Part shown: positions 1-64,000 of the stretch, piece by piece
Layout of the letters: every line of letters begins with the position of its first letter
Position numbering within the stretch: the first letter of the stretch is position 1
Source of the DNA: Bartonella sp. WD12.1
GTDB taxonomy: Bacteria > Pseudomonadota > Alphaproteobacteria > Rhizobiales > Rhizobiaceae
Assembly (NCBI RefSeq): GCF_002022415.1
Contig: NZ_MUBG01000001.1
Span: forward strand, 1,508,501 to 1,572,500
Reading direction: 5' to 3'
DNA: 64,000 nt
Made by a program: the position numbers and the translations under genes
The notes under the pieces: generated by a model
Databases searched by the model: none
Told to the model about the DNA's origin: nothing
The model's input: only the letters and a program-made list of their open reading frames with translations

Positions 1-204
1 ATATCCGCTCAAAAAATAAGAAACACCAAGCGAGAAGGCGTGCAAATAAAAGCCTTATTTTCAGAAAACCTTTGATGTTTTCGTCTTTCATAGACAATCA
101 TTTGTCCTTTTTAATAATAAGTTAAAAATCATAAGACCTATAAAAATAATTTGCACCATATAAATCATTCCATAAAAGTTTATTGGAAACAATGTCAAAG
201 ACAT

Positions 205-1479
205 TTAAAAATTCTCAATCCAATCTGGAATATGATCAAAACCTATCAATTGTGCATAATCAAGACGTGGGCGAATAACAGCATAACGCGTATCTTGAAC
301 TAAAACTTCCGGTACTAAAAGCCTGCTATTATAAGTATTTGCCATCACTGCACCATAAGCGCCTGCTCCAGTAACTGCCAAAAGATCACCCGCCTTTAGC
401 ACTGGCAAACAACGATCTAATGCTAAATAATCACCAGTTTCACAAACAGGGCCAACAACATCTGCATTGATCATCACAGCATTTAATGGCGTTTTTTTCA
501 CTGGTATCACATCATGCCAAGTATCATAAAGTGTTGGACGCATAAAATCATTCATTGCCGCATCAACAATAACAAAATTGCGCACCTTGCCTCTTTTGAA
601 ATACACAACAGATGTTACCAACACACCAGCATTGCCAACAATACTGCGCCCAGGCTCTAAAATTACAGTGATTCCTAAAGGTGCAATATGTTTCTTTACC
701 AGTGCCGCATAATCAAAAGGAGAAGGCACTAAACATGACTCACGACCATAAGAAACCCCAAGCCCACCTCCAATATCTACATGAGTTATGGCATAACCAT
801 CATTGCGTAAGTGGCGCACAAAATCTGCAGCAATTATAAACGCTTCTTCAAATGGTTTTAAATCACAAATCTGGCTACCAATATGCATAGCCACACCACA
901 CACTTGAAGGCCAGGCAATTGTGCTGCCTTTTTATAAGCATCATATGCCAATGCCAACGGAATACCAAATTTATTTTCAGATTTACCAGTTGTAATTTTC
1001 TGATGGGTCTTTGCATCTACATCTGGAGTAAGACGCAACGAAATGCGCGCATTTTTTGAAAGTGCAACAGCCCGTGCTGATAATTGTTCAAGTTCCTGCT
1101 CTGATTCGACATTAAAACAACAAATATCATGTGCAAGGGCAAAATCTATTTCTCTAACCGTTTTACCAACACCAGCATAAACAATACGATGCGCAGGAAT
1201 ACCAACAGCTAAAGCACGCCGTAATTCACCTTCTGACACCACATCAGCTCCTGCCCCACTGCGTGCTAAAAGCCTTAAAATAGCCTGATTGGAATTTGCT
1301 TTAACCGCATAAGCAATAAGGTTAGGTATATCGTGAAATGCATTTTGATAGTCTTGAAAATGAGCAATAAGTGCATTGGCTGAATAACAATAAAAAGGTG
1401 TTCCAACCTTATCTGCAAGTGTGGAAAGTAAAAGACCTTCAGCATAAAGCATGTCTTGATGATAAGGGAAAAAACGCAT
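205..1479 (-). CDS. lysA: Diaminopimelate decarboxylase
   Basis: Decarboxylates meso-diaminopimelate to L-lysine, the last step of the DAP pathway, in the cytoplasm with PLP. The 424-residue protein has the fold-III decarboxylase marks: AVKAN with the PLP lysine at K60, HIGSQ near residue 200, EPGR near 276 and CETGD near 345. Length is normal for LysA. The start has an AGAGGT-like Shine-Dalgarno (SD) just upstream. It lies 8 nt after the lptM-type lipoprotein gene, and the decayed argH lies before that, which is the usual rhizobial argH-lptM-lysA order. The same pathway is represented by dapF at 36.8 kb. The gene looks intact. Confidence 0.96.
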   Translation of the reverse strand: MRFFPYHQDMLYAEGLLLSTLADKVGTPFYCYSANALIAHFQDYQNAFHDIPNLIAYAVKANSNQAILRLLARSGAGADVVSEGELRRALAVGIPAHRIVYAGVGKTVREIDFALAHDICCFNVESEQELEQLSARAVALSKNARISLRLTPDVDAKTHQKITTGKSENKFGIPLALAYDAYKKAAQLPGLQVCGVAMHIGSQICDLKPFEEAFIIAADFVRHLRNDGYAITHVDIGGGLGVSYGRESCLVPSPFDYAALVKKHIAPLGITVILEPGRSIVGNAGVLVTSVVYFKRGKVRNFVIVDAAMNDFMRPTLYDTWHDVIPVKKTPLNAVMINADVVGPVCETGDYLALDRCLPVLKAGDLLAVTGAGAYGAVMANTYNSRLLVPEVLVQDTRYAVIRPRLDYAQLIGFDHIPDWIENF

Positions 1480-1487
1480 AAAGACCT

Positions 1488-1667
1488 CTATTGTATCAAT
1501 CGATCGAGAATAAAAAGTTTATCCGTCTTTCTTTCAGAAACAAAAGCTTTTTGCGAAGACTTAACCGTTGTTGAAGAAGATAATTCTAATGCCCCTTTAC
1601 GCCCGCACCCAACTATAACAACATTAAAAAAAAGGACAATTATTAAATTCTTTAAAATAGTTCTCAT
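1488..1667 (-). CDS. lptM: Small LptM-like lipoprotein
   Basis: A short lipoprotein of about 59 residues. A hydrophobic signal segment ends in VVIVGC, a lipobox, followed by GRKGALE, which matches the GC-G-KG-L signature of LptM (YifL). LptM assists the LptD/E lipopolysaccharide translocon in enterobacteria; that role is inferred here. I chose the ATG at 1667. An ATG at 1685 would add MKRKGR and is also possible. It sits between argH remains and lysA, as in other Rhizobiales. The serine/threonine-rich tail is not conserved in a way that tells function. Confidence 0.7.
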   Translation of the reverse strand: MRTILKNLIIVLFFNVVIVGCGRKGALELSSSTTVKSSQKAFVSERKTDKLFILDRLIQ

Positions 1668-1753
1668 GCGCCCTTTTCTTTTCATATTGATATTTTGCTG
1701 CATTTTTTTGTATTTACAATTAAATCTATTCACGCACTCACACGATGCCTTTT

Positions 1754-3105
1754 TCAATAGGCAATTTGGTAAAGTACTTCTAAAGGCGCTGTTCTACCAA
1801 AACTTTTACGACTTTCAACTGATTTTTCAACTGTTAAAACATCAAAAACAAGCTGCATTTATATCAGGATAAATCGTTTGAAGTTCAGCTAATGATAAAT
1901 CATTAAGACGACATTTCTTTTTTTCTGCCAATACCACTAATGTGCCCAATAATATGATGAGTCTCACGAAAAGGAAGCCCCAATTTGGATAACCCAATCA
2001 GCTAAATCTGTTGCTATTGCATAACCAGAATCTGCTGCTTGTTTTATGAGTGTTTTATTTACTTCCAAATCACCAATGATCCCCGTCATTGCTGCCAGCC
2101 AATAATTCCAAACTCAAAGCCCCATCAAACACATAAGTTTTATATTCCTGCATATCCTTCGAGTAAGCAAGAGGTAAACCTTTCACCACTATTAAAAGTC
2201 CAATAAATGCACCACTCAATCATCCCGATTTGGCTTATATAAGCTTAGCAGCATCGGGATTTCTCTTTTGTGACATAATTAGACGAACCTATTAAAAAAG
2301 CACCTAATAAATGAATAAACTGAAATTGCGCACTCGACCACAGAATAATTTCTTCTGCCAACCATGAAGATGGATTCACAAAACACGCACCAGCGCTTAA
2401 AAATTCCAACACAAAATCACGATTTGAAACACTATCTATTAATTGCGCGCCGGCTCATGCCCCCTCAGTGCTTGTGCTATCATAAAGCAATTGATTGGAA
2501 AGCCCGTTTCGGCTAATGCACCAGCCCCTAGAAGCGATTTCATTCATTCGCTCAAATGCATCACACATACATGAAAATTTCGACCAAATATTTCAACATA
2601 AGCCATCATATAAATGCCAAATGTTACCGGCTAGGTGGTTTGTAAATATGTAAAACCTAGTATAAAAGTATCGACATATTGTTTTGCTCGAATGAATAAT
2701 TGTTCGGTGAGCTCTTTTAATGTTTGTGCTATTTTTGCGTTTCGTCGTGTACCCAAAAACGAAAATCAACTGCAACCTGATCATTATACGAACGTGCTGT
2801 ATGCAAACGGCCTTGCTACAGGACCAATCAATTGGCTCAACCGTGCCTTAATATTCATATGAATATCTTCAAATTTTCGTGAAAAAGTGACCGTGCCTTC
2901 TTCAATTTCTTGGAGAATAAACTTTAAACCATGCACAATTTTTTCATAATCAGAGTGTGAAATAATTTTCGTTTATGCTAGCATTGCCACATGAGAAAGT
3001 GAACCTTCAGTATCTTGCCAATAAAGTTTTTGATCACAATCAGTGGAAGCATTAATGTCTTTCATAACTGCAGCAGGGCTTTGTGCAAAACAGCTACTCT
3101 ATATT
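1754..3105 (-). pseudogene. argH: Decayed argininosuccinate lyase (argH)
   Basis: Reading the minus strand in shifting frames recovers ArgH almost end to end. The N-terminal part is [12 protein letters not shown] then [19 protein letters not shown] followed by a stop. Further on come [44 protein letters not shown], and the C-terminus LNDLSLAELQTIYPDI through SFGRTAPLEVLYQIAY and a stop at 1754. Several stops and frameshifts separate the pieces and no start codon is left, so it cannot make an enzyme. ArgH cleaves argininosuccinate to arginine and fumarate. Its loss fits arginine uptake from a host. It is old decay, not a sequencing slip. It is divergent from tlpA, as in relatives. Confidence 0.9.
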
Positions 3106-3163
3106 TATTGCTCAATCTATTATCTATCATCCCTTAAAAGCGCCCATTTAAAGGACAAAAATT

Positions 3164-3853
3164 ATGATTTCTCAAATTTTCATCAACTGGAAAAATAAAA
3201 AAACACAATGCTTCCTTACATCCTTTATCATTGCCTTAAGTTTATACGCAACAATAAACCATGATCATAAAGCATCTCTCTTTCCTCACTTTATTTCAGT
3301 TGCAAAAGCACAAGAAACAAACACCAACAAAATAAAAACAGAAAAAATAATAACAATCAAAAAAGAAGCCAAAGGCTCTTTTAAACACATCCGATTTGCC
3401 GATACTCCCTATAATGTAAGCCAGTTTTCCTTTAAGGATATTCAAGGAAAAGACTATAAATTCTCCGAATTTACTGGAAAGCCACTACTTATTAATTTGT
3501 GGGCCATTTGGTGTGCGCCTTGTCGTGTAGAAATGCCAGAATTGGCACAATTAAAACACGATATGAAGGGAGAAAATTTTGATGTCATAGCCATTAATAT
3601 TGATAAAGTCGCTTCTCCTGAAAAAATTCAGCAATTTTTACATGAAGTGCATGCTGATAATTTGACCTATTACCGTGACGAAAAAATGAACATTTTTACC
3701 AATATCCGCAAACAAGGACTAGCTTTAGGGCTACCCATTACACTTCTGGTTGATCAAGATGGTGACCTTATTGCTTCATTTAATGGTATAGCTCCATGGG
3801 CCAATAACGATGCCAAAGCACTTATAAAAGCTATCATTAAAGAAACAAAATAG
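3164..3853 (+). CDS. tlpA: TlpA-type thiol:disulfide interchange protein
   Basis: A membrane-anchored periplasmic thioredoxin-like reductase of 229 residues. One N-terminal transmembrane or signal segment (about residues 15-31) is followed by a charged linker and a TlpA/AhpC-TSA domain with the active site WCAPC at residues 116-120 (C117 and C120). A cis-proline type loop GLPITLLVD follows. Family members reduce cytochrome c oxidase assembly factors or apocytochromes; the exact partner cannot be read from the sequence. AAAGGA lies 9 nt before the ATG. The gene is divergent from the argH remnant, the usual rhizobial arrangement. Confidence 0.88.
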   Translation: MISQIFINWKNKKTQCFLTSFIIALSLYATINHDHKASLFPHFISVAKAQETNTNKIKTEKIITIKKEAKGSFKHIRFADTPYNVSQFSFKDIQGKDYKFSEFTGKPLLINLWAIWCAPCRVEMPELAQLKHDMKGENFDVIAINIDKVASPEKIQQFLHEVHADNLTYYRDEKMNIFTNIRKQGLALGLPITLLVDQDGDLIASFNGIAPWANNDAKALIKAIIKETK

Positions 3854-4401
3854 CGCTTTAATGACCACAAATAACGACGTCTTACAAAACCACTCAAAGA
3901 TAGAAATGATCATTAATAATAAAACAAGGTAAAGCCTATTTGCAAATTACCCCACCCTCACAAACCTCCTATTAAAGCACCTATCACTAAAGTTTAGTCG
4001 ATTGAGCTTGCTAAATAAAAACATGCACTACTAAGTATTAAGTATAAGGTAAGCTTTACTCTGCTATTCCCACCTGCATTATCCATTCCAAGGGCTTTAA
4101 CCTGTGTCTTCATAATACACCCCTCCCCTCATGCCTATAATTTGCATTCCAAACCTTGTACCGTTAACTCCTTAGAAACAGCCTCTTCTTTAAATAAGCG
4201 TTTCACTAAATAAGCATTTCACTAAGAATTGAGAATAAACAAAAGCAACTTAAACTTGCCATAATACATATTTGAAACTGATGACGCAAAATATAATCAA
4301 TTGTAGCTTTAGGCAGAAGCATTCTTATCAATCACTAAAAAGCGATAGTAAAATGCATACCCTTTTATTCCTTAATTCCCTATATTTAACAAACAGTTCT
4401 T
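3854..4401. other. Gene-poor gap with a two-copy tandem repeat
   Basis: No coding region can be supported on either strand. The only structure I see is a 16-nt unit, TAAATAAGCGTTTCAC at 4191-4206, repeated directly as TAAATAAGCATTTCAC at 4207-4222 with one mismatch. It lies between the 3' ends of tlpA and the yihY gene, so it need not contain promoters. Confidence 0.5.
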
Positions 4402-5256
4402 TTATGAATCTGAATTTTGTAAACGAGTACGATAAAACATAATTGCTGCGTTAATCTCACCTCCCAAAATAAAAATCGCACTCAGCATATAAAGAAAAAT
4501 AATAGCAATCATGATAGATGCTAACCCAGCGTAAGTGGACACATAATTAAACCTTGTTAAATAATGTGCAAAAGTAATCGATGCTGCAAACCACAAAAAC
4601 AGTGTCACGATAATTCCTGGTAAAATATCTATCAATTTTCTCTGTTTTGCTGGCAACCATTTATGAACAATCAAAAGACTGATAAATAAAACAACCACTG
4701 CAATTGTATAACGCCATAAACGAATAACACCAATATATTCAACAATAAAGGGAAAATGATTTTGCGTAATTTTTATCAGTAAAGGCGCTAAAACTAATAA
4801 AAAGCTGATAACAGTAATACCGATTGTTCCAATGATTACAAAAAACAAACTCTGAAAACGACAAAAAAACAAACTTCGCTGATCAACAACGCGATAAGCC
4901 TTATTCAAGGCTGCACGTAAAGCCTCTACCCCATTTGAAGCAAAATAAGCCGCCCCAACAAAAGAAAGCGTCAATAAGCCTCTTCGCTGTGTTGTCAAAA
5001 CATTGACGATTTCTTTAGAAAAAGGTTCTGCAATTGCATCTGGCAGCAAGTGCATAAGTGCCTCAATTTTTTGCGGTGTATACGAAAAATCCCAAAAAAA
5101 ACTGGCTAGAGATGCTCCCAAAATACAAAAAGGAAAAAACGCTAAAAGCCCTGAAAGTACGATATGACTTGCAAAAGCACTACCATTATCACGCACATAA
5201 TGGCTTACTGCATTAATAAGAATACGAAAGCTGTAGCACAACACATTTTTTATCAA
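4402..5256 (-). CDS. YihY/BrkB-family inner-membrane protein
   Basis: A 284-residue polytopic membrane protein with about six hydrophobic segments, matching the YihY/virulence factor BrkB family (once misnamed RNase BN). Typical features are the N-terminal amphipathic stretch, the FFPF segment near residue 40, GAAYFASNGVEALRAALNKAY near the middle, and the C-terminal ASIMIAIIFLYMLSAIFILGGEINA. Molecular function is unsettled in the family. It stands alone, with more than 500 bp of noncoding DNA on either side, so context says nothing about its role. The length is normal and no damage is visible. Confidence 0.85.
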   Translation of the reverse strand: MIKNVLCYSFRILINAVSHYVRDNGSAFASHIVLSGLLAFFPFCILGASLASFFWDFSYTPQKIEALMHLLPDAIAEPFSKEIVNVLTTQRRGLLTLSFVGAAYFASNGVEALRAALNKAYRVVDQRSLFFCRFQSLFFVIIGTIGITVISFLLVLAPLLIKITQNHFPFIVEYIGVIRLWRYTIAVVVLFISLLIVHKWLPAKQRKLIDILPGIIVTLFLWFAASITFAHYLTRFNYVSTYAGLASIMIAIIFLYMLSAIFILGGEINAAIMFYRTRLQNSDS

Positions 5257-5772
5257 ATCTTCATACTTTCTGATGACTTTCCCTTTAAGTCTCTTTAAGC
5301 TTTATAAAAATGACCTAAACTTCATAAATGAAAGTTATTCTCGTATAAAACAGATACTTTTTTAAGGATAACAATGATGATAGCTAAATTTAAAAAAACT
5401 ATACTAAAATCAACAATGATAAATCAACAAATTTCATTGATACCTCAAATTGTTAAGATCACTGCTTAACTCCCATGTTATCATTGATAAAAGAGTACTT
5501 CTTCATACACTGTACCCCCAAATATTAAGTAACCTTGTATTTTGTACTTAAATCATATTGTACAATGACCTTTTTGATCTTGATGCAAATTTGGCAATTA
5601 CTCAAAACAAACAATGTCTGCTAGTATTACACGTAATACTACAATCTCATGATCAAAAGCTTTTATGAATTATCGTTTTTTGTCTTTTGATAAAAAAATC
5701 ACCATAAAGAAAAAACATATCTCATAAAATACCCAAGTCCCAAAAACGCTTCAATGTCGATGAAGCCAAATT
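5257..5772. other. Gene-poor gap between yihY and holA
   Basis: About 515 bp, AT-rich, with no supportable gene and no recognisable relic in six frames. It must hold the promoter of the leftward yihY gene near its left end. I see no convincing hairpin-plus-T-run for holA termination. Confidence 0.4.
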
Positions 5773-6816
5773 TTAAGAAGAAATGCGTTTTTGTGCACTA
5801 ACTGTTAATCCTAATAAAACTTGATGAACAATAACTGTACCCAAAAATGGATTTTTACGGCTATCTAAAACAGCGCATTGAATTTTTTCCATAGCATAAG
5901 CAATTTGTTCCAACCCCCAATATTTTAGAGCTTTTTCAATTATTTTTTCTCTACGAAAAAAAATCGGTGGCCGTGCTTGAGATATGACTGCAAAAGGAGC
6001 TTTCCCTTCAACCTCTATTTGATAGCGCAACAGCTGTAATTGTTGAAAATGCCTTTGCGCTGTACTTAAAACAAAAAAAAGTGTATTTTGCACAGTCGAA
6101 TATCGACTAAAATGCATCTCAAAGCCCGCCACATCCCCCAGTAAAATAGCATCAATGACTTCATCTTGAGAAAGAGCGCCAGCCTCACTTACCACAGCCT
6201 TCACATCCTCAAGCGTAACCCGATCTTTCTTTAGAGCATAAAGACAAAGCTTTTCTAATTCACCACGCGAAACAAGACGATCTGCCCCCAAACTTTCATA
6301 TAACCACTTGCGCGCTTCCAAAGAAAGAGTCATTTTAAAATTATTCAACACCTCATCAATCACTCTATCAAGGGAACGGGTATCATCCGTATAACAGGGT
6401 AAAGCCAGAGCTGTTGAAGCCGTTTCAACAATATTGCGCAACCCAACACCTTTTTTTAGGTCCCCCGCTTCAATTAAAATGAAACATGCTTTAGGTGGTT
6501 CTTTAATTAAAAGCTTAAGAGCAGCAAGAAAACCTTTTTGATTTGCACCATTGGATATCCATATCAAACGATCACTACCAAAAAGTGATACAGTATGCGC
6601 TTCATCTTGTAATCGCACAGGATCTTTATCAATTTCAGCTGCATTGAGACGAATCGTAGAAAAAGGATCCTCTATCGCCACTTGCGTTAGCTTAGCAAAA
6701 CGCTGCGCACGTTCACAAACAAGACCACGATCAGGACCATAAATTAAAACAATAGGAAAAGAACGCGAAAAATGCGTTAGAAAATGATCAACTTCATGTG
6801 CTTTCTTTACAGCCAA
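5773..6816 (-). CDS. holA: DNA polymerase III subunit delta
   Basis: Clamp-loader delta subunit, which opens the beta sliding clamp during replication. The 347-residue protein has the HolA arrangement: an N-terminal Rossmann-like AAA+ domain without a functional Walker motif (VLIYGPDRGLVCERA near residues 23-37), the LFGSDRLIWI beta-clamp contact region near 80, a lid domain and a C-terminal helical collar. In many Rhizobiales holA lies just after parB and beside lptE and leuS; here it stands alone about 35 kb from parAB, which suggests rearrangement. Upstream is a long noncoding stretch leading to tRNA-Gly. Confidence 0.9.
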   Translation of the reverse strand: MAVKKAHEVDHFLTHFSRSFPIVLIYGPDRGLVCERAQRFAKLTQVAIEDPFSTIRLNAAEIDKDPVRLQDEAHTVSLFGSDRLIWISNGANQKGFLAALKLLIKEPPKACFILIEAGDLKKGVGLRNIVETASTALALPCYTDDTRSLDRVIDEVLNNFKMTLSLEARKWLYESLGADRLVSRGELEKLCLYALKKDRVTLEDVKAVVSEAGALSQDEVIDAILLGDVAGFEMHFSRYSTVQNTLFFVLSTAQRHFQQLQLLRYQIEVEGKAPFAVISQARPPIFFRREKIIEKALKYWGLEQIAYAMEKIQCAVLDSRKNPFLGTVIVHQVLLGLTVSAQKRISS

Positions 6817-7685
6817 AATATTAATCCATTACCAAAATATCAAATCCACTATAGTGTATCATTAGTATATCATTTCAAAAACTTCATCGTGAACTTTTTA
6901 AAGCATGCCAATCATACCCAAAAATCCTAACATGCAATTTATATTCTTTTTAGTGCATGTCCAAGATCATTGTTCTACTACGCACCTCCATACACTATCT
7001 GTATACCGATCTTTCATATTCAAAATTTGATATATAGAATGCATCACTATAATTGTGATTAGTTTATTCTCTTTAATAAGCTTTTTAGTTAAATGTATTC
7101 CAAAATAAAATACTTACTAGATTTCAATGCGGATAATATATTTATTAAATCCAAAACATCCACTTGCACTAAAATAGTGATCATAAATAAGATAAATCTC
7201 ATGATACTGCTTATTTCATAAACTATCCACGCGATTTATGAAAAACTTTAGCAAACTCAAAATCTCATTAAGTAACTCTATTTGACAAAAACTGGCGCTT
7301 CTTTCGATTCAAAATAGAATAAAATTTTCAATGCTCCTCCTAAAGAGTCACAAACATCAATTTTTTTCAATCGTTAAAAAGACCACCATAACCGGCTAAT
7401 CAATCTTGAAAAATGCAAACAACGTTGCCAATCTTTTTAACTTATTGATAGACAAAAGAGTGTTTTGCTTAAATTTATAATCACTTACCCCCTCCCTTGA
7501 GACGAGCATATTTGCTAAAATATAAATCAATTATCTAGTATTATTTACATCACCAGTTGAATAACACTTTTTTAACCTTAAAAAATAAATTTCACTAACA
7601 TCAAAATAAATTTTACTGAAACGTGATTTTTTTGTTGCAATTCAGACAAGGCTAAGCCATACAAAAGGCGTTTAAGAATGTGTGA
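6817..7685. other. 870-bp gene-poor gap upstream of holA
   Basis: No open reading frame with family resemblance on either strand. I looked for lptE or leuS remains on the minus strand, where relatives have them upstream of holA, and recognised none. The strand composition is strongly AT-rich, typical of old noncoding DNA in a reducing genome. It must hold the holA promoter next to 6816. Confidence 0.45.
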
Positions 7686-7760
7686 GCGGGTGTAGCTCAG
7701 GGGTAGAGCACAACCTTGCCAAGGTTGGGGTCGTGGGTTCGAATCCCATCGCCCGCTCCA
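7686..7760 (+). tRNA. tRNA-Gly(GCC)
   Basis: A complete cloverleaf: acceptor GCGGGTG pairing with CGCCCGC, D arm GCTC/GAGC, anticodon stem CAACC/GGTTG with loop TTGCCAA giving anticodon GCC, T arm GTGGG/CCCAT with TTCGAAT, discriminator T at 7757 and an encoded CCA at 7758-7760. It reads GGC and GGU glycine codons. It stands alone between two long noncoding gaps. Confidence 0.97.
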
Positions 7761-8302
7761 ATAAAATATGTTTACTTCCACTAAAATTCACTGTGTAATG
7801 CAAAGCACTTCTTCAAATGATTTCTTATTTTTTGTAAGAATTGTTTCTTGATTTAAGTCTTTAAAAAAGAATGAAGTAAATTTGATAACTAAGCAACATA
7901 TTCTGTAATACGCTATGTCATCTGGGCATCTTAAGCCATATTTACTTAAATTATTATATCAAATTGAATTTAATTCGATCAGTTATAAAAGGGGCATCGT
8001 CTGCGTAAAAAACATAAGATTATCTTACGCATTTAACGCAGTTATAACTAACTATCGCACTTAACATTTTAAGCTTTTATTTCTAATAAAATTCCAAATT
8101 TCTTTGGATTTCAATCTAATAAAAAAGATCAAAACCAACTAATAGATAAAATTTGTTGAGAAAAGTTTACTTCTAACAACTTGTGGTATTCTTAGTCTCT
8201 TGTTTTATAGTTTAAAATACATAAAAATAAGTATATTATAATGACGATATTTTCCACACATAGAGTGGGACAACTAGAGTTTTAGCAAATATTAAAAAAA
8301 AC
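7761..8302. other. Gene-poor gap with an inverted repeat, upstream of plsC
   Basis: About 540 bp without a supportable gene. TGCGTAA at 8002-8008 is mirrored by TTACGCA at 8025-8031, with the shorter palindrome TAAGAT-T-ATCTTA in the loop. This could be a hairpin or an operator, but nothing follows it that resembles a terminator T-run. The right end must contain the promoter of the rightward acyltransferase gene. Confidence 0.4.
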
Positions 8303-9109
8303 ATGGTACTTATCCTTCGTTCTCTTCTCTTTACGTTTGCTTTTTATACAACCACTTTTGTGCAAATGATTCTTTATGCCCCCTTTTATTTTTTAATGCC
8401 CCGTAAAAAAGCGTGGGTTATCCCTAAAACATGGGCACGTGTTACATTATTTTTACAAAAATACATTGCTGGAACACACTATGAAATTGAAGGCATAGAA
8501 AACCTCCCAAAGAGTGCATATATTATTGCTATAAAACATCAATCTGCATGGGAAACTTTTAGTCTTGTACCCTATTTTGATGATCCTGCCCTTATTTTAA
8601 AACGTGAACTGATGTGGATCCCTTTTTTTGGCTGGTATATGGCCAAAACACAAGTTATCCCGATTAACCGAGCAACCCCTATTCAAACCCTTAAAATCAT
8701 CATACAAAAAGCAAAACAAAAAGCAAAACAAGGGCGCCAAATTCTAATCTTCCCCGAAGGAACACGCCGACAGCCCGGTCAAGAACCCAATTATAAACCA
8801 GGCATTACTGCCCTTTACAACGAATTAAAACTCCAAGTTGTACCCATTGCCCACAACGCTGGTTTATATTGGCCACGTGATAATTTTCGCCGTTATCCAG
8901 GAAAAATTTGTGTGCGTATTCTTCCTCCTATAGAAACTGGCTTAAATAAACATGACTTTTTAGACCAACTAATCGAAAAAACAGAAAAAGCCTGTGATGA
9001 ATTGCTCTTATTGGCCGCTCAAGACCCCACTCCTCCACCTATGCCACCCTTTGCTGTTAAAAGGCTTCAAGCGCTCGGTCATCATTGGAAAGGACCTATA
9101 CGTAATTAA
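8303..9109 (+). CDS. plsC: 1-acyl-sn-glycerol-3-phosphate acyltransferase
   Basis: Transfers a second acyl chain to lysophosphatidic acid to make phosphatidic acid at the inner membrane. The 268-residue protein has an N-terminal hydrophobic segment (about residues 5-32), acyltransferase motif I as HQSAWE (H79, E84; the usual H-x4-D/E), and motif III FPEGTR at residues 150-155, followed by VVPIAHNAG. Length is normal for bacterial PlsC. It is followed after about 95 bp by a co-oriented carboxypeptidase gene. The SD is weak, so the start is the first ATG that keeps the whole domain. Confidence 0.92.
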   Translation: MVLILRSLLFTFAFYTTTFVQMILYAPFYFLMPRKKAWVIPKTWARVTLFLQKYIAGTHYEIEGIENLPKSAYIIAIKHQSAWETFSLVPYFDDPALILKRELMWIPFFGWYMAKTQVIPINRATPIQTLKIIIQKAKQKAKQGRQILIFPEGTRRQPGQEPNYKPGITALYNELKLQVVPIAHNAGLYWPRDNFRRYPGKICVRILPPIETGLNKHDFLDQLIEKTEKACDELLLLAAQDPTPPPMPPFAVKRLQALGHHWKGPIRN

Positions 9110-9205
9110 ACGTTCCTTTCTTTATTTTATACATTCAAATCTATTGTATTTAAAGCTAAAATAGTTCTAAGTTACTTAAACTGAACAATAATTGGACTTA
9201 AATTA

Positions 9206-10288
9206 ATGCGTCAACTCTTATACAGCCTCTGTTTGTCTTTTATTTTAAGTATGACAAGCACTCTAGCTCTAGCTTATCCCTTTATTTCTGTTGATGCTAC
9301 AACTGGACGAATATTAGAACATAACCAAGCTTTTGAACGATGGTACCCTGCTTCTTTAACAAAATTAATGACCACTTATGTCATTTTTCGCGCCATGAGC
9401 ACAGGAGAAATTTCACCACAAAAACACATCACCATTAGTAAAAATGCATCACAAGTTTCTCCCTCTCATTCAGGTTATGAAGCAGGTTCTATCCTTACAC
9501 TGGAAACAGCTTTAAGCATCACATTAGTTAAATCAGCCAATGATTTAGCCATTGCTTTAAGTGAAGCTGTTTCTGGTTCACAAGAAGCTTTTGTGCAACA
9601 AATGAATATTCAAGCCCAACGTTTAGGCATGTTTGGAACTCATTTTGCCAATGCAAGCGGTCTACCACATCCAGACAATTACACCACAGCACGCGATATT
9701 GCTCTTCTCGCTGTTCAAATCCGTCGGGAATTTCCCCAATATGCTCATTATTTTTCTATTCCGGCTATTGATTTTGGTGATGGGCAAAAAATCAAATTCA
9801 ATTCAAACAACCTCATTAACCGTTTTAATGGAATAGATGGTATGAAAACTGGCTTCACTTGCGCTTCTGGTTTCAATCTTGTTGCTTCAGCAACCCGCAA
9901 TAAACGTACGATTATCGCTGTTGTTTTAGGGTCAAATAATATTAATGCAAGAGAAGGAAAAGCAGCACAATTGCTTGAAACAGGTTTTTCTCTTCAAGGC
10001 TCTCCACGATCAACATTAGCTACCTTAAAGCCTTATGGCACTAAAATGACGCAAATCACCGATATGGAAGAACAAATATGCGATCCTGAAGTTGTAAAAA
10101 AACGCTTAGAAAATACCTTCGATAAGGAAGGGCATATTATTCTTACCTCTCCTTTAATCACTGCTTTACCTTCTTCTATTCTTCCTTTGACAGTACAACT
10201 CATTGCTGTACCACAGACATATAAAATTAATACAAGAATACCGCACAAAATCCCCATCCCACATAAAAGACCTGCCTATATTCTATAA
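9206..10288 (+). CDS. D-alanyl-D-alanine carboxypeptidase (S11 family)
   Basis: Low-molecular-weight penicillin-binding protein that trims the terminal D-Ala from peptidoglycan stem peptides in the periplasm. The 360-residue protein has a signal peptide ending near ALAYP (residue 24), the SxxK motif SLTK (S50, K53), the SAN triad at 110-112 and KTG at 214-216. All three serine-acylase motifs are present, so it should be active. The C-terminal part (from about 270) is shorter and more divergent than the PBP5 C-terminal domain and no membrane-anchor helix is obvious. DacC/DacF-type assignment is by resemblance only. Confidence 0.93.
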   Translation: MRQLLYSLCLSFILSMTSTLALAYPFISVDATTGRILEHNQAFERWYPASLTKLMTTYVIFRAMSTGEISPQKHITISKNASQVSPSHSGYEAGSILTLETALSITLVKSANDLAIALSEAVSGSQEAFVQQMNIQAQRLGMFGTHFANASGLPHPDNYTTARDIALLAVQIRREFPQYAHYFSIPAIDFGDGQKIKFNSNNLINRFNGIDGMKTGFTCASGFNLVASATRNKRTIIAVVLGSNNINAREGKAAQLLETGFSLQGSPRSTLATLKPYGTKMTQITDMEEQICDPEVVKKRLENTFDKEGHIILTSPLITALPSSILPLTVQLIAVPQTYKINTRIPHKIPIPHKRPAYIL

Positions 10289-10528
10289 TAAAAATAATAA
10301 ATTATTATCGATAATTCACGTGGAATATAGGAAAATAGCCTATATTTTATTACCTTCACGATCAGTTTTTCCGGTAATTCTGCTCAAATTTCCTACTAAA
10401 GCATCATGATATTATCATCGTAATAAATACTGATCATTTTAATGAATTTAGCAAAATGAATACTAATCATCTTTCTGGTTTTGAAAAATTATAAAATACA
10501 CGATATCTTTCATAGTGAAATTCATCTT

Positions 10529-11278
10529 TTATGGTTTTATCGCACTTAAATCTTGTTTGTTAAAACGATCGAAAACATAGCGTTTTTCGTAAACATCAAT
10601 TTTTGAAAGCGCGCGCTTGGTCTCAAAGAGATCATAACCTTTTTTGAGCATCACCCAAAATTGATAATGAGGATTATCACGATGACGCTCCATATTAGCA
10701 TCGGTCATGCGAAAAGGAAAAGTGTGTAACTGAAATTCTTTTTGCCCACCTTTAAAAGCATCCCGTGCAAAAGCATAAATTTGTCCCATATTGCTATCAT
10801 TCATTGCATAACAGCCCACAGAAGTACACCCCCCATGAACCATAAGATAACTACCTGTACGACCATGTGCTTGATCATAAAGATTAGGAAAACCGATATT
10901 AAAAGAAAGATAATAACTCGAATAAGGATTCATTTGACTTGCGTTAACAGTATAAAAACCTTCTGGTGTTTGATAATCCCCCTCTTCATATTTAGGCCCA
11001 AGTTTACCTGACCATTTGCAAATATCATAACTTGCCACAAGTACAAAACGTCCGGTACGGTCTTGCTTCCAAATTTCAGCAGTATTTTCTTCCTTAAAAA
11101 AACGCATCATAATCGGTGCATATGGATCGACATTATGTGTAACCATTTTATGGTGAATTTCTTTTGGCAATGGCTGCTTAACTTTAGCTTGAATAGAAGG
11201 AGGTAATTTCTTTTGACATGCTGCCAATATCCCAATTGCTAATAAAAAAAACAATGAAAAATACCAATTTAATTTCAT
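10529..11278 (-). CDS. L,D-transpeptidase (YkuD-domain) lipoprotein
   Basis: A 249-residue lipoprotein. The N-terminal signal ends in GILAACQKK, a lipobox with C20. A YkuD/ErfK catalytic domain follows, with HGGCTSVGCYAMND carrying the active-site histidine and cysteine (H-x-G-C...S-x-G-C). Members form 3-3 crosslinks in peptidoglycan or attach or release lipoproteins. The YcfS/YafK-like shape, with only the catalytic domain plus a C-terminal extension and no LysM, leaves the substrate open. It is downstream of and co-oriented with accA, but about 45 bp apart. Confidence 0.87.
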   Translation of the reverse strand: MKLNWYFSLFFLLAIGILAACQKKLPPSIQAKVKQPLPKEIHHKMVTHNVDPYAPIMMRFFKEENTAEIWKQDRTGRFVLVASYDICKWSGKLGPKYEEGDYQTPEGFYTVNASQMNPYSSYYLSFNIGFPNLYDQAHGRTGSYLMVHGGCTSVGCYAMNDSNMGQIYAFARDAFKGGQKEFQLHTFPFRMTDANMERHRDNPHYQFWVMLKKGYDLFETKRALSKIDVYEKRYVFDRFNKQDLSAIKP

Positions 11279-11323
11279 TGAAATAAAACTCTAATCTATA
11301 AAACCTCACACAAACCACTTCAA

Positions 11324-12280
11324 TTAAGCCAAAGAACGGCCAATTTGAAGATATTTTTCCCAACGCTCCCGCCTTATTGTTTCACCATCCTTACCAGCCA
11401 TAGAGTGTAAAGCAACAGAAATAATATTGCCTGTTGTTTCCATAACAGCTTCTTTTCCCCGATGTGCTCCCCCTAAAGGCTCAGGAATAATGCCATCAAT
11501 AACCTTTAGCTTATAAAGGTCTTGAGCAGTAATACGCATATTGGTTGCTGCATCTTTCGCACGAGTTGAATCACGCCATAAAATAGAAGCCGCCCCTTCT
11601 GGCGAAATAACCGAATAAATCGAATGTTCCAACATATAAACCTTATTAGCTGCAGCAATCGCTATTGCCCCTCCAGAACCACCCTCTCCAATAATAACTG
11701 AAATAACAGGAACGCGTAGACGTAAAGTTGCTGCTGTTGACTGTGCAATTGCCTCTGCCTGTCCACGTTCTTCAGCACTCACACCGGGATAAGCACCAGC
11801 TGTGTCAACAAAAGTTAATAATGGCAAATCAAAACGATCAGCCATTTCCATGATCCGCACAGCTTTGCGATACCCTTCTGGGCGAGCAGAACCAAAATTA
11901 TGGCGTAAACGAGTTTGTGTATCATGGCCTTTTTCTTGACCTATATAAGCGATCGCCTCACCCTTAAAGCGTGCAAAACCAGCTTGAATAGCTTCATCTT
12001 CAGCAAATTTGCGATCACCTGCTAAAGGCGTAACATCACTTAATAAATATGCTGAATAATCCATAAAATGAGGTCGATTAGGATGGCGTGCCACTTGTGT
12101 TTTTTGCCACGGTGATAATTTTTTATAAAGATCGCGCAAAGCCATCTGAGAACGCATCTCAAGACGTGCAATCTCATCCTTCATATCAAGACTACCCTTT
12201 TCTTGAGCAATCTTTTTCAATTCAAGAATTTGCACATCTAGATCAGCAACAGGTTTTTCAAAATCAAGATAATTATACAT
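11324..12280 (-). CDS. accA: Acetyl-CoA carboxylase carboxyltransferase subunit alpha
   Basis: Alpha half of the carboxyltransferase that moves CO2 from biotin to acetyl-CoA, giving malonyl-CoA for fatty acid synthesis. The protein begins MYNYLDFEKPVADLD, and the crotonase-like core has FVDTAGAYPG, GEGGSGGA and the SPEGAASILW segment. I chose ATG at 12280, with AGGA about 6 nt before it; a TTG at 12304 would add eight residues not seen in the family. About 318 residues, normal length. It is 74 bp downstream of xerD, an order seen in other Rhizobiales. Confidence 0.95.
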   Translation of the reverse strand: MYNYLDFEKPVADLDVQILELKKIAQEKGSLDMKDEIARLEMRSQMALRDLYKKLSPWQKTQVARHPNRPHFMDYSAYLLSDVTPLAGDRKFAEDEAIQAGFARFKGEAIAYIGQEKGHDTQTRLRHNFGSARPEGYRKAVRIMEMADRFDLPLLTFVDTAGAYPGVSAEERGQAEAIAQSTAATLRLRVPVISVIIGEGGSGGAIAIAAANKVYMLEHSIYSVISPEGAASILWRDSTRAKDAATNMRITAQDLYKLKVIDGIIPEPLGGAHRGKEAVMETTGNIISVALHSMAGKDGETIRRERWEKYLQIGRSLA

Positions 12281-12353
12281 TGTTCCTAACTTACTCGTGT
12301 ACAATTTATATATCTATAATTTTTTTTAAAGTATTTTTCAAAATATTACTTTT

Positions 12354-13319
12354 TTATCCGGCCTTATGCTGATCGGCAAGCGGGTGATGTTCATTAACCA
12401 AACAATACAATCTTTCCTCCAATACATGTGTATAAATCTGGGTAGTAGAAATATCACAATGCCCCAATAAATGCTGAACCACACGTAAATCAGCACCATT
12501 TTGCAAAAGATGACTAGCAAAAGCATGGCGCAATACATGGGGAGAAAAGCTGCTGCTTTTCACCCCTGCTCTTTTAGCGAGGTCTTTTAATCCTCGTGCA
12601 ACAAATTGGCGGGCGACATATCCTGTTGATGAGCGAGCAGGAAAAAGATAAAAGCTTGCCGCATCCTTGCCCTGATCACGCAAAACTAACCACTGAGAAA
12701 TAACTTGGCATGCCTTAACTGATAAGAGGACCATACGTTCTTTTGCTCCCTTACCACGAACAACAATAAATTGCTCCTTTCCGCGTACTGCTTGAACCGG
12801 AAGACTTACCAACTCACTAATGCGTAATCCTGTCGCATAAAGCATTTCAATTAATACCTGAAGACGCAACGCACGCAGGTGATTTTTCGATCCATAATCT
12901 GTTTGATCTACTTCTAGTTGCGCACGATCAAGTAATTTTGTCACCGTATCTTCATTCATGGTTTTTGGTAAAAGACGTCTTTGACGAGGCGTATCAATAT
13001 CATGAGAAGGATCATCTGTTCTTAATCCTTCAGCATAAAGAAATTGATAAAACTGACGCAAAGTCGATAAACGACGTGCTTGCGAAGTAGCTGCAAAACC
13101 AGCAGTATGCATAAGCGACAAAAGATTGATTAAATCTTCTCTTTGTGCCGAAAAAAGTGAAACAGAGCGTGAACACAACTGGTCATGTGCCCATTGTAAA
13201 TCATTTTGATAAGCAGAAAGTGTATGAGCACAAGCCCCTCGTTCAGCACTCATCATTTCAAGAAAACGATCTATCACAGCATTACTTTTCATGGATCTGC
13301 TTTCAAAAACATATTGCAT
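12354..13319 (-). CDS. xerD: Tyrosine recombinase XerD
   Basis: Site-specific recombinase that, with XerC, resolves chromosome dimers at dif. The 321-residue protein has an N-terminal SAM-like DNA-binding domain and a C-terminal catalytic domain with the R-H-R-Y set: ATGLRISEL, then HVLRHAFASHLL and LGHCDISTTQIYTHV. ATG at 13292 (MKSNAVIDRF) is an alternative start, and no clear SD separates the two. Divergent from aroK-aroB, the normal rhizobial layout, and followed by accA. No neighbouring phage or island genes, so it is the housekeeping XerD. Confidence 0.93.
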   Translation of the reverse strand: MQYVFESRSMKSNAVIDRFLEMMSAERGACAHTLSAYQNDLQWAHDQLCSRSVSLFSAQREDLINLLSLMHTAGFAATSQARRLSTLRQFYQFLYAEGLRTDDPSHDIDTPRQRRLLPKTMNEDTVTKLLDRAQLEVDQTDYGSKNHLRALRLQVLIEMLYATGLRISELVSLPVQAVRGKEQFIVVRGKGAKERMVLLSVKACQVISQWLVLRDQGKDAASFYLFPARSSTGYVARQFVARGLKDLAKRAGVKSSSFSPHVLRHAFASHLLQNGADLRVVQHLLGHCDISTTQIYTHVLEERLYCLVNEHHPLADQHKAG

Positions 13320-13547
13320 AAATTAAAAGGAACATTGCTACGTATATTTTTCGTTATGAATCTAACCCAAAATTATAAATACTATCACAAAATTGAAAAA
13401 ATAGCTGATCACAATGAAGAAACTTATCAAAATCAGGTTAATATTGGTATTAAGAAAATAAATTATCCTAAAATTACCTAGCTTTATTATGCCTGACAAA
13501 GATTAACAGAAATTGATTTTAAAGCAGATAAATGTCGAAATAAAATC

Positions 13548-14135
13548 ATGAAAAATAAACAGCTTCAAAATATTCCAATAACACAAATAAAAAACCAACT
13601 ATTATCACGTCTTAACCAAAAAGCACTTGTATTTGTTGGTCTCATGGGCTCAGGAAAATCTGTTATTGGAAAACACGTTGCCACTATGCTCAGTTTACCA
13701 TTTTATGATTCTGATCAAGAAGTCGAAAAAGCTGCCCAGATGACAATCACCCAATTATTTGAAACGTATGGCGAATCAAAATTCCGTGCTCTCGAACAAA
13801 AACTTATTCTAAACATCCTTAAAAAAGGTCCTCTCATTTTGGCGACAGGCGCAGGTGCTTATATCAATGAAGATACCCGAAAAGCCATTCATCAAAATGG
13901 TATATCCATATGGCTTAAAGCAGATCTTCATATCCTCATAGAGCGCGTTTCAGGGTGTTTTGCGCGACCATTGCTTCAAACGGCAAATCCTAAGGAAACG
14001 ATGCAAAAACTCATGGAACAACGCTACCCTATTTACGCACAAGCAAACTTAACAATTAACAATCATGAAGAACATTACCATGTAGTAGCATATAATGTAA
14101 TACAGGCTGTACAACGCTATTTATCCATAAAATAA
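13548..14135 (+). CDS. aroK: Shikimate kinase
   Basis: Phosphorylates shikimate with ATP, step five of the chorismate pathway. The 195-residue protein has a Walker A loop GLMGSGKS (about residues 31-38), the shikimate-binding [11 protein letters not shown] segment, FRALEQK, and the GATGAG-equivalent ATGAGAY. An N-terminal extension of about 20 residues precedes the fold, as in rhizobial AroK. It is followed by aroB 17 bp later, and the two are probably cotranscribed. aroE is separate at 50.7 kb. Confidence 0.95.
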
Positions 14136-14152
14136 CGATAGAGATAAAAAGC

Positions 14153-15289
14153 ATGCAAACCAAAATTGTTACTGTCAAACTGAATAAACATTGTTATGAT
14201 ATCGTTATTGGCTCAGGTTTAATTGCACAAGCAGTTTCAAAGATTAAGCATTATTTGCATCAAAAGAGTTCTCATCAAAAAATACGTTTAGCTATTGTTA
14301 CAGATAAAAATGTTGCTGCTTTTCATTTGAACACATTGCAGACAAAATTAGCAGAAAATGAAATCTACACGGTCCCTATTATCGTAGAAGCAGGAGAACA
14401 ATCAAAGTCGTTTCCAATTTTGCAAAATGTGATCGATAAAATTCTTGTCGCTCGTTTAGAAAGAGGCGATAGCATTATTGCTTTGGGGGGCGGTGTTATT
14501 GGTGATCTTGCAGGATTTGCGGCAAGTATTATACGTCGAGGTATGCATTTGATTCAAATGCCTACAACACTTCTAGCACAAATTGATTCATCGGTTGGTG
14601 GAAAAACCGGAATCAATAGCCCGTATGGTAAAAATCTCATCGGTACCTTTTATCAACCCCAATGCGTTATTGCTGACATTGATGTTCTCAATACATTACC
14701 CTCACGCGAATTTCGTGCTGGTTATGCAGAAATGGTTAAATATGGCCTCATTAATCAGCCTCATTTTTTTGAATGGCTTGAAAAAAATTGGCAAAAAGTT
14801 TTTTCCAAGGGCCCAATACAAATAGAAGCTATTGCTCGCTCATGTCAATTTAAAGCCGATATTGTAGCTCACGATGAATATGAAACAGGCCAACGCGCAT
14901 TGCTAAATCTTGGTCATACATTTGGGCATATGCTTGAAACAGCAACCACTTATGATTCAAACCGTTTAATCCATGGTGAAGCTGTAGCTATCGGAACAAT
15001 TTTAGCCCACCAATTTTCTGAACAATTAAACTTAATCAACCCTACAATAACACAACGTATTGAAACACATTTTAAAACCGTTGGTTTACCAACACAACTA
15101 CAAGATATCCCCGGCAAACTTCCAGATGCCGAAACACTTATGACCTTTATTGCCCAAGATAAAAAAGTTTCGCAAAATAATTTAACTTTTATCCTAACAC
15201 GCGGACTGGGCCAATCATTTATCGCTAAAAATGTTTCACCAAATGCAGTCTTGACTTTCCTAAAACAAAAATTAGTGAAACCTGATTAA
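14153..15289 (+). CDS. aroB: 3-dehydroquinate synthase
   Basis: Cyclises DAHP to 3-dehydroquinate using NAD and a divalent metal, step two of the chorismate pathway. At 378 residues it has the full family marks: [41 protein letters not shown], and the metal ligands around [11 protein letters not shown] and HGEAVAIG. Downstream of aroK in the same operon. The tRNA-Arg(CCU) gene follows after about 60 bp of AT-rich DNA. Confidence 0.96.
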
Positions 15290-15350
15290 TTTCTATTTAT
15301 TAATTGATTAATTTTTATACTTTAGTTAAAAGACATAAGATGTGATTTGA

Positions 15351-15662
15351 GTCTGCGTAGCTCAGTAGGATAGAGCACAGGATTCCTAAATAAATTGGGC
15401 GCTTTGAGGAGAAATCCTTAAAGTGGATCTGCTCAAATTCGGGGAAAGCTTCACAGGAAACTGTATGCCAATCCCGAGCCAAGCCTGTTTTAAAGAAAAC
15501 AAGGAAGGTGTAGAGACTGAACGGGCAGCGCCTAAAAAGTGTATACTTCAAGGTGAAGAGACAGTCCAGACCACAAACAGCTTACAATAACAAAGACTGG
15601 CGATGAAAATCGAAGTGGTATGAATCCTGGGGTCGTGGGTTCGAATCCCGCCGTAGACACCA
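15351..15662 (+). tRNA. tRNA-Arg(CCU), interrupted by a group I intron
   Basis: Two exons, 15351-15387 and 15623-15659, plus encoded CCA at 15660-15662. Joined they give a clean 74-nt cloverleaf: acceptor GTCTGCG/CGTAGAC, D stem GCTC/GAGC, anticodon stem CAGGA/TCCTG with loop TTCCTAA (anticodon CCT), T stem GTGGG/CCCGC with TTCGAAT, and discriminator A. The 235-nt insert sits in the anticodon loop between T36 and A37, directly after the anticodon. It decodes AGG. A tRNA search without intron modelling will miss it or call it broken. Intron-bearing tRNA-Arg(CCU) is known from Agrobacterium. Confidence 0.95.
15388..15622 (+). ncRNA. Self-splicing group I intron (tRNA-Arg type, IC3-like)
   Basis: All core helices can be drawn. 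P1: internal guide GGG 15397-15399 with exon CCT 15385-15387, including the U-G splice-site pair. P2: 11 bp, 15400-15410/15415-15425, GAAA loop. P3: CTGCTC 15429-15434 with GGGCAG 15523-15528. P4: TCGGG 15439-15443 with CCCGA 15473-15477. P5: GAAA loop 15457-15460. P6: TGTTTT 15486-15491 with AAAACA 15496-15501. P7: GACT 15515-15518 with AGTC 15563-15566. P8: AAGT/ACTT 15537-15548. P9: ACCAC 15570-15574 with GTGGT 15615-15619, plus hairpin CGAT-GAAA-ATCG 15601-15612. The last base is omega-G at 15622. The core closely resembles the Azoarcus tRNA-Ile intron (CAAATTCGG, CCGAGCCAAGC, AAGGTGTAGAGACT). There is no homing endonuclease. Confidence 0.94.
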
Positions 15663-15686
15663 TTTCATCAATTAAGGTTATCACTT

Positions 15687-16112
15687 ATGAGTAAGAAGGA
15701 AGCATCAATGAAAAAAATTCTACCTATTTTAGGACTTTTTGCTTTAGGAGCTTTTGTTATTTTTTATTTCTTGTTCAATAAAACCAATATCTTTTCTAAT
15801 TCTTTAGTCATTGGAGTACCAAGCAATTTAAGCCCCACTAAAGAAACAATTGTCTATCAATGCAGCACACAAACCAATAGAGAGCGCCTTAAAGTTACGT
15901 ATCTCAACGTTGGCAATATTTCGTTAGTCGATTTCACATGGAAAGGTGAGCGCATTGTTGGAGCAAATGTAATTTCAGCTTCAGGTTCAAAATATGCGGG
16001 AGCCCAATATATCTGGTGGGCAACTAAAAATGAAGCTGCACTTTATGATCTTATTAATGACCCCAATGAAGAAAAACCCATTATGTGTGAAGAAGAAAGA
16101 AACACAAACTAA
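15687..16112 (+). CDS. MliC-type lysozyme inhibitor, membrane-anchored
   Basis: A 141-residue protein with an N-terminal hydrophobic segment (about residues 13-30) and a C-terminal MliC/PliC-like domain: YQCSTQTNRERLKVTYLN, then SASGSKYAGAQYIWWATKNEAAL and a closing cysteine in MCEE. The S-A-S-G-x-K-Y stretch is the lysozyme-contact loop of the MliC family, which blocks c-type (animal) lysozyme in the periplasm. The mature form lacks an obvious lipobox, so it may stay anchored by its signal segment. The ATG at 15708 has a better-placed AAGGA and may be the true start. Confidence in the family is moderate because the domain is short. Confidence 0.75.
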   Translation: MSKKEASMKKILPILGLFALGAFVIFYFLFNKTNIFSNSLVIGVPSNLSPTKETIVYQCSTQTNRERLKVTYLNVGNISLVDFTWKGERIVGANVISASGSKYAGAQYIWWATKNEAALYDLINDPNEEKPIMCEEERNTN

Positions 16113-16132
16113 AATAGATTTTAGATTAAAAG

Positions 16133-16152
16133 TCACATTGATTTCAATGTGA
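16133..16152. terminator. Likely bidirectional terminator between mliC-like gene and mnhG
   Basis: Perfect 9-bp inverted repeat TCACATTGA/TCAATGTGA (16133-16141 and 16144-16152) with a T-rich run on the plus side and CTTTTAATC on the minus side. It lies between convergent genes and overlaps the mnhG stop codon. The tight 2-nt spacer means the loop opens one or two pairs. Confidence 0.55.
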
Positions 16153-16536
16153 TGTTTTATCTTCCAATGTGGGCAGCTTTTCTTCTGTCTGATTTAACAA
16201 AAAGGTTGGCGGCTTTTGCAGCCAATCTTCTGATTGGTCTCGGTGCAGGGCAGCCTGTGAGAGAAGCATAGTCGTAACAGGTATTGTTACGAGTGTAAAA
16301 ATTGCTAACAAAGCTTCATGCACAACAAAATAACCATCTACAAATATAGCATAAAGGATCGAAGCAATAACAATGCTTCCAGTTCCTAAACTTGCACCTA
16401 ATGAAGGCATATGGAGACGTTCATAAAAGCAAGAAAAGCGCATAAGTCCTATTGCTCCAATAAGTGTAAGACCAGATCCCAGCACTAAAAAAACAGTAAT
16501 AATAATGGCAATCCAAAGTGAAACGTCACCTTTCAT
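16144..16536 (-). CDS. mnhG: Mrp/Pha antiporter subunit G
   Basis: A 130-residue membrane protein with three hydrophobic segments and the MnhG/PhaG signature GLTLIGAIGLMRF then YERLHMPSLGASLG. Part of the multisubunit Na+(K+)/H+ antiporter, which exports monovalent cations using the proton gradient. Last gene of the operon. Its start overlaps the stop of mnhF by 4 nt, so translation is probably coupled. The polar C-terminal tail is somewhat longer than in many homologues. Confidence 0.92.
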   Translation of the reverse strand: MKGDVSLWIAIIITVFLVLGSGLTLIGAIGLMRFSCFYERLHMPSLGASLGTGSIVIASILYAIFVDGYFVVHEALLAIFTLVTIPVTTMLLSQAALHRDQSEDWLQKPPTFLLNQTEEKLPTLEDKTSH

Positions 16537-16814
16537 TCAATAATTTCTCCACGCATCAAAAACTTTGCTAAAGCAACACTTGAGATAGGACCTAACAACC
16601 CAATCATAAGAGCAACATCAAAATAAATATTTGTCCCTGAGCGAATATCAAATACAAGAAATAAAAGAACAGTCGTCATATAAAGAGTATCCAACCCCAC
16701 AACTCGATCTTGTGCTCTTGGACCATAAATTAATCGAAAAAACGCCAGAATCATCGCCAAACTTAAGAAAATCTGTGAGAGAAAAATTCCCCAATAAAGG
16801 ATCACCATACTCAT
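16533..16814 (-). CDS. mnhF: Mrp/Pha antiporter subunit F
   Basis: A 93-residue hydrophobic protein with three transmembrane segments and the MnhF pattern RLIYGPRAQDRVVGLDTL then FDVALMIGLLGPISSVALAKFL. Small subunit of the same antiporter complex. Overlaps mnhG by 4 nt and abuts mnhE. The ATG at 16808 (third residue) is equally usable. Confidence 0.92.
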   Translation of the reverse strand: MSMVILYWGIFLSQIFLSLAMILAFFRLIYGPRAQDRVVGLDTLYMTTVLLFLVFDIRSGTNIYFDVALMIGLLGPISSVALAKFLMRGEIIE

Positions 16815-17296
16815 TAGAAAATCTCCAAAAGCAATTGCTCATATCGTTGTTTGATCAACTGTTGATAATCATTCCCATCTGTTAAATTGAAAACATGAAC
16901 TAAAAGTTCACTATTTTTGCTATTATACGCAATCCAAACAGTACCTGGAATTGCCGAAAAGATACATGCTAAAATAGCTAAAGCCGTACGACTTTTAAGT
17001 ACAAGAGGCACAACAATAAAACCAGAGCACTGCTCTTTATGTTTTTTTGTTAAAATCAGCCAAGCCATCGTAATATTTGCACAAATAGAATCTACCAACA
17101 CTCGAAAAATCAACCGAAAAACTGCATTCCAACTTTTAATTGTGATTTTTTCTGGTTCAAGCAGCTGCATCATCCAACCACCAAACAAAGAAATTATACT
17201 TCCTAAAAGGAATTGGCCTAAACTAAAACCGTTTAAAATAAGCCACATAAAAACAATCGCACCACTTAGGAAAGGATGAGGAAAAAAGCGCTTCAT
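16814..17296 (-). CDS. mnhE: Mrp/Pha antiporter subunit E
   Basis: A 160-residue membrane protein beginning with two hydrophobic segments, then a cytosolic part, matching MnhE/PhaE: PHPFLSGAIVFMWLILNGFSLGQFLLG, SAIPGTVWIAYNSKNSELLVHVF. It shares its boundary base pairs with mnhF and overlaps mnhD by 4 nt. The subunit is needed for complex stability in other bacteria; it carries no ion path of its own. Confidence 0.92.
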   Translation of the reverse strand: MKRFFPHPFLSGAIVFMWLILNGFSLGQFLLGSIISLFGGWMMQLLEPEKITIKSWNAVFRLIFRVLVDSICANITMAWLILTKKHKEQCSGFIVVPLVLKSRTALAILACIFSAIPGTVWIAYNSKNSELLVHVFNLTDGNDYQQLIKQRYEQLLLEIF

Positions 17297-18918
17297 TGAT
17301 TCCTCTCAGTGTTTTTGAGAGAAAAATCAAATAAAACACTCTCAATATAATTTTTAGGATCATGCAAAGTCTTAGCGGTTTCAGACATATAATGACTCAC
17401 AGGGCTAGCTATAATTGTCATAATAAAACATAAAGAAAAAAGAGCAGCGATAGGTGCAAATTCAATCATTTGTATACGTGGGACTTTGCCTTCAAAAGAA
17501 ACCCAAAAAGTCCGAATACCTATGCGTATCATTGCAACCAAAGTTGCAAAACCAGATAAAATAACAAAAACTATAAAAAACCAATCACGTAAAATTGGTA
17601 CATAAGTAGAAAAATTTCCCTCGTTTGCGTTTAAAATAGCTGTAAGCATCATAAATTTTGCAACAAAACCAGAAAAAGGAGGCAGTCCAATAATCAAAAT
17701 TGCACAGATACTAAAACAAGCTCCAAGAACAGCTAAGGTTACTGGCAAATAAGTACCAATTTCATCTTTTTGCTCTTCTTCATCCTCACCATACATTTCC
17801 AGCGTAACAGCCAAAACATTTGTAGCCATATCTCGACTGCGCTCAACCAATTCAACCAAAAGAAAAAAAGCTCCAAGCGCTAAAGTCGAAGAAACAATAT
17901 AAAAAAGTATACCTGTAGTTAGCGCCACATTACCTGTTCCAATTGCTGTTAACACTGTCCCAGAAGACACAAGAATACTGTAAGATGCCAAACGCCCTAA
18001 AACTTGACTAGCTAATACCCCAATAATACCAAAAATAAGCGTAGCAAGCCCACCATAAAATAAAACCGTATGACCAAAATGAGTCAAATATTCGCTTTCA
18101 GCTCTAAACCACAGCAGCGTTAACCGCAAAATAACATAAATACCCACTTTGCTTAAAATTACAAAAGAAGCACCAACAGGTACTGCTGCTGCACTATAAG
18201 CTGGCACCAACCAAAAATTAAGCGGCCACATACCGGCTTTAAGCAAAAACGCAATACCTAAAAACGTTGCACCTACTTTAAATAAAACAATATCTGCATC
18301 AGCTATATGTTTTATTTTGATAGCTAAATCAGCCATATTAAGTGTACCAACCACCCCATAAATGAGTGCTGCACCAATTAAGAAAAACAATGAAGCAACA
18401 AGGTTAATGACCACATAATGCAGACCTGCACGCACCCGTGATTGACCTAAACCATGCAACGCAAGCCCATAAGAGGCAGTTAACATAACTTCAAAAAATA
18501 CAAATAAATTGAATAAATCACCCGTTAAGAAAGCACCATTTATCCCCACCATCAAAAATTGCATCAGCGACTGAAAATGAGGGCCCGCTTTATACCAATA
18601 AGCTTGTGAAAAAATCAAACCAGCAGCAATCAACACATTTGAAAGCAAAAGCATCATAGCACTTAAGCGATCAAGAACCAAAATAATGCCGAAAGGAGAA
18701 GGCCAACTGCCAAGCCGATACACATCTGAAGCTGGAGCTATTTCAAGAGTACGCATAAGCAAAATAATAGAAATAACAACCAATAAACTCGCGGAAAAAA
18801 GGCTAATGCGTGATTTAAGTTGTGAACGACGTTCATCATAAAACAGAAGAATCGCTCCAATGCTCAATGGCACAAGAATAGGTAAAATAAGTAAATGATG
18901 CAGCCAAATTTCTGTCAT
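17293..18918 (-). CDS. mnhD: Mrp/Pha antiporter subunit D
   Basis: A 541-residue, about 14-helix protein of the NuoL/M/N antiporter family. Visible marks are the proton-antiporter core FFEVMLTASYGLALHGLG with the key glutamate of TM5, the lysine helix KVGATFLGIAFLLKAGMWPLNFW, and the Y-S-I-L-V-S-S-G segment. It translocates ions together with MnhA. It overlaps both neighbours by 4 nt. An acidic loop near residue 390 (MYGEDEEEQKDEIG) is an unusual soft insertion. Confidence 0.94.
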   Translation of the reverse strand: MTEIWLHHLLILPILVPLSIGAILLFYDERRSQLKSRISLFSASLLVVISIILLMRTLEIAPASDVYRLGSWPSPFGIILVLDRLSAMMLLLSNVLIAAGLIFSQAYWYKAGPHFQSLMQFLMVGINGAFLTGDLFNLFVFFEVMLTASYGLALHGLGQSRVRAGLHYVVINLVASLFFLIGAALIYGVVGTLNMADLAIKIKHIADADIVLFKVGATFLGIAFLLKAGMWPLNFWLVPAYSAAAVPVGASFVILSKVGIYVILRLTLLWFRAESEYLTHFGHTVLFYGGLATLIFGIIGVLASQVLGRLASYSILVSSGTVLTAIGTGNVALTTGILFYIVSSTLALGAFFLLVELVERSRDMATNVLAVTLEMYGEDEEEQKDEIGTYLPVTLAVLGACFSICAILIIGLPPFSGFVAKFMMLTAILNANEGNFSTYVPILRDWFFIVFVILSGFATLVAMIRIGIRTFWVSFEGKVPRIQMIEFAPIAALFSLCFIMTIIASPVSHYMSETAKTLHDPKNYIESVLFDFSLKNTERNQ

Positions 18919-19256
18919 CTTATTTCACGTCCATCAACATGATCTGAATTTGTTAAACCGCGTGAAACCAAAAGGATGACTAAAAATAAAGCTGTCGTTG
19001 CAAAACCAATCACAATTGCTGTCAAAACTAAAGCCTGAGGTAAAGGGTCGACATAATTTGCTGGATTAATCACAACAGAAGGATCAACAATAGGCACTGC
19101 ATTGTTGCGTGGTCTGCTCATTGAAAATATAAAAAGATTAACTCCATAAGAGAGCAACGACAAACCAAGAATAACTTGAAAAGTTCGCGGACGTAAAAGA
19201 AGCCAAATGCCTGATCCAATAAAAATACCAATACCTAAAGAAAGAACAACTTCCAT
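18915..19256 (-). CDS. mnhC: Mrp/Pha antiporter subunit C
   Basis: A 113-residue protein with three transmembrane segments, homologous to NuoK: GLSLLSYGVNLFIF then the PLPQALVLTAIVIGFATTALFLV block that is nearly invariant in MnhC. The intervening proline/asparagine-rich loop (about residues 55-68) is periplasmic. It overlaps mnhD by 4 nt and its start abuts the mnhAB stop. Confidence 0.94.
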   Translation of the reverse strand: MEVVLSLGIGIFIGSGIWLLLRPRTFQVILGLSLLSYGVNLFIFSMSRPRNNAVPIVDPSVVINPANYVDPLPQALVLTAIVIGFATTALFLVILLVSRGLTNSDHVDGREIR

Positions 19257-22177
19257 TAACTTTCCTTTTTCTTTGCGATAGATTTCTTACTAATTCGGTA
19301 AAAGCGAATTGATTGATGCGCAAGCGCAATTAAAATAAGAACGCTCGCTCCCAAAACTACAGAAAACACACCAAAATCAAACAACAAAGCAGATGCTATT
19401 GGAATGTTTCCAATTAAAGGGAGATGAGTATATTGAAAAAATGATGTTAAAAAAGGATACCCAAAAAACCAAGAACTTGCCCCAGTTACCACTGATAATA
19501 ATAAACCAAAACCAATCCAACGGACAGGTAAAACACGCAAATGGCTTTCCACCCAACGAATATTAGTAGCAAGATACTGTAGAATAAATCCAACCGCTAA
19601 AGTAATACCACCAGCAAATCCACCTCCTGGAAAATCATGCCCACGCATTAATAAATAAACCGCAATAGCGATAATAACAGGAAAAAGCCAATGCATAATA
19701 ACAGAAGGAATAGTTAAATAATCTGATAAAGTATCTCCAACTTCACGATTAGGTTGCGCTGTGTCAAAAGCTGTTTGAATACGTTGTTGAAAAGGCGCAT
19801 CAACACTTTCAGGAGCAGGGCGAAAACGCCGTAAAAGAGCAAAAACAGTAAGCGAAACAATACCTAAGACGACAATTTCCCCCATTGTATCAAAGCCACG
19901 CAAATCAACCAATAACACATTTACAACATTGCGACCACCAGCATCAGAATAAGCGTGAGTAAGAAAAAAGTCAGAAATTGTTACCCCTTGGGGACGCGTC
20001 ATCATCGCAAATGATAACCACGCCATACCTGCTCCTCCCACAAACGCTATGATAAAATCACTCATACGGCGCAAGCGCACATCAAAACCAACAGACAATG
20101 GTGCAGGATCATACAAACGCTTAGGCAACCATCGCAAACCAAGAAGTAAAAGAATTGCTGTTACAACTTCAACAACCAATTGTGTCAGCGCTAAATCGGG
20201 TGCAGAAAGCCATAAAAAAGACGCACAGGTCATCAAACCAGCGCCGCCTAAGAGCATTAATGATGCAAAACGATGAAACTTTGCATACAAAGCAACTAAA
20301 AGAGCACAAACCCCACCAATCAACCAAATTGCCATGAAGGGTAAATCAAGTGGAAAAAGCAATAACGGACCAGCTGAAATCAAACCATCATGCCATAATA
20401 AAAAACCAACAAACGCAAAACAAACCAAAAGTACCCAATGCAATTGAACTTGTAAACGACGTGTCGACAAAAGAATTTCTGCTGCACGCGCCCATTTCCA
20501 AGAAATCATCATGAGAATTCGTTTAAAAATACGCTGCCTCTTTAAATAACGAAAAAAAGGAGGACCTTCATCACAAGATAGAAAATAACGACGCCCTAAA
20601 ATATAAAGCAGTACCCCACCTGATAAAGCGACCAAACTCATTATCAAAGGGGTATTAAAGCCATGCCAAACAGCTAAATTATAAGAAACTCTCGCAGGCC
20701 CTAAAACAGCCATAACTGCATTATCCAAAATGAAGCCCATTGTTAAATTGGGAAAAATACCAACTGCCAAACAAATAAAAACTAAAAATTCTATCGGAAA
20801 ACGCATAAAACGTGGTGGTTCACGTGGTATTTTGGGTAAATTGATAGGTTTTGGCCCAAAAAAAACACCATGAATAAAACGTACAGAATAGGTCACGCTA
20901 AACAGGCTGGCAAGCGTTGCCACGTAAGGTGCAATCCAATCCAACCACGATTCCATATGCTTTTCAACTGCTTGCGCAAAAAACATTTCTTTTGATAAAA
21001 AACCATTCAATAAAGGGACACCAGCCATTGCCGCACCCGCAACTAAAGCAAGAGTTCCCGTAATAGGCATATAACGAAAAAGACCTGTTAATTTGCGTAT
21101 ATCACGTGTTCCTGTTTCATGATCAACAATACCAGCTGCCATAAATAAAGACGCTTTAAAGGTAGCATGATTAACAATATGAAAAATTGCCGCAACACAC
21201 GCAAGTGGACTGCTAAGACTTAAAAGTGTCGTAATTAAACCAAGATGACTAATGGTTGAATAAGCAAGAAGACCTTTCAAATCCTGCTGAAATATTGAAA
21301 AATAAGCCCCAAGAAGTAATGTCGTGAGTCCTGCAAAACCTATTAGAAAAAACCAAGATTCTGTTCCCGATAAAACTGGCCATAAACGAATAAGCAAAAA
21401 CAACCCAGCTTTTACCATTGTTGCTGAATGCAAATAAGATGATACAGGCGTTGGAGCAGCCATGGCATTTGGCAGCCAAAAATAAAAGGGAAACTGTGCA
21501 CTCTTTGTTAATCCTCCCAATAAAATACAAATAAGCACGGGTGTATAAAGAGAATTTGACCGGATGAGATCCCCAGATTGTAATACCTCATCCAAATCAA
21601 AACTGCCAACAATATGACCAATGAGTAAAACTCCCAAAAGTAGTGCAAAGCCCCCAAAACCCGTAACTATTAAAGCCATACGGGCTCCATCACGCGCACT
21701 AGCATTATGATACCAATAACCAATCAATAAAAAGGAAAAAATACTGGTCAATTCCCAGAAAATGACTAAAAAGACGAGATTTCCTGACAAGATCACCCCT
21801 GTCATTGACCCCATGAAAGCTAGAAAAAAAGAAAAAAACCGCGGAACCGGATCTGCCGGGTTCATATAGTAACGTGCATAAACAACAACAAGCAGACCTA
21901 TCCCTGTAATTAAAAGGCAAAAAAGCCACGATAACCCATCCATGCGCAGAGTTAAATTAACACCCCACTCAGGTAACCAAAAAATATCTAAACGTACTAC
22001 ATGATTTTCATAAAGCGTTGGGTAAAGTATCAGTGTAACAAGAAGACTAAAAAACGCTATCACCCCAGCAAACCATGCTTCGCTGTTTTTGGCAGTTGAA
22101 CCAAAAAAACCGATGATAGCGCTGCCACCAAGGGGAAGCAAAACTAGCAATATCAACATTGCTTCCCGTATTGTCAT
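19256..22177 (-). CDS. mnhAB: Fused Mrp/Pha antiporter subunits A and B
   Basis: A 973-residue protein: an N-terminal NuoL-like MnhA part (FWELTSIFSFLLIGYW with the TM5 glutamate near 142, LPNAMAAPTPVSSYLHSATMVKAGLFLL, HATFKASLFMAAGIVDHETGTRD), a middle linker with the MrpA C-terminal domains (PDLALTQLVVEVVTAILLLLGLRWLPK), and a C-terminal MnhB domain (LMRGHDFPGGGFAGGITLAVGF). In Gram-positive bacteria A and B are separate; the fusion is the PhaAB form known from Sinorhizobium, where pha genes give K+ efflux. First gene of the operon, so its promoter lies in the gap up to 22963. Confidence 0.95.
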   Translation of the reverse strand: MTIREAMLILLVLLPLGGSAIIGFFGSTAKNSEAWFAGVIAFFSLLVTLILYPTLYENHVVRLDIFWLPEWGVNLTLRMDGLSWLFCLLITGIGLLVVVYARYYMNPADPVPRFFSFFLAFMGSMTGVILSGNLVFLVIFWELTSIFSFLLIGYWYHNASARDGARMALIVTGFGGFALLLGVLLIGHIVGSFDLDEVLQSGDLIRSNSLYTPVLICILLGGLTKSAQFPFYFWLPNAMAAPTPVSSYLHSATMVKAGLFLLIRLWPVLSGTESWFFLIGFAGLTTLLLGAYFSIFQQDLKGLLAYSTISHLGLITTLLSLSSPLACVAAIFHIVNHATFKASLFMAAGIVDHETGTRDIRKLTGLFRYMPITGTLALVAGAAMAGVPLLNGFLSKEMFFAQAVEKHMESWLDWIAPYVATLASLFSVTYSVRFIHGVFFGPKPINLPKIPREPPRFMRFPIEFLVFICLAVGIFPNLTMGFILDNAVMAVLGPARVSYNLAVWHGFNTPLIMSLVALSGGVLLYILGRRYFLSCDEGPPFFRYLKRQRIFKRILMMISWKWARAAEILLSTRRLQVQLHWVLLVCFAFVGFLLWHDGLISAGPLLLFPLDLPFMAIWLIGGVCALLVALYAKFHRFASLMLLGGAGLMTCASFLWLSAPDLALTQLVVEVVTAILLLLGLRWLPKRLYDPAPLSVGFDVRLRRMSDFIIAFVGGAGMAWLSFAMMTRPQGVTISDFFLTHAYSDAGGRNVVNVLLVDLRGFDTMGEIVVLGIVSLTVFALLRRFRPAPESVDAPFQQRIQTAFDTAQPNREVGDTLSDYLTIPSVIMHWLFPVIIAIAVYLLMRGHDFPGGGFAGGITLAVGFILQYLATNIRWVESHLRVLPVRWIGFGLLLSVVTGASSWFFGYPFLTSFFQYTHLPLIGNIPIASALLFDFGVFSVVLGASVLILIALAHQSIRFYRISKKSIAKKKES

Positions 22178-22963
22178 TATCCAAGCTCCACCCTATTTTA
22201 ATGCTCTGTTATTGGTAAAATAAAAACTTCTTTATTTCACAATTATGATAATAAAATTTAAACAAAATTTAAAAAAGGTCGCAAATTTTCAGAAAATAAC
22301 TGTTTTTGAAAGAAAACTATACACACCATACCATCTTAGCATCTTGTAGCTTTTAAAAAACATTTATTTCAAAGCTAGACGATATAATGAATATTATGAT
22401 TATCTAAATCATAAATGATCAAAACAAAAACCATATACACTCTTAAAGGCTGTAGTTTTTTTTCTAAAAGAGAGATTATGACTCTTTGTTTGAGCTAATA
22501 GTGATTTTAACAGCATTATTTGATATCTGAATGCGCAAACACAACAAATATCATGCTAAAATAGTATCACTTATTACTACATTTACAATAACAACACTGA
22601 TAACGATGATAATCTTAAAACTATTGCTTCTAACATCGTGTAATTATTGAAATCTCTCAAAAAAATAGCTAACGAAACCTTCTCATTTCAATACCATTTT
22701 TACGCTAAATCAGCAGCATTTGCTGTTACCATGAAAATATGTTTCACAGATATAAAAGGTTTTAAAATATTACAAATTCTTAAATCATGCATATAGCAGA
22801 AATCTCAAAATAACTTAAACCAAACTGAAATAACAGATAGCCTTTCTATAACGAGATAAACAGATTTTCTTTTATGATACTTTTTCTCTTGAGACATCCT
22901 ATTTCTATAGGTACTAAACATCGGTAAAAATAATAAGATTCTTCAAAAGAGAATGGATGAGCA
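22178..22963. other. Divergent intergenic region, mnhAB / decarboxylase gene
   Basis: About 790 bp of AT-rich DNA with no supportable gene and no recognised relic. It separates two divergent transcription units, so it must carry both promoters. I see no strong hairpin or repeat array. Confidence 0.4.
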
Positions 22964-24061
22964 ATGATTAAAACCCCTTATTATCTTATAGATAAATCCA
23001 AACTCATAAAGAATATGGAAATTATTGCTCGTTTACGAGAAATGTCGGGAATAAAAGTTTTGCTAGCTTTGAAATGTTTTGCGACATGGAGTGTATTTGA
23101 TTTCATGTCTGAATATATGGATGGAAGTACCTCATCATCTCTTTATGAATTACGCTTAGGAAGAGAAAAATTTGGAAAAGAAACCCACGCCTATTCGGTT
23201 GCTTGGGCAGATGATGAAATTGATGAAGTATGTACTTATGCAGACAAAATTATCTTTAATTCAATTCAACAACTTCAACGTTTTGCGAGCACTACCAAAA
23301 CTATTCAACGAGGATTAAGGTTAAATCCAGGTATTAGTGCATCAAATTTTGATCTTGCAAATCCTTCTCGTCCTTTTAGCCGTTTAGGCGAAACCAACCA
23401 AAGTGCGATCGAAGAAGTATTACCCCTTATAAATGGTTTAATGATCCACAATAATTGTGAAAATGCTGATTTTAATCTCTTCAACAAAATGCTTAACCAT
23501 ATTGAAGAAAAATTAAAAAAACTCTTCATCGCTGTTGATTGGATTAGCCTTGGTGGTGGAATTCATTTTACTGCTGATAATTACCCTCTAGAAGCTCTTG
23601 CAGAACGTTTAAAACGTTTTTCTCAAACTTACAATGTAACCGTTTTTCTGGAACCAGGGGAAGCTGCTGTCACAAAAAGTACCACATTAGAAGTTAGTGT
23701 TCTTGATACATTGTATAATGAAAAAAACCTCGCTATTGTTGATAGCTCAATTGAAGCGCATATGCTTGATCTTCTCATTTATCGTGAAAATGCCAAATTA
23801 GAGCCAAATCAAGGATCACATGAAATCATGGTTTGCGGAAAATCTTGTCTTGCTGGCGATATTTTTGGAACATTCCAATTTCCTGAACTCCTTAAAATAG
23901 GCGATAGATTGTCTTTTCAAGATGCCGCAGGCTATACAATGGTTAAGAAAAACTGGTTTAATGGCGTTGTGATGCCAGCCATTGTTACTAAAGAATGCAA
24001 TGGAAATCTAACCATTCAACGTCAATTCAACTATAATGACTATAAAAACAGTCTTTCATAA
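22964..24061 (+). CDS. nspC: Carboxynorspermidine decarboxylase
   Basis: PLP fold-III enzyme that decarboxylates carboxynorspermidine or carboxyspermidine to norspermidine or spermidine. The 365-residue protein has the PLP-lysine segment LLALKCFATWS, SLGGGIHFT, EPGEAAV and CLAGDIFG (cysteine contributed to the active site), which fit NspC better than LysA or ornithine decarboxylase. GGA lies 8 nt before the ATG. It precedes the partner dehydrogenase by 53 bp, so the pair makes the aspartate-semialdehyde-dependent polyamine route. Which polyamine is made depends on the diamine supplied and cannot be read here. Confidence 0.88.
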   Translation: MIKTPYYLIDKSKLIKNMEIIARLREMSGIKVLLALKCFATWSVFDFMSEYMDGSTSSSLYELRLGREKFGKETHAYSVAWADDEIDEVCTYADKIIFNSIQQLQRFASTTKTIQRGLRLNPGISASNFDLANPSRPFSRLGETNQSAIEEVLPLINGLMIHNNCENADFNLFNKMLNHIEEKLKKLFIAVDWISLGGGIHFTADNYPLEALAERLKRFSQTYNVTVFLEPGEAAVTKSTTLEVSVLDTLYNEKNLAIVDSSIEAHMLDLLIYRENAKLEPNQGSHEIMVCGKSCLAGDIFGTFQFPELLKIGDRLSFQDAAGYTMVKKNWFNGVVMPAIVTKECNGNLTIQRQFNYNDYKNSLS

Positions 24062-24114
24062 TCAAAACAATATATAAAAATTATGCAGCGATATTAAAAA
24101 GGAGACCAACTAAA

Positions 24115-25353
24115 ATGAAAAAAAATGTTCTCATTATTGGTGCTGGCGGTGTTGCACAAGTTGTCGCGCATAAATGCGCTCAAAACAACGATATACTTGG
24201 AGAAATTCATATCGCTTCACGAACACTCAAAAAATGTGAAGCAATAATTGCTTCCATTAAAGATAAAAAAGCAATGAAAGTAACAGGTGTTCTTAAAAGC
24301 CATATGCTTAATGCAATGGATATTGAAGAAACTGTAAAGCTTATCCAACAGACCAAATGTGAGATCGTCATCAATGTTGGTTCTCCTTTTTTGAATATGT
24401 CTGTTCTTTCAGCCTGTATTAAAACAAAATGCGCTTATATTGATACTGCAATTCATGAAGACCCTTTAAAAATTTGTGAAACACCACCTTGGTATAATAA
24501 TTACGAATGGCCCAGACGTAAAGAATGTGAACAAGCTGGCATAACAGCTATTTTAGGTGCGGGTTTTGACCCCGGTGTTGTTAATGCTTATGCAGCGTTA
24601 GCACATGATACTTATTTCGATACAATTTCTGACATCGATATTATTGATATTAACGCTGGAAAACATGGGCGGTGGTTTGCAACTAATTTTGACCCAGAAA
24701 TCAATTTTCGAGAATTTACAGGACAAGTATGGTCGTGGCAAAATAAAAAGTGGGTTTCCAATCAAATGTTTGAAATCAACCATGAATGGGATTTACCGGT
24801 TGTTGGAAAACAAAAAGCTTACATGACAGGACATGATGAAATTCATTCATTATCTAAAAACCTCGATGTTCAAAATATACGTTTTTGGATGGGTTTTAGT
24901 GAACTCTATATTACTGTTTTTACCGTTTTAAAAAATCTTGGACTTTTATCAGAACAAATTATTAAAACAGCAGAAGGCCAAGAAGTTGTTCCTTTGAAAG
25001 TCGTAAAAGCTGTTTTACCTGACCCGGCTTCTCTAGCGCCAAACTATACAGGGAAAACCTGTATTGGAAATTTCATTAAAGGCATAAAAAACGGAAATCC
25101 GAGAGAAGTTTTTATCTATAATATAGCCGATCATAAACAAGCTTTTAATGAAACAGGCGCACAAGGAATTTCCTATACAGCCGGTGTACCTGCAGCAGCT
25201 GCTGCCATTCTTATCGCCACAGGAACATGGGATGTGAAAACCATGGTTAATGTAGAAGAATTACCACCACTCCCCTTTCTTAAACAGCTTGATCATATAG
25301 GGCTTCCAACCTGTATAAGAGAAAAACAAGAAGATAAACAATTACAATTTTAA
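24115..25353 (+). CDS. Carboxynorspermidine synthase (saccharopine dehydrogenase family)
   Basis: NADPH-dependent enzyme condensing aspartate semialdehyde with a diamine to give carboxy(nor)spermidine. The 412-residue protein has an N-terminal Rossmann motif VLIIGAGGVAQVVAHKCA and the saccharopine-dehydrogenase-like AYIDTAIHEDP, GAGFDPGVVNAYAA and TGHDEIHSL segments. AAGGAG lies about 11 nt before the ATG. Paired with nspC, the usual two-gene unit (CANSDH/CANSDC). The pair replaces the S-adenosylmethionine-dependent spermidine route in many gut and host-associated bacteria. A strong terminator follows. Confidence 0.88.
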   Translation: MKKNVLIIGAGGVAQVVAHKCAQNNDILGEIHIASRTLKKCEAIIASIKDKKAMKVTGVLKSHMLNAMDIEETVKLIQQTKCEIVINVGSPFLNMSVLSACIKTKCAYIDTAIHEDPLKICETPPWYNNYEWPRRKECEQAGITAILGAGFDPGVVNAYAALAHDTYFDTISDIDIIDINAGKHGRWFATNFDPEINFREFTGQVWSWQNKKWVSNQMFEINHEWDLPVVGKQKAYMTGHDEIHSLSKNLDVQNIRFWMGFSELYITVFTVLKNLGLLSEQIIKTAEGQEVVPLKVVKAVLPDPASLAPNYTGKTCIGNFIKGIKNGNPREVFIYNIADHKQAFNETGAQGISYTAGVPAAAAAILIATGTWDVKTMVNVEELPPLPFLKQLDHIGLPTCIREKQEDKQLQF

Positions 25354-25379
25354 TCCATCAATATACCAAAAACATTAAA

Positions 25380-25409
25380 AAAACCGCCCCTTTTTAGAGA
25401 GGCGGTTTT
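25380..25409. terminator. Bidirectional Rho-independent terminator
   Basis: AAAACCGCC at 25380-25388 pairs with GGCGGTTTT at 25401-25409. On the plus strand TTTTAATAAAA follows; on the minus strand the stem is followed by a run of T. It sits between the convergent polyamine gene and lpdA and should serve both. Confidence 0.85.
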
Positions 25410-25492
25410 AATAAAAACCATAGGATATAGATTAATCTTTAAAACAGATGCTCCTTTTAAGAAACATCACAAAACTCTTTTAAAAAATTTCT

Positions 25493-26899
25493 TTAAGTAT
25501 GAAGTGGCTTAGAAAATGTTGCTAAAGCTGCTTCTCGTACCGCTTCTGATAAAGTAGGGTGTGCATGGCAACAACGGCTCAAATCTTCTGATGAACCGCC
25601 AAATTCCATTAACACCGCAATTTCATGAATCATCTCACCTGCACCAAATCCGAGAATGTGTCCACCCAATACTCGGTCTGTCTTTTTATCAGCAAGAATC
25701 TTAACAAAACCATCACTTTTTTGCATCGCGCGTGCACGCCCATTAGCCATAAAAGGAAATTTCCCAACATTATAGTCAATTCCGGCAGCTTTAAGCTCTT
25801 CTTCTGTCTTACCTACACTGGCAATTTCTGGCTGCGTATAAACAACACCGGGAATAACATCAAAATTAACATGACCTTTTTGACCAACCAAAATCTCAGC
25901 CACAGCAATGCCTTCTTCCTCAGCTTTATGTGCTAACATCGGACCTTTAATAACATCACCAATTGCATAAATTCCCGGAATATTGGTCTGCCAATGCTCA
26001 TTAGTTACAACACAACCACGCTCATCTAACTGAACACCTACCTCCGCTAAACCAAGACCCTCAACATACGGACGACGCCCAGTTGCAATCAAAACAACAT
26101 CTGCTTCTAAGACTTCCTCTGTGCCACCTTTAACTGGCTCAAAAATCACCTTAGCAGTTGATTTAGATTTAGTAACAGCTTTAACTTTCGCACCAAGTTT
26201 ATATTTAATTCCTTGTTTTTCCATCAATTTTTGGAACTGACGCGAAATTTCACCATCCATTGATCCTAAAACTTTATCAAGAAATTCAACAACGGTAACC
26301 TTTGCACCCAAACGGCTCCACACTGAACCAAGTTCTGAACCAATAACACCTGCACCCACAACAACCATACGTGTTGGAACTTTTTCAAGCGCAAGTGCTC
26401 CTGTGGAAGATACAATAACCTTTTCATCAATTTCAACATTGACACCTGGAATACTCGAGCTATCTGAACCTGTAGCAATAACAATATTTTTTGTTGCAAT
26501 TGTTTGTTGGCTACCATCTTTAGCGGTAATCTCAATTTGGCCTGCATTTAAAATCTTTGCTGTACCAAAAAAAGTATCAATTTTATTTTTCTTCATCAAA
26601 AAAGAAATACCACTCGTATTAGCCGTTATAACAGTTTCTTTATGCTCCATCATCTTTTTAAGATTAAGCTTAGGTTTGGAAACAGAAACACCAAGTTCTT
26701 CAAAACCATGCTGCGTTTCAGCAAACACCTCCGAAGCATGTAACAATGCCTTAGAAGGGATACAACCAACATTGAGACAGGTGCCACCCAACGTCGCACG
26801 TTTTTCAACAATCGCGACTTTAAGACCTAATTGTGCTGCTTTAATCGCTGCAATATAACCACCTGGGCCCGCTCCAATCACAACAACATCATAAGACAT
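25493..26899 (-). CDS. lpdA: Dihydrolipoamide dehydrogenase (E3)
   Basis: Reoxidises dihydrolipoyl groups of the 2-oxoglutarate dehydrogenase complex, passing electrons through FAD to NAD. The 468-residue protein has the FAD motif VVIGAGPGGYIAA, the redox disulfide GGTCLNVGCIPSKALLH (C43, C48), the NAD motif VVVGAGVIGSELG, and the C-terminal HAHPTLSEA with the catalytic His-Glu pair. Last gene of the mdh-suc operon, directly after sucB. Confidence 0.97.
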   Translation of the reverse strand: MSYDVVVIGAGPGGYIAAIKAAQLGLKVAIVEKRATLGGTCLNVGCIPSKALLHASEVFAETQHGFEELGVSVSKPKLNLKKMMEHKETVITANTSGISFLMKKNKIDTFFGTAKILNAGQIEITAKDGSQQTIATKNIVIATGSDSSSIPGVNVEIDEKVIVSSTGALALEKVPTRMVVVGAGVIGSELGSVWSRLGAKVTVVEFLDKVLGSMDGEISRQFQKLMEKQGIKYKLGAKVKAVTKSKSTAKVIFEPVKGGTEEVLEADVVLIATGRRPYVEGLGLAEVGVQLDERGCVVTNEHWQTNIPGIYAIGDVIKGPMLAHKAEEEGIAVAEILVGQKGHVNFDVIPGVVYTQPEIASVGKTEEELKAAGIDYNVGKFPFMANGRARAMQKSDGFVKILADKKTDRVLGGHILGFGAGEMIHEIAVLMEFGGSSEDLSRCCHAHPTLSEAVREAALATFSKPLHT

Positions 26900-26931
26900 T
26901 CGTTTTTCCTTTCATCCCCAAAACTGCACTT

Positions 26932-28128
26932 CTACAAATCAAGAACAAGACGTTCTGGATCTTCTAAACTTTCCTTGACACGTACAAGGAAAGTTACAGC
27001 TTCTTGCCCATCGACAATACGGTGATCATAAGAAAGCGCTAAATACATCATTGGACGAATTACAACTTGACCCCCAACAACCATTGCACGTTCTTTAATC
27101 GCATGCATTCCTAAAATACCAGACTGTGGAGCATTTAAAATTGGCGTCGACATTAATGACCCATAAACACCACCATTAGTAATAGTGAATGTTCCACCCT
27201 GCATATCAGAAACGGCCAATTTCCCATCACGAGCAAGGCGCCCTAAACGGCCAATTTCTTTTTCAATCTCTGAAATTGACATTTTGTCTGCGTCACGAAC
27301 CACTGGAACGACAAGCCCTTTATCTGTTCCAACCGCAATTCCAGCATTAACATAGTTTTTATAAACAATATCCGTCCCATCAATCTCAGCATTAACTGCA
27401 GGAAGCTCTTTTAATGCGTGGCAAACAGCTTTGGTAAAAAAGCCCATAAAGCCAAGCTTAACATTGTGTTTCTTTTCAAAAAGGTCTTTATAACGTTTAC
27501 GTAAATCCATTACTGCAGACATATCAACTTCATTAAATGTCGTTAACATAGCTGCTGTATTTTGTACATCCTTAAGACGACGAGCAATTGTTTGACGCAA
27601 TTTCGTCATACGAACGTGTTCTTCACGCACTTCATTAGATGAAGAAACCGGCGCAGAAGCACCTGTTCCTGTTTTTTGCGTTAATGTATCAAGAACATCT
27701 TCCTTGAGAATCTGTCCACGCTTACCAGAACCTGAAACTTTATCTTTTTCGATGTTATTTTCGGCCATCAACTTTGCTGCCGAAGGAGCAGGAGGCATTG
27801 CACTACCCAAAGAAGATGAAGCTGGTCCAGATGCTGCAACCGGACTTGGCGCAGAAAGAGAAGATGCAGACGATGACGAAGCACCAACAGCTCCTGCTTC
27901 AATTAACCCTAAAAGAGCATTCACTTCAACTGTATCGCCCTCTTTTGCAAGAATTTCTGATAATTTCCCCGCAACAGGCGCAGGAACTTCAACCGTTACT
28001 TTATCAGTTTCCAACTCAACCAAAGGCTCATCTACAGCGACAGCTTCACCACACTGTTTAAACCATTTGCCAATTGTTGCTTCAGTAACCGATTCGCCCA
28101 AAGTAGGAACACGGATTTCACTAGCCAT
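26932..28128 (-). CDS. sucB: 2-oxoglutarate dehydrogenase E2 (dihydrolipoamide succinyltransferase)
   Basis: Transfers the succinyl group to CoA in the TCA cycle. Of 398 residues, the lipoyl domain is N-terminal with [14 protein letters not shown] (lipoyl lysine K43), followed by an Ala/Ser/Pro-rich linker (about 80-105), the E3-binding domain ([20 protein letters not shown] near 115-135), and the CAT core ending in [13 protein letters not shown] with the catalytic histidine. Single lipoyl domain, as usual for SucB. It sits between sucA and lpdA with 33-bp gaps. Confidence 0.97.
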
Positions 28129-28161
28129 AATATTTTTCCATACGTCAGAGTAATAATTAAG

Positions 28162-31152
28162 TTAAGAACCCAACGCGTCTTCAAGAAACGCGGCAAGTTG
28201 TTCAAGATGTTTAGACATTAATCCAGCAGCTGGCGATGCACTGGCAGGACGCCCAGTATAACGCGCACGCGAATATTTTGCGTTAATATGGGTTAAAACC
28301 TGTTCTAAGTAAGGCTCAATAAACGACCATGCCCCCATATTCTTGGGCTCTTCTTGGCACCAAACAATCTCAGCTTGTAAAAAGCGTGATAGCACATCCA
28401 CTAACGCTTTTGCTGGAAAAGGATAAAGCTGCTCAACGCGAAGCAAATAAACATTATCAATTCCCCTTTTTTCACGCTCCTCATAAAGATCATAATAAAC
28501 CTTACCCGTACAAAGAACAACACGGCGGATCTTATTATCTTTTTGTAATTTAATCGCAGAATCTTTAAGACATTGTGCATCATCAAGCAATAAATGGTGG
28601 AAATTTGTTTTTGGCTCCATTTCGCTTAAAGAAGAAACTGCCCGCTTATGACGCAAAAGTGATTTAGGCGTCATCAAAATCAATGGTTTCCGGAAATCGC
28701 GTTTAATTTGCCTACGTAAAATATGAAAATAATTTGCAGGAGTTGTACAATTAGCAACCTGCATATTATCTTCCGCACAAAGTTGGAGATAACGTTCCAA
28801 ACGTGCTGAAGAGTGCTCTGGCCCTTGGCCTTCAAAACCATGAGGTAACAGACAGACAAGACCAGACATACGAAGCCATTTATGCTCTGCAGATGAAATA
28901 AATTGATCAAAAATGACTTGTGCACCATTAGCAAAATCACCAAATTGTGCTTCCCAAAGCGTTAAACCACGTGGTTCAGCAAGTGAATATCCATACTCAA
29001 AACCAAGAACTGCTTCCTCAGAGAGCATGGAATTTACAACTTCATAAAGTGCTTGCTCTTTTTGTAAATTGTTTAAAGGAATATAACGTGTTTCATTTTC
29101 TTGGTCATAAAGAACTGAATGACGTTGCGAAAAGGTCCCACGTTCAACATCTTCACCAGAAAGACGAATTGGTGTTCCCTCTAAACAAAGTGAACCAAAA
29201 GCTAAAGCTTCAGCTGTTGCCCAATCAATTCCCTCACCAGTCTCAAACATTTTAGCACGATTGCTTAAAAAACGCTGAATAGTTTTATGAATATGAAAAC
29301 TTGATGGAACCTCGACAAGTTTTTGTCCAATTTCCTTTAAAGTTTTCAACTCAACGCCTGTTGCACCACAACACTGTTCTTCAGCACTACTAGCTGCTTT
29401 CAAGCCTGACCAATTTCCATCAAGCCAATCAGCTTTATCAGGACTATAAGAAGCACCTGCTTCAAATTCAACCTCAAGCTTATCACGCCATTCTTTCTTC
29501 TGTCGCTCAACTTCTTCTAAGCCAACAACTCCTTGTGCTATCAATTGGTCACTATAAAGTTGAACTGTTGTTTTATGATTACGAATTGCCTTATACATAA
29601 GAGGTTGCGTAAAGGAAGGTTCATCACCTTCATTATGCCCATAACGGCGATAACAGAACATATCAATCACCACCGGCTTATGAAAAGTTTGACGGAACTC
29701 TGTTGCTATTTTTGCCGCAAAAACAACCGCTTCAGGATCATCACCATTCACATGAAAAATTGGTGCACCAATCATCTTTGCAATATCTGATGAATAAGAT
29801 GAAGAGCGTGAAAAGCGCGGATTAGTTGTAAATCCAATCTGATTATTGACAATTACATGGATAGAACCCGCAACACTATAACCTTTTAAACCTGAAAGAC
29901 CAAAAGTTTCTTGAAGAACTCCTTGCCCCGCAAAAGCTGCATCACCATGAATTAACACAGGCATTACTTTTGAACGCTCACTTAATGGAATAACGTCAGT
30001 GCGTGTAGGACCAACAAGTTGATCTTGTTTAGCACGCGCTTTCCCAATAACAACCGGATCAATAATTTCAAGATGCGATGGATTGGGTAAAAGTGATAAA
30101 TGAACCTTTTGACCATTAACTTCACGGTCAACTGAAGCTCCTAAGTGATATTTTACATCACCCGATCCGGCTACATCATCAGGCTTATAAGAACCACCTT
30201 TAAATTCATGAAAAATAGCCCGGTGTGGTTTTGCCAGAACTTGTGAAAGAACATTTAAACGGCCACGGTGAGCCATTCCAATAAGAATCTCTTGCACACC
30301 TAAAGCATTTCCACACTTAATAATTTGTTCAAGAGCAGGAATAAGCGCCTCACCACCATCAAGACCAAAACGCTTTGCACCTTTATATTTTGTATCCAAA
30401 AACTGTTCAAAACCTTCTGCTTCTATAAGTTTGTTGAGAATAGCTTTTTTATCTTCCTGTGTGAAAGTAGTCTGTTTACCTGATCCCTCAATGCGCTCTT
30501 GAATCCATGCTTTTTGAGCAGGATCAGAAATATGCATATATTCTGCACCAATTGTTGAACAATAAACACGGTTAAGAATCTCAAGCATTTGCGGAATGGT
30601 TGCGTATTCTAACCCTAATACATTATCAATAAAAATCGGACGTTCATAATCTGCAGAACTAAAACCATAAGTTTCTGGAGACAGTTCTTTATAATCCTCA
30701 GATTTTTCTGCCAACTGGAGCGGATCAAGCCGTGCACGAAGATGCCCATGTGTTCGATAAGCACGAATCATCATAAGCGCCTGAATAGAATCTCGAGTCG
30801 CTTGAACAATATCTTGTTTGCTAGGAGCCGCCCCCTTTTGCACAGCGGCCTTTGCCTTTAACTTATCACCTAAATGCTTTTCAAGAGCAGACCAATCACC
30901 ATCTAAAGCACAAACCAATTCTCCACTTGCCTTTAACGGCCAATGATCACGTTGCCATGTTGCCCCTTCAGCATTTTTAAGAACATCTTCTTTATTTTCC
31001 TGAAAACTCTCAAAAAAAGCACGCCATTGCTCATCCACACTCGTTGGATTTTTTTCGTATTCGGCATAAAGCTGATCTATATAATCTGCATTTCCACCAT
31101 ACAGAAACGACGTTTGCGCAAAAAGACCATTTATCTCATTCTGCCTTGTCAT
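28162..31152 (-). CDS. sucA: 2-oxoglutarate dehydrogenase E1
   Basis: Thiamine-diphosphate-dependent decarboxylase of 2-oxoglutarate, the TCA cycle entry to succinyl-CoA. The 996-residue protein begins with the OGDH N-terminal segment (FLYGGNADYIDQLYAEYEKNP) and has IGMAHRGRLNVL, the TPP motif HGDAAFAGQGVLQE to VNNQIGFTT, CYRRYGHNEGDEPSFTQP and the transketolase C-terminal domain (LPHGFEGQGPEHSSARLER). Normal length. 140 bp separate it from sucD upstream; an internal promoter is possible. Confidence 0.97.
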   Translation of the reverse strand: MTRQNEINGLFAQTSFLYGGNADYIDQLYAEYEKNPTSVDEQWRAFFESFQENKEDVLKNAEGATWQRDHWPLKASGELVCALDGDWSALEKHLGDKLKAKAAVQKGAAPSKQDIVQATRDSIQALMMIRAYRTHGHLRARLDPLQLAEKSEDYKELSPETYGFSSADYERPIFIDNVLGLEYATIPQMLEILNRVYCSTIGAEYMHISDPAQKAWIQERIEGSGKQTTFTQEDKKAILNKLIEAEGFEQFLDTKYKGAKRFGLDGGEALIPALEQIIKCGNALGVQEILIGMAHRGRLNVLSQVLAKPHRAIFHEFKGGSYKPDDVAGSGDVKYHLGASVDREVNGQKVHLSLLPNPSHLEIIDPVVIGKARAKQDQLVGPTRTDVIPLSERSKVMPVLIHGDAAFAGQGVLQETFGLSGLKGYSVAGSIHVIVNNQIGFTTNPRFSRSSSYSSDIAKMIGAPIFHVNGDDPEAVVFAAKIATEFRQTFHKPVVIDMFCYRRYGHNEGDEPSFTQPLMYKAIRNHKTTVQLYSDQLIAQGVVGLEEVERQKKEWRDKLEVEFEAGASYSPDKADWLDGNWSGLKAASSAEEQCCGATGVELKTLKEIGQKLVEVPSSFHIHKTIQRFLSNRAKMFETGEGIDWATAEALAFGSLCLEGTPIRLSGEDVERGTFSQRHSVLYDQENETRYIPLNNLQKEQALYEVVNSMLSEEAVLGFEYGYSLAEPRGLTLWEAQFGDFANGAQVIFDQFISSAEHKWLRMSGLVCLLPHGFEGQGPEHSSARLERYLQLCAEDNMQVANCTTPANYFHILRRQIKRDFRKPLILMTPKSLLRHKRAVSSLSEMEPKTNFHHLLLDDAQCLKDSAIKLQKDNKIRRVVLCTGKVYYDLYEEREKRGIDNVYLLRVEQLYPFPAKALVDVLSRFLQAEIVWCQEEPKNMGAWSFIEPYLEQVLTHINAKYSRARYTGRPASASPAAGLMSKHLEQLAAFLEDALGS

Positions 31153-31291
31153 ATACCTTCCCGGAACATCTTGCTCCGTCTCCTTAATATACCCGCATTA
31201 CTTTTAACTAAGAGTTAGGACATTGTAAAAAAGTTTTTACTTTTTATTTTATCTGAATGAGCATAAAAACTCACCCAGACAAAACCTTCTT

Positions 31292-32194
31292 TTATCCCTT
31301 CAAAACTGAAACCAAAGTTTTACCAATTTGTGATGGTGAAGGAGAAACACGAATTCCAGCAAATTCCATTGCAGAAATCTTATCTTCTGCACCACCTTTA
31401 CCACCAGAAATTACCGCGCCAGCATGCCCCATTGTACGCCCTGGAGGAGCTGTACGACCAGCAATAAAACCAACCATCGGTTTTTTACGGCCTTTTTTGG
31501 CTTCGTCTTTAATAAATTGTGCCGCTTCTTCTTCAGCAGAACCACCAATTTCTCCGATCATAACAATAGACTCGGTTTCATCATCAGCCAAGAACATTTC
31601 CAACACATCAATAAATTCAGTTCCCTTAACAGGGTCACCTCCAATACCAATAGCAGTTGTCTGCCCAAGATCTTCACGACTTGTCTGAAACACCGCTTCA
31701 TAGGTTAAAGTTCCCGAACGTGAAACAATACCAACAGAACCTTTCTTAAAAATAGAACCAGGCATAATACCGATCTTACATTCATTCGGCGTGAGAATAC
31801 CAGGACAATTAGGGCCAATTAAACGTGATTGTGACTGCTCTAATTTAGCCTTAACTTCAACCATATCCATAACAGGTATGCCTTCTGTAATACAGACAAT
31901 TAAACCAATCTCAGCCTCTATAGCCTCTATAATAGCTGCTGCAGCACCTGCGGGGGGCACATAAATAACAGAAGCATCAGCACCTGTCTTTTCTTTACCC
32001 TCTGCAACACTGGCAAAAATAGGGAGAGTCTCTCCTTTTGATCCTTCCCACGTTTCACCCCCCTTTTTAGGGTTGATACCACCAACCATTTGCGTACCAT
32101 GATAAGCAAGCGCCTGTTCTGTGTGAAACGTTCCCGTTTTTCCTGTAAGCCCTTGAACTAAAACTTTTGTATTTTTATTGATAAGAATCGACAT
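31292..32194 (-). CDS. sucD: Succinyl-CoA ligase subunit alpha
   Basis: CoA-binding half of succinyl-CoA synthetase, which makes succinate plus ATP or GTP. 300 residues: CoA-binding [19 protein letters not shown]-like start, [21 protein letters not shown], and [17 protein letters not shown] with the phosphohistidine. Starts 4 nt after the sucC stop, hence probably coupled. Confidence 0.97.
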
Positions 32195-32197
32195 AAC

Positions 32198-33394
32198 TTA
32201 AGCTTCCTTCACGGCTGTAACAATCTTTTGAGCAGCATCATCTAAATCATCAGCAGAAATAACATTCAAACCACTGCTATTGATAATCTCTTTACCGCGC
32301 TCAACATTGGTACCTTCAAGACGAACGACTAAAGGAACTTTCAAACCAACATCCTTAACAGCAGCAACGACACCCTCAGCAATAACATCACAACGCATAA
32401 TTCCACCAAAAATATTGACTAAAATGCCTTTAACATTGGGATCAGCGGTAATAATTTTAAAAGCAGAAGTAACTTTTTCTTTTGAAGCACCACCACCAAC
32501 ATCAAGGAAATTGGCTGGCTCAGCTCCATAAAGCTTGATGATATCCATCGTCGCCATAGCAAGACCCGCACCATTTACCATGCAGCCAATCGTACCATCA
32601 AGAGTAATATAAGCAAGATCATGTTTTGATGCTTCAATCTCTTTTGGATCCTCTTCTGAGATATCACGTAACTCTAAAATATCTGGATGACGAAACAAAG
32701 CATTATTATCAAAAGAAACTTTTGCATCAAGAACACGCAAATGACCATCTTTCATGACAATAAGCGGATTAATTTCAAGAAGACTCATATCCTTTTCACA
32801 AAAAGCTTTATAAAGAATAGGAAAGAGTTTTTCGCCATCTTCACGCGCACTATCATGCAAATTTAATGCATCACAAAGCTTCGTACAATCTACAGAAGTA
32901 ACACCTTTTGCACAATCAATGGGAAGAGTGAGTATTTTTTCCGGTGTTTCTTCAGCAACCGTTTCAATGTCCATGCCCCCTTCCGTTGACACGACAAAAA
33001 CAACTCGACCAACTGTACGATCAACTAAAAGTGAAAGGTAAAGTTCTCGTTCAATGTCAGCACCATCTTCAATATAAAGGCGGTTAACCTGCTTACCTTC
33101 TGCACCTGTTTGTTTGGTTACCAAAGTTTTACCAAGCATTTCCTTTACATTAGCAACAACTTCTTCAACCGATTGTGCAAGTCGAACACCACCCTTTGCG
33201 TCAGGGCCAAGTTCTTTGAACTTCCCCTTACCACGACCTCCAGCGTGAATTTGACTTTTCACCACATAGAGTGATCCCGGTAATTTTTTCGCCCACTTTT
33301 CAGCCTGCTCTACAGAATAAACAGCCACACCGTTTGCAATTGGTGCACCATATTCGTGAAGTATACGTTTGGCTTGATACTCATGAATATTCAT
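32198..33394 (-). CDS. sucC: Succinyl-CoA ligase subunit beta
   Basis: Nucleotide-binding half of succinyl-CoA synthetase. 398 residues with an ATP-grasp domain at the N-terminus ([22 protein letters not shown]), [28 protein letters not shown] and [15 protein letters not shown]. It is 82 bp downstream of mdh and co-oriented. Confidence 0.97.
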
Positions 33395-33475
33395 TCGTTT
33401 TCCCTTTTCTTTTATGGACCACTAAATCAATCCTCAAACACTTAAAGCATCTTATTTTAAGTGTAGAATTGAGCT

Positions 33476-34450
<975 letters not shown>

Positions 34451-34713
34451 TCAATTTTTATCAGATAACCAAGCGCAAAATTCCCAGCGCTAATAAGATT
34501 GAATATTTCCCCTAAATTTATCAAAAATGGGAAAGTATGAAACTAATCACATTTCTCTCTTCATTGACATAAAATCCCTCTATAAATCAAAAATTAGAAA
34601 TTTACTGCATTTTACCGATAAGATGAATCTTAAAAAAATACAATAGATTATTACAATACTTTTAAATTCAAAGAACTATTATTTTTATAGTTTACCTAAA
34701 GACAAAGTAATAA

Positions 34714-35892
34714 TCATTTTATTTTATCCAAAAATTGTTTTTTCCAAACATCTAGATAATCTTGGCTTTGCATTTCAAAAAGACGTGATTGTATTCTTTG
34801 AAACTCAAATGTTTCTGTTGTTTGCCAGTACCCTTGATATAAATCTTCAAGTTCTGCTGCCATCGACATAAACAGTCTTATGTGGCGTTCATAAAGGGTA
34901 TCAATAAGTAAAATAAACCGTTTTGTTTCATTGCGATGTGTATCATCCATCACCGGAACATTATCAATAAAAACTGTATGATAATTTTCTCCTAACGCTA
35001 AATATTCAGCAACCGCTAAAGGTTTTGCACACAGATCTTGATAATCAAAGCGCACACACCCTGCACCAGAACGTGTAATATGAATAAAGCGCCCCCTTAC
35101 AGATAAAGTATCAGACACTTCTTTTTGACCCTGCAGCACAAACTCCCATGCCTGATCCATGCTTGCATCTGCCGTAGGCCCTAACGGTGTTACATACACA
35201 TGGTGTAGATTTGACTTTTCAAGACGATAATCTGTTTTTGCATCAAGATTAACAACGTTAACATGGGTCTTTAAAATTTGAATAAAAGGCAAAAAAAGCT
35301 CTCGATTCAAACCATTACGATAAAGATCATCAGGAGCAACATTTGAAGTGGCAACAAAAATAACCCCATGATCAAATAAAGCCGTAATAAGGCGGTAGAG
35401 TACCATAGCATCTGCAATATCTGTTACACTAAATTCATCAAAACAAAGCACACGCGCTTCTTGTGCAAGATTTTTTGCAACGGCTAAAATAGGGTCATCT
35501 TGTTTAGTTTTTGTACATTTAAGCATCTGACGATGTATTTTGATACGTTCATGGACATCAGCCATAAAATCATTGAAATGGGCACGTTTTTTACTGCCTT
35601 GTGGCAAACAAGAGAAAAACAAATCCATTAACATGGTTTTGCCGCGCCCTACTTCACCATAAATATATAAACCCTGAATGCAACCGTGATTATTATTTTG
35701 TTCTGAAATATGTAAACAAGGTTGTTTTTTTCTTTTAAAGCGACGCCAGAATGCCCAAGACTGAAAAGTATTTTGCGCCGAAATTTCTTGCAGCAAACAA
35801 TCAAAATATTTTATTAAAGCTAATTGAGCTGGATCCGAATTAATTTCTCCTTTGGAAACTAAACTTTCATAGCGCGTCGAAACTAAAACCAT
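34714..35892 (-). CDS. zapE: Cell division ATPase ZapE (AFG1 family)
   Basis: AAA-type ATPase that in E. coli modulates the Z ring; the mitochondrial relative Afg1/Lace1 handles cytochrome oxidase subunits. Walker A is GLYIYGEVGRGKTMLMD, Walker B LCFDEFSVTDIADA, sensor region VATSNVAPDDLYRNGLNR. I chose ATG at 35892 (MVLVSTRYESLV), with AGGGG 8 nt before it. An upstream start at 35922 would add ten residues not typical of the family. In many relatives zapE lies near mdh, as here. Confidence 0.92.
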   Translation of the reverse strand: MVLVSTRYESLVSKGEINSDPAQLALIKYFDCLLQEISAQNTFQSWAFWRRFKRKKQPCLHISEQNNNHGCIQGLYIYGEVGRGKTMLMDLFFSCLPQGSKKRAHFNDFMADVHERIKIHRQMLKCTKTKQDDPILAVAKNLAQEARVLCFDEFSVTDIADAMVLYRLITALFDHGVIFVATSNVAPDDLYRNGLNRELFLPFIQILKTHVNVVNLDAKTDYRLEKSNLHHVYVTPLGPTADASMDQAWEFVLQGQKEVSDTLSVRGRFIHITRSGAGCVRFDYQDLCAKPLAVAEYLALGENYHTVFIDNVPVMDDTHRNETKRFILLIDTLYERHIRLFMSMAAELEDLYQGYWQTTETFEFQRIQSRLFEMQSQDYLDVWKKQFLDKIK

Positions 35893-35969
35893 CCAAGCAT
35901 CCCCTTTGCAAATCATTTTCAATAAAAGAAAAATTCACACACATATTTATGAATACTATTTCTTTTTTA

Positions 35970-36503
35970 TCAACGGCTTAAAAAAACTGGCTGGTTATCA
36001 AATGTACGCCCCTCAAAATAATTTCCATTGGTGGAATAAAAAGCAGCAACAGCGTGCCCTGAGTCATCATAGAAATACAATCTCTTTCCCTTGATAGCCC
36101 ATGATTTAACTCCGGAAAATATTTTTGGACAAAGTAAAGGACCAGCGCGGTACCCTTGACCAAATTTTGTCTGTGGAGTTGCAATTCGGCAAACCTTACC
36201 GTTTACAGACAAGTTCCACACACCAGCAATACTAGCAGGAAACAAATCAACAGTATTACCTGGTAGCTCAATACTCGCTTCTTGTATTTCGCTATTAGGA
36301 TATTCACTCTCACTCATTGAAGAAACAGACGTTTCAATTTCTGGGAGATCAGATGCTGTTACAGATTCCGACATCTGCTGAACAGGATAAACAACTTCAC
36401 GTGCGTTATCATTATCATTATTCCCAAATCGGGATGTTGAACAACCACTTAAAATAGTTATAGCTGATAGTGCAATGAAAGCTGAAGTTCTTGAAAAGAT
36501 CAT
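35970..36503 (-). CDS. omp19: Omp19-like outer-membrane lipoprotein, Inh-type protease inhibitor
   Basis: A 177-residue lipoprotein with the lipobox ITILSGCSTSR (C21) and a low-complexity polar linker. Its C-terminal beta-barrel domain matches Brucella Omp19: IAGVWNLSVNGKVCRIATP, FGQGYRAGPLLCP, SWAIKGKRLYFYDDSGHAVA and a terminal FLSR. The domain belongs to the AprI/Inh metalloprotease-inhibitor fold, and Brucella Omp19 inhibits host proteases. A single disulfide is expected from the two cysteines of the domain. It probably protects the cell surface in a host; that is inference. Monocistronic, with its promoter in the gap to 36811. Confidence 0.88.
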   Translation of the reverse strand: MIFSRTSAFIALSAITILSGCSTSRFGNNDNDNAREVVYPVQQMSESVTASDLPEIETSVSSMSESEYPNSEIQEASIELPGNTVDLFPASIAGVWNLSVNGKVCRIATPQTKFGQGYRAGPLLCPKIFSGVKSWAIKGKRLYFYDDSGHAVAAFYSTNGNYFEGRTFDNQPVFLSR

Positions 36504-36811
36504 ATTTTACTCCTTCCCATAATAATAACCTCCCATAAATAATAATAAATAAATGTACTCAAAAGACGTAAAAGCACTCTTATATGTACTACCATTTACA
36601 TGTACCATTATATTAAGATAAATTAATAAATAAAAAAAACTCGTGAGATAAAGGCAAAAAACATGGAAGTACAATGAAAATTGTCAATCTCGAATAATAA
36701 TGCCTCTTCTTATTTAGTTTTATCTCGAACAAATACTAGTAATCTGAAAGATTTTCAGTCATATATCGCCTTATTGTGCTTATCATTTACCACTCAAAAT
36801 AGAGAAACCTT
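36504..36811. other. Divergent intergenic region, omp19 / dapF
   Basis: 308 bp with both promoters and no supportable gene. A short inverted repeat, CTGAAA/TTTCAG (36744-36749 and 36753-36758), lies about 55 bp before dapF; it has no following T-run and I cannot assign it a role. Confidence 0.4.
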
Positions 36812-37663
36812 ATGAAGATACCTTTCAGCAAAATGAATGGTCTTGGAAATCAAATCATTGTTGCTGATATGCGTGAAAGCGCACATAATATCACACCACA
36901 AGCAATTCTTACCTTAGCTGTAGATCCCCAAACACACTTTGATCAAATTATGGCTATTCATCCACCAAGTCAAAATGATACAGACTTTCGCATCGAAATA
37001 TGGAATGCTGATGGCTCAATAGCAAAAGCCTGCGGTAATGGTACACGTTGTGTTATTGAATGGCTCTCAAATCACATCCTCAATAAAAGCTTTCGATTAG
37101 AAACACCTGCCGGAATTGTTGAAGGTGAACGCCAAAGTAATGGTCTTATTCGTGTTGATATGGGGTGCCCACATCTTAATGCAAAAGATATGCCTGTTTC
37201 ACGCGAAATAGCCGATACTAATCATGTAAAAATAACTGCCGGCCCCCTACAGGATGCCTGCCTTGTATCTGTCGGAAATCTGCATGCTATTTTTTTCGTT
37301 GATCACAATATTCAATCTATTCCATTAGAAAAATATGGACCAAAGCTTGAACATGACCCACTTTTTCCAGAACAGTGTAATATCTCTATTGCTTTTGTAA
37401 CATCACAGAAAAGTCTAACTTTACGCACGTGGGAGCGGGGGGCTGGATTAACAAAGGCATGTGGAAGCGCTGCTTGTGCTAGTGTTGTAGCCGCTTGCCG
37501 ACGTGGATTAACTGAACGTCATATTGATGTAAATCTACCAGGAGGAACACTTGCTATTCATTATCGAGAAGATAACCATATTATCATGACAGGCCAGGCA
37601 GAATATGAATTCAACGGTCTTTTTGATCCCTTAACAGGGGCTTATGAAAAGGATTATTCTTGA
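36812..37663 (+). CDS. dapF: Diaminopimelate epimerase
   Basis: Interconverts LL- and meso-diaminopimelate with two catalytic cysteines and no cofactor. The 283-residue protein has both: ACGNGTRC (C74) and GLTKACGSAACAS in the second half, plus the MNGLGNQ start. First of the dapF-mtaB-ftsY-yciB operon conserved in Rhizobiales; its stop overlaps the mtaB start (TGATG). Supplies meso-DAP for peptidoglycan and for lysA at the start of the window. Confidence 0.96.
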   Translation: MKIPFSKMNGLGNQIIVADMRESAHNITPQAILTLAVDPQTHFDQIMAIHPPSQNDTDFRIEIWNADGSIAKACGNGTRCVIEWLSNHILNKSFRLETPAGIVEGERQSNGLIRVDMGCPHLNAKDMPVSREIADTNHVKITAGPLQDACLVSVGNLHAIFFVDHNIQSIPLEKYGPKLEHDPLFPEQCNISIAFVTSQKSLTLRTWERGAGLTKACGSAACASVVAACRRGLTERHIDVNLPGGTLAIHYREDNHIIMTGQAEYEFNGLFDPLTGAYEKDYS

Positions 37664-38946
37664 TGGCTATAAAAATTGTAACATTTGGTTGTCGACTTAA
37701 TAGTTATGAATCAGAAGTCATTCGTGAAAAAAGCGCTTCTGCTGGTCTTGATAAGCTCAAAGGTGATGCCATTATTTTTAACACTTGTGCTGTCACTGCT
37801 GAAGCGGTGCGACAAGCTAAACAAGCTATCCGTAAAGCTAAACGTGAAAATCCTCATGCCCGTATTGTTGTTACAGGATGCGCAGCTCAAACAGAAGCAG
37901 AAAATTTTGCTCTTATGACAGAAGTGGATCTTGTTTTAGGAAATGAAGAAAAACTCCATACCCATTCCTATCGTCAACTTCCTGATTTTGGCATAAATCA
38001 CGATGAAAAATTGCGTATTAATGATATTATGGAGGTGCGCAACATTGCCCCACACATGGTTGGTGCAATAGAAGGACGTACGCGTGTTTTTGTACAAGTG
38101 CAAAATGGATGCGATCATCGCTGTACATTTTGCATTATTCCTTATAGCCGTGGGCCATCACGCTCAGTTCCTATGGGTACTATCATTGAACAAATTAAAA
38201 AGTTTATAGGCAATGGTGTTCAAGAAATAGTCCTCACAGGTGTTGACCTTACAAGTTATGGTGCTGATTTGCCAGGAAAAGCTTCGTTAGGAAAATTAGT
38301 CTCAGCTATTTTACATCATGTACCTGATTTACCACGACTGCGTCTTTCATCAATTGATTCTATTGAAATAGATCAAGAATTAATCGATCTCCTAGCTTAT
38401 GAAAAAAGAATAATGCCCTACCTGCATTTATCTTTACAAGCTGGCAGTAATATGATTCTAAAACGAATGAAACGGCGACATTTGCGTGAAAACGCAATCC
38501 AGTTTTGTCAAGACTTACGCGCTAAACGCCCTACAATGGTTTATGGTGCCGATCTAATTGCTGGTTTTCCAACCGAAACAGAAGAAATGTTTCAAAACAG
38601 TTTAGCTTTGATCGATGAGTGTAATTTAACGCATCTTCACGTCTTTCCCTTTAGCCCAAGAGAAGGAACACCTGCTGCCCGTATGCCTCAAATTAATCGC
38701 GAAATAATAAAAATTCGTGCAGAAAAACTCCGTAACGCAGGAAAAAAAGCCTATCAAAAACATCTTGCTCATTTAAAAAATAGTCAACAAATAATCCTTG
38801 TTGAAAAAGATGAGATTGGACGAACCGAAGATTATACACTCACACACATTAAAGGTGCTAAAGCTGGAACAATCATTAAAGCCCTTATTATTGGCCATGA
38901 TGGTAATAAATTAATTGCTGAACATATTAAATGGAATGCAGCTTGA
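37663..38946 (+). CDS. mtaB: tRNA t6A37 methylthiotransferase MtaB
   Basis: Radical-SAM enzyme that adds a methylthio group to t6A37, giving ms2t6A in tRNAs reading ANN codons. 427 residues: UPF0004 domain (TFGCRLNSYES, NTCAVT, TGCAAQTE with three cluster cysteines), radical-SAM triad C150-x3-C154-x2-C157 in GCDHRCTFCIIPYSRG, and a C-terminal TRAM domain. I start at ATG 37663, which overlaps the dapF stop; the TTG 3 nt upstream is less likely. Confidence 0.94.
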   Translation: MAIKIVTFGCRLNSYESEVIREKSASAGLDKLKGDAIIFNTCAVTAEAVRQAKQAIRKAKRENPHARIVVTGCAAQTEAENFALMTEVDLVLGNEEKLHTHSYRQLPDFGINHDEKLRINDIMEVRNIAPHMVGAIEGRTRVFVQVQNGCDHRCTFCIIPYSRGPSRSVPMGTIIEQIKKFIGNGVQEIVLTGVDLTSYGADLPGKASLGKLVSAILHHVPDLPRLRLSSIDSIEIDQELIDLLAYEKRIMPYLHLSLQAGSNMILKRMKRRHLRENAIQFCQDLRAKRPTMVYGADLIAGFPTETEEMFQNSLALIDECNLTHLHVFPFSPREGTPAARMPQINREIIKIRAEKLRNAGKKAYQKHLAHLKNSQQIILVEKDEIGRTEDYTLTHIKGAKAGTIIKALIIGHDGNKLIAEHIKWNAA

Positions 38947-38960
38947 ATAGGAAAGCTCTT

Positions 38961-40190
38961 ATGACACAGTCTTTTATTAAAAAAATATTCTCTTTCCGTA
39001 AATCTAAAGAGCAAACTATTAAACAAAAACAAGCTCCTGCTCTTCATGAAACTTCTACAGCTGATACAACTGCACAAATCACAAAAAATAATCATGTCTC
39101 TACATTTGAAAATACCCATATTGAAAAAGAAAAACAAAGGGAAACACTAACACAAAACAGTGAAAAATCTTCATCTTTTGAACCACTTTCTGGAAAAGTG
39201 ATTGTCGCTGACACAATTAAAGAAAAGAAAATTGAAGAACACTTACCTCTCTTACCTATTGAACAAAAAGAGGTGGCATGGTTTGAGCGTCTTAAGAAAG
39301 GATTATCTCTTTCTTCTCAGCAATTAAGTGATTCCCTTGGTGCATTTTTTATCAAAAAGAAACTTGATGAAGACACATTGCAAGAATTAGAAAATATTCT
39401 TATCCAAGCAGATCTTGGTGTAGAAACAGCCACACGCATTACCGACATTTTAGCATCTAGTCATTACGAGAAGGATTTATCTCTAGATGACCTTTATACT
39501 ATCATGGCTGATGAAATCAAAAAAGTTCTTGAACCTGTTGCTATCCCACTGGAACTTGATCTTAGTCATAAGCCTCATGTTATTTTACTGGTAGGCGTCA
39601 ATGGAACAGGAAAAACAACAACCATTGGAAAATTAGCGGCTAAATTAGCAGAAGGTGGGTTGAAAATCACGTTGGCTGCTGGTGATACATTTCGTGCTGC
39701 AGCCATTGAACAATTACATATTTGGGGTGAACGTACAGGAGCTGACGTTATTTCAACTAAACTTGGTGCAGATGCTGCTAGTTTAGCTTTTGATGCTTAT
39801 GAAAAAGCAAAAAAGGAAGAAAGCGATGTTTTAATCATTGATACAGCTGGACGTCTACAAAATAAAAGTGAATTAATGGATGAATTAGCTAAAATTATTC
39901 GTGTTTTAAAGAAACATAATCCTCAAGCACCCCACACAGTTCTTCAAACACTTGATGCAACAACTGGGCAAAATGCGCTCAATCAAGTGGATATTTTCCA
40001 TAATGTTGCTGGTGTTAATGGTTTAGTCATGACAAAACTTGATGGTACCGCACGAGGAGGAATTCTAGTCGCCATTGCAAATAAATATAAATTACCCGTC
40101 TATTTTATCGGTATAGGAGAAAAGATTGAGGATTTTGAACCTTTTTCTGCCTCTGATTTTGCTAAAGCTATTGTAGGGAAATCTTCATGA
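38961..40190 (+). CDS. ftsY: Signal recognition particle receptor FtsY
   Basis: GTPase that receives ribosome-SRP complexes at the membrane. The N-terminal A domain (residues 1 to about 110) is short, polar and not strongly acidic; the NG domain has GVNGTGKTTTIGKLA (P-loop), DTAGRLQNKSELMDELA, TKLDGTARGG and a final GIGEKIEDFEPF. ATG at 38961 has AGGA about 8 nt before it and gives MTQSFIKKIFSF. The same frame is open back to 38931, but homologues start here. It overlaps the next gene by 4 nt. Confidence 0.95.
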   Translation: MTQSFIKKIFSFRKSKEQTIKQKQAPALHETSTADTTAQITKNNHVSTFENTHIEKEKQRETLTQNSEKSSSFEPLSGKVIVADTIKEKKIEEHLPLLPIEQKEVAWFERLKKGLSLSSQQLSDSLGAFFIKKKLDEDTLQELENILIQADLGVETATRITDILASSHYEKDLSLDDLYTIMADEIKKVLEPVAIPLELDLSHKPHVILLVGVNGTGKTTTIGKLAAKLAEGGLKITLAAGDTFRAAAIEQLHIWGERTGADVISTKLGADAASLAFDAYEKAKKEESDVLIIDTAGRLQNKSELMDELAKIIRVLKKHNPQAPHTVLQTLDATTGQNALNQVDIFHNVAGVNGLVMTKLDGTARGGILVAIANKYKLPVYFIGIGEKIEDFEPFSASDFAKAIVGKSS

Positions 40191-40870
40191 AACACTCTAA
40201 ATCCAATTCATCCAATAACCCCAATTTGAAAAATACCAACAACAGTCAAGAAATATCTTGTTCACCAACACTTAAACTTTTCTTAGAAATGGGTCCATTG
40301 GTTGTTTTTTTTCTTGCTAATTATAAAGGGCAATGGCTGATCAATAATATCGGACTTTTTAAAAGCTTTAACAAACCCATTTTTCCTGCAACTGCTGTTT
40401 TTATGATAGCGATTATTATTGCTTTAAGCTTATCATGGTTCATTATGCGCAAAGTTCCCATAGTGCCACTTATCTCAGGGATATTCGTCCTGGTCTTTGG
40501 ATTTTTAACTCTCTGGCTTCATAATGACACTTTTATCAAAATGAAACCCACAATCATCAATAGCTTATTTGCGCTTATTCTCTTTGGTGGCCTATTGTTC
40601 AAAAAACCACTATTGCGCTATGTTTTTGATTCTACTCTTAAAATGAACGATACAGGATGGCAAAAATTGACCTATCGGTGGGCATTTTTTTTCGTTTTTC
40701 TTGCTGTTCTAAATGAAGTAATCTGGCGTAATTTTAGTGATAATTTCTGGGCTAGTTTTAAAGTATTTGGTGTTATGTCCATAACTCTCATATTTATGCT
40801 ATCACAAATAACCATCATTATGAAATATTCAACAACCCCTTTGATAAAAAAGGATAAATCTAATTCCTAA
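40187..40870 (+). CDS. yciB: Intracellular septation protein A (YciB/IspA family)
   Basis: A 227-residue inner-membrane protein with about five hydrophobic segments and the YciB patterns FLEMGPLVVFFLANYKGQW, KPTIINSLFALILFGG, and LTYRWAFFFVFLAVLNEVIWR. Needed for normal septation in Shigella; its molecular job is unknown. Starts inside the ftsY stop (ATGA), the last gene of the dapF operon. A polar N-terminal leader of about 25 residues (Asn/Ser-rich) precedes the domain. Confidence 0.88.
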   Translation: MKHSKSNSSNNPNLKNTNNSQEISCSPTLKLFLEMGPLVVFFLANYKGQWLINNIGLFKSFNKPIFPATAVFMIAIIIALSLSWFIMRKVPIVPLISGIFVLVFGFLTLWLHNDTFIKMKPTIINSLFALILFGGLLFKKPLLRYVFDSTLKMNDTGWQKLTYRWAFFFVFLAVLNEVIWRNFSDNFWASFKVFGVMSITLIFMLSQITIIMKYSTTPLIKKDKSNS

Positions 40871-41101
40871 TCAGAAAATACCTATTATCATTGAATGGTT
40901 TTATAAATTCTTGCCCAGTATTATTTATGAAGAAAGTCTATGTTAATCGAGCAATTTATTTATAAGAAAATTTTTTGATAAGCCTACTCATTCATAAAAA
41001 ATATAATTTAATTTGATTTTCTGAAGACAAAGAAATCCATAACATCAGCTTATCAAATGCGAAGTTGCTAAAAACTGTAAAAGAAGGGAATAGTTCTAAC
41101 C

Positions 41102-41584
41102 ATGTTAAAATTGGTATTGTATGTGTTTTTTATTTTACTCTCTCCTTTTACAACATATGCTCAAAAAATAATAACAAATGAAACAGATTATCACTCTGTT
41201 ATAACATCTACTCTCCCCTCAAATATCGTTGCGAACTATCCTTTAACAGAAGATTTCCTTGTAAAAATGGAACAAATTAAAACAGAAGTTGCAAATTTAC
41301 CCATAGAACCAGATGCACCTGGTACTGGGAATGATAACAGTATTGAAGGGCTTATTGCTTCTGTATCTGGTCGACCAAAACTTGCTGGCGTTTTAGAAAA
41401 AAACAATATCACGCCAAAAGATTATGTTATTGGTTTTATGGCACTTCAAGCAACATTAGCTGCAGTGTCAGCACTTGAAGACAACGATAATTTTGATGAA
41501 AAAATTACTTTATCTCAAAGTAATCTGGAATTTGGTCAAAAATATATCAACCGAATTCGTGCCCTTTTGTGGATTACTGATTAA
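41102..41584 (+). CDS. Secreted protein of unknown function
   Basis: 160 residues. A clear signal peptide (about residues 1-20, cleavage after TYA) leads into a soluble mature part of mostly helical, polar sequence with the recurring feel of a DUF2059-like stress protein, though I recognise no family. Two stretches look conserved in character: LPSNIVANYPLTEDFLVKMEQI and NNITPKDYVIGFMALQATLAAVSAL. Codon use and composition match neighbours. Its stop shares the TTAA with the parB stop on the other strand. Probably periplasmic. Function unknown. Confidence 0.75.
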   Translation: MLKLVLYVFFILLSPFTTYAQKIITNETDYHSVITSTLPSNIVANYPLTEDFLVKMEQIKTEVANLPIEPDAPGTGNDNSIEGLIASVSGRPKLAGVLEKNNITPKDYVIGFMALQATLAAVSALEDNDNFDEKITLSQSNLEFGQKYINRIRALLWITD

Positions 41585-42489
41585 CTTTGTAAACGCCGAC
41601 AAATATCATCTAATTCTTCTAATGAAGAATAATGTATTTTTAAATCACCACCATCTTTACTGTGTCGAATGGCTACTTTCATTCCGATCATATCAGTCAA
41701 CAATTTTTCTAAAGATTTTGTTTCCATATCTTTTTCCACTAAAGTTCGTTTTTTTACTTTAGGATTTGCCTGTTCATGTGTCAGCACTTCTGCCTGACGA
41801 ACAGAGAGTCCTTCATGAATAATCTTTTCAGCTAAATCTTGTGGATTGTTGACGGTAATGAGGCAACGTGCATGACCAGCTGAAAGTTGGCCATCAATTA
41901 AAAATTTTTGTACTTCTGGTGGAAGTTTTAATAAACGAAGAGTATTTGTAACATAGCTTCGGCTTTTTCCAATAACTTGTGCCAAATCTGCCTGAGTATA
42001 ACCATGTTCATTAAGCAACATTTCATATCCCATTGCTTCTTCAATAGGATTAAGATCAGCACGTTGAATATTCTCAATAATAGCTAATTCTAAAGCTGTC
42101 TTATCATCTACATCGCGAATAATAACGGGTAATTGACTTAAATTGGCTCGTTGTGCAGCACGCCACCGCCGCTCACCAGCGATTAATTCAAACCGACCAG
42201 GGTGATGAGGTGAAGGCCTTACAAGAACAGGCTGAACAACACCATGTTGACGAATTGACTGAGCCAAATTTTCAAGTTCTAAATCCGTAAAGTGGCGTCG
42301 TGGATTATTGGGATTACGTGAAATAAGTTCAATAGATACCAACCGTTCAGAAACGATAGAATCCATATTTGACTTCATTGTGAATCTCACAGGATTTAAT
42401 AAATGTGCAGGATCACTATTTAAACTGACATCTCCGATTAGTGCTGCTAATCCACGACCTAGTCTTTTTTTTGATTGATCATCATTCAT
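41581..42489 (-). CDS. parB: Chromosome partitioning protein ParB
   Basis: CTP-dependent parS-binding clamp that loads at the origin region and drives chromosome segregation. Starts MNDDQSKKRLGRGLAALIGD at ATG 42489; the frame is open further back but homologues begin here. Visible: NPRRHF, GERRWRAAQRA (the CTP/arginine motif), the helix-turn-helix YTQADLAQVIGKSRSYVTNTLRLL, and a C-terminal dimerisation helix. About 302 residues, full length. Cognate parS at 43922 and a likely second site at 45888. Confidence 0.95.
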   Translation of the reverse strand: MNDDQSKKRLGRGLAALIGDVSLNSDPAHLLNPVRFTMKSNMDSIVSERLVSIELISRNPNNPRRHFTDLELENLAQSIRQHGVVQPVLVRPSPHHPGRFELIAGERRWRAAQRANLSQLPVIIRDVDDKTALELAIIENIQRADLNPIEEAMGYEMLLNEHGYTQADLAQVIGKSRSYVTNTLRLLKLPPEVQKFLIDGQLSAGHARCLITVNNPQDLAEKIIHEGLSVRQAEVLTHEQANPKVKKRTLVEKDMETKSLEKLLTDMIGMKVAIRHSKDGGDLKIHYSSLEELDDICRRLQS

Positions 42490-42539
42490 GATTCTACTCT
42501 TTGAGCTAACTTCACAATAAATTACTTTTCTCACACTTT

Positions 42540-43337
42540 TTAAGCAGCAGTTTTTGCTTGTTTTTCGCGCTGAATAATTTCCGTTGCTAGTCGTAAATAA
42601 GCCTGACTACCAGCACATTTAAGATCATAAAGTAATGCTGGTTTACCAAAAGAAGGAGCTTCAGAAACACGTACATTACGTGGAATAACAGTACGATAAA
42701 CCTTCTCTCCCATAAAAGAGCGTACATCTTCAACAACTTGATTGGAAAGATTATTACGTCCATCATACATCGTTAAAACAATACCTTGAATTTCTAGAGA
42801 TGGATTTAGAGCATACCGTACTTGTTCTACCGTTTCAAGCAATTGGCTTAAACCTTCAAGCGCTAAAAATTCGCACTGCATTGGTACCAAAACAGAATCT
42901 GCCGCCCCCATAGCATTTAATGTTAAAAGATTAAGTGAAGGAGGACAATCAATCAAAATATAACTGAATTTTTGAGACACCATCTGATCATCACACAGAG
43001 CTTTGCGTAGCCGCTGAATACGGTCTTGCGATGAAGCAATTTCCATTTCAACACCTAAAAGATCAAGTGTAGAAGGTACAATATGCAAATTAGGCACAAC
43101 TGTTTTTAAAGCAGCATCTACCACAGAGATTTCAGAAATTAAAACATCATAAGAGGATAAAAGACGACTATTACGATCAATTCCAAGTCCTGTACTTGCA
43201 TTACCTTGTGGATCAATATCCATAATAAGAATATTTTCACCTATAGCTGCCAAAGCTGTTGCAAGGTTAATAGCTGTCGTTGTCTTACCCACCCCACCCT
43301 TTTGGTTTGCAATAGCGATAATTCGTGTTTCGCTCAT
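42540..43337 (-). CDS. parA: Chromosome partitioning ATPase ParA
   Basis: Walker-type ATPase that forms the nucleoid-bound gradient pulling ParB-parS apart. 265 residues: deviant Walker A KGGVGKTTTAINLA, the DIDPQGN switch, DCPPSLNLLTLNAM and PRNVRVSEAPSFGKP. Not a plasmid-type ParA: it has no N-terminal HTH. It lies 6 bp after the rsmG remnant and 50 bp before parB. Confidence 0.97.
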   Translation of the reverse strand: MSETRIIAIANQKGGVGKTTTAINLATALAAIGENILIMDIDPQGNASTGLGIDRNSRLLSSYDVLISEISVVDAALKTVVPNLHIVPSTLDLLGVEMEIASSQDRIQRLRKALCDDQMVSQKFSYILIDCPPSLNLLTLNAMGAADSVLVPMQCEFLALEGLSQLLETVEQVRYALNPSLEIQGIVLTMYDGRNNLSNQVVEDVRSFMGEKVYRTVIPRNVRVSEAPSFGKPALLYDLKCAGSQAYLRLATEIIQREKQAKTAA

Positions 43338-43343
43338 TTTGCT

Positions 43344-43990
43344 TTACCCTTTACATGATCGAACATGAGAAATTTCTAAGATAACAGAGCTTGTATCAAT
43401 TTTACTTTGATGTTTTAGCAGATCAAAACGCCAATTGGCAGAGGCATTTTTTATTTCTGTCATATAATCCCGACCTTTTTGAAAAAGAGCTATTGTTTTT
43501 TGCGTTAACAAAGGAGATAAAAGTTGTAAAAGAATATCCAATGAAGCCAAACCTCTCGCAGTTATAAGCTCTGGTTTGCTTATTTTCTGATATACATCTT
43601 CAATTCTACAATGATGAACTGTTGCTGGAAGATCCAGATGAGCAATAACCGTTCGTAAAAAAGCTACTTTTTTTCCATTGCTCTCAACCAAATCAATATG
43701 TCCTCTTTTTTACTTTTAAGAAAAATAGCAATAACAATTGCAGGAAAACCCCCTCCTGATCCAAAATCACACCAATGCAAACACTGATTATGTAAAGGAT
43801 AAATCTGAGCAGAATCTAAAATATGACGCGTCCATAAAACTGGTACTGTCGCAGGAGATATTAAATTAATGCGTTTATTCCATTGAATCACAAGAGATTC
43901 GAATCTCATTAAATTTTCTACCGTTTCACGTGAAACAGAAGGAACTAGATTTAAGAGATCCTGATATTTTTGTTCTATCAAGAAAGTCAT
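43344..43990 (-). pseudogene. rsmG: Frameshifted 16S rRNA (G527) methyltransferase rsmG
   Basis: RsmG methylates G527 of 16S rRNA in the 530 loop. It is in two frames here. The N-terminal part (MTFLIEQKY to WCDFGSGGGFPAIVIAIFLKSKK, from 43990) runs into a wrong frame at a 6-A run (minus strand; T-run 43706-43711). Adding one A gives KSKKRGHIDLVESNGKKVAFLRTV, the normal RsmG continuation, to a stop at 43344. Total would be about 215 residues, full length, otherwise undamaged. The start overlaps the mnmG stop (TAATG). Either real single-base loss, or a homopolymer read error. Loss of RsmG gives low-level streptomycin resistance in other bacteria. Confidence 0.88.
43922..43937. promoter_or_regulatory. 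parS centromere site
   Basis: CGTTTCACGTGAAACA, 15 of 16 matching the consensus TGTTTCACGTGAAACA, with a perfect 14-bp palindrome core at 43923-43936. It lies inside the rsmG frame, where the same bases encode V-S-R-E-T. It is 0.6 kb upstream of parA, 1.4 kb from parB and about 5 kb from the candidate origin, as expected for a ParB loading site. Confidence 0.92.
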
Positions 43991-45858
43991 TAAGCTGATT
44001 TTGCCTTTTCACGTCTTTGACGCTGAATAGATGTAATAATTAATGATAATGCTGCTGGTGTCATGCCATCAATTTTTTGTGCGTCAGCAATTGAGCGTGG
44101 TGATGCTTGCTGAATTTTTGTTTTTAATTCATTTGAAAGCCCAGAAATTGCTTGAATGTCAAGAGAAGTAGGAATTTCTAAACGCTCATCTCGTTGAAGA
44201 ACAGCAATATCTTGTGCTTGTCTTTCTAAATAAACTGCATATTGTGCTTCAATTTCTAGAGCTTCAACAGTTTTAGCATCGATTGATTGTAATTGTGGCC
44301 AAAAAGATGAAAGACGTGTTATACTCATACCAGGATAAGCTAAAAGATCATAAGCTGATCGTCGAATTCCATCATGATTTATATGTAATCCATGAGCAGA
44401 TGCTTCATTGGGAGTCAAAAAGAGTTTTTGACAAATTGATCGTGCTTGATCAAGACATTCTCGTTTACGTTGATAAAAGTTCCATCGAGTATTACTAATA
44501 ATACCCCATTGTTGTGCTAAAGGAGTTAAACGAGCATCAGCATTATCAGCACGTAAAGATAAACGAAATTCTGCCCGTGATGTAAACATTCTATAAGGTT
44601 CACAAACCCCACGTGAAACTAAATCATCGACCATGACTCCAATATAAGCTATTGAACGGCTTAAAATAATTTCCTTTAAACCACCTACTTGACGAGCAGC
44701 ATTGAGCCCAGCCAAAAGTCCCTGTGCTGCAGCTTCTTCATATCCTGTTGTACCATTAATCTGACCTGCTAAAAATAATCCTGGTAAAGATTTTAATTCC
44801 AAGGTTCTGGTCAGTTGTTTAGGATCAACAAAATCATATTCAATAGCATAACCTGGTTGTAAAACCGTTACATTTTCTAATCCTTCAATAGTCTTCAAGA
44901 AAGAAATTTGTATATCTTCAGGAAGAGAAGTAGAAATACCATTTGGATAAATAGTATCGCTATCTAATCCTTCCGGTTCTAAGAAAATTTGATGTCCATC
45001 TCGTTCACAAAATTTAATAATTTTATCCTCAATTGAAGGACAATAACGTGGTCCAACTCCTTCAATAGCTCCTGAATATAAAGCAGACCGATGTATATTT
45101 TTACTAATAATTTGATGTGTTTGTATATTTGTACGTGTGATTGCACATTCAATCTGAGGCTGCTCTATTTTCTCTGTTAAAAAAGAAAAAGGTACTGGAT
45201 ATTCATCAGCTTGCTGTTTGGGAAGTATCTCCCAACGAATTGTCTTTTTACTAAGACGAGGAGGAGTTCCTGTTTTTAATCGTCCAAGATTTATATCATA
45301 TTTTTTCAAGCGTTCAGCAAGTTGTATACTTGATCGTTCACCCATACGACCGGCATACCACGTTTTATCACCTATATGAATAAGACCACGCAGAAATGTT
45401 CCTGTTGTTAAAACCACAGCTTTAGAAAAAACATTCCCTTGTTTTTTTAAACAAACACCTGAAACATGACCATCCTCAATAATCAGATCAATAACTTCAT
45501 CTTCAATGAGTTTTAAATTTTCTTGCTTTTGTAAAAAACCTTGAATTGCTTTTTTATATAATTGTCGATCAGCTTGTGTGCGTGGTCCTCTGACTGCTGG
45601 TCCTTTCCGTCGATTAAGAAGTCGAAATTGTATTCCAGCAGCATCTGCAGCCTTCCCCATTAAACCACCCAAAGCATCTATTTCACGAACGAGATGTCCT
45701 TTTCCAAGTCCGCCAATAGCAGGATTACATGACATTGTACCAAGTTCTGATATTTGATAAGTAACAAGTGCTGTTCGCGCTCCAACACGTGCTGAAGCTG
45801 AAGCAGCTTCACAGCCAGCATGACCTCCTCCAACAACGATAACATCATACAATTGCAT
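43990..45858 (-). CDS. mnmG: tRNA uridine-5-carboxymethylaminomethyl modification enzyme MnmG
   Basis: FAD enzyme that works with MnmE to modify U34 of tRNAs reading two-family codons. FAD motif [12 protein letters not shown] near the N-terminus, [20 protein letters not shown], the conserved [22 protein letters not shown], and a C-terminal helical domain. I chose ATG at 45858 ([12 protein letters not shown]), which has GGA 8 nt upstream; an ATG at 45876 would add six residues. 622 residues, normal length. Its stop overlaps the rsmG start. Confidence 0.96.
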
Positions 45859-45887
45859 TTGTTTTTTCCATATCAAACTATCTTAAA

Positions 45888-45901
45888 GTTTCACGTGAAT
45901 C
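45888..45901. promoter_or_regulatory. Second parS-like site
   Basis: GTTTCACGTGAATC differs from the 14-bp parS core GTTTCACGTGAAAC by one base. It is in the short intergenic space between mnmE and mnmG, 2 kb from the better site, which makes chance less likely. Binding by ParB is inferred. Confidence 0.7.
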
Positions 45902-45903
45902 AT

Positions 45904-47211
45904 TTATTTGCCAACACAAAATTGTGAAAAAATAACATCAAGTAAATCTTCAACATTAATATCACCAGTGATTCGTCCAAGTAAATCACTTGCACGACGA
46001 AGATGTTCTGCACGTAAACTTAAATCAAGAGAAATATGATTTATTGAAGCATCAATTTCTTTAACAGCTTCTTTTAATAATTGGAGTTGTCTTTTTTGTG
46101 CTGAAACAACATTACCAATTTCAGTAACACGACGCAGACAAAATGATTCTATTTCCTTTATAAGATGATCAAAATTTAAACCACTTAATGCTGAAAACTG
46201 TATAGACCAACGTATCTTATCTCCTTTACAAAGATCAAGTTTATTACCAACACGCCATATTTCAGCTGATGTTTTTGGTAAATGAATTTCTTGAGGATTA
46301 TTCATATCATCAACCAAGATAACTAAATCAGCGTCTATAATATGTTGCTTTGCAGTTTCGATACCTAATTGTTCAATTTTATTTTCTGTTTTTCTAAAAC
46401 CAGCAGTATCCGTTAAAAAAACTGGTAAACCGCCAAGTATTAATTTAATTTCTAAAGCATCACGTGTTGTTCCTGCTTCTTCCGTTACAATAGCAACAGG
46501 TCTTCCAGCCAAACGATTAATAATACTTGATTTTCCAGAATTTGGAGCACCTACAATAACAACTCTTAACCCATCACGTAAAATATTTGAGCGCTCTCCT
46601 GCAGCAATATGTTCATAAAGAGAACAGCTAAGTTTTTTCATATTTTTCCAGATTTCATCAGATACAGAATCTGGAATATCGTCTTCATCAGAAAAATCGA
46701 TTTCTGCTTCTATTAAAGCACGTGCTGTTATAAGCTCATCACGCCAACTACGGTAAAGTTTTGTTAAATGTCCACTTGCACCTATAACAGCTAAACGTCT
46801 TTGACCTTCTGTTTCTGCCTTTATTAAATCAGCAAGAGCTTCTGCTTGAATTAAATCTATTTTTCCTTCAATAAATGCCCGACGAGAAAATTCACCCACC
46901 TCAGCAATACGACACTCAGGAAATGTAGATAATTCATCTAAAAAACGATTAACAACAGCCTTACCCCCATGTAAATGAAATTCTGCACAATCTTCACCCG
47001 TAAAACTATGGGGGCCAGGAAAAAAAACAGTTAGAGCAGAATCTAAAAGACTACCATCGCGTGCAATAAGATCCCCATAATGCATAAATCGTGCTTTGGG
47101 TAAACAACCACAAAGTGTTTTAATAATATCTACAACATGAGGACCAGAAAGTCGAACAACTGCAACCCCTGAAGGTAACAATCCACTTGAAAGCGCAAAG
47201 ATTGTATCCAC
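45904..47211 (-). CDS. mnmE: tRNA modification GTPase MnmE
   Basis: GTPase partner of MnmG. 435 residues in three parts: an N-terminal tetrahydrofolate-binding domain (MDTIFALSSGLLPSGVAVVRLSG), a helical domain split by the G domain, with GAPNSGKSSIINRL (P-loop near 220), DTAGFRKTE and NKLD, and the C-terminal FCVGK with the conserved cysteine. Intact and of normal length. It lies between rho and mnmG in the classical alphaproteobacterial origin-side block. Confidence 0.96.
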   Translation of the reverse strand: MDTIFALSSGLLPSGVAVVRLSGPHVVDIIKTLCGCLPKARFMHYGDLIARDGSLLDSALTVFFPGPHSFTGEDCAEFHLHGGKAVVNRFLDELSTFPECRIAEVGEFSRRAFIEGKIDLIQAEALADLIKAETEGQRRLAVIGASGHLTKLYRSWRDELITARALIEAEIDFSDEDDIPDSVSDEIWKNMKKLSCSLYEHIAAGERSNILRDGLRVVIVGAPNSGKSSIINRLAGRPVAIVTEEAGTTRDALEIKLILGGLPVFLTDTAGFRKTENKIEQLGIETAKQHIIDADLVILVDDMNNPQEIHLPKTSAEIWRVGNKLDLCKGDKIRWSIQFSALSGLNFDHLIKEIESFCLRRVTEIGNVVSAQKRQLQLLKEAVKEIDASINHISLDLSLRAEHLRRASDLLGRITGDINVEDLLDVIFSQFCVGK

Positions 47212-47251
47212 AGGACTAATCCTATTTTAAAACTATGATATTTCTAAGTGT

Positions 47252-48508
47252 TCATTGAATCAAAAATTCACTATTATTTTTTGTCTGTTTTAATTTATCA
47301 ATTAAAAACTCAATTGCATCTGTTACATTCATAGGTGCTAAAATACGACGAAGTACAAAAATCTTATGTAAATCTTGACGAGCTACTAAAAGATCCTCTT
47401 TACGTGTTCCTGACTTTAGAACATCCATCGCTGGGAAAATACGCTTATCAGCAACTTTACGATCAAGAACAATTTCTGAATTACCTGTTCCTTTAAATTC
47501 TTCAAAAATAACTTCATCCATACGACTACCTGTGTCAATCAAAGCCGTTGCTATAATAGTTAAAGATCCACCTTCTTCAATATTGCGTGCTGCACCAAAA
47601 AAACGTTTAGGACGCTGTAAAGCATTTGCATCAACACCACCAGTTAAAACCTTACCTGATGAAGGAACAACCGTATTATACGCACGTCCAAGACGTGTAA
47701 TTGAATCAAGAAGGATAACAACATCACGCCCACATTCAACCAAGCGTTTAGCTTTTTCGATAACCATCTCAGCTACTTGCACATGACGTATTGCTGGCTC
47801 ATCAAAAGTAGAAGAAATCACTTCCCCCGTTACAGAACGTTGCATATCTGTTACTTCTTCTGGACGCTCATCAATCAAAAGAACAATAAGATAACACTCA
47901 GGGTGATTAGTTGTAATAGAATGAGCAATATTTTGTAGTAAAACCGTTTTTCCTGTTCGAGGAGGTGCTACAATTAATCCTCGTTGACCTTTTCCTAACG
48001 GGGATATTAAATCAACAACTCGTGATGACATATCCTTATTTGTAGAATCTTGCATTTCCATTTGGAAACGTTCATTTGAATAAAGAGGAGTCAAATTATC
48101 AAAGTGAATTTTATAGCGAATTTTCTCAGGATCTTCAAAATTAATTGTATTAATTTTAAGAAGAGCAAAGTAACGTTCTCCTTCCCTTGGCCCACGAATA
48201 GGACCTTCAACCGTATCTCCTGTTTTTAAAGAAAAAGACTGTATTTGCGCAGGAGAAAGATAAATATCGTCAGGTCCTGGAAGATAATTAGCATCTGCAG
48301 ATCGCAAAAATCCAAATCCATCTTGCAAAACTTCAACGACCCCTTCCCCAATAATCTCTACATCCTGCAAAGCAAGTTTTTTCAAAATAGCAAACATTAA
48401 CTCTTGTTTGCGCATCAATGAAGCATTTTCAACTTCTAATGTTTCAGCAAAAGTAACAAGTTCAACGGGATTTTTACTTTTGAGCTCCTGTAGTTTCATT
48501 TCTTGCAT
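47252..48508 (-). CDS. rho: Transcription termination factor Rho
   Basis: Hexameric RNA helicase that terminates untranslated transcripts. 418 residues: Rho N-terminal helical domain ([22 protein letters not shown]), RNA-binding cold-shock-like domain ([26 protein letters not shown]), Walker [16 protein letters not shown] near residue 180, and the Q/R loops ([32 protein letters not shown]). Start at the first ATG fits homologues (M[11 protein letters not shown]). First gene left of the candidate replication origin, transcribed away from it. Confidence 0.97.
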
Positions 48509-48778
48509 GAAATATTCTCTTTAATTAGAATGGGGAATTATTTCTGAATAAAAAATTCACTAAGTTTATGGGGAATTTGAAGAATGAAACATTCTTATTA
48601 AGAAATAAATATTATACACTTAACTCTTTTAAACTGCAAGCATTACTCTACTCGCTTTAATTTGTGTATAATTAAATAATTACAGTAAAAGTATAAGTTA
48701 TAGTTAAGTTTAGAAATAAACTAAATAAATATAAAAGATAACTTATCTTATTAAATTAAATAATTTTTGATTTTAATT

Positions 48779-48793
48779 TTAAATAATTATTAA
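48779..48793. promoter_or_regulatory. CtrA-type site TTAA-N7-TTAA
   Basis: TTAA-ATAATTA-TTAA, an exact match to the binding pattern of CtrA, which represses initiation at the Caulobacter origin. The region is about 90% A+T, so a chance match is quite possible. Confidence 0.35.
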
Positions 48794-48904
48794 ACATATA
48801 TTCTCTCTATATATATTATAAAATTTAATGTTTTATATTTGTATTAATATAATAATAAATTTAAAATTATTAGATATGTGAAAAATATAATAATTTATAT
48901 TATT

Positions 48905-48943
48905 ATTATTCATAATAAAAAGGTGTTACTTATTATGAATAAT
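48905..48943. repeat. Perfect 14-bp inverted repeat in the origin region
   Basis: ATTATTCATAATAA at 48905-48918 and its exact complement TTATTATGAATAAT at 48930-48943, with an 11-nt spacer (AAAGGTGTTAC). A run of T follows the right arm. The stem contains only two G-C pairs, too weak for a normal terminator. It may be a protein site or a cruciform at the origin. Confidence 0.7.
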
Positions 48944-49249
48944 TTTTTTTCAGAATTTTTTTAAATTAAAAGATATTCTGAAAAGAGAGATTTTTCTTAT
49001 TAAAACCTGTGTTTAATGTGGATTACTAATTATACTTGTTCATCCTCAGTTTTGTCCACAAAGAAGAGAGAAAAAAAGTAAGTAATAGAAATACTTTGGA
49101 AATATTATCCCCATTCTTTTTAAAAAGAGAAATTTATTTATCATAGTCATCTAGTTTGTACATAATGATAAAATATTTTTTTAAATTTTTTATTTTATGA
49201 ATAAGTGTGAAGTTCTATACACATTTATTAACAAGAAGTTAAAATTTCT

Positions 49250-50073
49250 ATGCAAAAGGAAAAAAAAGCTTTCATTTATATATGATTTCTGATGCAACAG
49301 GGGAAACATTAATCTCTGCTGTGAGAGCTGTTGCATCACAATACACGATGTATCAGGCAATAGAACATCTTTATCCGATGATTCGTAATAAAACACAGTT
49401 GCAAAAAATTCTTGATGAAATTCAAAAAAAGCCGGGTATTGTTCTTTATACAATTATTGATGAAGAAATGAAGCAATTTCTCAGTAAGGTATGTGCTAAA
49501 ATAGGTACTCCTTGTGTTGCTATTTTAGATCCTGTTTTAAGTGTTTTTCAGTCTTATCTTGGAACACCAACAAATTTACGTGCTAGTGCACAACATGGTC
49601 TTAATGCAGATTATTTTCGTCGTATTGAAGCATTGAATTTTACAATAGAGCACGACGATGGACAATCTCCTGATAGTATATTAGATGCAGATGTAATTCT
49701 TGTAGGAATTTCAAGAACTTCTAAAACACCAACAAGTATCTATTTAGCAAATCGTGGAATAAAGACTGCTAACGTACCTCTTATTCCGGGAATTGATTTA
49801 CCACAAACCCTTTTAAAAGAAAAAAATACTTTAGTTGTTGGTTTAATTGCTTCAGCTGAAAGAATTTCACATATTCGTCAAAATAGAGATTTGGGAGAAG
49901 GTTTCACTATTGAAAATTATACTGATCGCACTAGCATAGCTAGAGAATTAATTTATGCAAAACGCATTTATGAGCGTTTTTGTTGGCCTATCATTGATGT
50001 AACAAGACGTTCTATTGAAGAAACTGCAGCAGCGGTATTTAAACTTTTATCACAATTTCGTGAGGGAAGATAA
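49250..50073 (+). CDS. ppsR: PEP synthase/PPDK regulatory protein with a disturbed N-terminus
   Basis: Bifunctional kinase/pyrophosphorylase (DUF299) that switches pyruvate phosphate dikinase or PEP synthase off and on by phosphorylating a threonine. Nucleotide loop GISRTSKTPTSIYLANRG is present and the body is intact. Homologues begin about M-x-KKSFHLHLISDSTGETL. Here KKSFHLYMISDATGETL is in frame, but the only upstream ATG (49250, MQKEKK) is one base out of frame: an 8-A run at 49260-49267 would need nine. In the existing frame the first start codon is ATG 49282, which has no SD and loses 12 residues. Slippage on the A-run, or a read error, could restore it. 264-275 residues. Confidence 0.85.
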
Positions 50074-50077
50074 AAAT

Positions 50078-50674
50078 ATGGATGAAAATATGTTAATATT
50101 AGCATCTCTTAGCTCCTATCGCGCACAATTGTTAAACAAAGCTGGTTTGAAATTTTCTATTGAAGCGGCTTCTTTTGATGAACGAAAAATAGAAGAGAAA
50201 ATAAAAACTAAAACGTCTAAAGAAATGAGTTGTTTCCTTGCAAGTGCAAAAGCAAAAAATGTTTCTAAGCGTTTTCCTCATGCATTAGTTATAGGTTGTG
50301 ATCAAATACTTGATCTGGAGGGCCAGATTTTTCATAAAGTTTCAGACATTAAAGAAGCATATCAACGATTACGTTCTTTATCAGGAAAAACGCATTCTCT
50401 TCATAGTGCAATAGCTTTAGTCAAGAATGATCAAGAAATTTGGGTTGAAGCTTTTAGTGCTCATATGACGGTACGTTCTCTCTCATCAGAATTCATTGAA
50501 CGTTATCTAACGCGTGTAGGGGCGGATGTTTTTAAAAGTGTAGGAGTATATCAAATTGAAAAAGAAGGAATCCACCTTTTTGAAAAAATAGAAGGAGATT
50601 TCTTTACTATTATTGGTTTACCATTATTACCTTTATTGGCTAAATTGCGTCATTTGGGAGTTATTGATGGTTAA
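50078..50674 (+). CDS. maf: Maf-family nucleotide pyrophosphatase
   Basis: Hydrolyses dTTP, UTP and modified nucleotides, a house-cleaning enzyme once linked to septum inhibition. 198 residues: [20 protein letters not shown] (Maf start motif S-x-x-R-x-x-L-L), [19 protein letters not shown] and the [16 protein letters not shown] segment. ATG at 50078 has GAGGGA about 10 nt upstream and follows the ppsR stop by 4 nt; the frame is open further upstream but that is inside ppsR. It overlaps aroE by 8 nt. Confidence 0.92.
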
Positions 50675-51545
50675 TTTTGCAATAAATTGCAAAAAAAAAG
50701 AGTATCCGTGTGCTTTTATTGCTGGTTATCCTATTCATCATTCAAAATCACCAAAGATTCACAATTTTTGGCTCAAACAATATGGTTTACAAGGTGAGTA
50801 TCTTGCAAAAGAGGTAAAAACTGAAAAATTTAAGAGTTTTCTTATATCTTCACAAAAAAGGGGTTTTTGTGGAGGCAATGTTACCTTACCCTATAAAAGA
50901 GAAGCTTTTCATTTAGCAACTTATAAGGATAAGGTAGCAACAGCTGTTGGTGCTGTTAATACATTATGGTTTGAAGGGCAAAAACTTTGTGCCACAAACA
51001 CTGATGCATATGGTTTTAGTGCTAATCTTGATGAGTTTACTCCTGATTGGGTTAAAGAAACAGCACTTGTTTTTGGTGCAGGAGGCGCTGCGCGCGCTGT
51101 TTTATATATCTTAAAAAAACGTGGGTTTGAACGTATTTTCTTGTTTAATCGTACAAGACAGCATGCAAACGATTTGGCTGAGTATTTTGGAAAACCTATT
51201 GAGGTTTATGATTGGCATAATATTTATAAGATACTTTATCAAGTTGATCTTATTGTTAATGCAACTTCTGTGGATATGATAAATCTTTATAACAAACAAA
51301 AAGATGTTTTTTTTGATTTTCATAAAGTAAAACCAACAGCATTGATAACAGACGTTGTTTATACTCCATTGATAACCCCTTTTTTGCAACAAGCAAAAGC
51401 TCATGGTTTGAAAACAGTCGATGGACTTGGTATGCTTTTACATCAGGCTGTACCTGGTTTTGAGCGATGGTTTGGAATAAGACCGCTTGTAACAAAAGCA
51501 TTGCGAACAGCGATTGTAGAGGATATGAGTGAAAATAAAATATGA
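50667..51545 (+). CDS. aroE: Shikimate dehydrogenase
   Basis: Reduces 3-dehydroshikimate to shikimate with NADPH. 292 residues: the substrate site [24 protein letters not shown] with the catalytic lysine, NTDAYGF, and the NADP motif [15 protein letters not shown] start at ATG 50667 ([11 protein letters not shown]), which overlaps the end of maf and has GGGAG 7 nt before it. Its stop overlaps the coaE start (ATGA). Joins aroB and aroK of the same pathway elsewhere in the window. Confidence 0.95.
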
Positions 51546-52144
51546 AAATTATAGGATTGACCGGATCAATTGCCATGGGCAAATCAACAACTGCTCGTTT
51601 TTTTAAACAAGCAGGTGTTCCTGTTTTTAGTGCTGATGAAGTAGTGCACCAACTTTATTGTAGTGAGCCGGTCTTGTCCCTTATTATACGTACTTTTCCA
51701 GGTGTTGTTGAAAATGGTCAAGTTAATCGTTTAAAACTTTCTAAAGTTTTGATAAATAATCACGAAAAACTAAAAGCTTTAGAAAAAATAATTCATCCCT
51801 TAGTTTGGAAAAAAGAGAAAGAATTTGTTAACAGAGCACGCCAACAGGGAAAAAAACTAATAGTTCTTGATATTCCGCTTCTTTTTGAAACAAACAGTGA
51901 AAATCGAGTAGATAGTGTAATTGTTGTATCTGCACCATCAGCAATACAAAAGAAGCGTGTAATGAATCGTCCAAATATGAGTGAGGAAAAATTTGCAGCG
52001 ATCAATGCCAAACAAATATCCGATGAGAAAAAGAAAGAACGTGCAGATTTTGTGATTGATACGGGAAAAAGTTTAGATAATACACGTCAACAAGTTTTTC
52101 ATATAATAAAGAGTTTACTAAAGGATGTATCTTTAAAGAATTAA
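51542..52144 (+). CDS. coaE: Dephospho-CoA kinase
   Basis: Phosphorylates dephospho-CoA to CoA, the last step of CoA synthesis. 200 residues with the P-loop [26 protein letters not shown] and DIPLLFET. Overlaps the aroE stop by 4 nt and is followed 4 nt later by dnaQ, so it sits mid-operon. Confidence 0.95.
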
Positions 52145-52148
52145 AGAA

Positions 52149-52856
52149 ATGCGTGAAATTATTTTTGATACCGAGACAACGGGTTTAGATAAAGACAGCG
52201 ATCGTATTATTGAAATTGGTTGTGTAGAGATGGTTGATCGTTATCTTACAGGACGTCAATTCCATGTTTATTTAAATCCGCAAGGAGTCATTATCCCTGA
52301 TGAAGTTGTAGCGATTCATGGATTGACCAATGAACGTTTAAAAAATGAAAAGAAATTTGAAGATATTGCTGATAAGTTTTTAGAATTTATCGATGGTGCA
52401 ACAATGGTTGCTCATAATGCAAGTTTTGACATAAGCTTTCTTAATGCGGAATTAGGGCGGATCAATAAACCGCTTATCAGTGTTGATAATGTCATTGATA
52501 CACTAGCTATAGCACGGCAAAAATTCCCTATGGGACCTAATTCTCTTGATGTTTTATGTAAACGTTTTGGAATTGATAATAGTAATCGTGTTCTTCATGG
52601 AGCTCTACTTGATGCAGAGATTCTTGCTGATGTTTATATTGAATTAATTGGTGGAAAACAGGGTGTACTTAGTTTTGATAACAATAGTGACCTTGATGAA
52701 AATGTTCAAAATGGCAAGAATATTCCCCATACAATTAAAGTTCGTCCCCACGTTTTACCTTCAAGGTTAAGCACACAAGAAAAAAATATGCACGCTGATT
52801 TAGTTAGGAAAATAGGCAATAAAGCTTTATGGAATAACTTTAAAATTTACCAATAA
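52149..52856 (+). CDS. dnaQ: DNA polymerase III epsilon (proofreading) subunit
   Basis: 3'-5' exonuclease of the replicative polymerase. 235 residues with all DEDDh motifs: FDTETTGLDKDSDRIIEIG (Exo I, D and E), HNASFDISFLNAEL (Exo II) and HGALLDAEILADVY (Exo III, H and D). The C-terminal tail that binds the alpha subunit is present. Last gene of the run from ppsR. Relevant contrast: polA, the next gene, has lost its own exonuclease residues. Confidence 0.95.
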   Translation: MREIIFDTETTGLDKDSDRIIEIGCVEMVDRYLTGRQFHVYLNPQGVIIPDEVVAIHGLTNERLKNEKKFEDIADKFLEFIDGATMVAHNASFDISFLNAELGRINKPLISVDNVIDTLAIARQKFPMGPNSLDVLCKRFGIDNSNRVLHGALLDAEILADVYIELIGGKQGVLSFDNNSDLDENVQNGKNIPHTIKVRPHVLPSRLSTQEKNMHADLVRKIGNKALWNNFKIYQ

Positions 52857-52913
52857 AAATTTGAGGCTTTTTTTGAAAAATTATTGAAAATTGGTATCAG
52901 ATAATACAACTCC

Positions 52914-52990
52914 TAAAAATATGGCCGTTGTGGGGAGGGGAACACCACAACGACCTTACCGCTACATTGTACCTTAGCTATCATAGAAGG
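52914..52990 (-). ncRNA. Candidate small RNA with anti-Shine-Dalgarno loop
   Basis: On the minus strand an 11-bp stem (arms 52923-52933 and 52945-52955, one G-U pair) has an 11-nt loop containing TTCCCCTCC, complementary to a Shine-Dalgarno, and is followed by ATATTTTT, as in a Rho-independent terminator. Only the minus strand has the T-run, so the transcript should run leftward and end near 52914. The 5' end is not determined; I saw no clear promoter. C-rich loops of this kind are the hallmark of alphaproteobacterial trans-acting sRNAs (the alpha-r14 and AbcR/alpha-r15 families), and I recall AbcR genes next to polA in Sinorhizobium, as here. Family membership is inference. Confidence 0.45.
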
Positions 52991-52996
52991 AGTAAA

Positions 52997-53116
52997 ATGA
53001 AAGCTATCATATCCTATAATAACAAAGAAAAGCTCTCGGTACTAATAAAATGCAACGGCTTTATACCTTATAAAAACAAAAAAATGGCTTTTCAGAGGCA
53101 ACTCTATAAATTTTGA
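52997..53116 (+). CDS. Possible 39-residue peptide
   Basis: AAGGAG ends 4 nt before an ATG that opens a 39-codon frame (MKAIISYNNKEKLSV and on, lysine-rich, one cysteine). No family is recognisable. It may be a leftover or an mRNA leader of polA rather than a gene, and it partly faces the candidate antisense-strand sRNA. Confidence 0.25.
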   Translation: MKAIISYNNKEKLSVLIKCNGFIPYKNKKMAFQRQLYKF

Positions 53117-53180
53117 AATGAGATCGAAAAAAATATAAAAATAAATTTGTTTTGCTCTAAAATAAAGAAATGAAACTATC

Positions 53181-56087
53181 ATGGAAACAAAAGATCATTT
53201 ATTTTTAGTTGATGGATCAGGTTACATTTTTCGTGCTTATCACGCTTTACCACCCTTAAAACGTAAAAAAGATGGGCTTCCTGTAGGGGCTGTAGCCGGT
53301 TTTTGCAACATGTTATGGAAGTTACTTTGTGATGCTCGCAATACAGCTGTTGGTATTGTGCCAACCCATTTTGCTGTTATTTTTGATTATTCGTCTGATA
53401 CATTTCGTAAACAAATTTATCCTCAATATAAAGCCAATCGTGTAGCTCCTCCTGAAGACCTTATTCCTCAATTTGCTCTAATACGACAAGCTACAAAAGC
53501 TTTTAATTTACCTTGCATTGAAAAAAAAGGATTTGAAGCAGATGATTTAATTGCAACCTATGCACGATTGGCAACTCAGGCGGGAGCAAAAACAACAATT
53601 ATTTCCTCGGATAAAGATTTAATGCAATTGGTAAATAGGTATGTGTCTTTATATGATGGAATGAAAGATAAACATATCGGTGTTTCTGAAGTCATAGAAA
53701 AATGGGGCGTAACGCCTGAAAAAATGATTGATTTGCAAGCTTTAGTTGGAGATCCCACAGATAATATTCCAGGGGTTCCAGGTATTGGTCCTAAGATCGC
53801 GGCACAATTATTAAATCAATTTGGTACTCTGGATTTCTTATTGCAACATGTAGAAGAAATTAAACAAGCAAAACGACGTGAAAATATTCAAGCTTATAGA
53901 GAGCAAACAAAGATTTCTCGTGAATTAGTAAAGCTTAAAACAGATGTGCCTATAGACAATAATTTAGATGATTTCATTTTAGAACCACAAGATGGCCCAC
54001 GTTTAATTGCTTTTTTAAAAGCTATGGAGTTTACAACGTTAACGCGTCGTGTAGCAGAAGCAACAGCATGTGATGCAGAGGTTATTGATGCACTTGATGT
54101 AGATATTGAGTGGACGCAAAATATTCACGGACCTGACTTGGATAGTGAGGAAGCTGGTCCACTATTAACCCATGATTCTTATAAAAATTCACCACAGATT
54201 TTGGCACAGAAACGTAAAGATCAGGCTCTTGTCCAAAAAAATGTAGGAGACTCTTATAAAACCATTCTTGATGAGAAAAATTTAAGAGAATGGTTATTGG
54301 AAGCACAAGAGCAAAGTTATTTTGCTTTTAACATAGAAACAACCTCACCAGATCCTATACAAGCGAAAATTATTGGTTTTTCGTTAGCATTACAGCCAGA
54401 AAAAGCAGCTTATATACCACTAGAACACACTGAAGGAGCGTGCGACCTTTTAGGAGGTGGGCGTGTAGTCACACAAATTGAAACACAGAAGGTTTTAGCG
54501 CTTTTAAAACCAATATTAGAAGATCAAGCTGTATTAAAAATTGGCTATAATATGAAATATAATTGGTTGATTATGAAACAATACGGCATTGTAACACAAT
54601 CTTTTGATGATATAATGCTCATATCATATGCTTTAGATGCTGGAACTTCGACTCATGATAGGAATATTTTGTCTGAACGATGGCTTAAGCATAAACCAAT
54701 TGCTTACAAGGACTTAACACATAACGGGAAAAAAATTACCTCTTTTACACAAGTAGATTTAAAACAGGCAACCTTTTATGCAGCAGAAAGCGCCGATATA
54801 ACGCTACGGTTATGGCAAGTTTTAAAACAACAACTTGTTGCACAAGGAGTAACGAAAATTTATGAACGTCTTGATCGACCACTAATAGAAGTTCTTGCAA
54901 AAATGGAAGAACGAGGAATTCTGGTTGATAGACAAATTCTTTCACGTCTTTCATGTGAATTAGCGCAGGCTTCCCTTTCTCTGGAAGAGGAAATTTACCA
55001 ATTGGTTGGTGAACGATTTAATATTGCTTCACCAAAACAATTAAGTGATATTCTTTTTGGTAAAATGGGTTTACCTGGGGGTGTTAAGACCAAAAATGGT
55101 CAATGGTCAACCTCTGCACAAATTTTAGAAGAATTAGCTGCTGAAGGTCATACTTTACCACGTAAAATCGTTGATTGGCGCCAACTTACAAAATTAAAAT
55201 CCACTTATACAGATGCTTTACCTTATTACATTTTACCTGAGACAGGACGTGTTCACACTAATTATTCTTTAGCAACAACATCAACTGGACGATTATCTTC
55301 ATCAGAGCCCAATCTGCAAAATATTCCAATACGAACACCAGAAGGGCGTAAAATTCGAACAGCTTTTATTGCTCCAAAGGGATGTGTACTATTATCGGCC
55401 GACTATAGTCAGATTGAATTGCGCATTCTTGCACATATCGCTAATATCACTGCATTGAAAGAGGCGTTTGCACAAGATCAAGATATTCACGCTATAACCG
55501 CATCGCAAATATTTGGAGTTGCAGTAGAAGGAATGCCCTCAGATATACGCCGACGTGCAAAGGCGATTAATTTTGGTATTATTTACGGTATTTCAGCTTT
55601 TGGATTGGCAAACCAATTAAGTATTTCACGAAATGAGGCAAGTCGCTATATCGATATTTATTTTGAAAGATTTCCAGGAATTAAAGATTATATGGAAAAG
55701 ACTAAATCATTTGCGCGCCAACATGGTTATGTAGAAACAATTTTTGGACGTCGTATTCATTACCCTGAAATAAAAGCGACGAATTCACAAATCCGCACTT
55801 TCAATGAAAGAGCTGCTATCAACGCACCAATTCAAGGATCGGCTGCAGATATCATTCGCCGTGCTATGATCCAAATGGAAGGTGCTTTAAAAAAAGAAAA
55901 ACTGTCAGCAAAAATGCTACTACAGGTTCACGACGAACTGATTTTTGAAGTGCCAGAAACTGAAAGTGAAAAAACAAAAATCCTTGTTACAAAGGTAATG
56001 GAAAATGCTGCAATGCCTGCATTATCTTTGTCTGTCCCTCTTAAAGTAAAAGTCACTGCTGCTCAAAACTGGAATGAGGCACATTAG
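53181..56087 (+). CDS. polA: DNA polymerase I, proofreading site lost
   Basis: Repair and Okazaki-maturation polymerase, 968 residues. The 5'-nuclease domain (about 1-300) is intact (FDYSSDTFRKQIYPQYKANR, GFEADDLIATYA, GDPTDNIPGVPGIGPK), and so is the polymerase domain: motif A DYSQIELRILAHI, motif B RRRAKAINFGIIYG, motif C QVHDELIFEV. The middle 3'-5' exonuclease fold is present, but its metal ligands are changed: FAFNIETTS has N384 for E. coli D355 (E386 kept for E357), NMKYN has N461 for D424, and YAAESAD has S537 for D501 (Y533 kept for Y497). Proofreading by this enzyme is therefore predicted dead, as in Taq. Convergent with the next gene; their stops overlap. Confidence 0.95.
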   Translation: METKDHLFLVDGSGYIFRAYHALPPLKRKKDGLPVGAVAGFCNMLWKLLCDARNTAVGIVPTHFAVIFDYSSDTFRKQIYPQYKANRVAPPEDLIPQFALIRQATKAFNLPCIEKKGFEADDLIATYARLATQAGAKTTIISSDKDLMQLVNRYVSLYDGMKDKHIGVSEVIEKWGVTPEKMIDLQALVGDPTDNIPGVPGIGPKIAAQLLNQFGTLDFLLQHVEEIKQAKRRENIQAYREQTKISRELVKLKTDVPIDNNLDDFILEPQDGPRLIAFLKAMEFTTLTRRVAEATACDAEVIDALDVDIEWTQNIHGPDLDSEEAGPLLTHDSYKNSPQILAQKRKDQALVQKNVGDSYKTILDEKNLREWLLEAQEQSYFAFNIETTSPDPIQAKIIGFSLALQPEKAAYIPLEHTEGACDLLGGGRVVTQIETQKVLALLKPILEDQAVLKIGYNMKYNWLIMKQYGIVTQSFDDIMLISYALDAGTSTHDRNILSERWLKHKPIAYKDLTHNGKKITSFTQVDLKQATFYAAESADITLRLWQVLKQQLVAQGVTKIYERLDRPLIEVLAKMEERGILVDRQILSRLSCELAQASLSLEEEIYQLVGERFNIASPKQLSDILFGKMGLPGGVKTKNGQWSTSAQILEELAAEGHTLPRKIVDWRQLTKLKSTYTDALPYYILPETGRVHTNYSLATTSTGRLSSSEPNLQNIPIRTPEGRKIRTAFIAPKGCVLLSADYSQIELRILAHIANITALKEAFAQDQDIHAITASQIFGVAVEGMPSDIRRRAKAINFGIIYGISAFGLANQLSISRNEASRYIDIYFERFPGIKDYMEKTKSFARQHGYVETIFGRRIHYPEIKATNSQIRTFNERAAINAPIQGSAADIIRRAMIQMEGALKKEKLSAKMLLQVHDELIFEVPETESEKTKILVTKVMENAAMPALSLSVPLKVKVTAAQNWNEAH

Positions 56088-56962
56088 TTTTTTTCGCTTA
56101 TTTGGTCTTTAAACGTCGTCATTACATTGGCAAGATTAAGATGAGCTTTAATTGGTAAGTGATCTGATGCAACACGTGCTAGTGGAGAATAATGACTTTC
56201 AATTTTTGTTACCAAATGGGGAGGAAAAGCAAAAATTCTATCAAGAGCTAGAAAAGGAAAGCGAGAAGGAAAACTTGGTACAGTTCCTAGTGTGATATCA
56301 AAATAAGGGAAAAAATGATTTAATGACGATTTTTTCCCTACTCGCCATTCATTAAAATCACCAATAACTAATGTGGGCATAAAAGAGCGTTTTTGCAAAA
56401 GTGCAAGGAGCATTTTTACTTGCTGATTGCGAGAGTGGCGTAACAAGCCAAAATGAGCTGCGATAATGCGAATAAAACCTGTCTCCATTTCTAATTCTGC
56501 CATTATAGCACCTCGTGGTTCAATACCAGGTAGGGAGATTTGTAAAACATCATGCACCCTCCCTTGACGCACAAAAAGAGCATTACCATGCCAACCATGG
56601 CCATTGGGTGACATGGTATTCAAAGGCACAGGAATCAAATTTGTTTCAGCTTTTAACAATTTAAGATCAATCAAACCAATGCGTTCACCAAAACGTTTAT
56701 CCGCTTCTTGGAGCGCGAGAATATCAGCTTGTAATTCTGCAATAACACGTACAATGCGAGTAGGGTTGAAAACTTTATCAACACCTACACATTTATGAAC
56801 ATTATAAGAAGCAACAACAAGATCATAATCGTTATCACAATTAACGGTATTTGGTCGCTGACCAGAACGATTACGAATAACACTTAAAAGAGGTTTATGA
56901 AGCTTTTGCTGGATAAATGCGGTGGGCCAGCGAAATTTTGGTTTATGAGGCTTCTTTATCAT
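56084..56962 (-). CDS. Endonuclease/exonuclease/phosphatase family protein
   Basis: 292-residue metal-dependent hydrolase of the EEP superfamily. Visible metal and catalytic motifs: VVASYNVHKCVG (N), ILALQEADKRFGER (E), AAHFGLLRHSRNQQ (H), VIGDFNEW (D, N) and SDHLPIKAHL (D, H). The family covers DNases, phospholipases and phosphodiesterases; no specific substrate can be assigned. No signal peptide is visible; the N-terminal 40 residues are basic. Overlaps the polA stop convergently. Confidence 0.87.
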   Translation of the reverse strand: MIKKPHKPKFRWPTAFIQQKLHKPLLSVIRNRSGQRPNTVNCDNDYDLVVASYNVHKCVGVDKVFNPTRIVRVIAELQADILALQEADKRFGERIGLIDLKLLKAETNLIPVPLNTMSPNGHGWHGNALFVRQGRVHDVLQISLPGIEPRGAIMAELEMETGFIRIIAAHFGLLRHSRNQQVKMLLALLQKRSFMPTLVIGDFNEWRVGKKSSLNHFFPYFDITLGTVPSFPSRFPFLALDRIFAFPPHLVTKIESHYSPLARVASDHLPIKAHLNLANVMTTFKDQISEKN

Positions 56963-57043
56963 TTTATGTTTGAGTTAATGTTGTTCAGTACACGTAAATA
57001 TAATGCCAAAGGATTAGAAAATACGAACTTATATTAAAAACAA

Positions 57044-57077
57044 AAAAGCCCTGTTTCTTGTGTGAAACAAGGCTTTT
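57044..57077 (-). terminator. Rho-independent terminator of the BI-1 gene
   Basis: AAAAGCC / GGCTTTT arms plus TGTTTC / GAAACA, with one mismatch (C51-A70 of the block) and loop TTGTGT. On the minus strand T-run TTTTTT follows the stem. It lies 23 bp after the BI-1 gene stop. Confidence 0.8.
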
Positions 57078-57099
57078 CAATAAAACAATAACTGTATAG

Positions 57100-57873
57100 T
57101 TAATTGCGATTTGAACCCAAAAATTGCAGCAAGAAAACAAACATATTAATGAAATCAAGATAGAGATTTAACGCACCCATAATAATTTTACGACCACGAG
57201 TGTCATCTGCATCACCTTCATAATACATTAATTTGATAGTTTGTGTATTATAAGCTGTTAAACCCGCAAAAACGAGAACGCCAATTACTGAAATAGCAAA
57301 TTGCAAGGCGCTTGATCCCAGAAAAATATTAACGATCATAGCAAGTAGCAGGCCGATCAACCCCATAAACAAGAAAGATCCCATTGCTGTAAGATCACGT
57401 TTTGTGGTGTAGCCGTAAAGCGAAAGAGAGCCAAAAGCTGCAGAAGTGATAACGAAGGTCTGCACAATACTTTCAGGTGTGTAACGCAAAATAATTGATG
57501 ACAATGAAAGACCAACGAGCGCTGCATAACCAAAAAAGAGACTACGAGCAGCATTGGTACTAAGCGTATTGATTTTAAAACTAAGAAATAATACAGCAAC
57601 AAGCGGTGAAAACATAACGACATAAGATAGAGGTGACGTATAAAATGTCACTCCAAATGATGTTAAATAAACGCTACCATTAATTTGTGCAACCGCTTGA
57701 TTTATATCTGCTGTTGTGGCCAATAATGCAATTATATAAGCAGCAGAAGCTGTAATAAGTAAACCAATGGCCATTGTGTTATAGACGCCCAGCATATAAC
57801 TGCGCAATCCTTGATCGATTGATGCATCGGCATGAGAAACAGACGCCGAACGTAAATTTTTGAAATCAGCCAT
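57100..57873 (-). CDS. Bax inhibitor-1/YccA-family membrane protein
   Basis: 257 residues with seven predicted transmembrane segments and the BI-1 patterns LRSYMLGVYNTMAIGLLITA, FAGLTAYNTQTIKLMYYEG and a final ALNLYLDFINMFVFLLQFLG. Family members act on membrane protease FtsH (YccA) or as calcium channels; which applies here is unknown. Standalone, with its own terminator. Followed upstream by a 540-bp gap. Confidence 0.88.
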   Translation of the reverse strand: MADFKNLRSASVSHADASIDQGLRSYMLGVYNTMAIGLLITASAAYIIALLATTADINQAVAQINGSVYLTSFGVTFYTSPLSYVVMFSPLVAVLFLSFKINTLSTNAARSLFFGYAALVGLSLSSIILRYTPESIVQTFVITSAAFGSLSLYGYTTKRDLTAMGSFLFMGLIGLLLAMIVNIFLGSSALQFAISVIGVLVFAGLTAYNTQTIKLMYYEGDADDTRGRKIIMGALNLYLDFINMFVFLLQFLGSNRN

Positions 57874-58419
57874 AATAAAAAGTCCTTTAGCATATGTTCC
57901 ATCACGAGTTGGGATTAAAAGGTAAAAATTCCTTTTAATAACGTTATATAAGCTATTATTAAGCTCATATAAACAACCCTAAACGCTGCTGGTAAAATCC
58001 AGCATACGCTTCTTCTATTATGGAGATTTATTTAAAAATTACAAGAGACTTTTATTGAAAGGAAAACTTACAAATTCGTAATGAAAGAGCACATTTTAAT
58101 GGGAAATATTTAATCTCTTCAATAATATTTAAAAAGATTAGATAATCTATTTTGTCGGTAGCTAGAATAAACAACTTTTTCGAATAAACCTGAAAAGAAT
58201 TAGCTATATTCAGTAGTATTTATTAATGCGCATAATTTCAAAAATTTAATTAAATACTTTGTTTTTTTAATGAATACTAAAAATTTTTCTATTTTGGGTG
58301 ATTAAGAAGAATTCAAAATGGAGTACTATCCAAGCCAATTTTATACCGTCAATATTAAAGGGTAAAATAAGAGGTTATATTTATGGCAGAAATAGCTTCA
58401 TAAGTAATGAAATAATACA
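57874..58419. other. Gene-poor gap, BI-1 gene / lspA
   Basis: About 545 bp without a supportable gene. It holds the BI-1 promoter near 57900 and the downstream tail of lspA. A small CTGG-TAAAAT-CCAG hairpin near 57990 is weak. I recognise no relic. Confidence 0.4.
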
Positions 58420-58926
58420 TTATTTTATAGAAGTATCATTATTGGTATAATGTTTTTTTCGAAGCAAAATACGAAATTCATCGATTAACACGGCAATGGA
58501 TCCAAGTGTTATGAAAGTATCAGCAAGATTGAAAATAGCAAAAGAAAAGATGCCATCAATGTGGAATGATATATAATCAGTAACATAATGGACACGAACA
58601 CGATCAATAAGATTTCCAATTGCTCCACCAAGGATCAAAACAATACCAAAGTGTGTTAAAATTTTATCATGCTCGATATTTTTCCAAAACCATAGAAGGA
58701 AAATGATAATAATGAGCGTAAAAGCAATGAGTCCCCAATGGGAAAAAGAAGAAAGAAATGAAAATGCAATGCCAGAGTTGCGTACATGGTAAAGCGAAAT
58801 AAAAGGAAGAAGCGGAATTTTTGTTTCTAAAGGTATGGTCTGTACAACCCAAAATTTTATTGCTTGATCAAGTAGAATTGTAATAAACAGACCAGAAAAA
58901 AGGAAGGATAATGACTTGTGTGTCAT
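58420..58926 (-). CDS. lspA: Signal peptidase II (lipoprotein signal peptidase)
   Basis: Inner-membrane aspartyl protease that cleaves the signal of diacylglyceryl-prolipoproteins, 168 residues with four transmembrane helices. Catalytic dyad segments GGAIGNLIDRV (D) and FAIFNLADTFI (D) are present, as is the early NSGIAFSF motif. It processes lipoproteins such as the Omp19-like, LptM-like and L,D-transpeptidase proteins in this window. It is 26 bp after the RNA methyltransferase gene, co-oriented. Confidence 0.95.
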   Translation of the reverse strand: MTHKSLSFLFSGLFITILLDQAIKFWVVQTIPLETKIPLLPFISLYHVRNSGIAFSFLSSFSHWGLIAFTLIIIIFLLWFWKNIEHDKILTHFGIVLILGGAIGNLIDRVRVHYVTDYISFHIDGIFSFAIFNLADTFITLGSIAVLIDEFRILLRKKHYTNNDTSIK

Positions 58927-58952
58927 ATTTTGACCTCACATGAGCTCAAGTG

Positions 58953-59792
58953 TTAAATTGTGGGTTCAAGTGTTAAATAAGGACGACGAATTTCATAAAG
59001 CATAACAGCTGTAGCTATAGCCAAATTAAGTGAATCGGCACGTCCATTTTGCGGAATGCGCACCAGTTGATCACAGCGATTAGCAAGGACATCTGGAAGA
59101 CCTTGTTGTTCATTTCCCATTAAAAGTATAATAGGACCTTTTTTAAAATCAACGCTGCGATAGTCAACAGATGTTTTAAGATGTGTCCCAACAATGATAC
59201 CCTTAAAGCGTGTAGACCAATTCAAAAAGGCGCTTTCACTAAAACGGTAAAGTGGCACAGAAAAAATTGATCCCATTGTTGCGCGTACTGTTTCGGGTGA
59301 AAAAGGATCTGTCGTTTCGCCAATTAACATAATCCCTTTTGCTCCCACTGCATCTGCAGTGCGGATAATGGTACCAAGATTTCCAGGATCACGTACACGA
59401 TCAAGCGCGATATAGACATCTTGAGTTAGTCCTTTTATCATTTCAATAGGGTGCCACTGTTGTTTGAAAATGCCAACAACTGTTTGCGGATTATCACGCC
59501 GGGTAATAGATTCCATAACTTTTTGTGAAGCTTTAATGACAAAACCACCATGAGCTACGGTATGTGCAGCAATATTTTCAATGATGCTGTTACCAACTTT
59601 ATTTTTAGATAAAATGAGTGTTTGGATTGCCCAGCCAAGATTTAAAGCATCAATCACCAGTTTAAGCCCTTCTGCCATGAAGACTCCATCTCGATTGCGG
59701 TTCTTCTTTTGATTGAGTGCTTTAAGGCTTTTAATAATAGGATTGCTAAGAGAAGTAATTTCTTTAACTTGACCTGTTTTTTGTGTATCCAT
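58953..59792 (-). CDS. TrmH/SpoU-family RNA 2'-O-methyltransferase
   Basis: Knotted (SPOUT) methyltransferase of the RlmB/TrmH type. The ATG at 59792 gives 279 residues beginning MDTQKTGQVKEITSLSNPIIKSLKAL. N-terminal L30e-like substrate domain, then PGNLGTIIRTADAVGAKGIM (motif 1), ILLMGNEQQGLP (motif 2) and GRADSLNLAIATAVMLYE (motif 3). The substrate, 23S rRNA or tRNA, cannot be fixed from sequence. A TTG at 59807 is open in frame but would overlap the upstream gene. Confidence 0.88.
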   Translation of the reverse strand: MDTQKTGQVKEITSLSNPIIKSLKALNQKKNRNRDGVFMAEGLKLVIDALNLGWAIQTLILSKNKVGNSIIENIAAHTVAHGGFVIKASQKVMESITRRDNPQTVVGIFKQQWHPIEMIKGLTQDVYIALDRVRDPGNLGTIIRTADAVGAKGIMLIGETTDPFSPETVRATMGSIFSVPLYRFSESAFLNWSTRFKGIIVGTHLKTSVDYRSVDFKKGPIILLMGNEQQGLPDVLANRCDQLVRIPQNGRADSLNLAIATAVMLYEIRRPYLTLEPTI

Positions 59793-59794
59793 AT

Positions 59795-60739
59795 TCAAGC
59801 AATCCAACGGCTAAAAAGAGAAGTAGAAAGAGCGCGTCCAGCAATTTCTTCACGCAAAATTAGTTCTCCTGATTCAATTGTACCCCCAAAATTTATGAAT
59901 TCGTCACGCATTAAGGTATGAAGTGCATAAAAGGAAGCACGAATAGTATAGGCTGTAAGTACGATGGATAATGGTTTGTCAGATAAAAGGTTGCGACAAT
60001 TTTTAATCATTTCTGGTAAATGATCAAATAATTGCCAAACCTCACCATGAGGTCCACGTCCATAAGCAGGAGGATCAAGAAGAATTATATCGTAGGTTTT
60101 TTGACGACGTAATTCGCGTTCAACGAATTTTACAGCATCGTCACAGATCCAGCGAATGGAACGATCTGATAGTCCTGCTCTTTCTTGATTAGCTTTTGCC
60201 CAAGTGATAGCTTTTTTAGAAGCATCAACATGGGTGACAGCTGCACCTGCACGTGCACCAATCAAAGAAGCAACGCCTGTGTAACCAAAAAGATTGAGCA
60301 ATTTGATAGGGCGTTTGGCTTGAATAATTTGTTCTTCTATCAAGCGCCAATGAGCATTTTGTTCGGGAAAAACGCCTACATGACGAAAAGAAGTAAAACG
60401 TCCCCAAAAAGGCAAACCATTCCAAAAAAGAGGCCATGTTGCATCAAGTTGTTTTTTTGGAAAATGCCAGCGACCAATACCTTCTTCATCTCGATTGCCT
60501 TTGAAAATAGCATCAACATTAGTCCAATTTTCTTTTGGTAGAGCGGGTTTCCATAGCGCTTGACCTTCCGGTCGGATAATATGGTAAGAGCCGTAACGTT
60601 CTAATTTTCGTCCATTACCGGAGTCAATTAAGGCATAGTCTGCACTGGGACTTGTTTCTAAAATAAGAGGTATTTTTTCTTGCGGGTATACACCATTGAA
60701 ATGTGTTTGAAAGCATTTTGCAGACATATTTGGTGTCAT
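59795..60739 (-). CDS. Class I SAM-dependent rRNA methyltransferase (RlmI-like)
   Basis: 314 residues. Rossmann methyltransferase domain with LNLFGYTGVASLIGARAGA (motif I), HVDASKKAITWAKANQE, and the catalytic DIILLDPPAYGRGPHGEVWQLF (motif IV). Like RlmI/RlmK (COG1092), but the N-terminal PUA-like part is divergent. The target base is unknown. It ends 3 bp before the TrmH-family start and should be cotranscribed. Confidence 0.85.
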   Translation of the reverse strand: MTPNMSAKCFQTHFNGVYPQEKIPLILETSPSADYALIDSGNGRKLERYGSYHIIRPEGQALWKPALPKENWTNVDAIFKGNRDEEGIGRWHFPKKQLDATWPLFWNGLPFWGRFTSFRHVGVFPEQNAHWRLIEEQIIQAKRPIKLLNLFGYTGVASLIGARAGAAVTHVDASKKAITWAKANQERAGLSDRSIRWICDDAVKFVERELRRQKTYDIILLDPPAYGRGPHGEVWQLFDHLPEMIKNCRNLLSDKPLSIVLTAYTIRASFYALHTLMRDEFINFGGTIESGELILREEIAGRALSTSLFSRWIA

Positions 60740-60885
60740 AGTACTTTCTTTGCAAGAAGATTTATTATGAAAAACTATAGAATTTTTTGCTAGAACAATG
60801 TGAAAGTCTGAAATTAATTAAACATTATAAAAAACGCAAGAATACCTTTAAGATTTATTGTCAAACACAATAAGGGTGAAATTCA

Positions 60886-61209
60886 TCAAGGCGTCGTTAT
60901 ATTAAGATTTTTAACAATCGACGTCTTTAATTTCTCAAGCTCTGCTTTACTTTTTTTAAGAGCTTTACGATATTGACGTTGTATAAGCCAATGCACTGCG
61001 CTACTCAACAAAATGCCAAGAGCAAGAAAAATAAAAAGCCAAACAAAAAAGGGAGCTTGATAAGTAAAATTTTCAGAATTAGTTCGAAAAGGATCAAGCG
61101 TCAAAGTAACAATTTGACGATTAGCTACAGTAAAAGCAATCAAAAAAATTGTAAGAGGCACTAAAATAATTGCCAAAAGAATACGTTTGGTTGTCATTAG
61201 TTTACTCAT
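60886..61209 (-). CDS. lapA: LapA-domain (DUF1049) inner-membrane protein
   Basis: 107 residues with two transmembrane segments (about 10-28 and 55-75) and a C-terminal charged coil ([17 protein letters not shown]). The lipopolysaccharide assembly protein LapA domain (YciS family) regulates LpxC turnover in E. coli. Its start overlaps the ihfB stop (ATGA), so they form a pair, a common alphaproteobacterial arrangement. Confidence 0.85.
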
Positions 61210-61484
61210 TTATTCAGTCGATCCCGCAAATCTTTACCTGTCTTGAAGAAAGGAACCCATTTTTTTTCAACTACAACGGTTTCACCTGTACGTGGATTAC
61301 GACCATTGCGCGCTGAACGACTTTTGACGGCAAAAGCTCCAAAACCACGAAGTTCAATACGGTCACCATTAATGAGCGCTGTTGAGATTTCTTCGAAAAC
61401 AGCATTTACAATATTTTCTACATCACGCTGAAGAAGATGTGGGTTATAACGAGCAATAATTTGTATGAGCTCTGATTTGATCAA
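61206..61484 (-). CDS. ihfB: Integration host factor subunit beta
   Basis: HU-family DNA-bending protein of 92 residues, with the signature [30 protein letters not shown] and the intercalating proline in NPRTG. The start is TTG at 61484 (reads [17 protein letters not shown]), with GAGAGG 5 nt before it; this matches IHF-beta homologues starting MIKSEL. An ATG 42 bp further up would add 14 residues that homologues lack. IHF works at origins, so it may act at the oriC here. Confidence 0.93.
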
Positions 61485-61675
61485 AATAGCCTCTCTATTT
61501 ACACAAAAAAGATTATATTTTACCAATTACGCATTCCATATGTGCGTGTTGCACATATAGATTAATAAAAACAGAATAAAACTAAGAGCAGTCAGATTGC
61601 AAGAAGCAAATTAAAAATACATATTAAGAGATGCTACAAATTGAAAAAAGTAGAGTATTTGAGAGATAAACAAAT

Positions 61676-62320
61676 ATGACTATGCACAATTACCGTGAAG
61701 ATTTTTCAATAAAATCATCTTCTGATGATATTTTTAAAAAAGCATATCATCATTCGTGTCGAATCCGTTTGTTAAAAATCTTTTTACCTCTCGTGGCATT
61801 AATTATAGCGCTGGTTTTTTCTTGGTTTATATTTTTTTCTCTTTATGCTTCCTCTGGTAATGTGGTTTTAAAAAGTGAAGATGATGAGATAGTAAAATTG
61901 ATAATGGTCAATCCAAGATTAGAAAGCTATACGAATTCTCACAAGCTTTATTGGTTTGAAGCACAAGAAGTTTTTCAAGATTCTATACGTTCTGAAGTAA
62001 TTGGATTACAAGGTATTATAGCTGAGATACCTTCAGGCAAATTGGGGCCAGCTTTTCTCCAGGCACAAAGTGGAACTTATGATCATATTAATAATCATTT
62101 ACAATTAGATAAGCCATTTACAATCAAAACACAGGACAATATGGTCGCACAATTTATAGCTGCTGATATCGATTTATCTGAAGGACAATTGAAGACCGAT
62201 CAATATGTACATATTAAACGTGCAGGCTTATCTCTTAAAGCAAATGCTTTGCAAATTCGTGAAAAAGGGCAAAAGATATATTTTCAAGGTGATGTGCATT
62301 TAGTGATTGACAAGCAATAA
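61676..62320 (+). CDS. lptC: LPS export periplasmic protein LptC
   Basis: 214 residues. One transmembrane segment (about 36-58) and a periplasmic LptC beta-jellyroll with the repeated pattern FEAQEV, LQGIIAEIP, ADIDLSEGQLKT and YFQGDVHLVID. It anchors the bridge that passes lipopolysaccharide from LptBFG to LptA. First of the lptC-lptA-lptB set; in other Rhizobiales rpoN comes next, but the window ends 190 bp after lptB. Confidence 0.85.
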   Translation: MTMHNYREDFSIKSSSDDIFKKAYHHSCRIRLLKIFLPLVALIIALVFSWFIFFSLYASSGNVVLKSEDDEIVKLIMVNPRLESYTNSHKLYWFEAQEVFQDSIRSEVIGLQGIIAEIPSGKLGPAFLQAQSGTYDHINNHLQLDKPFTIKTQDNMVAQFIAADIDLSEGQLKTDQYVHIKRAGLSLKANALQIREKGQKIYFQGDVHLVIDKQ

Positions 62321-62403
62321 ATTAAAGCCAACACGAATCTTTAAATGATGTTTATGGAAGATAAATCTATACATAAACAAATGGGAAAATTGAGGATAAT
62401 TAA

Positions 62404-63003
62404 GTGCAGCCAAGAACATCATATAAAAAACAAATGAGGTTATATTTGGCTTTAATCGTAGGAACATTAGGATTGACAGTGGTTTTGGGACATGCTGAGG
62501 AGACCCATTTTGGGATTAATTTATCAAATAGTAAAGAGCCCATAGAATTGCATGCAGATTCCTTAGAAATACGCGATAAAGAAGAGATTGCTATTTTTAG
62601 TGGCAATGTTTCAATTGTTCAAGGTGAGCGGCTGATGCAAACATCACAGTTAATTGTTTATTATGATAAAACACATAAAACAATTGGTGAAAATAAGAAA
62701 AGTGTGGAATCAATATCGCCTGTTGGTTTTGATGTAACAGGTATTAAGAAAATGGAAGCATCGGGAAAAGTTTATATTAAAATAGCTTCGCAAATTGCTA
62801 CCGGTGATAAAGGTATTTTTGATGGACAATCAAATAGGATGATCTTGACAGGTAATAAAGTTGTCTTGAAAGATAATAATAATGTTGCGACAGGGTGCAA
62901 GTTAACAGTACATATGGAAAGTGGAAAAGCTTTTCTCGAAGGTTGTCAGGTGTTTGAGAAAAAGAATCGTGCTTCAATCATTTTAAAATCAAGTCAAAGA
63001 TAG
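62404..63003 (+). CDS. lptA: LPS export periplasmic protein LptA
   Basis: 199 residues from a GTG at 62404, or 189 from ATG 62434. Signal peptide (MRLYLALIVGTLGLTVVLGHA), then an OstA/LptA beta-jellyroll: PIELHADSLEIRDKEEIAIFSGNVSIVQGERLM, SGKVYIKIASQIATGDKGIFDGQSNRMILTGNKVVL. It forms the periplasmic LPS bridge. Follows lptC by about 85 bp and precedes lptB by 13 bp. Confidence 0.88.
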   Translation: MQPRTSYKKQMRLYLALIVGTLGLTVVLGHAEETHFGINLSNSKEPIELHADSLEIRDKEEIAIFSGNVSIVQGERLMQTSQLIVYYDKTHKTIGENKKSVESISPVGFDVTGIKKMEASGKVYIKIASQIATGDKGIFDGQSNRMILTGNKVVLKDNNNVATGCKLTVHMESGKAFLEGCQVFEKKNRASIILKSSQR

Positions 63004-63016
63004 CTATTAAGATTTT

Positions 63017-63811
63017 ATGTTTAAAATCAAAAAAACAAAACAAACAACTAGATATGATTTTGCAAGTGAAGCTTTAAAACAACCTTTAAAAGGAACTTTA
63101 GTTGCGCGTCATTTAGTTAAAGCTTATCGAGGAAGGCAGGTTGTCAAAGATGTTTCTTTTAATGTCTGCACCGGTGAAGCTGTAGGTATTTTAGGCCCTA
63201 ATGGTGCTGGTAAAACTACTTGTTTTTATATGGTTACAGGTTTAGTTGAAGCCGATGGGGGAACAATTGAAATTAATGGGTTTAATGTCACCCATATGCC
63301 AATGTATCAACGTGCGCGTTTGGGTATTGGATATTTACCACAAGAAGCATCTATTTTTCGCGGTCTTTCAGTAGAAAATAACATTAAAGCTGTTTTGGAA
63401 GTGATCGAAAAAGATCGCTTTAAACGTCGTGAAGAATTGGATGCACTTTTATGTGAATTCAAAATTGATCATTTACGCAAAACACCAGCAATTTCTTTAT
63501 CTGGGGGTGAACGACGGCGACTTGAAATCGCACGTGCTTTAGCTTCACGCCCGAATTTTATGTTGCTTGATGAGCCATTTGCAGGAATTGACCCTATTGC
63601 TATTTCTGATATCCAACGACTCGTTCATCATTTAACTCAACGTGGTATCGGTGTTTTGATAACCGATCATAATGTGCGTGAAACATTAAATCTTGTTGAT
63701 CGCGCTTATATTATTCATGAAGGACAGGTATTAATTGATGGTTGTCCGAACGATATTATCAATAATGCTGATGTCCGCAGAATTTATTTGGGCAATCAGT
63801 TTTCTCTTTGA
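63017..63811 (+). CDS. lptB: LPS export ABC transporter ATPase LptB
   Basis: 264 residues. Walker A GPNGAGKTTCFYM, Q-loop region YLPQEASIFRGLSVENN (the LptB-typical SIFRGLSVE), signature LSGGERRRLEIARAL, Walker B FMLLDEPFAGIDP, and H-loop ITDHNVRETLNLVDRAYI. It powers LPS extraction from the inner membrane with LptFG. The N-terminal leader of about 20 residues is longer than in E. coli. After the stop, the last 190 bp of the window show no gene. Confidence 0.96.
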   Translation: MFKIKKTKQTTRYDFASEALKQPLKGTLVARHLVKAYRGRQVVKDVSFNVCTGEAVGILGPNGAGKTTCFYMVTGLVEADGGTIEINGFNVTHMPMYQRARLGIGYLPQEASIFRGLSVENNIKAVLEVIEKDRFKRREELDALLCEFKIDHLRKTPAISLSGGERRRLEIARALASRPNFMLLDEPFAGIDPIAISDIQRLVHHLTQRGIGVLITDHNVRETLNLVDRAYIIHEGQVLIDGCPNDIINNADVRRIYLGNQFSL

Positions 63812-64000
63812 TTATTTTAATGTGCTGTAGAAGATCAAATTAAATTTAAAAGATCATAACTATAAGGGGCAAGATGCTGCTTTATATCAATTGCATTTTA
63901 ATAATGCTGATGAGATTTTTTACTAGATAGTCATTTTACTTTACGTATTTCCATTACATAGTTATAAAACTTTCTATTAACATGCATTATTATGATGCTA

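Follow-up and report, generated by a model that had tools for sequence, protein, structure and literature searches.

A functional, self-splicing group I intron almost certainly splits the tRNA-Arg(CCU) gene in the 64,000-nucleotide stretch of Bartonella sp. WD12.1 DNA analyzed here (hereafter, the window), the single gene of this kind found in the genome. The gene occupies positions 15351–15662 of the forward strand, with exons at 15351–15387 and 15623–15662 that enclose an intron (15388–15622) of exactly 235 nt. An earlier note, made from the sequence alone, had proposed that the gene is split at this place by a complete group I intron, and the Rfam model RF00028, the exon boundaries, and comparative data all bear this out.

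Gene anatomy, intron fold, and splicing

With introns allowed, or when given the joined exons, ARAGORN called tRNA-Arg(cct)—the result anticipated for a tRNA search on the joined exons—and the tRNA rebuilt in this way has an encoded CCA end. Run without the intron option, the program reported no tRNA at 15351–15662 and only a tRNA-Gly at 7686 in the entire window; because the gene is split by an intron, tRNA scans of this kind miss tRNA-Arg(CCU) in Bartonella. The earlier description of a perfect cloverleaf stands insofar as the exons do rebuild tRNA-Arg(CCU), yet the acceptor stem and the T stem each contain a G-U pair, which is ordinary. The insertion point lies directly after the anticodon, as is characteristic of the alphaproteobacterial intron family in this tRNA. 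The features of the locus are as follows (the helices refer to a structure drawn by hand, and intron counts to the alignments described below).

14153–15289, +: open reading frame of 378 aa, conserved upstream neighbor, presumably aroB from reading of its sequence
15351–15387, +: 5′ exon of tRNA-Arg(CCU), with the anticodon CCT as its last three bases (ARAGORN, joined exons)
15388–15622, +: group I intron, 235 nt (RF00028, 66.8 bits; exon boundaries; reading frames)
15385–15399, +: P1, exon CCT 15385–15387 with guide GGG 15397–15399, U-G at the splice site (all three pairs kept in 77/77 introns)
15394–15396, +: P10 strand ATT, pairing with 3′ exon AAT 15623–15625 (77/77 introns)
15400–15425, +: P2 hairpin, 11 pairs, GAAA loop 15411–15414 (both-sided changes in 10/11 pairs)
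15429–15434, +: P3 5′ strand, 3′ strand at 15523–15528 (drawn structure, 77-intron alignment)
15439–15477, +: P4 (15439–15444 with 15472–15477) and P5 (15448–15456 with 15461–15468) (drawn structure, alignment)
15478–15509, +: P6 (15478–15480 with 15507–15509) and P6a (15484–15491 with 15496–15504) (drawn structure, alignment)
15515–15519, +: P7 5′ strand, 3′ strand at 15562–15566, expected guanosine-binding helix (invariant, 77/77)
15529–15555, +: P8 hairpin (both-sided changes in 7/8 pairs)
15570–15619, +: P9 with P9.1 and P9.2, GAAA loop 15605–15608 (drawn structure, alignment)
15622, +: terminal omega-G (last intron base G in 78/78)
15623–15662, +: 3′ exon of tRNA-Arg(CCU), encoded CCA (ARAGORN)

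The Rfam group I model, likewise suggested beforehand as a check, matched positions 15378–15580 on the forward strand with 66.8 bits (E 9.6e-15) against a gathering cut-off of 50, and this was the sole RF00028 match in the whole genome at E 0.001 or better. The intron RNA has a predicted folding energy of −65.1 kcal/mol (z −3.46), a value that none of 200 shuffled sequences reached. The P1–P9 fold with omega-G proposed for the 235-nt insert could be written out on the sequence in full, and P10 along with it, with standard pairs at all 71 positions of the hand-drawn P1–P10 structure. No homing endonuclease gene was recognized in the window intron: a length of 235 nt and a longest stop-free stretch of 64 codons leave no room for an ordinary one, and introns across the genus measure 220–278 nt. 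Simple sigma-70 promoter and terminator scans around the gene were empty, which is weak evidence since alphaproteobacterial promoters lie outside what these scans model.

To compare the fold across species, we aligned 77 introns, comprising 70 distinct sequences from 71 Bartonella introns (two are identical) and seven from other genera; two further introns (L092 and L097), assigned to tRNA-Arg(CCU) by eye and misread by ARAGORN, were left out. Pairing was kept in 94.0% of cells as opposed to 29.9–46.5% when partners were slid by one to three columns, a comparison that by itself favors the drawn version because the window sequence served as the template for drawing it. Changes on both sides of a pair occurred in 36 of the 71 pairs (shuffled mean 21.4; slid 15–22) and in 313 cells (shuffled mean 89.5; slid 47–127), with none of 500 shuffles as high. 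P1, P4, P7, and P10 are invariant and P3 shows one-sided changes only, so the catalytic core yields no two-sided covariation; this restraint fits the catalytic roles of these helices. P3 and P7, which make up the core pseudoknot, are paired in 100% of cells, and the weakest helix as aligned is P6a, with 76.9% and 66.7% of cells paired. A degenerate core, named in the earlier note as a sign that would speak against its reading, is therefore not what the 77 introns contain: the core is conserved.

Conservation extends to both splice sites. The 5′ exon ends in GGATTCCT in 78/78 introns, the U-G pair at the 5′ splice site is present in 77/77, and G is the final intron base in 78/78; the proposal that the anticodon CCT itself serves as the 5′ splice-site target of the guide GGG is upheld by the retention of all three P1 pairs throughout the alignment. 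In introns of subgroup IC3, GNRA tetraloops occupy L2 and L9 and have their receptors in P8 and P5. Of the three GAAA loops put forward as IC3-like, those of L2 (GAAA in 71/77, GGAA in 6/77) and L9 (GAAA in 76/77) are conserved, but not that of L5, where by alignment column GAAA occurs in only 9/77 introns and is thus not part of the conserved layout.

By analogy with group I introns in general, for which the order of the steps is established, we infer the following course of splicing in this genome. Once the transcript is made, the intron would fold, and P1 would form between the guide GGG and the anticodon CCU. Attack after U36 of the anticodon would come from a guanosine held in P7—the guanosine-binding site of group I introns—and the 3′ OH thereby released on the 5′ exon would go on to attack after omega-G, with the AAU of the 3′ exon aligned against the AUU of the guide in P10. 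Joining of the exons would give tRNA-Arg(CCU).

Besides the split gene, a genome search with RF00005 listed 38 tRNA genes, among whose anticodons (read in two sets, 30 + 8) are Arg UCU, CCG, and ACG and no second CCU. BLAST of the joined exons against the genome returned the two halves of the split gene as perfect matches of 39 and 40 bases and no second copy, the next best matches being 87% over 61 bases (tRNA-Met) and an identical stretch of 25 bases (tRNA-Pro). A second intact tRNA-Arg(CCU), which the earlier note had considered telling against a functional intron, was thus found neither among the 38 genes nor by the exon search. tRNA-Ile(GAU) and tRNA-Ala(UGC) are missing from the 38 genes, so this list may be incomplete. 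Another Bartonella genome (G002) also has 38 listed tRNA genes and neither of these two among those read (8 of the 38 being mostly unread); in both genomes, the missing genes perhaps lie in unassembled rRNA stretches.

Could the intron instead be decayed and the tRNA gene dead, with AGG read through wobble by tRNA-Arg(UCU) and the CCU gene no longer needed? A tRNA-Arg(UCU) gene does exist in the genome, and AGG is rare, accounting for 20 of 687 arginine codons in the window's mechanically called ORFs of 250 codons or more. Against this, 71/71 Bartonella genomes have retained the anticodon loop, splice sites, and catalytic core, peripheral helices carry compensatory changes, and the ortholog of B. 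bacilliformis splices (PMC7717549), which together render a dead gene extremely improbable and leave a functional, self-splicing intron as the preferred reading.

Distribution and history of the intron

The comparison with other Bartonella proposed in the earlier note placed the intron at the same site throughout: in 71/71 Bartonella species genomes (1.4–2.9 Mb), ARAGORN found tRNA-Arg(cct) interrupted after the anticodon by an intron of 220–278 nt. RF00028 alone detected the intron in 70 of the 71 genomes, in 60 of them over the cut-off. The one blank, in G002 (24 of 133 candidates scored), had the appearance of an intron loss; this was rejected as a filter artefact, given that the exon halves lie ~230 nt apart and a 232-nt intron is present between them. 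Compared with the B. melophagi intron, that of the window shows 98% identity. The longest Bartonella introns, at 278 nt (G063) and 253 nt (G047), are extended chiefly in the P6a loop.

Counting remnants, 67/71 Bartonella genomes have an aroB match no more than 450 nt upstream of the split tRNA. In at least one of them (G037), aroB is reduced to two short matches with internal stop codons beside an intact split tRNA, which is a case of a decaying shikimate gene next to a conserved intron. Four genomes (G002, G042, G046, and G063) have no aroB match within this distance while the tRNA and its intron remain, and in G002 no aroB match was found anywhere in the genome.

The absence of losses in these 71 genomes of 1.4–2.9 Mb, together with the lack of a backup gene among those found in the genome of the window, could be read as domestication, with a splicing rate responsive to GTP, magnesium, and temperature setting the supply of tRNA-Arg(CCU), such that the intron was never lost in the Bartonella examined. 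Plain inheritance without a mechanism for removal explains this retention equally well, and we consider domestication very unlikely. A similarly slim chance attaches to the extension of this idea, in which splicing would gate tRNA-Arg(CCU) supply and hence AGG translation under host or vector conditions, and would for that reason be kept in small genomes.

Outside the genus, the picture is patchy. In a sample of 394 genomes of the window's family, the intron pattern occurred in 36 (all eight Bartonella sampled and 28 others), corresponding to 20 of 109 genera, and a strict pattern for the uninterrupted gene in 30, none of them Bartonella; the two lists, checked by eye, do not overlap, and the 328 genomes that match neither pattern cannot be classed. 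RF00028 gave matches in 38/394 family genomes (14 over the cut-off), with tRNA-Leu introns included in this count. Among the matches listed, those with names fall into Hyphomicrobiales, Rhodobacterales, Acetobacterales, and Rhodospirillales. One record from outside the phylum, from Poribacteria (L200), fits the search pattern; no tRNA was found there, and the match looks like chance.

Scanning named records gave at least 118 stretches, 9 of the 118, the Poribacteria match L200 among them, being dropped before tree building as the script found no 3′ end. The resulting tree holds 110 introns—109 from named records among the matches listed, plus that of the window—with all rows from one phylum. 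Its members, from Bartonella, Agrobacterium, Rhizobium, Acetobacteraceae, Rhodobacterales, and others, could be aligned with one another, which speaks for their homology. All 34 Bartonellaceae rows fall into a single clade (support 97/94; recovered in 96% of 200 bootstrap trees), within which the window copy groups with B. melophagi and then with B. bacilliformis. Rows from Acetobacteraceae, Rhizobiaceae, and Paracoccaceae do not form single clades, and long end branches lead to eight of the rows from other genera than Bartonella.

These data bear on whether the intron was acquired recently and still moves between species. Its patchiness in the family (36/394 with the intron, 30/394 uninterrupted, 328 unclassed) and the scatter of Acetobacteraceae, Rhizobiaceae, and Paracoccaceae rows in the wider tree are in keeping with such mobility; within Bartonella, however, the intron is found in 71/71 genomes, adjoins aroB or a remnant in 67/71, and is monophyletic, and it lacks a long ORF and has no match in the phage collection, leaving a phage origin unsupported. 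Recent mobility in this genus thus appears highly improbable. The single Bartonella clade favors inheritance of one ancestral copy and, judging from the sequences compared, the most likely history is that this copy was passed vertically through Bartonella without a homing ORF. Fixation in all 71 genomes of the genus, next to the patchy family sample, makes for a tidy case in which to study mobility loss and long-term vertical inheritance.

A related intron on enterobacterial plasmids

As a by-product, we came across a tRNA-Leu(UAA) gene on enterobacterial plasmids, interrupted by a group I intron of 211 nt, which deserves more attention than the main finding. Its RF00028 score of 43.1 bits lies under the cut-off of 50.

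LR890662.1 (L061), 3964–4260: complete tRNA-Leu(UAA) gene with intron; also in L327 and L328, at about 5001–5299

Its neighbors are aac(3)-IId and the gene of a small ATPase, in a stretch flanked by IS26. Copies covering at least 80% of the tRNA gene turn up in 1257 of 72,556 plasmid records, as well as in 624 of the 5426 complete E. coli genomes. Neither of the two E. coli records inspected annotates the gene, nor do the matches listed; blank annotations in the plasmid collection say nothing, as this collection lists no RNA genes. In a set of literature matches for this stretch, 'group I intron' goes unmentioned in the 10 of 14 that were listed.

The closest chromosomal relatives found are a locus (L089) in a genome of the window's own family, at 87% over 471 nt, and another genome of the same class, at 85% over 301 nt (33/398 genomes matched). 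On account of these relatives, the source of the plasmid stretch is likely alphaproteobacterial, and the nearest chromosomal relatives found may mark the source of the aac(3)-IId resistance segment. At L089 itself (G409, 1281–1779), a tRNA-Leu(UAA) gene with a group I intron is accompanied by a second 5′ tRNA-Leu-like start ~200 nt upstream, and this doubled start might have been left by an integration or duplication event.

Comparison with known introns

The plasmid-borne tRNA-Leu(UAA) intron is ~72% identical to the window intron over 175–187 bases. The alphaproteobacterial introns of tRNA-Leu(UAA) differ from it in interrupting another tRNA, in their insertion after the first anticodon base, and in their guide. 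The IC3 intron in the tRNA-Ile(CAU) gene of Azoarcus is compact, inserted in the anticodon loop, and has GNRA loops on P2 and P9; it shares this general description with the window intron, as the earlier note had remarked of its layout, and sits in a different tRNA.

Closer relatives belong to the alphaproteobacterial family of tRNA-Arg(CCU) introns, reportedly first described in Agrobacterium tumefaciens. Named Agrobacterium genomes among the matches listed fit the window pattern, with insertion into tRNA-Arg(CCU) after the anticodon. Peripheral loops vary in length and sequence among these relatives, and the Bartonella copies form a clade of their own.

Whether such an intron had been reported in Bartonella was left aside in the earlier note. 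It has been: BbgpI of B. bacilliformis lies in an unannotated tRNA-Arg(CCU) gene at c42404-42711, is spliced in vivo and self-splices in vitro, and was assigned to a family for which Paquin 1999 and Reinhold-Hurek and Shub 1992 are cited, all according to a 2020 report (PMC7717549), which was alone among the papers listed in pairing 'group I intron' with 'Bartonella' in the abstract. In one of the 71 genomes (G007), the copy sits at about 42403–42709, no more than two bases from the published position, and this genome is therefore probably B. bacilliformis. The window intron shares with BbgpI the host gene, the flanking CCT as published, the fold class, and the genus, and 206 of 236 aligned columns are identical between it and the copy in B. 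bacilliformis Ver097. The two differ in species, and splicing of the window intron is predicted from that of its ortholog. The intron is already known in the genus and, as a discovery, ordinary; to the account of BbgpI we add its occurrence in each of the 71 species genomes compared here, the finding of no second tRNA-Arg(CCU) copy in this genome, and the correction concerning L5.
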